A stretch of 6,142 bases of DNA from Chloroflexota bacterium (lineage in GTDB: Bacteria; Chloroflexota; Dehalococcoidia; RBG-13-53-26). The notes beneath the pieces are model-generated. The model saw only the letters and a program-made list of their open reading frames with translations, was not told the origin of the DNA and searched no databases. This document shows, piece after piece, positions 1 through 6,142 of the stretch. Every line of letters begins with the position of its first letter. Positions within the stretch are counted from its first letter, which is position 1. The position numbers and the translations under genes are program-made. The stretch spans positions 1-6,142 of the forward strand of contig JAUWXW010000109.1 in NCBI GenBank assembly GCA_030616195.1, in the 5' to 3' direction.

Positions 1-521
1 CGTTCCTGGGGAGCCAGGGCCTCAACGACCTGGCTGGGTTCATCGAGCTTCCTGTTAAAATCCGCTTCTGCAAAATCGCACAGGCGAATGGCGATTTCAT
101 TAGCCGATCCTGGCGTATCTACCCCAAGCCGTTCCGCGAAACCCTTCAATTTGTCAGGCTCTCGAATCTCGAACAGGGTCTTGCCCTCTGCTGTGGCTCG
201 AAGCGTCTTGACCGTTTGTTCTGTATGGTAATGGTAAGTGGATGCACCCAGGACATTTCTGAGTAACATCATGCGCATGGCCATACCATCGGCTGTGATC
301 CCACATACGCCCTTCTTGTCTTTGGATGCATCTGCGCGGCATGGACCGTTGGAACATAAGTCACACCGGACACCTCCCATACAGAAAGGACACCGCTGAT
401 CAGGGTCGCCTCCCATACCCTGGGTTGCGAATCGATCCCAAATATTGTCCATGTTATCCTTCTTGATCCTGTCGTACATCTTAAGAACGGACTCATGATA
501 GGAAATCCTGTTCTCTTCCAT
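1..521 (-). CDS. cooS: Ni-Fe carbon monoxide dehydrogenase catalytic subunit, N-terminal part (cut by window edge)
   Basis: Anaerobic CODH interconverts CO and CO2 at a Ni-Fe-S C-cluster. Only the first 173 residues of a protein usually about 630 long are present, so the C-cluster ligands lie outside the window. What is visible is the iron-sulfur entry region: C44-x2-C47, then C53-x2-C56-x4-C61 and C73, reading RCPFC, RCDLCSNGPCR and KKGVCG, followed by ADGMAMRMMLLRN and GASTYHYH. The C53/C56/C61/C73 set matches the B-cluster of the family. C44/C47 would be the D-cluster ligands at the dimer interface, with CX2C spacing. The start is taken as the ATG at 521-519, because GGAGG at 533-529 lies 7 nt upstream; an ATG one codon earlier (524) is only 4 nt from it. 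The gene is divergent from the SDR gene. Identification as CODH is firm; catalytic competence and whether ACS genes follow cannot be judged. Confidence 0.92.
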   Translation of the reverse strand, partial: MEENRISYHESVLKMYDRIKKDNMDNIWDRFATQGMGGDPDQRCPFCMGGVRCDLCSNGPCRADASKDKKGVCGITADGMAMRMMLLRNVLGASTYHYHTEQTVKTLRATAEGKTLFEIREPDKLKGFAERLGVDTPGSANEIAIRLCDFAEADFNRKLDEPSQVVEALAPQE

Positions 522-528
522 CATCACA

Positions 529-533
529 CCTCC
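529..533 (-). promoter_or_regulatory. Ribosome binding site of the CODH gene
   Basis: The minus strand reads GGAGG followed by TGTGATGATGG. The 7-nt spacing favours the second of two adjacent ATG codons (521) as the start. Confidence 0.7.
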
Positions 534-572
534 ATTCAGTGTTTTCCAGAAACCTGCGAACCGTTTGAAGTA

Positions 573-603
573 ATTGTAGCACGATGTCGCCTGAAACCGC
601 CAA
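573..603 (-). promoter_or_regulatory. Weak candidate promoter for the CODH gene
   Basis: On the minus strand TACAAT (578-573, 5 of 6 matches to the -10 consensus) is preceded, after 19 nt, by TTGGCG (603-598, 4 of 6 matches to -35). The spacing is long and the -35 is poor, so this is only a candidate. It would give a leader of about 45 nt. Confidence 0.22.
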
Positions 604-661
604 GATGCTAGGTTGGCTACTCCTTATGCATGTTCGACGGCACAAATCCAACAACAGTCAT

Positions 662-757
662 AGCTGGGCCTGCTTCCTCCTTCCACAAGCAGACGGGTTC
701 TCGAAACCGAACACACAGGGCATTATGTCAACATCTCTTGCGGCACAGCATTCTGTT
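662..757 (+). repeat. Intergenic repeat, copy A
   Basis: This segment aligns without gaps to 1775-1870 at a constant offset of 1113 bp. The core at 708-735 is identical over 28 nt and contains GGCATTATGTCAAC. The 46 nt to its left match at about 28 positions, with most differences being transitions, and the 21 nt to its right at about half. Within it CTGCTT (670-675) and AAGCAG (687-692) form a 6-bp stem with an 11-nt loop. No transposase or long terminal inverted repeats are seen. It looks like a member of a dispersed intergenic repeat family or a small structured RNA, but the class is unknown. Confidence 0.75.
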
Positions 758-804
758 TGCCGACCTGGTCGCTTTCGCCATCCTGTCTCCGCGCACGTTC
801 AGCG

Positions 805-833
805 TAGAGAATTTGGGCTCATCGTGAGATAAT
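805..833 (+). promoter_or_regulatory. Candidate promoter for the SDR gene
   Basis: TAGAGA (805-810, 4 of 6 matches to the -35 consensus) and GATAAT (828-833, 5 of 6 matches to -10) are separated by exactly 17 nt. Transcription would begin near 840, giving a leader of about 45 nt before the ATG at 885. The spacing is ideal but the -35 is modest. Confidence 0.38.
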
Positions 834-849
834 GCTAGCAGGCTATTAA

Positions 850-864
850 GGGACTACTGGTCCC
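850..864 (+). other. Small hairpin in the SDR leader
   Basis: GGGAC-TACTG-GTCCC is a perfect 5-bp stem with a 5-nt loop, ending 10 nt before the AGGAGG ribosome binding site (875-880). There is no T-run, so it is not a terminator. It may influence translation or mRNA stability, or may be chance. Confidence 0.3.
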
Positions 865-884
865 GAAGACTGAGAGGAGGGATA

Positions 885-1652
885 ATGCTTGGTGACAGAT
901 TCAGACTGGACGGTAAGGTGGCCGTTGTGACGGGGTCGGGTAGAGGCATAGGCCAATGTATCGGACTTACGTTTGCCGAAGCTGGGGCCAATGTTGTCTT
1001 CACGGCGAGAACAGAAAAGGACATTCAGGCCAATGTAGAAAGGGCAAAGGCATTCGGCGTCCAAGCCCTCGCAGTTCGCTGTGATGTCACGGACGAGGTA
1101 CAACTGCAGACGCTGGCTGACAAGACAATTGAGGCCTTCGGCAAGATTGACATCGTCGTAAACAATGCCGGCGGGGCCTTGCCGAACCAGATTCCTCAAA
1201 CGACCCGCGACCAGTTCAATCAGGCGTTTGATTTCAATGTGACCTCAGGCTTCAGTTTCACCCGCATCTGTTTGCCCCATCTTAGAGAGAGCAAGGGTTG
1301 CGTGATTAACATATGCTCCGGGGCCGGACGCGTTGTGCAGCCCAACTTCAGTGTTTACGGAACGGTGAAGGCTGCCCTGATTTTCATGACAAGACTCATG
1401 GCTTCGGATTTGGCCCCTGACGTGAGAGTCAACGGTATTGCCCCGGGTTCTATAATGACGGACGCTTTGCGGAACTTCTTGGATGAGGCCTCATTGCAGA
1501 AAATGTGTGATCTCACGCCGATGAAGAGACTGGGTGAGGCAGAAGATATCGCCCTGGCTGCTCTGTACCTGGCGTCGCCGGCAGCGGCATGGGTGACGGG
1601 CAAGGTACTGGAAGTTGACGGCGGCATAGAAGCCACCAATATGCCCTTCTAA
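885..1652 (+). CDS. Classical short-chain dehydrogenase/reductase (SDR), HdhA-like
   Basis: This cytosolic NAD(P)-dependent oxidoreductase has 255 residues, the normal length for the classical family. The cofactor motif TGSGRGIG is at residues 16-23, CDV at 66-68 and NNAGG at 93-97. The catalytic tetrad is complete: N118, S145, Y158 and K162 (YGTVK). PGSIMTDAL at 187-195 and the end VTGKVLEVDGG are also typical. Basic residues R20 in the glycine loop and R42 after the second strand suggest a preference for NADP(H). From memory the sequence, especially VNGIAPGSIMTDAL and the LGEAEDIALAALYLASPAAAWV stretch, resembles bacterial 7-alpha-hydroxysteroid dehydrogenase HdhA, but substrate cannot be inferred from this. 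3-oxoacyl reductases and 3-hydroxyacyl-CoA dehydrogenases share the fold. AGGAGG at 875-880 lies 4 nt before the ATG. The gene stands alone, with about 600 bp before the next. Confidence 0.93.
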   Translation: MLGDRFRLDGKVAVVTGSGRGIGQCIGLTFAEAGANVVFTARTEKDIQANVERAKAFGVQALAVRCDVTDEVQLQTLADKTIEAFGKIDIVVNNAGGALPNQIPQTTRDQFNQAFDFNVTSGFSFTRICLPHLRESKGCVINICSGAGRVVQPNFSVYGTVKAALIFMTRLMASDLAPDVRVNGIAPGSIMTDALRNFLDEASLQKMCDLTPMKRLGEAEDIALAALYLASPAAAWVTGKVLEVDGGIEATNMPF

Positions 1653-1653
1653 C

Positions 1654-1696
1654 CAGCTTATTGTTGCGGAGGCCGATGGGCCAGACCCCTAAGCTG
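1654..1696 (+). terminator. Two-tier hairpin directly after the SDR stop (possible non-canonical terminator)
   Basis: CAGCTTA (1654-1660) and TAAGCTG (1690-1696) are a perfect 7-bp inverted repeat beginning two bases after the SDR stop codon. Inside it GGCC (1671-1674) and GGCC (1679-1682) can form a smaller stem. There is no T-run, so it does not fit a classical intrinsic terminator. It may be a 3' stabilising or weak termination structure. Confidence 0.33.
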
Positions 1697-1774
1697 CCGT
1701 ACGAATCTCAGTTTGGCACGGGCGGGACATCAGACATCCAGCGACGGGTAACACAGCATGGCCGCGGTAGCAGT

Positions 1775-1870
1775 AGCTGTGCTTGTCTTTCCCGTTGCAG
1801 GGCAGAAAGGTTCTCGGAAGCGAACACACAGGGCATTATGTCAACATCCGTCCTGTCAACGCTCTCTGTG
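1775..1870 (+). repeat. Intergenic repeat, copy B
   Basis: This is the partner of the copy at 662-757, in direct orientation. The 28-nt core is 1821-1848. The positions equivalent to the copy A stem (TTGTCT at 1783-1788, GGGCAG at 1800-1805) can still pair as RNA, using G-U wobbles and one U-A to C-G change, although the primary sequence has diverged. This suggests, weakly, that structure on the plus-strand transcript has been kept. Confidence 0.75.
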
Positions 1871-2173
1871 AAACAAGGTGTTCCAACCCTAACTGCAGCT
1901 TGTATGACCACTATCAACCCCGTTCCAGGTGTGATTTTAGACCTTAGCTCCAGTTGTCCTAAGCACATCCCTGCTGCCTGCATGCACCCACCAGGCTCAC
2001 CAAATTCACCCTTTTGGGTCGATTACGTGAGCCCGATTACTATTGTGCGATGCGTGGCCAAAGCGATACTCTAGGACAGGAACGAATCATCGTCGGCCGA
2101 CCCAAGAGGCAGCGTAAGAACAGACGATAAGGTGGATGCCATCTTCAGATTCTCAGGAACGAGTTTGAGAGAA

Positions 2174-2203
2174 ATAAGCGACACTTGACGGTTGTGGGCT
2201 TAT
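2174..2203 (+). other. Imperfect hairpin upstream of the DUF3068 gene
   Basis: ATAAGC (2174-2179) pairs with GCTTAT (2198-2203), and inside it CAC (2182-2184) with GTG (2194-2196). The loop carries TTGACG, a -35-like hexamer. It could be an operator-like dyad or chance; support is limited to the pairing itself. Confidence 0.25.
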
Positions 2204-2244
2204 CCTTGTAAGCTTGCACCGCAAAAGGACTAGCCATCAGGGAG

Positions 2245-2250
2245 AAAGGA
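2245..2250 (+). promoter_or_regulatory. Ribosome binding site deciding a TTG start
   Basis: AAAGGA lies 7 nt before TTG at 2258. An in-frame TAG at 2231-2233 rules out any upstream start, and the next usable start codon would cut into the first membrane segment, so TTG is the best choice. Confidence 0.6.
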
Positions 2251-2257
2251 CAAGGTC

Positions 2258-3235
2258 TTGGGTTCAAAAAGAAAGAGGCGAATTGGAATCGTTCTGGCCA
2301 CAATCGCAGTGGCCCTGATCACTTTTGGGGTAGTGTGGGTCACCATCATCTTCCCCGGCCTGAAAAAGCTGCCTGCTGACCTAAACCAGGCCGTGCAATA
2401 TCAAGGGACCGTGACGGTGCTCGATCCCGAAACGTACCAGCCAGTGACCTATGACGACGTCATCCTAACCAGAAGGTGCCAGGCAGTCCGTTCCAGTGGC
2501 GACGTGATCTACATTGAGGAGGAGGTCAGCTTTGTGGATAGCAAAACCGGGCTGGAGATCTCGTCGCTGTATGGAAGTGAACTGCTGGCAGTGGACAGGG
2601 TATCCCGCGCCAATGTACCGGGGTACGGTGACGAGAATCGGGAGGGTTTATGGCAATTTCCCCTGGATGTGAAGACAGGCCAGGATTACCCCGTCTGGCT
2701 TACCGGTAGCCCCACAACTCTGGATGCCCGGTACGTTGGCGAGAAGGACTTCCGCGGGTTACATGTTCTTGTTTATGAGATCGCCACTCCGGACGAGGGT
2801 GTTACCACCCCCGCCGGGATATTCACCCCCGAGATGCAGCTATATCGATGGATTAAGGTGAGGGTGGAGCCTGCCTCCGGGGTAACCGTCTATATGGAGG
2901 ACACCCAGAAAAGAACCTCGAAGATTCCCGTCTTCGATGATTTGTTTCCCAACACGGGTGATATAACGTTCACCGACATGACTGTGTTCGAAACCAGTCT
3001 GGTATTTACTGAAGAGACCATTGAAAGAGAGGTTGATGACGCCAGCTTCTATCGCTGGGCACTCTCCTGGGGCAACACCTATTTACCATGGCTGGTCTTC
3101 GGGTTTGGTGTGGTCATGGGGCTCCTGGGATCGATACTTGTGATCGGAGTCAAAGTCAAAAGGATCCCAATAGCCAAACCTGCGAAGGACGACCTGGCGC
3201 AGGTGCAACCTACTAGCCTGAGGCTCAGTTCGTAG
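2258..3235 (+). CDS. DUF3068 / PorA-family two-TM membrane protein
   Basis: A 325-residue protein of the DUF3068 (PorA) family, whose function is not established in general. The N-terminus is basic (KRKRR) and is followed by a membrane segment at about residues 9-31. A largely extracytoplasmic domain of about 240 residues comes next, then a second membrane segment at about 275-297 and a basic, polar C-terminal tail (KVKR). Family landmarks that I recognise are LPADLN, YQGTVTVLD, the REGLWQFPLDVKTG segment with its YPVW continuation, ARYVGEKDFRGLHVLVYE, and LYRWIKVRVEPASGVTVYMED. Topology is probably both termini inside. Initiation is at TTG, supported by AAAGGA 7 nt upstream. It is flanked by long intergenic regions and is likely transcribed alone. 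The PorA name comes from mycolate-bacterium channel work; channel activity here is not implied. Family call is good, function unknown. Confidence 0.85.
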   Translation: MGSKRKRRIGIVLATIAVALITFGVVWVTIIFPGLKKLPADLNQAVQYQGTVTVLDPETYQPVTYDDVILTRRCQAVRSSGDVIYIEEEVSFVDSKTGLEISSLYGSELLAVDRVSRANVPGYGDENREGLWQFPLDVKTGQDYPVWLTGSPTTLDARYVGEKDFRGLHVLVYEIATPDEGVTTPAGIFTPEMQLYRWIKVRVEPASGVTVYMEDTQKRTSKIPVFDDLFPNTGDITFTDMTVFETSLVFTEETIEREVDDASFYRWALSWGNTYLPWLVFGFGVVMGLLGSILVIGVKVKRIPIAKPAKDDLAQVQPTSLRLSS

Positions 3236-3274
3236 GGTTAGCCCTGCATACTCTCGGCCCAGTTCCGAAACTGT

Positions 3275-3288
3275 GGCATGATGTCAAC
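3275..3288 (+). repeat. Possible third, degenerate copy of the intergenic repeat core
   Basis: GGCATGATGTCAAC matches the core GGCATTATGTCAAC at 13 of 14 positions and is also preceded by TTC-CGAAAC-like sequence, as in copy A, but with about 8 nt missing between. Orientation is the same and it also lies between genes. Flanking similarity is too weak to be sure. Confidence 0.4.
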
Positions 3289-3364
3289 GGTGTTGGCTCT
3301 TTCCCTCACTTCTGGCGCAGAGCTTGCGTCCCTCAATAAGACAGTCCAACTCTGTCCAAGCCTC

Positions 3365-3386
3365 TTGCACAGCTCTCGACGTGCAA
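3365..3386. promoter_or_regulatory. Dyad TTGCAC-N10-GTGCAA (possible operator)
   Basis: A perfect 6-bp inverted repeat with a 10-nt centre ends 11 nt before the -35 hexamer of the candidate promoter. The half-site spacing (16 bp centre to centre) and position would suit a dimeric regulator, but no regulator gene is in the window and chance is possible. Confidence 0.3.
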
Positions 3387-3397
3387 CAGATTCAAAA

Positions 3398-3427
3398 TTG
3401 ACATGCCAATAGGAAATGACGTACTAT
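3398..3427 (+). promoter_or_regulatory. Candidate promoter of the HMGCS-like / thiolase operon
   Basis: A perfect TTGACA (3398-3403) is followed after 18 nt by TACTAT (3422-3427, 4 of 6 matches to the -10 consensus) in an A/T-rich TACTATATAT stretch. Transcription would start near 3434, leaving a leader of about 140 nt that contains the inverted repeat at 3472-3541. Confidence 0.5.
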
Positions 3428-3471
3428 ATATGGGACCAGGCATGAAACTCCACGCAAAATCTGCACCAAGT

Positions 3472-3541
3472 ACAACATTACGACCGGGCCTCAACTTCCT
3501 GAACAGCCGATTTCCTTGTTGAATCCCGGTAGTAATGTTGT
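3472..3541 (+). promoter_or_regulatory. Long imperfect inverted repeat in the operon leader
   Basis: Arms 3472-3488 and 3525-3541 pair at 16 of 17 positions: ACAACATTAC with GTAATGTTGT, one G/A mismatch, then ACCGGG with CCCGGT. After a 2/2 internal loop, TCAAC (3491-3495) pairs with GTTGA (3518-3522), leaving a 22-nt loop. The right arm ends 33 nt before the ATG and 19 nt before the AAAGGAG ribosome binding site. No T-run follows, so it is not an intrinsic terminator. If the promoter at 3398-3427 is real, this is a stable stem in the 5' leader and a candidate cis-regulatory RNA. As DNA it could instead be an operator or a small mobile-element remnant. The pairing is seen directly; the role is inferred. 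Confidence 0.6.
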
Positions 3542-3574
3542 CTGGATGAGAAAACCTCGAAAAGGAGAAAAAGG

Positions 3575-5005
3575 ATGGTAGGGATAGTCTCTTACGGTGC
3601 TTACATTCCCATGTACAGACTGAGTCGTGACACAATCGCCTCTGTCTGGGGAAAGTCCCTGGGTCGGGGAGAAAGGGCTGTAGCCAACGCTGACGAAGAC
3701 AGCATAACCATGGCAGTAGAAGCAGTTGTCGATTGTCTCACCGATATAGATCGGCAGGTAGTCGACGGACTTTATTTTGCCTCCACTACGTCACCATACA
3801 AAGATAAACAAGCAGCAAGTATAGTCAGAGCCGCCGCCGATCTTCGGGAAAACATAGATACCATGGATCTTGGCAGCTCTCTGAGGTCCGGCGCTAACGC
3901 GATGACCTCTGCTATGAATGCCATTAAAGCAGGAGAGGCTAACAGAATCATGGTAGTTGCTTCAGAGGGCCGACTGCCGGCCCCAAATTCGGAATTTGAG
4001 CCTGTCTATGGCGATGGGGCGGCTGCCTTCCTGCTGGGAGACTCAGATGTTGCTGCTATTATTGAGGGACACTATACGCTTTCCAGTGAGTTCATGGACG
4101 TATGGCGCAAGGCAAACGATACCTACGCCTGGGCTTGGGAAGACCGGTTCATCAAGGATGAGGGGTACGAGAAGATCTTGCCTCAAGCTGTGAAGGGGTT
4201 GATGCAGAAGTACAATCTGACCCCCCAGGACTTCACCAAGGCAGTCTTCTACGCCCCAGATGCCAGATCGCATGCCGCAATAGCCAGGAAAATCGGACTT
4301 GATCCCAAGACTCAGGTGCAGCAACCTCTATACGATTCCGTAGGTGATACAGGCTGTGCCTTTGCCCCCATGACGCTGGTGGCTGCCCTGGAGGAGGCCA
4401 GACCTGGCGACAAGCTCCTTTTCGCCTCCTACGGTGATGGGGCCGACGCCTACGTGTTGCAGGTGACAGAGCAGATCGAGAAGGTCAGGGACAGGCGAGG
4501 GATAGGACGTCACCTGGCCTCCAAGATGGACCTCTCCAATTATGGCGTTTACTTGCAGATGCGCAGCGTGATAGAGTCGGCGCCTAATCTGCGCCCCGCC
4601 CGCCGCTCCTCCCTTTCGTCCGTGTGGAGAGATCGCAAGATGTTCTATGCCCTGTACGGGCAAAAATGCAAGAGCTGTGGCAAAATCCAGTATCCCAAAC
4701 AGCGACTTTGCATTTACTGCCAGGCGAAGGACAACTTCGAGGAAATAAGGCTGTCTGATAAGAAGGGCAAGCTTTTCACCTACAGCATAGACGAACGGGC
4801 CAGGGAAATAATGCTGCCCCTGGTCAGAGCGGTGATCGACCTCGAAGGCGGCGGCAGGTACTATTCTTCACTGACCGATCGGGACACCGAAAAGATCGAT
4901 GTCGGCATGGACATGGAGCTAACCTTCAGGCTGGTCTTTGACGGAACGAGAGAAGGATCGGGCTTTCGCAACTACATGTGGAAGGCCCGACCTATAAGAT
5001 GTTAG
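3575..5005 (+). CDS. HMG-CoA-synthase-like protein fused to a DUF35 zinc-ribbon/OB-fold domain
   Basis: The 476-residue protein has two parts. Residues 1 to about 340 have the thiolase fold of archaeal-type HMG-CoA synthase: GIVSYGAYIPMYRL, DEDSITMAVEA (40-50), YGDGAAAFLLG (145-155), and PGDKLLFASYGDGADAY (277-293). Residues 356-473 are a DUF35 unit: a zinc ribbon C365-x2-C368 and C379-x2-C382 (CKSCGKIQYPKQRLCIYC), then an OB fold. In archaea these are separate proteins that join a thiolase in one complex, DUF35 bridging the two enzymes. The usual synthase catalytic residues appear replaced: Glu by T71 (GSESHPY became ASTTSPY), Cys by L103 (SSLRSG), His by Y226 (AVFYAPD). True HMG-CoA synthesis is therefore doubtful. 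AAAGGAG lies 7 nt before the ATG. The thiolase gene follows after 12 bp, so the products probably form a complex. Domain calls are firm; the reaction is unknown. Confidence 0.88.
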   Translation: MVGIVSYGAYIPMYRLSRDTIASVWGKSLGRGERAVANADEDSITMAVEAVVDCLTDIDRQVVDGLYFASTTSPYKDKQAASIVRAAADLRENIDTMDLGSSLRSGANAMTSAMNAIKAGEANRIMVVASEGRLPAPNSEFEPVYGDGAAAFLLGDSDVAAIIEGHYTLSSEFMDVWRKANDTYAWAWEDRFIKDEGYEKILPQAVKGLMQKYNLTPQDFTKAVFYAPDARSHAAIARKIGLDPKTQVQQPLYDSVGDTGCAFAPMTLVAALEEARPGDKLLFASYGDGADAYVLQVTEQIEKVRDRRGIGRHLASKMDLSNYGVYLQMRSVIESAPNLRPARRSSLSSVWRDRKMFYALYGQKCKSCGKIQYPKQRLCIYCQAKDNFEEIRLSDKKGKLFTYSIDERAREIMLPLVRAVIDLEGGGRYYSSLTDRDTEKIDVGMDMELTFRLVFDGTREGSGFRNYMWKARPIRC

Positions 5006-5017
5006 GAGATAGTTGAG

Positions 5018-6142
5018 ATGGCAGAAAGCATAAGGGATAAAGTTGCTATTATCGGCATGGGTTGCCCCCCGTGGGGCGAGAGATGGGACTCAGATATCTT
5101 TGACCTGATCACCGAAGCCAGCTTCGGTGCCTTTGAGGACGCTGGAGTAGAACCCAAGCAAATTGAAGCATGCTGGGTGGGATATTACATCAATGATAAT
5201 GCCACTACCGGCCTTGTTGTCGCCCAGACACTGCAACTCCAGCAAATACCCATCACCCGTGTAGAAAACGGCTGCGGCTCCGGATCAGAGGCAATCCGGG
5301 GAGCTGCTTATGGCCTGGCCTCCAAGCAGTACGACCTTGTTCTGGCACTGGGATTTGAAAAGCAGAAGGACGTTGGTTTTCCCGGCCTGATTGTCGCGGG
5401 GGCCCCGGGGAAAGTCTACCCCATGTACGCCGCAGAGCAGGGTGCTGCACCGGGACGTTATGCCATGTCAGCTACGGCCTACTTCCGCAAGTATGGGTTG
5501 AGCCGGGAGGAAGGCAAAACCACGCTGGCCAAGATTTCGGTAAAGAGCCACCACAACGGTGCCCGGAACCCCCGGGCCCACCTGAGACGAGAGATTACGT
5601 TGGAGCAGGCGGTTAACGCCCCCATAATTGCCTGGCCCTTGGGGCTCTTCGACTGCTGCGGGGTAACTGATGGTGCCGCAGCAGCCGTTATGTGCCGCAC
5701 CGAAGATGTCAAGAAGTTCGCCGCTAACCATCCTCACGACTACGTAACCATCAAGGGCTTCGGCATCGCTGCCAGCCCGGGATGGGGGAAAGAGAGAGAG
5801 GACTACGACTTCACCTACTGGGATGCCACCGAAGCGGCCGCCAAGCAGGCATATGCTCAGGCAGGGATAAAGAATCCTCGAAAGGAACTGAGCCTGGCCG
5901 AGGTCCACGACTGCTTCTCCATCGCCGAGCTGGTAGGAGTGGAGTCCATGGGTATCTGTGAGTACGGACATGGCAAGGAAGACGTGGACGCAGGTGCCTG
6001 GGAACAGGAAGGGGAGATACCGGTAAACATAAGCGGCGGGCTGAAGTCCTCCGGTCACCCTATTGGCGCCAGCGGCTGTCGGGAGGTTTTCGAGTTCTAC
6101 ACCCAGTTCCAGGGGAAAGCAGAAGAGCCGTCCCGCCAGTTG
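5018..6142 (+). CDS. Thiolase-family protein (SCP-x/acetyl-CoA acetyltransferase-like), C-terminus cut by window edge
   Basis: 375 residues are present and the frame is open to the end; the family is about 385-430 long, so little is missing. The nucleophile region ENGCGSGSEA puts the acyl-accepting cysteine at C86. VHDCF at 296-300 (H297) and SGGLKSSGHPIGASG at 339-353 (H347) are the other active-site blocks. The final CxGxG-type cysteine block of canonical thiolases would fall just past the edge and cannot be checked. The HDCF and GHPIG style is that of SCP-x/lipid-transfer-like thiolases, which commonly work with a DUF35 partner, as in the archaeal thiolase-HMGCS complex, benzoylsuccinyl-CoA thiolase BbsAB, and Ltp2-ChsH2 steroid aldolase. 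The partner here is the upstream fusion protein. AGGAG (5004-5008) overlaps that gene's stop codon and sits 9 nt before the ATG, so the two are translated from one mRNA. Thiolysis, condensation or retro-aldol cleavage are all possible. Confidence 0.9.
   Translation, partial: MAESIRDKVAIIGMGCPPWGERWDSDIFDLITEASFGAFEDAGVEPKQIEACWVGYYINDNATTGLVVAQTLQLQQIPITRVENGCGSGSEAIRGAAYGLASKQYDLVLALGFEKQKDVGFPGLIVAGAPGKVYPMYAAEQGAAPGRYAMSATAYFRKYGLSREEGKTTLAKISVKSHHNGARNPRAHLRREITLEQAVNAPIIAWPLGLFDCCGVTDGAAAAVMCRTEDVKKFAANHPHDYVTIKGFGIAASPGWGKEREDYDFTYWDATEAAAKQAYAQAGIKNPRKELSLAEVHDCFSIAELVGVESMGICEYGHGKEDVDAGAWEQEGEIPVNISGGLKSSGHPIGASGCREVFEFYTQFQGKAEEPSRQL

Follow-up and report, generated by a model that had tools for sequence, protein, structure and literature searches.

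What role is left to a protein with the fold of HMG-CoA synthase (HMGCS) once it has lost the residues with which HMGCS works? The question is raised by a fusion gene (3575-5005, plus strand) in the window analysed here, a stretch of DNA of 6142 nt. The gene encodes 476 aa and is preceded by a likely ribosome-binding site, AAAGGAG (3561..3567, plus strand). Residues 1-336 of its product (3575..4582) were assigned to the HMGCS fold, a thiolase fold. Residues 350-473 (4622..4993) form a fused DUF35, a zf-ChsH2 zinc ribbon with an OB fold, which passes both Pfam cut-offs (zf-ChsH2 31.4 vs 23.2 bits, OB_ChsH2_C 27.3 vs 27.1 bits) and whose zinc cysteines C365, C368, C379, and C382 are invariant among the aligned members. 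An SCP2-type thiolase gene begins 12 nt past the stop codon of the fusion gene on the same strand and is cut by the window end (5018..6142).

Upstream lie the start of a CO-dehydrogenase-family gene of the Prismane family (6-527, minus strand), an SDR gene (885-1652), and a gene for a PorA/PgfA-like membrane protein (2258-3235). The CO-dehydrogenase-family gene also stands upstream of the family gene, on the opposite strand, in locus L005, where the homologous frame encodes 656 aa (7846-9816). Both intergenic stretches around the SDR gene carry a copy of a 68-nt direct repeat (689-756 and 1802-1869, 79% identical), whose exact 26-nt core was found in none of 191 loci. The leader of the fusion gene holds an inverted repeat with 24-nt arms that are 88% complementary (3472-3541), and the segment 3465-3575 folds at -35.6 kcal/mol (z -4.5). 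The inverted repeat could be an attenuator, an operator or the end of an upstream unit; Rfam models at the gathering score gave no match in the whole window, this repeat included.

The original prediction held that the HMGCS-like domain lacks all three catalytic residues, and alignment with archaeal HMGCS bears this out. Glu82 (M. thermolithotrophicus numbering) aligns with T71 (codon 3785..3787), Ala-Cys114-Lys is replaced by S102-L103-R104 (3878..3886) with the Cys falling on L103, and the catalytic His aligns with Y226 (4250..4252), all on the plus strand. The Gly-rich loop, GSGAGSD in true HMGCS, is not intact either; it reads GDG--AD in the alignment (GDGAD, G287-D291, 4433..4447, plus strand) and is two residues shorter. 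The same loss runs through the relatives. A search over 5.8 billion proteins returned 5877 matches at E 1e-10, and in the window protein and the best 120 of these Glu71 and Cys103 never occur and His226 occurs once. Among 79 genome loci (the best 80 of 576, L015 being left out for a frameshift), Glu and Cys are found in none and His in one, and in the first set of fused rows Glu and Cys are gone in 128/128, with His retained in one. A second protein search added the best 120 of 833 matches, and whole-genome searches covered 61, 99, 119, and 80 genomes from the phyla of G001, G010, G007, and G009, whose loci, drawn from the best matches only, are titled Chloroflexi, Deltaproteobacteria, Dethiobacter, and Blastocatellia. 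The combined set holds 407 HMGCS-like domains, 292 fused to DUF35 and 115 unfused. The complete triad is absent in 291 of the 292 fused domains, where Glu is retained in two, Cys in one, and His in ten; 92 of the 115 unfused domains have it in full. Members on plasmid records come from Sphingomonadales, Azoarcus, Rhodococcus, Streptomyces, and a haloarchaeon, and in the six examined, out of 77 matching records, none of the three catalytic residues remains (for L196 the alignment has a gap at the Cys position).

The sole fused protein with a complete triad, P0153, scores 577 bits against TIGR00748 and is likely to be a genuine HMG-CoA synthase fused to DUF35. It rules out the notion that DUF35 fusion always accompanies triad loss. 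Therefore, fusion to DUF35 does not imply inactivity.

A distinct signature stands in place of the lost residues. When 128 fused rows are compared with 13 true HMGCS, Glu82 has become Thr in 88% of the fused rows, Lys115 Arg in 82%, Ala144 Arg (R133) in 98%, Ala158 Asp (D147) in 91%, and Tyr272 Gly (G260) in 100%; the charged residues R133 and D147 are new to the fused group, and C54 is Cys in 85%. The two-residue loop deletion is present in 96-99% of these rows and in full in 248 of the 292 fused rows of the wider set. Among 311 triad-less rows, position 102 is Ser in 277, Thr in 13, Cys in 9, and Ala, Gly or Val in the other 12, and position 104 is Arg in 273 and Lys in 28, whereas the 94 triad-bearing rows have Ala at 102 in 94/94 and Lys at 104 in 90/94. 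In most of the triad-less set, the motif A-C-K of HMGCS has thus given way to S-x-R.

Conservation of this kind is the counterpoint to reading the domain as a mere partner, since S102, R104, R133, and D147, invariant or nearly so and new to the group, could mean a function of its own. S102 and R104, together with D98, R133, D147 or H233, might form a new active site for another acyl-CoA reaction, such as hydrolysis, acyl transfer or a proton relay for the thiolase. In the close set, the window protein and its 120 best-matching relatives, S102 is invariant, R104 is kept in 120/121, D98 in 121/121, and H233 in 120/121. However, these proteins are at least 61% identical, so that conservation among them is weak evidence; D98 is common to true HMGCS, and many loci have L, S, Q, or another residue in place of H233. 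The 12 of 311 rows with Ala, Gly or Val at position 102 have neither a hydroxyl nor a thiol there. Of the other residues first suggested for a different reaction, S101 is not conserved and H233 is conserved only in closer relatives. Support for another catalytic residue is weak at most, and we consider a new active site unlikely.

Phylogeny separates the triad-less proteins strongly from true HMGCS. In an unrooted tree of HMGCS-like and HMGCS-like/DUF35 proteins, built with the three triad columns blanked and with one row for PhlA, 50 triad-less rows split from the triad-bearing rows and PhlA with support 98/96, and the split was recovered with unchanged support, 98/96, after leaving out two doubtful rows. 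The seven triad-bearing rows, P0153 among them, lie on one side of a branch with support 100/97. PhlA groups with true HMGCS, outside the triad-less group; therefore, as far as a single PhlA row can tell, its loss of the triad looks independent of the loss in the group, and this unrooted tree did not trace the two losses to a common descent. Fusion to DUF35 is not confined to a single clade. The proposal that the fused triad-less proteins form one clade was rejected with all rows included (p-AU 1.15e-81); leaving out L112 and L169, which may be truncated, p-AU was 0.014, with a bootstrap that is not fully settled.

The fusion gene is regularly paired with a thiolase gene. Among the 79 loci, the window included, that offer 120 nt or more of room, a thiolase gene comes next on the same strand in 75; L015, L056, L061, and L067 lack one, and L001 and L037 had no room. 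When a thiolase open frame within 400 nt on either side and on the same strand is counted, in loci with at least 400 nt of room, an adjacent thiolase accompanies 120/128 fused triad-less genes, 9/10 unfused triad-less genes, and 15/22 triad-bearing genes. Therefore, the pairing by itself does not set the triad-less group apart. The remaining eight of the 128 fused genes with room have no adjacent thiolase match; short thiolase pieces are found in L013 and L032. The distance matrices of fusion protein and thiolase correlate with r 0.742 (n 69; maximum 0.147 in 1000 shuffles), a value that shared ancestry alone raises, and the nearest neighbour is common to both tables in only 38/69 loci.

The thiolase itself has retained its active site. 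The window gene encodes Cys86 (5273-5275), the HDCF motif (5906-5917), and His347 of GHP (6056-6058), all on the plus strand, within the motifs ENGCGSG, VHDCF, and KSSGHPIG, and classes as SCP2-type. Across the 75 partner thiolases, counting rows with letters at the position, Cys86 is kept in 72/72, His297 in 70/70, Cys299 in 69/69, and His347 in 69/69. HDCF is a mark of SCP2 thiolases, whereas aldolases have YDHF or YDCY (PMC12329534); the window thiolase has neither of these aldolase motifs, nor does it lack the nucleophilic Cys as Ltp2/Sal-type aldolases do. Because HDCF and the nucleophilic Cys are present, the partners look like true thiolases.

In four loci the fusion extends further. 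L156, L158, and L159 by Pfam, and L157 by inspection of its sequence, encode HMGCS-like, DUF35, SDR, and SCP2 domains in single chains of 912-939 aa. In L157, L158, and L159 a thiolase frame comes directly after the stop codon, and L156 is followed by a thiolase in two overlapping pieces. Such chains tie the domain to the step preceding thiolysis. A thiolase had been expected in the same chain in the frames of 839-939 aa and is absent; the tail is SDR and SCP2 in 4/5. The N-terminal extension of L160 has no Pfam match.

The surroundings of the pair are degradative. Neighbour clusters within 8 kb were counted in 81 loci, many on short contigs, with genes taken as the longest open frames and each cluster named from the Pfam match of one representative. 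Acyl-CoA dehydrogenase was found in 22 of the 81 loci, SDR in 21, enoyl-CoA hydratase in 20, CoA-transferase III in 13, 3-hydroxyacyl-CoA dehydrogenase in 12, NDP-forming acyl-CoA ligase and B12-binding proteins in 8 each, and methylmalonyl-CoA mutase and AMP-ligase in 7 each. In the near relatives L003 and L004, SDR, MaoC, enoyl-CoA hydratase or acyl-CoA dehydrogenase genes follow. L048, L072, and L073 carry a gene of the size of a methylmalonyl-CoA mutase directly upstream of the fusion gene, itself preceded by a gene of ~130 aa. The L072 gene matches Pfam MM_CoA_mutase, and in these three loci the upstream gene perhaps rearranges the carbon skeleton of an acyl-CoA that feeds the thiolase.

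One member lies in an estrogen-degradation cluster. EGO55_13555 of Novosphingobium tardaugens is annotated as HMG-CoA synthase; a 2020 study could not find it a place in estrogen degradation, saw it fall into a different group when HMG-CoA synthases were arranged in a tree, and suggested that it may not condense and may have another activity, e.g. that of a thiolase (PMC7793797). Plasmid p3 of the estradiol degrader Novosphingobium sp. ES2-1 (PMC12507874) has a gene order closely similar to the cluster with EGO55_13555: P450, OB-fold, lipid-transfer protein, hypothetical, two enoyl-CoA hydratases, acetyl-CoA acetyltransferase, the fusion gene, SDR, acyl-CoA dehydrogenase, two VOC genes, and indolepyruvate oxidoreductase. 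The p3 fusion protein has T-L-S at the triad, HSLRAG, and GDGA--EA, and the p3 thiolase has the Cys and HDCF. By gene order, not by sequence, EGO55_13555 would be the same gene as the p3 fusion. N. tardaugens is available in culture, and deletions of its edc genes have already been made (PMC7793797), so that the idea of a thiolase partner is directly testable there.

Alternatively, the pair might be biosynthetic, the thiolase condensing acyl-CoAs or acylating a small molecule as in PhlABC, with the HMGCS-like domain as an inactive partner. The frequent β-oxidation neighbours, an estrogen-degradation cluster among them, and the place of PhlA beside true HMGCS, across the 98/96 split from the triad-less group, both speak against this reading, to which we give little credence.

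PhlABC and MucABC, multicomponent acyltransferases (5M3K, 9SKH, 9VBO), offer a parallel for the loss itself. PhlA likewise lacks the HMGCS Cys and Glu; residues of PhlC alone carry out the transfer, and expression of the entire phlABC operon is required (PMC6392133). The window pair, too, has an HMGCS-like domain without Cys and Glu beside a thiolase and a DUF35. PhlA differs in that it keeps the GxGAGSD loop, has DUF35 as a subunit of its own, clusters with true HMGCS in the tree, and serves antibiotic synthesis. In comparison with the archaeal thiolase/HMGCS complex, the fusion protein is without the triad and has a shortened GSGAGSD loop, its DUF35 is fused to the HMGCS-like chain, its context is β-oxidation, and the ten relatives' genomes searched have no HMG-CoA reductase match. 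BbsAB, the benzoylsuccinyl-CoA thiolase (7PXP), is similar in joining a degradative thiolase to a DUF35 partner (E 8.9e-46 for the window thiolase and 7.4e-5 for its DUF35), but an HMGCS-like subunit is absent among the 7PXP rows matched. The steroid side-chain aldolases ChsH2-Ltp2 and Shy-Sal also combine DUF35 with a thiolase-fold enzyme in steroid catabolism, but carry YDHF or YDCY where the partners here have HDCF and a nucleophilic Cys.

PhlA is already recognised as an inactive relative that belongs to a thiolase/DUF35 complex (PMC6392133, PMC2954200); it was called inactive as early as 2010, in a paper that names thiolase-superfamily, SDR, SCP2, and hot-dog dehydratase domains among the fusion partners of DUF35 (PMC2954200). 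In an open-licence library of papers we found no description of the triad-less fused family as a whole, PMC7793797 dealing with one gene, and the matching passages of three papers on sulfate reducers (PMC7888143, PMC4103992, PMC5109826) do not mention HMG-CoA synthase. What is new within that literature is how widespread and uniform the triad-less group is, that it stands apart from PhlA and bears a signature of its own, that its thiolase partner is degradative, and where its misnaming likely comes from.

The names in use would make the protein an active HMG-CoA synthase, which would then have to employ residues elsewhere in the chain. Among the best 120 of 5877 matches, 33 have a name and 29 of these, by hand count, are called HMG-CoA synthase, in keeping with the suggestion that this is a distinct family routinely mis-annotated. 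The window protein passes the NCBIfam model NF003274, an HMGCS 'equivalog' (249.6 bits vs a cut-off of 244), and fails TIGR00748 (188.3 bits vs a curated cut-off of 353). NF003274 is passed by 8 of 12 triad-less proteins scanned (window, L122, L123, L151, P0149, P0164, P0040, P0043) and failed by four (L133, L076, L077, L067), and TIGR00748 is reached by none of the 12; L093 and P0153, which bear the triad, reach 558 and 575 bits with NF003274. We judge the NF003274 cut-off permissive because eight triad-less proteins pass it, and the HMGCS names probably stem from it, a causal link that we infer. Matches above the TIGR00748 cut-off were found in 12/61 genomes of the Chloroflexi-phylum sample, scoring 468-550, and in 0/99, 0/119, and 10/80 genomes of the Deltaproteobacteria, Dethiobacter, and Blastocatellia samples. 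In ten relatives' genomes, which have 1-10 HMGCS-like matches each, some of them partial, 0/32 matches reach that cut-off. HMG-CoA reductase is matched in 0/10 of these genomes, all from relatives and of unstated completeness, and IspG/GcpE in 10/10, once as a partial match. C261, beside the pocket motif, is Cys in only 28/121 proteins. Active HMG-CoA synthesis is therefore very improbable.

Purifying selection acts on the HMGCS-like domain as it does on DUF35. Between the window and L001, dN/dS (Nei-Gojobori) is 0.080/1.07 overall (~0.07), 0.087/1.31 in the HMGCS-like part (~0.07), and 0.062/0.67 in DUF35 (~0.09); in two more distant pairs dS is near saturation. Pseudogene-like decay of a former HMGCS, which the loss of all three catalytic residues might suggest, has a negligible chance, because the frame is open, as originally noted, dN/dS is ~0.07, 119 of 476 columns are invariant in 19 members (the window and 18 others that share 61-78% identity with it), and the change extends over the whole family, recurring in archaea and in loci whose titles name several phyla.

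We consider it probable, from sequence comparison and analogy, that the HMGCS-like/DUF35 fusion protein is itself non-catalytic and acts as partner to a degradative thiolase, similar to PhlA but of a separate lineage. A role as scaffold for the adjacent thiolase is the best supported of the three readings first proposed for this domain; gene pairing, the intact thiolase active site, and the precedents of PhlA and the archaeal complex all point to it. The locus would then be a two-gene unit, a fusion without HMG-CoA synthase chemistry and a predicted active SCP2-type thiolase. The HMGCS-like domain most likely keeps its place in a thiolase/DUF35/HMGCS-type assembly after its chemistry was lost, and would give the thiolase structural support. 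Its emptied S-x-R pocket would line or cap a shared cavity that holds the CoA thioester, and the thiolase alone would cleave the C-C bond of a 3-oxoacyl-CoA in the last step of β-oxidation. We infer the physical complex and its shared cavity, as well as the direction of the reaction and its substrate. A more specific proposal is possible, though we put it forward tentatively. The HMGCS pocket may have become an S-x-R site that holds an acyl-CoA, receiving the thioester via the shared CoA site and presenting it to the thiolase, and the family may be a widespread class of pseudoenzymes. Together with DUF35, and in some lineages with a fused SDR and SCP2 carrier, it might form a channelled last half-turn of β-oxidation that serves acyl-CoAs of bulky or unusual kinds, those derived from steroids among them.

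The family is large, occurs in bacteria and archaea, and is associated with the degradation of fatty and steroid-like compounds. A genome may hold several such genes; their residues make it unlikely that they encode HMG-CoA synthases, and the name probably spreads through one permissive model. If the proposal is true, the thiolase/HMGCS-type assembly of archaea has been reused for degradation with one of its active sites silenced.
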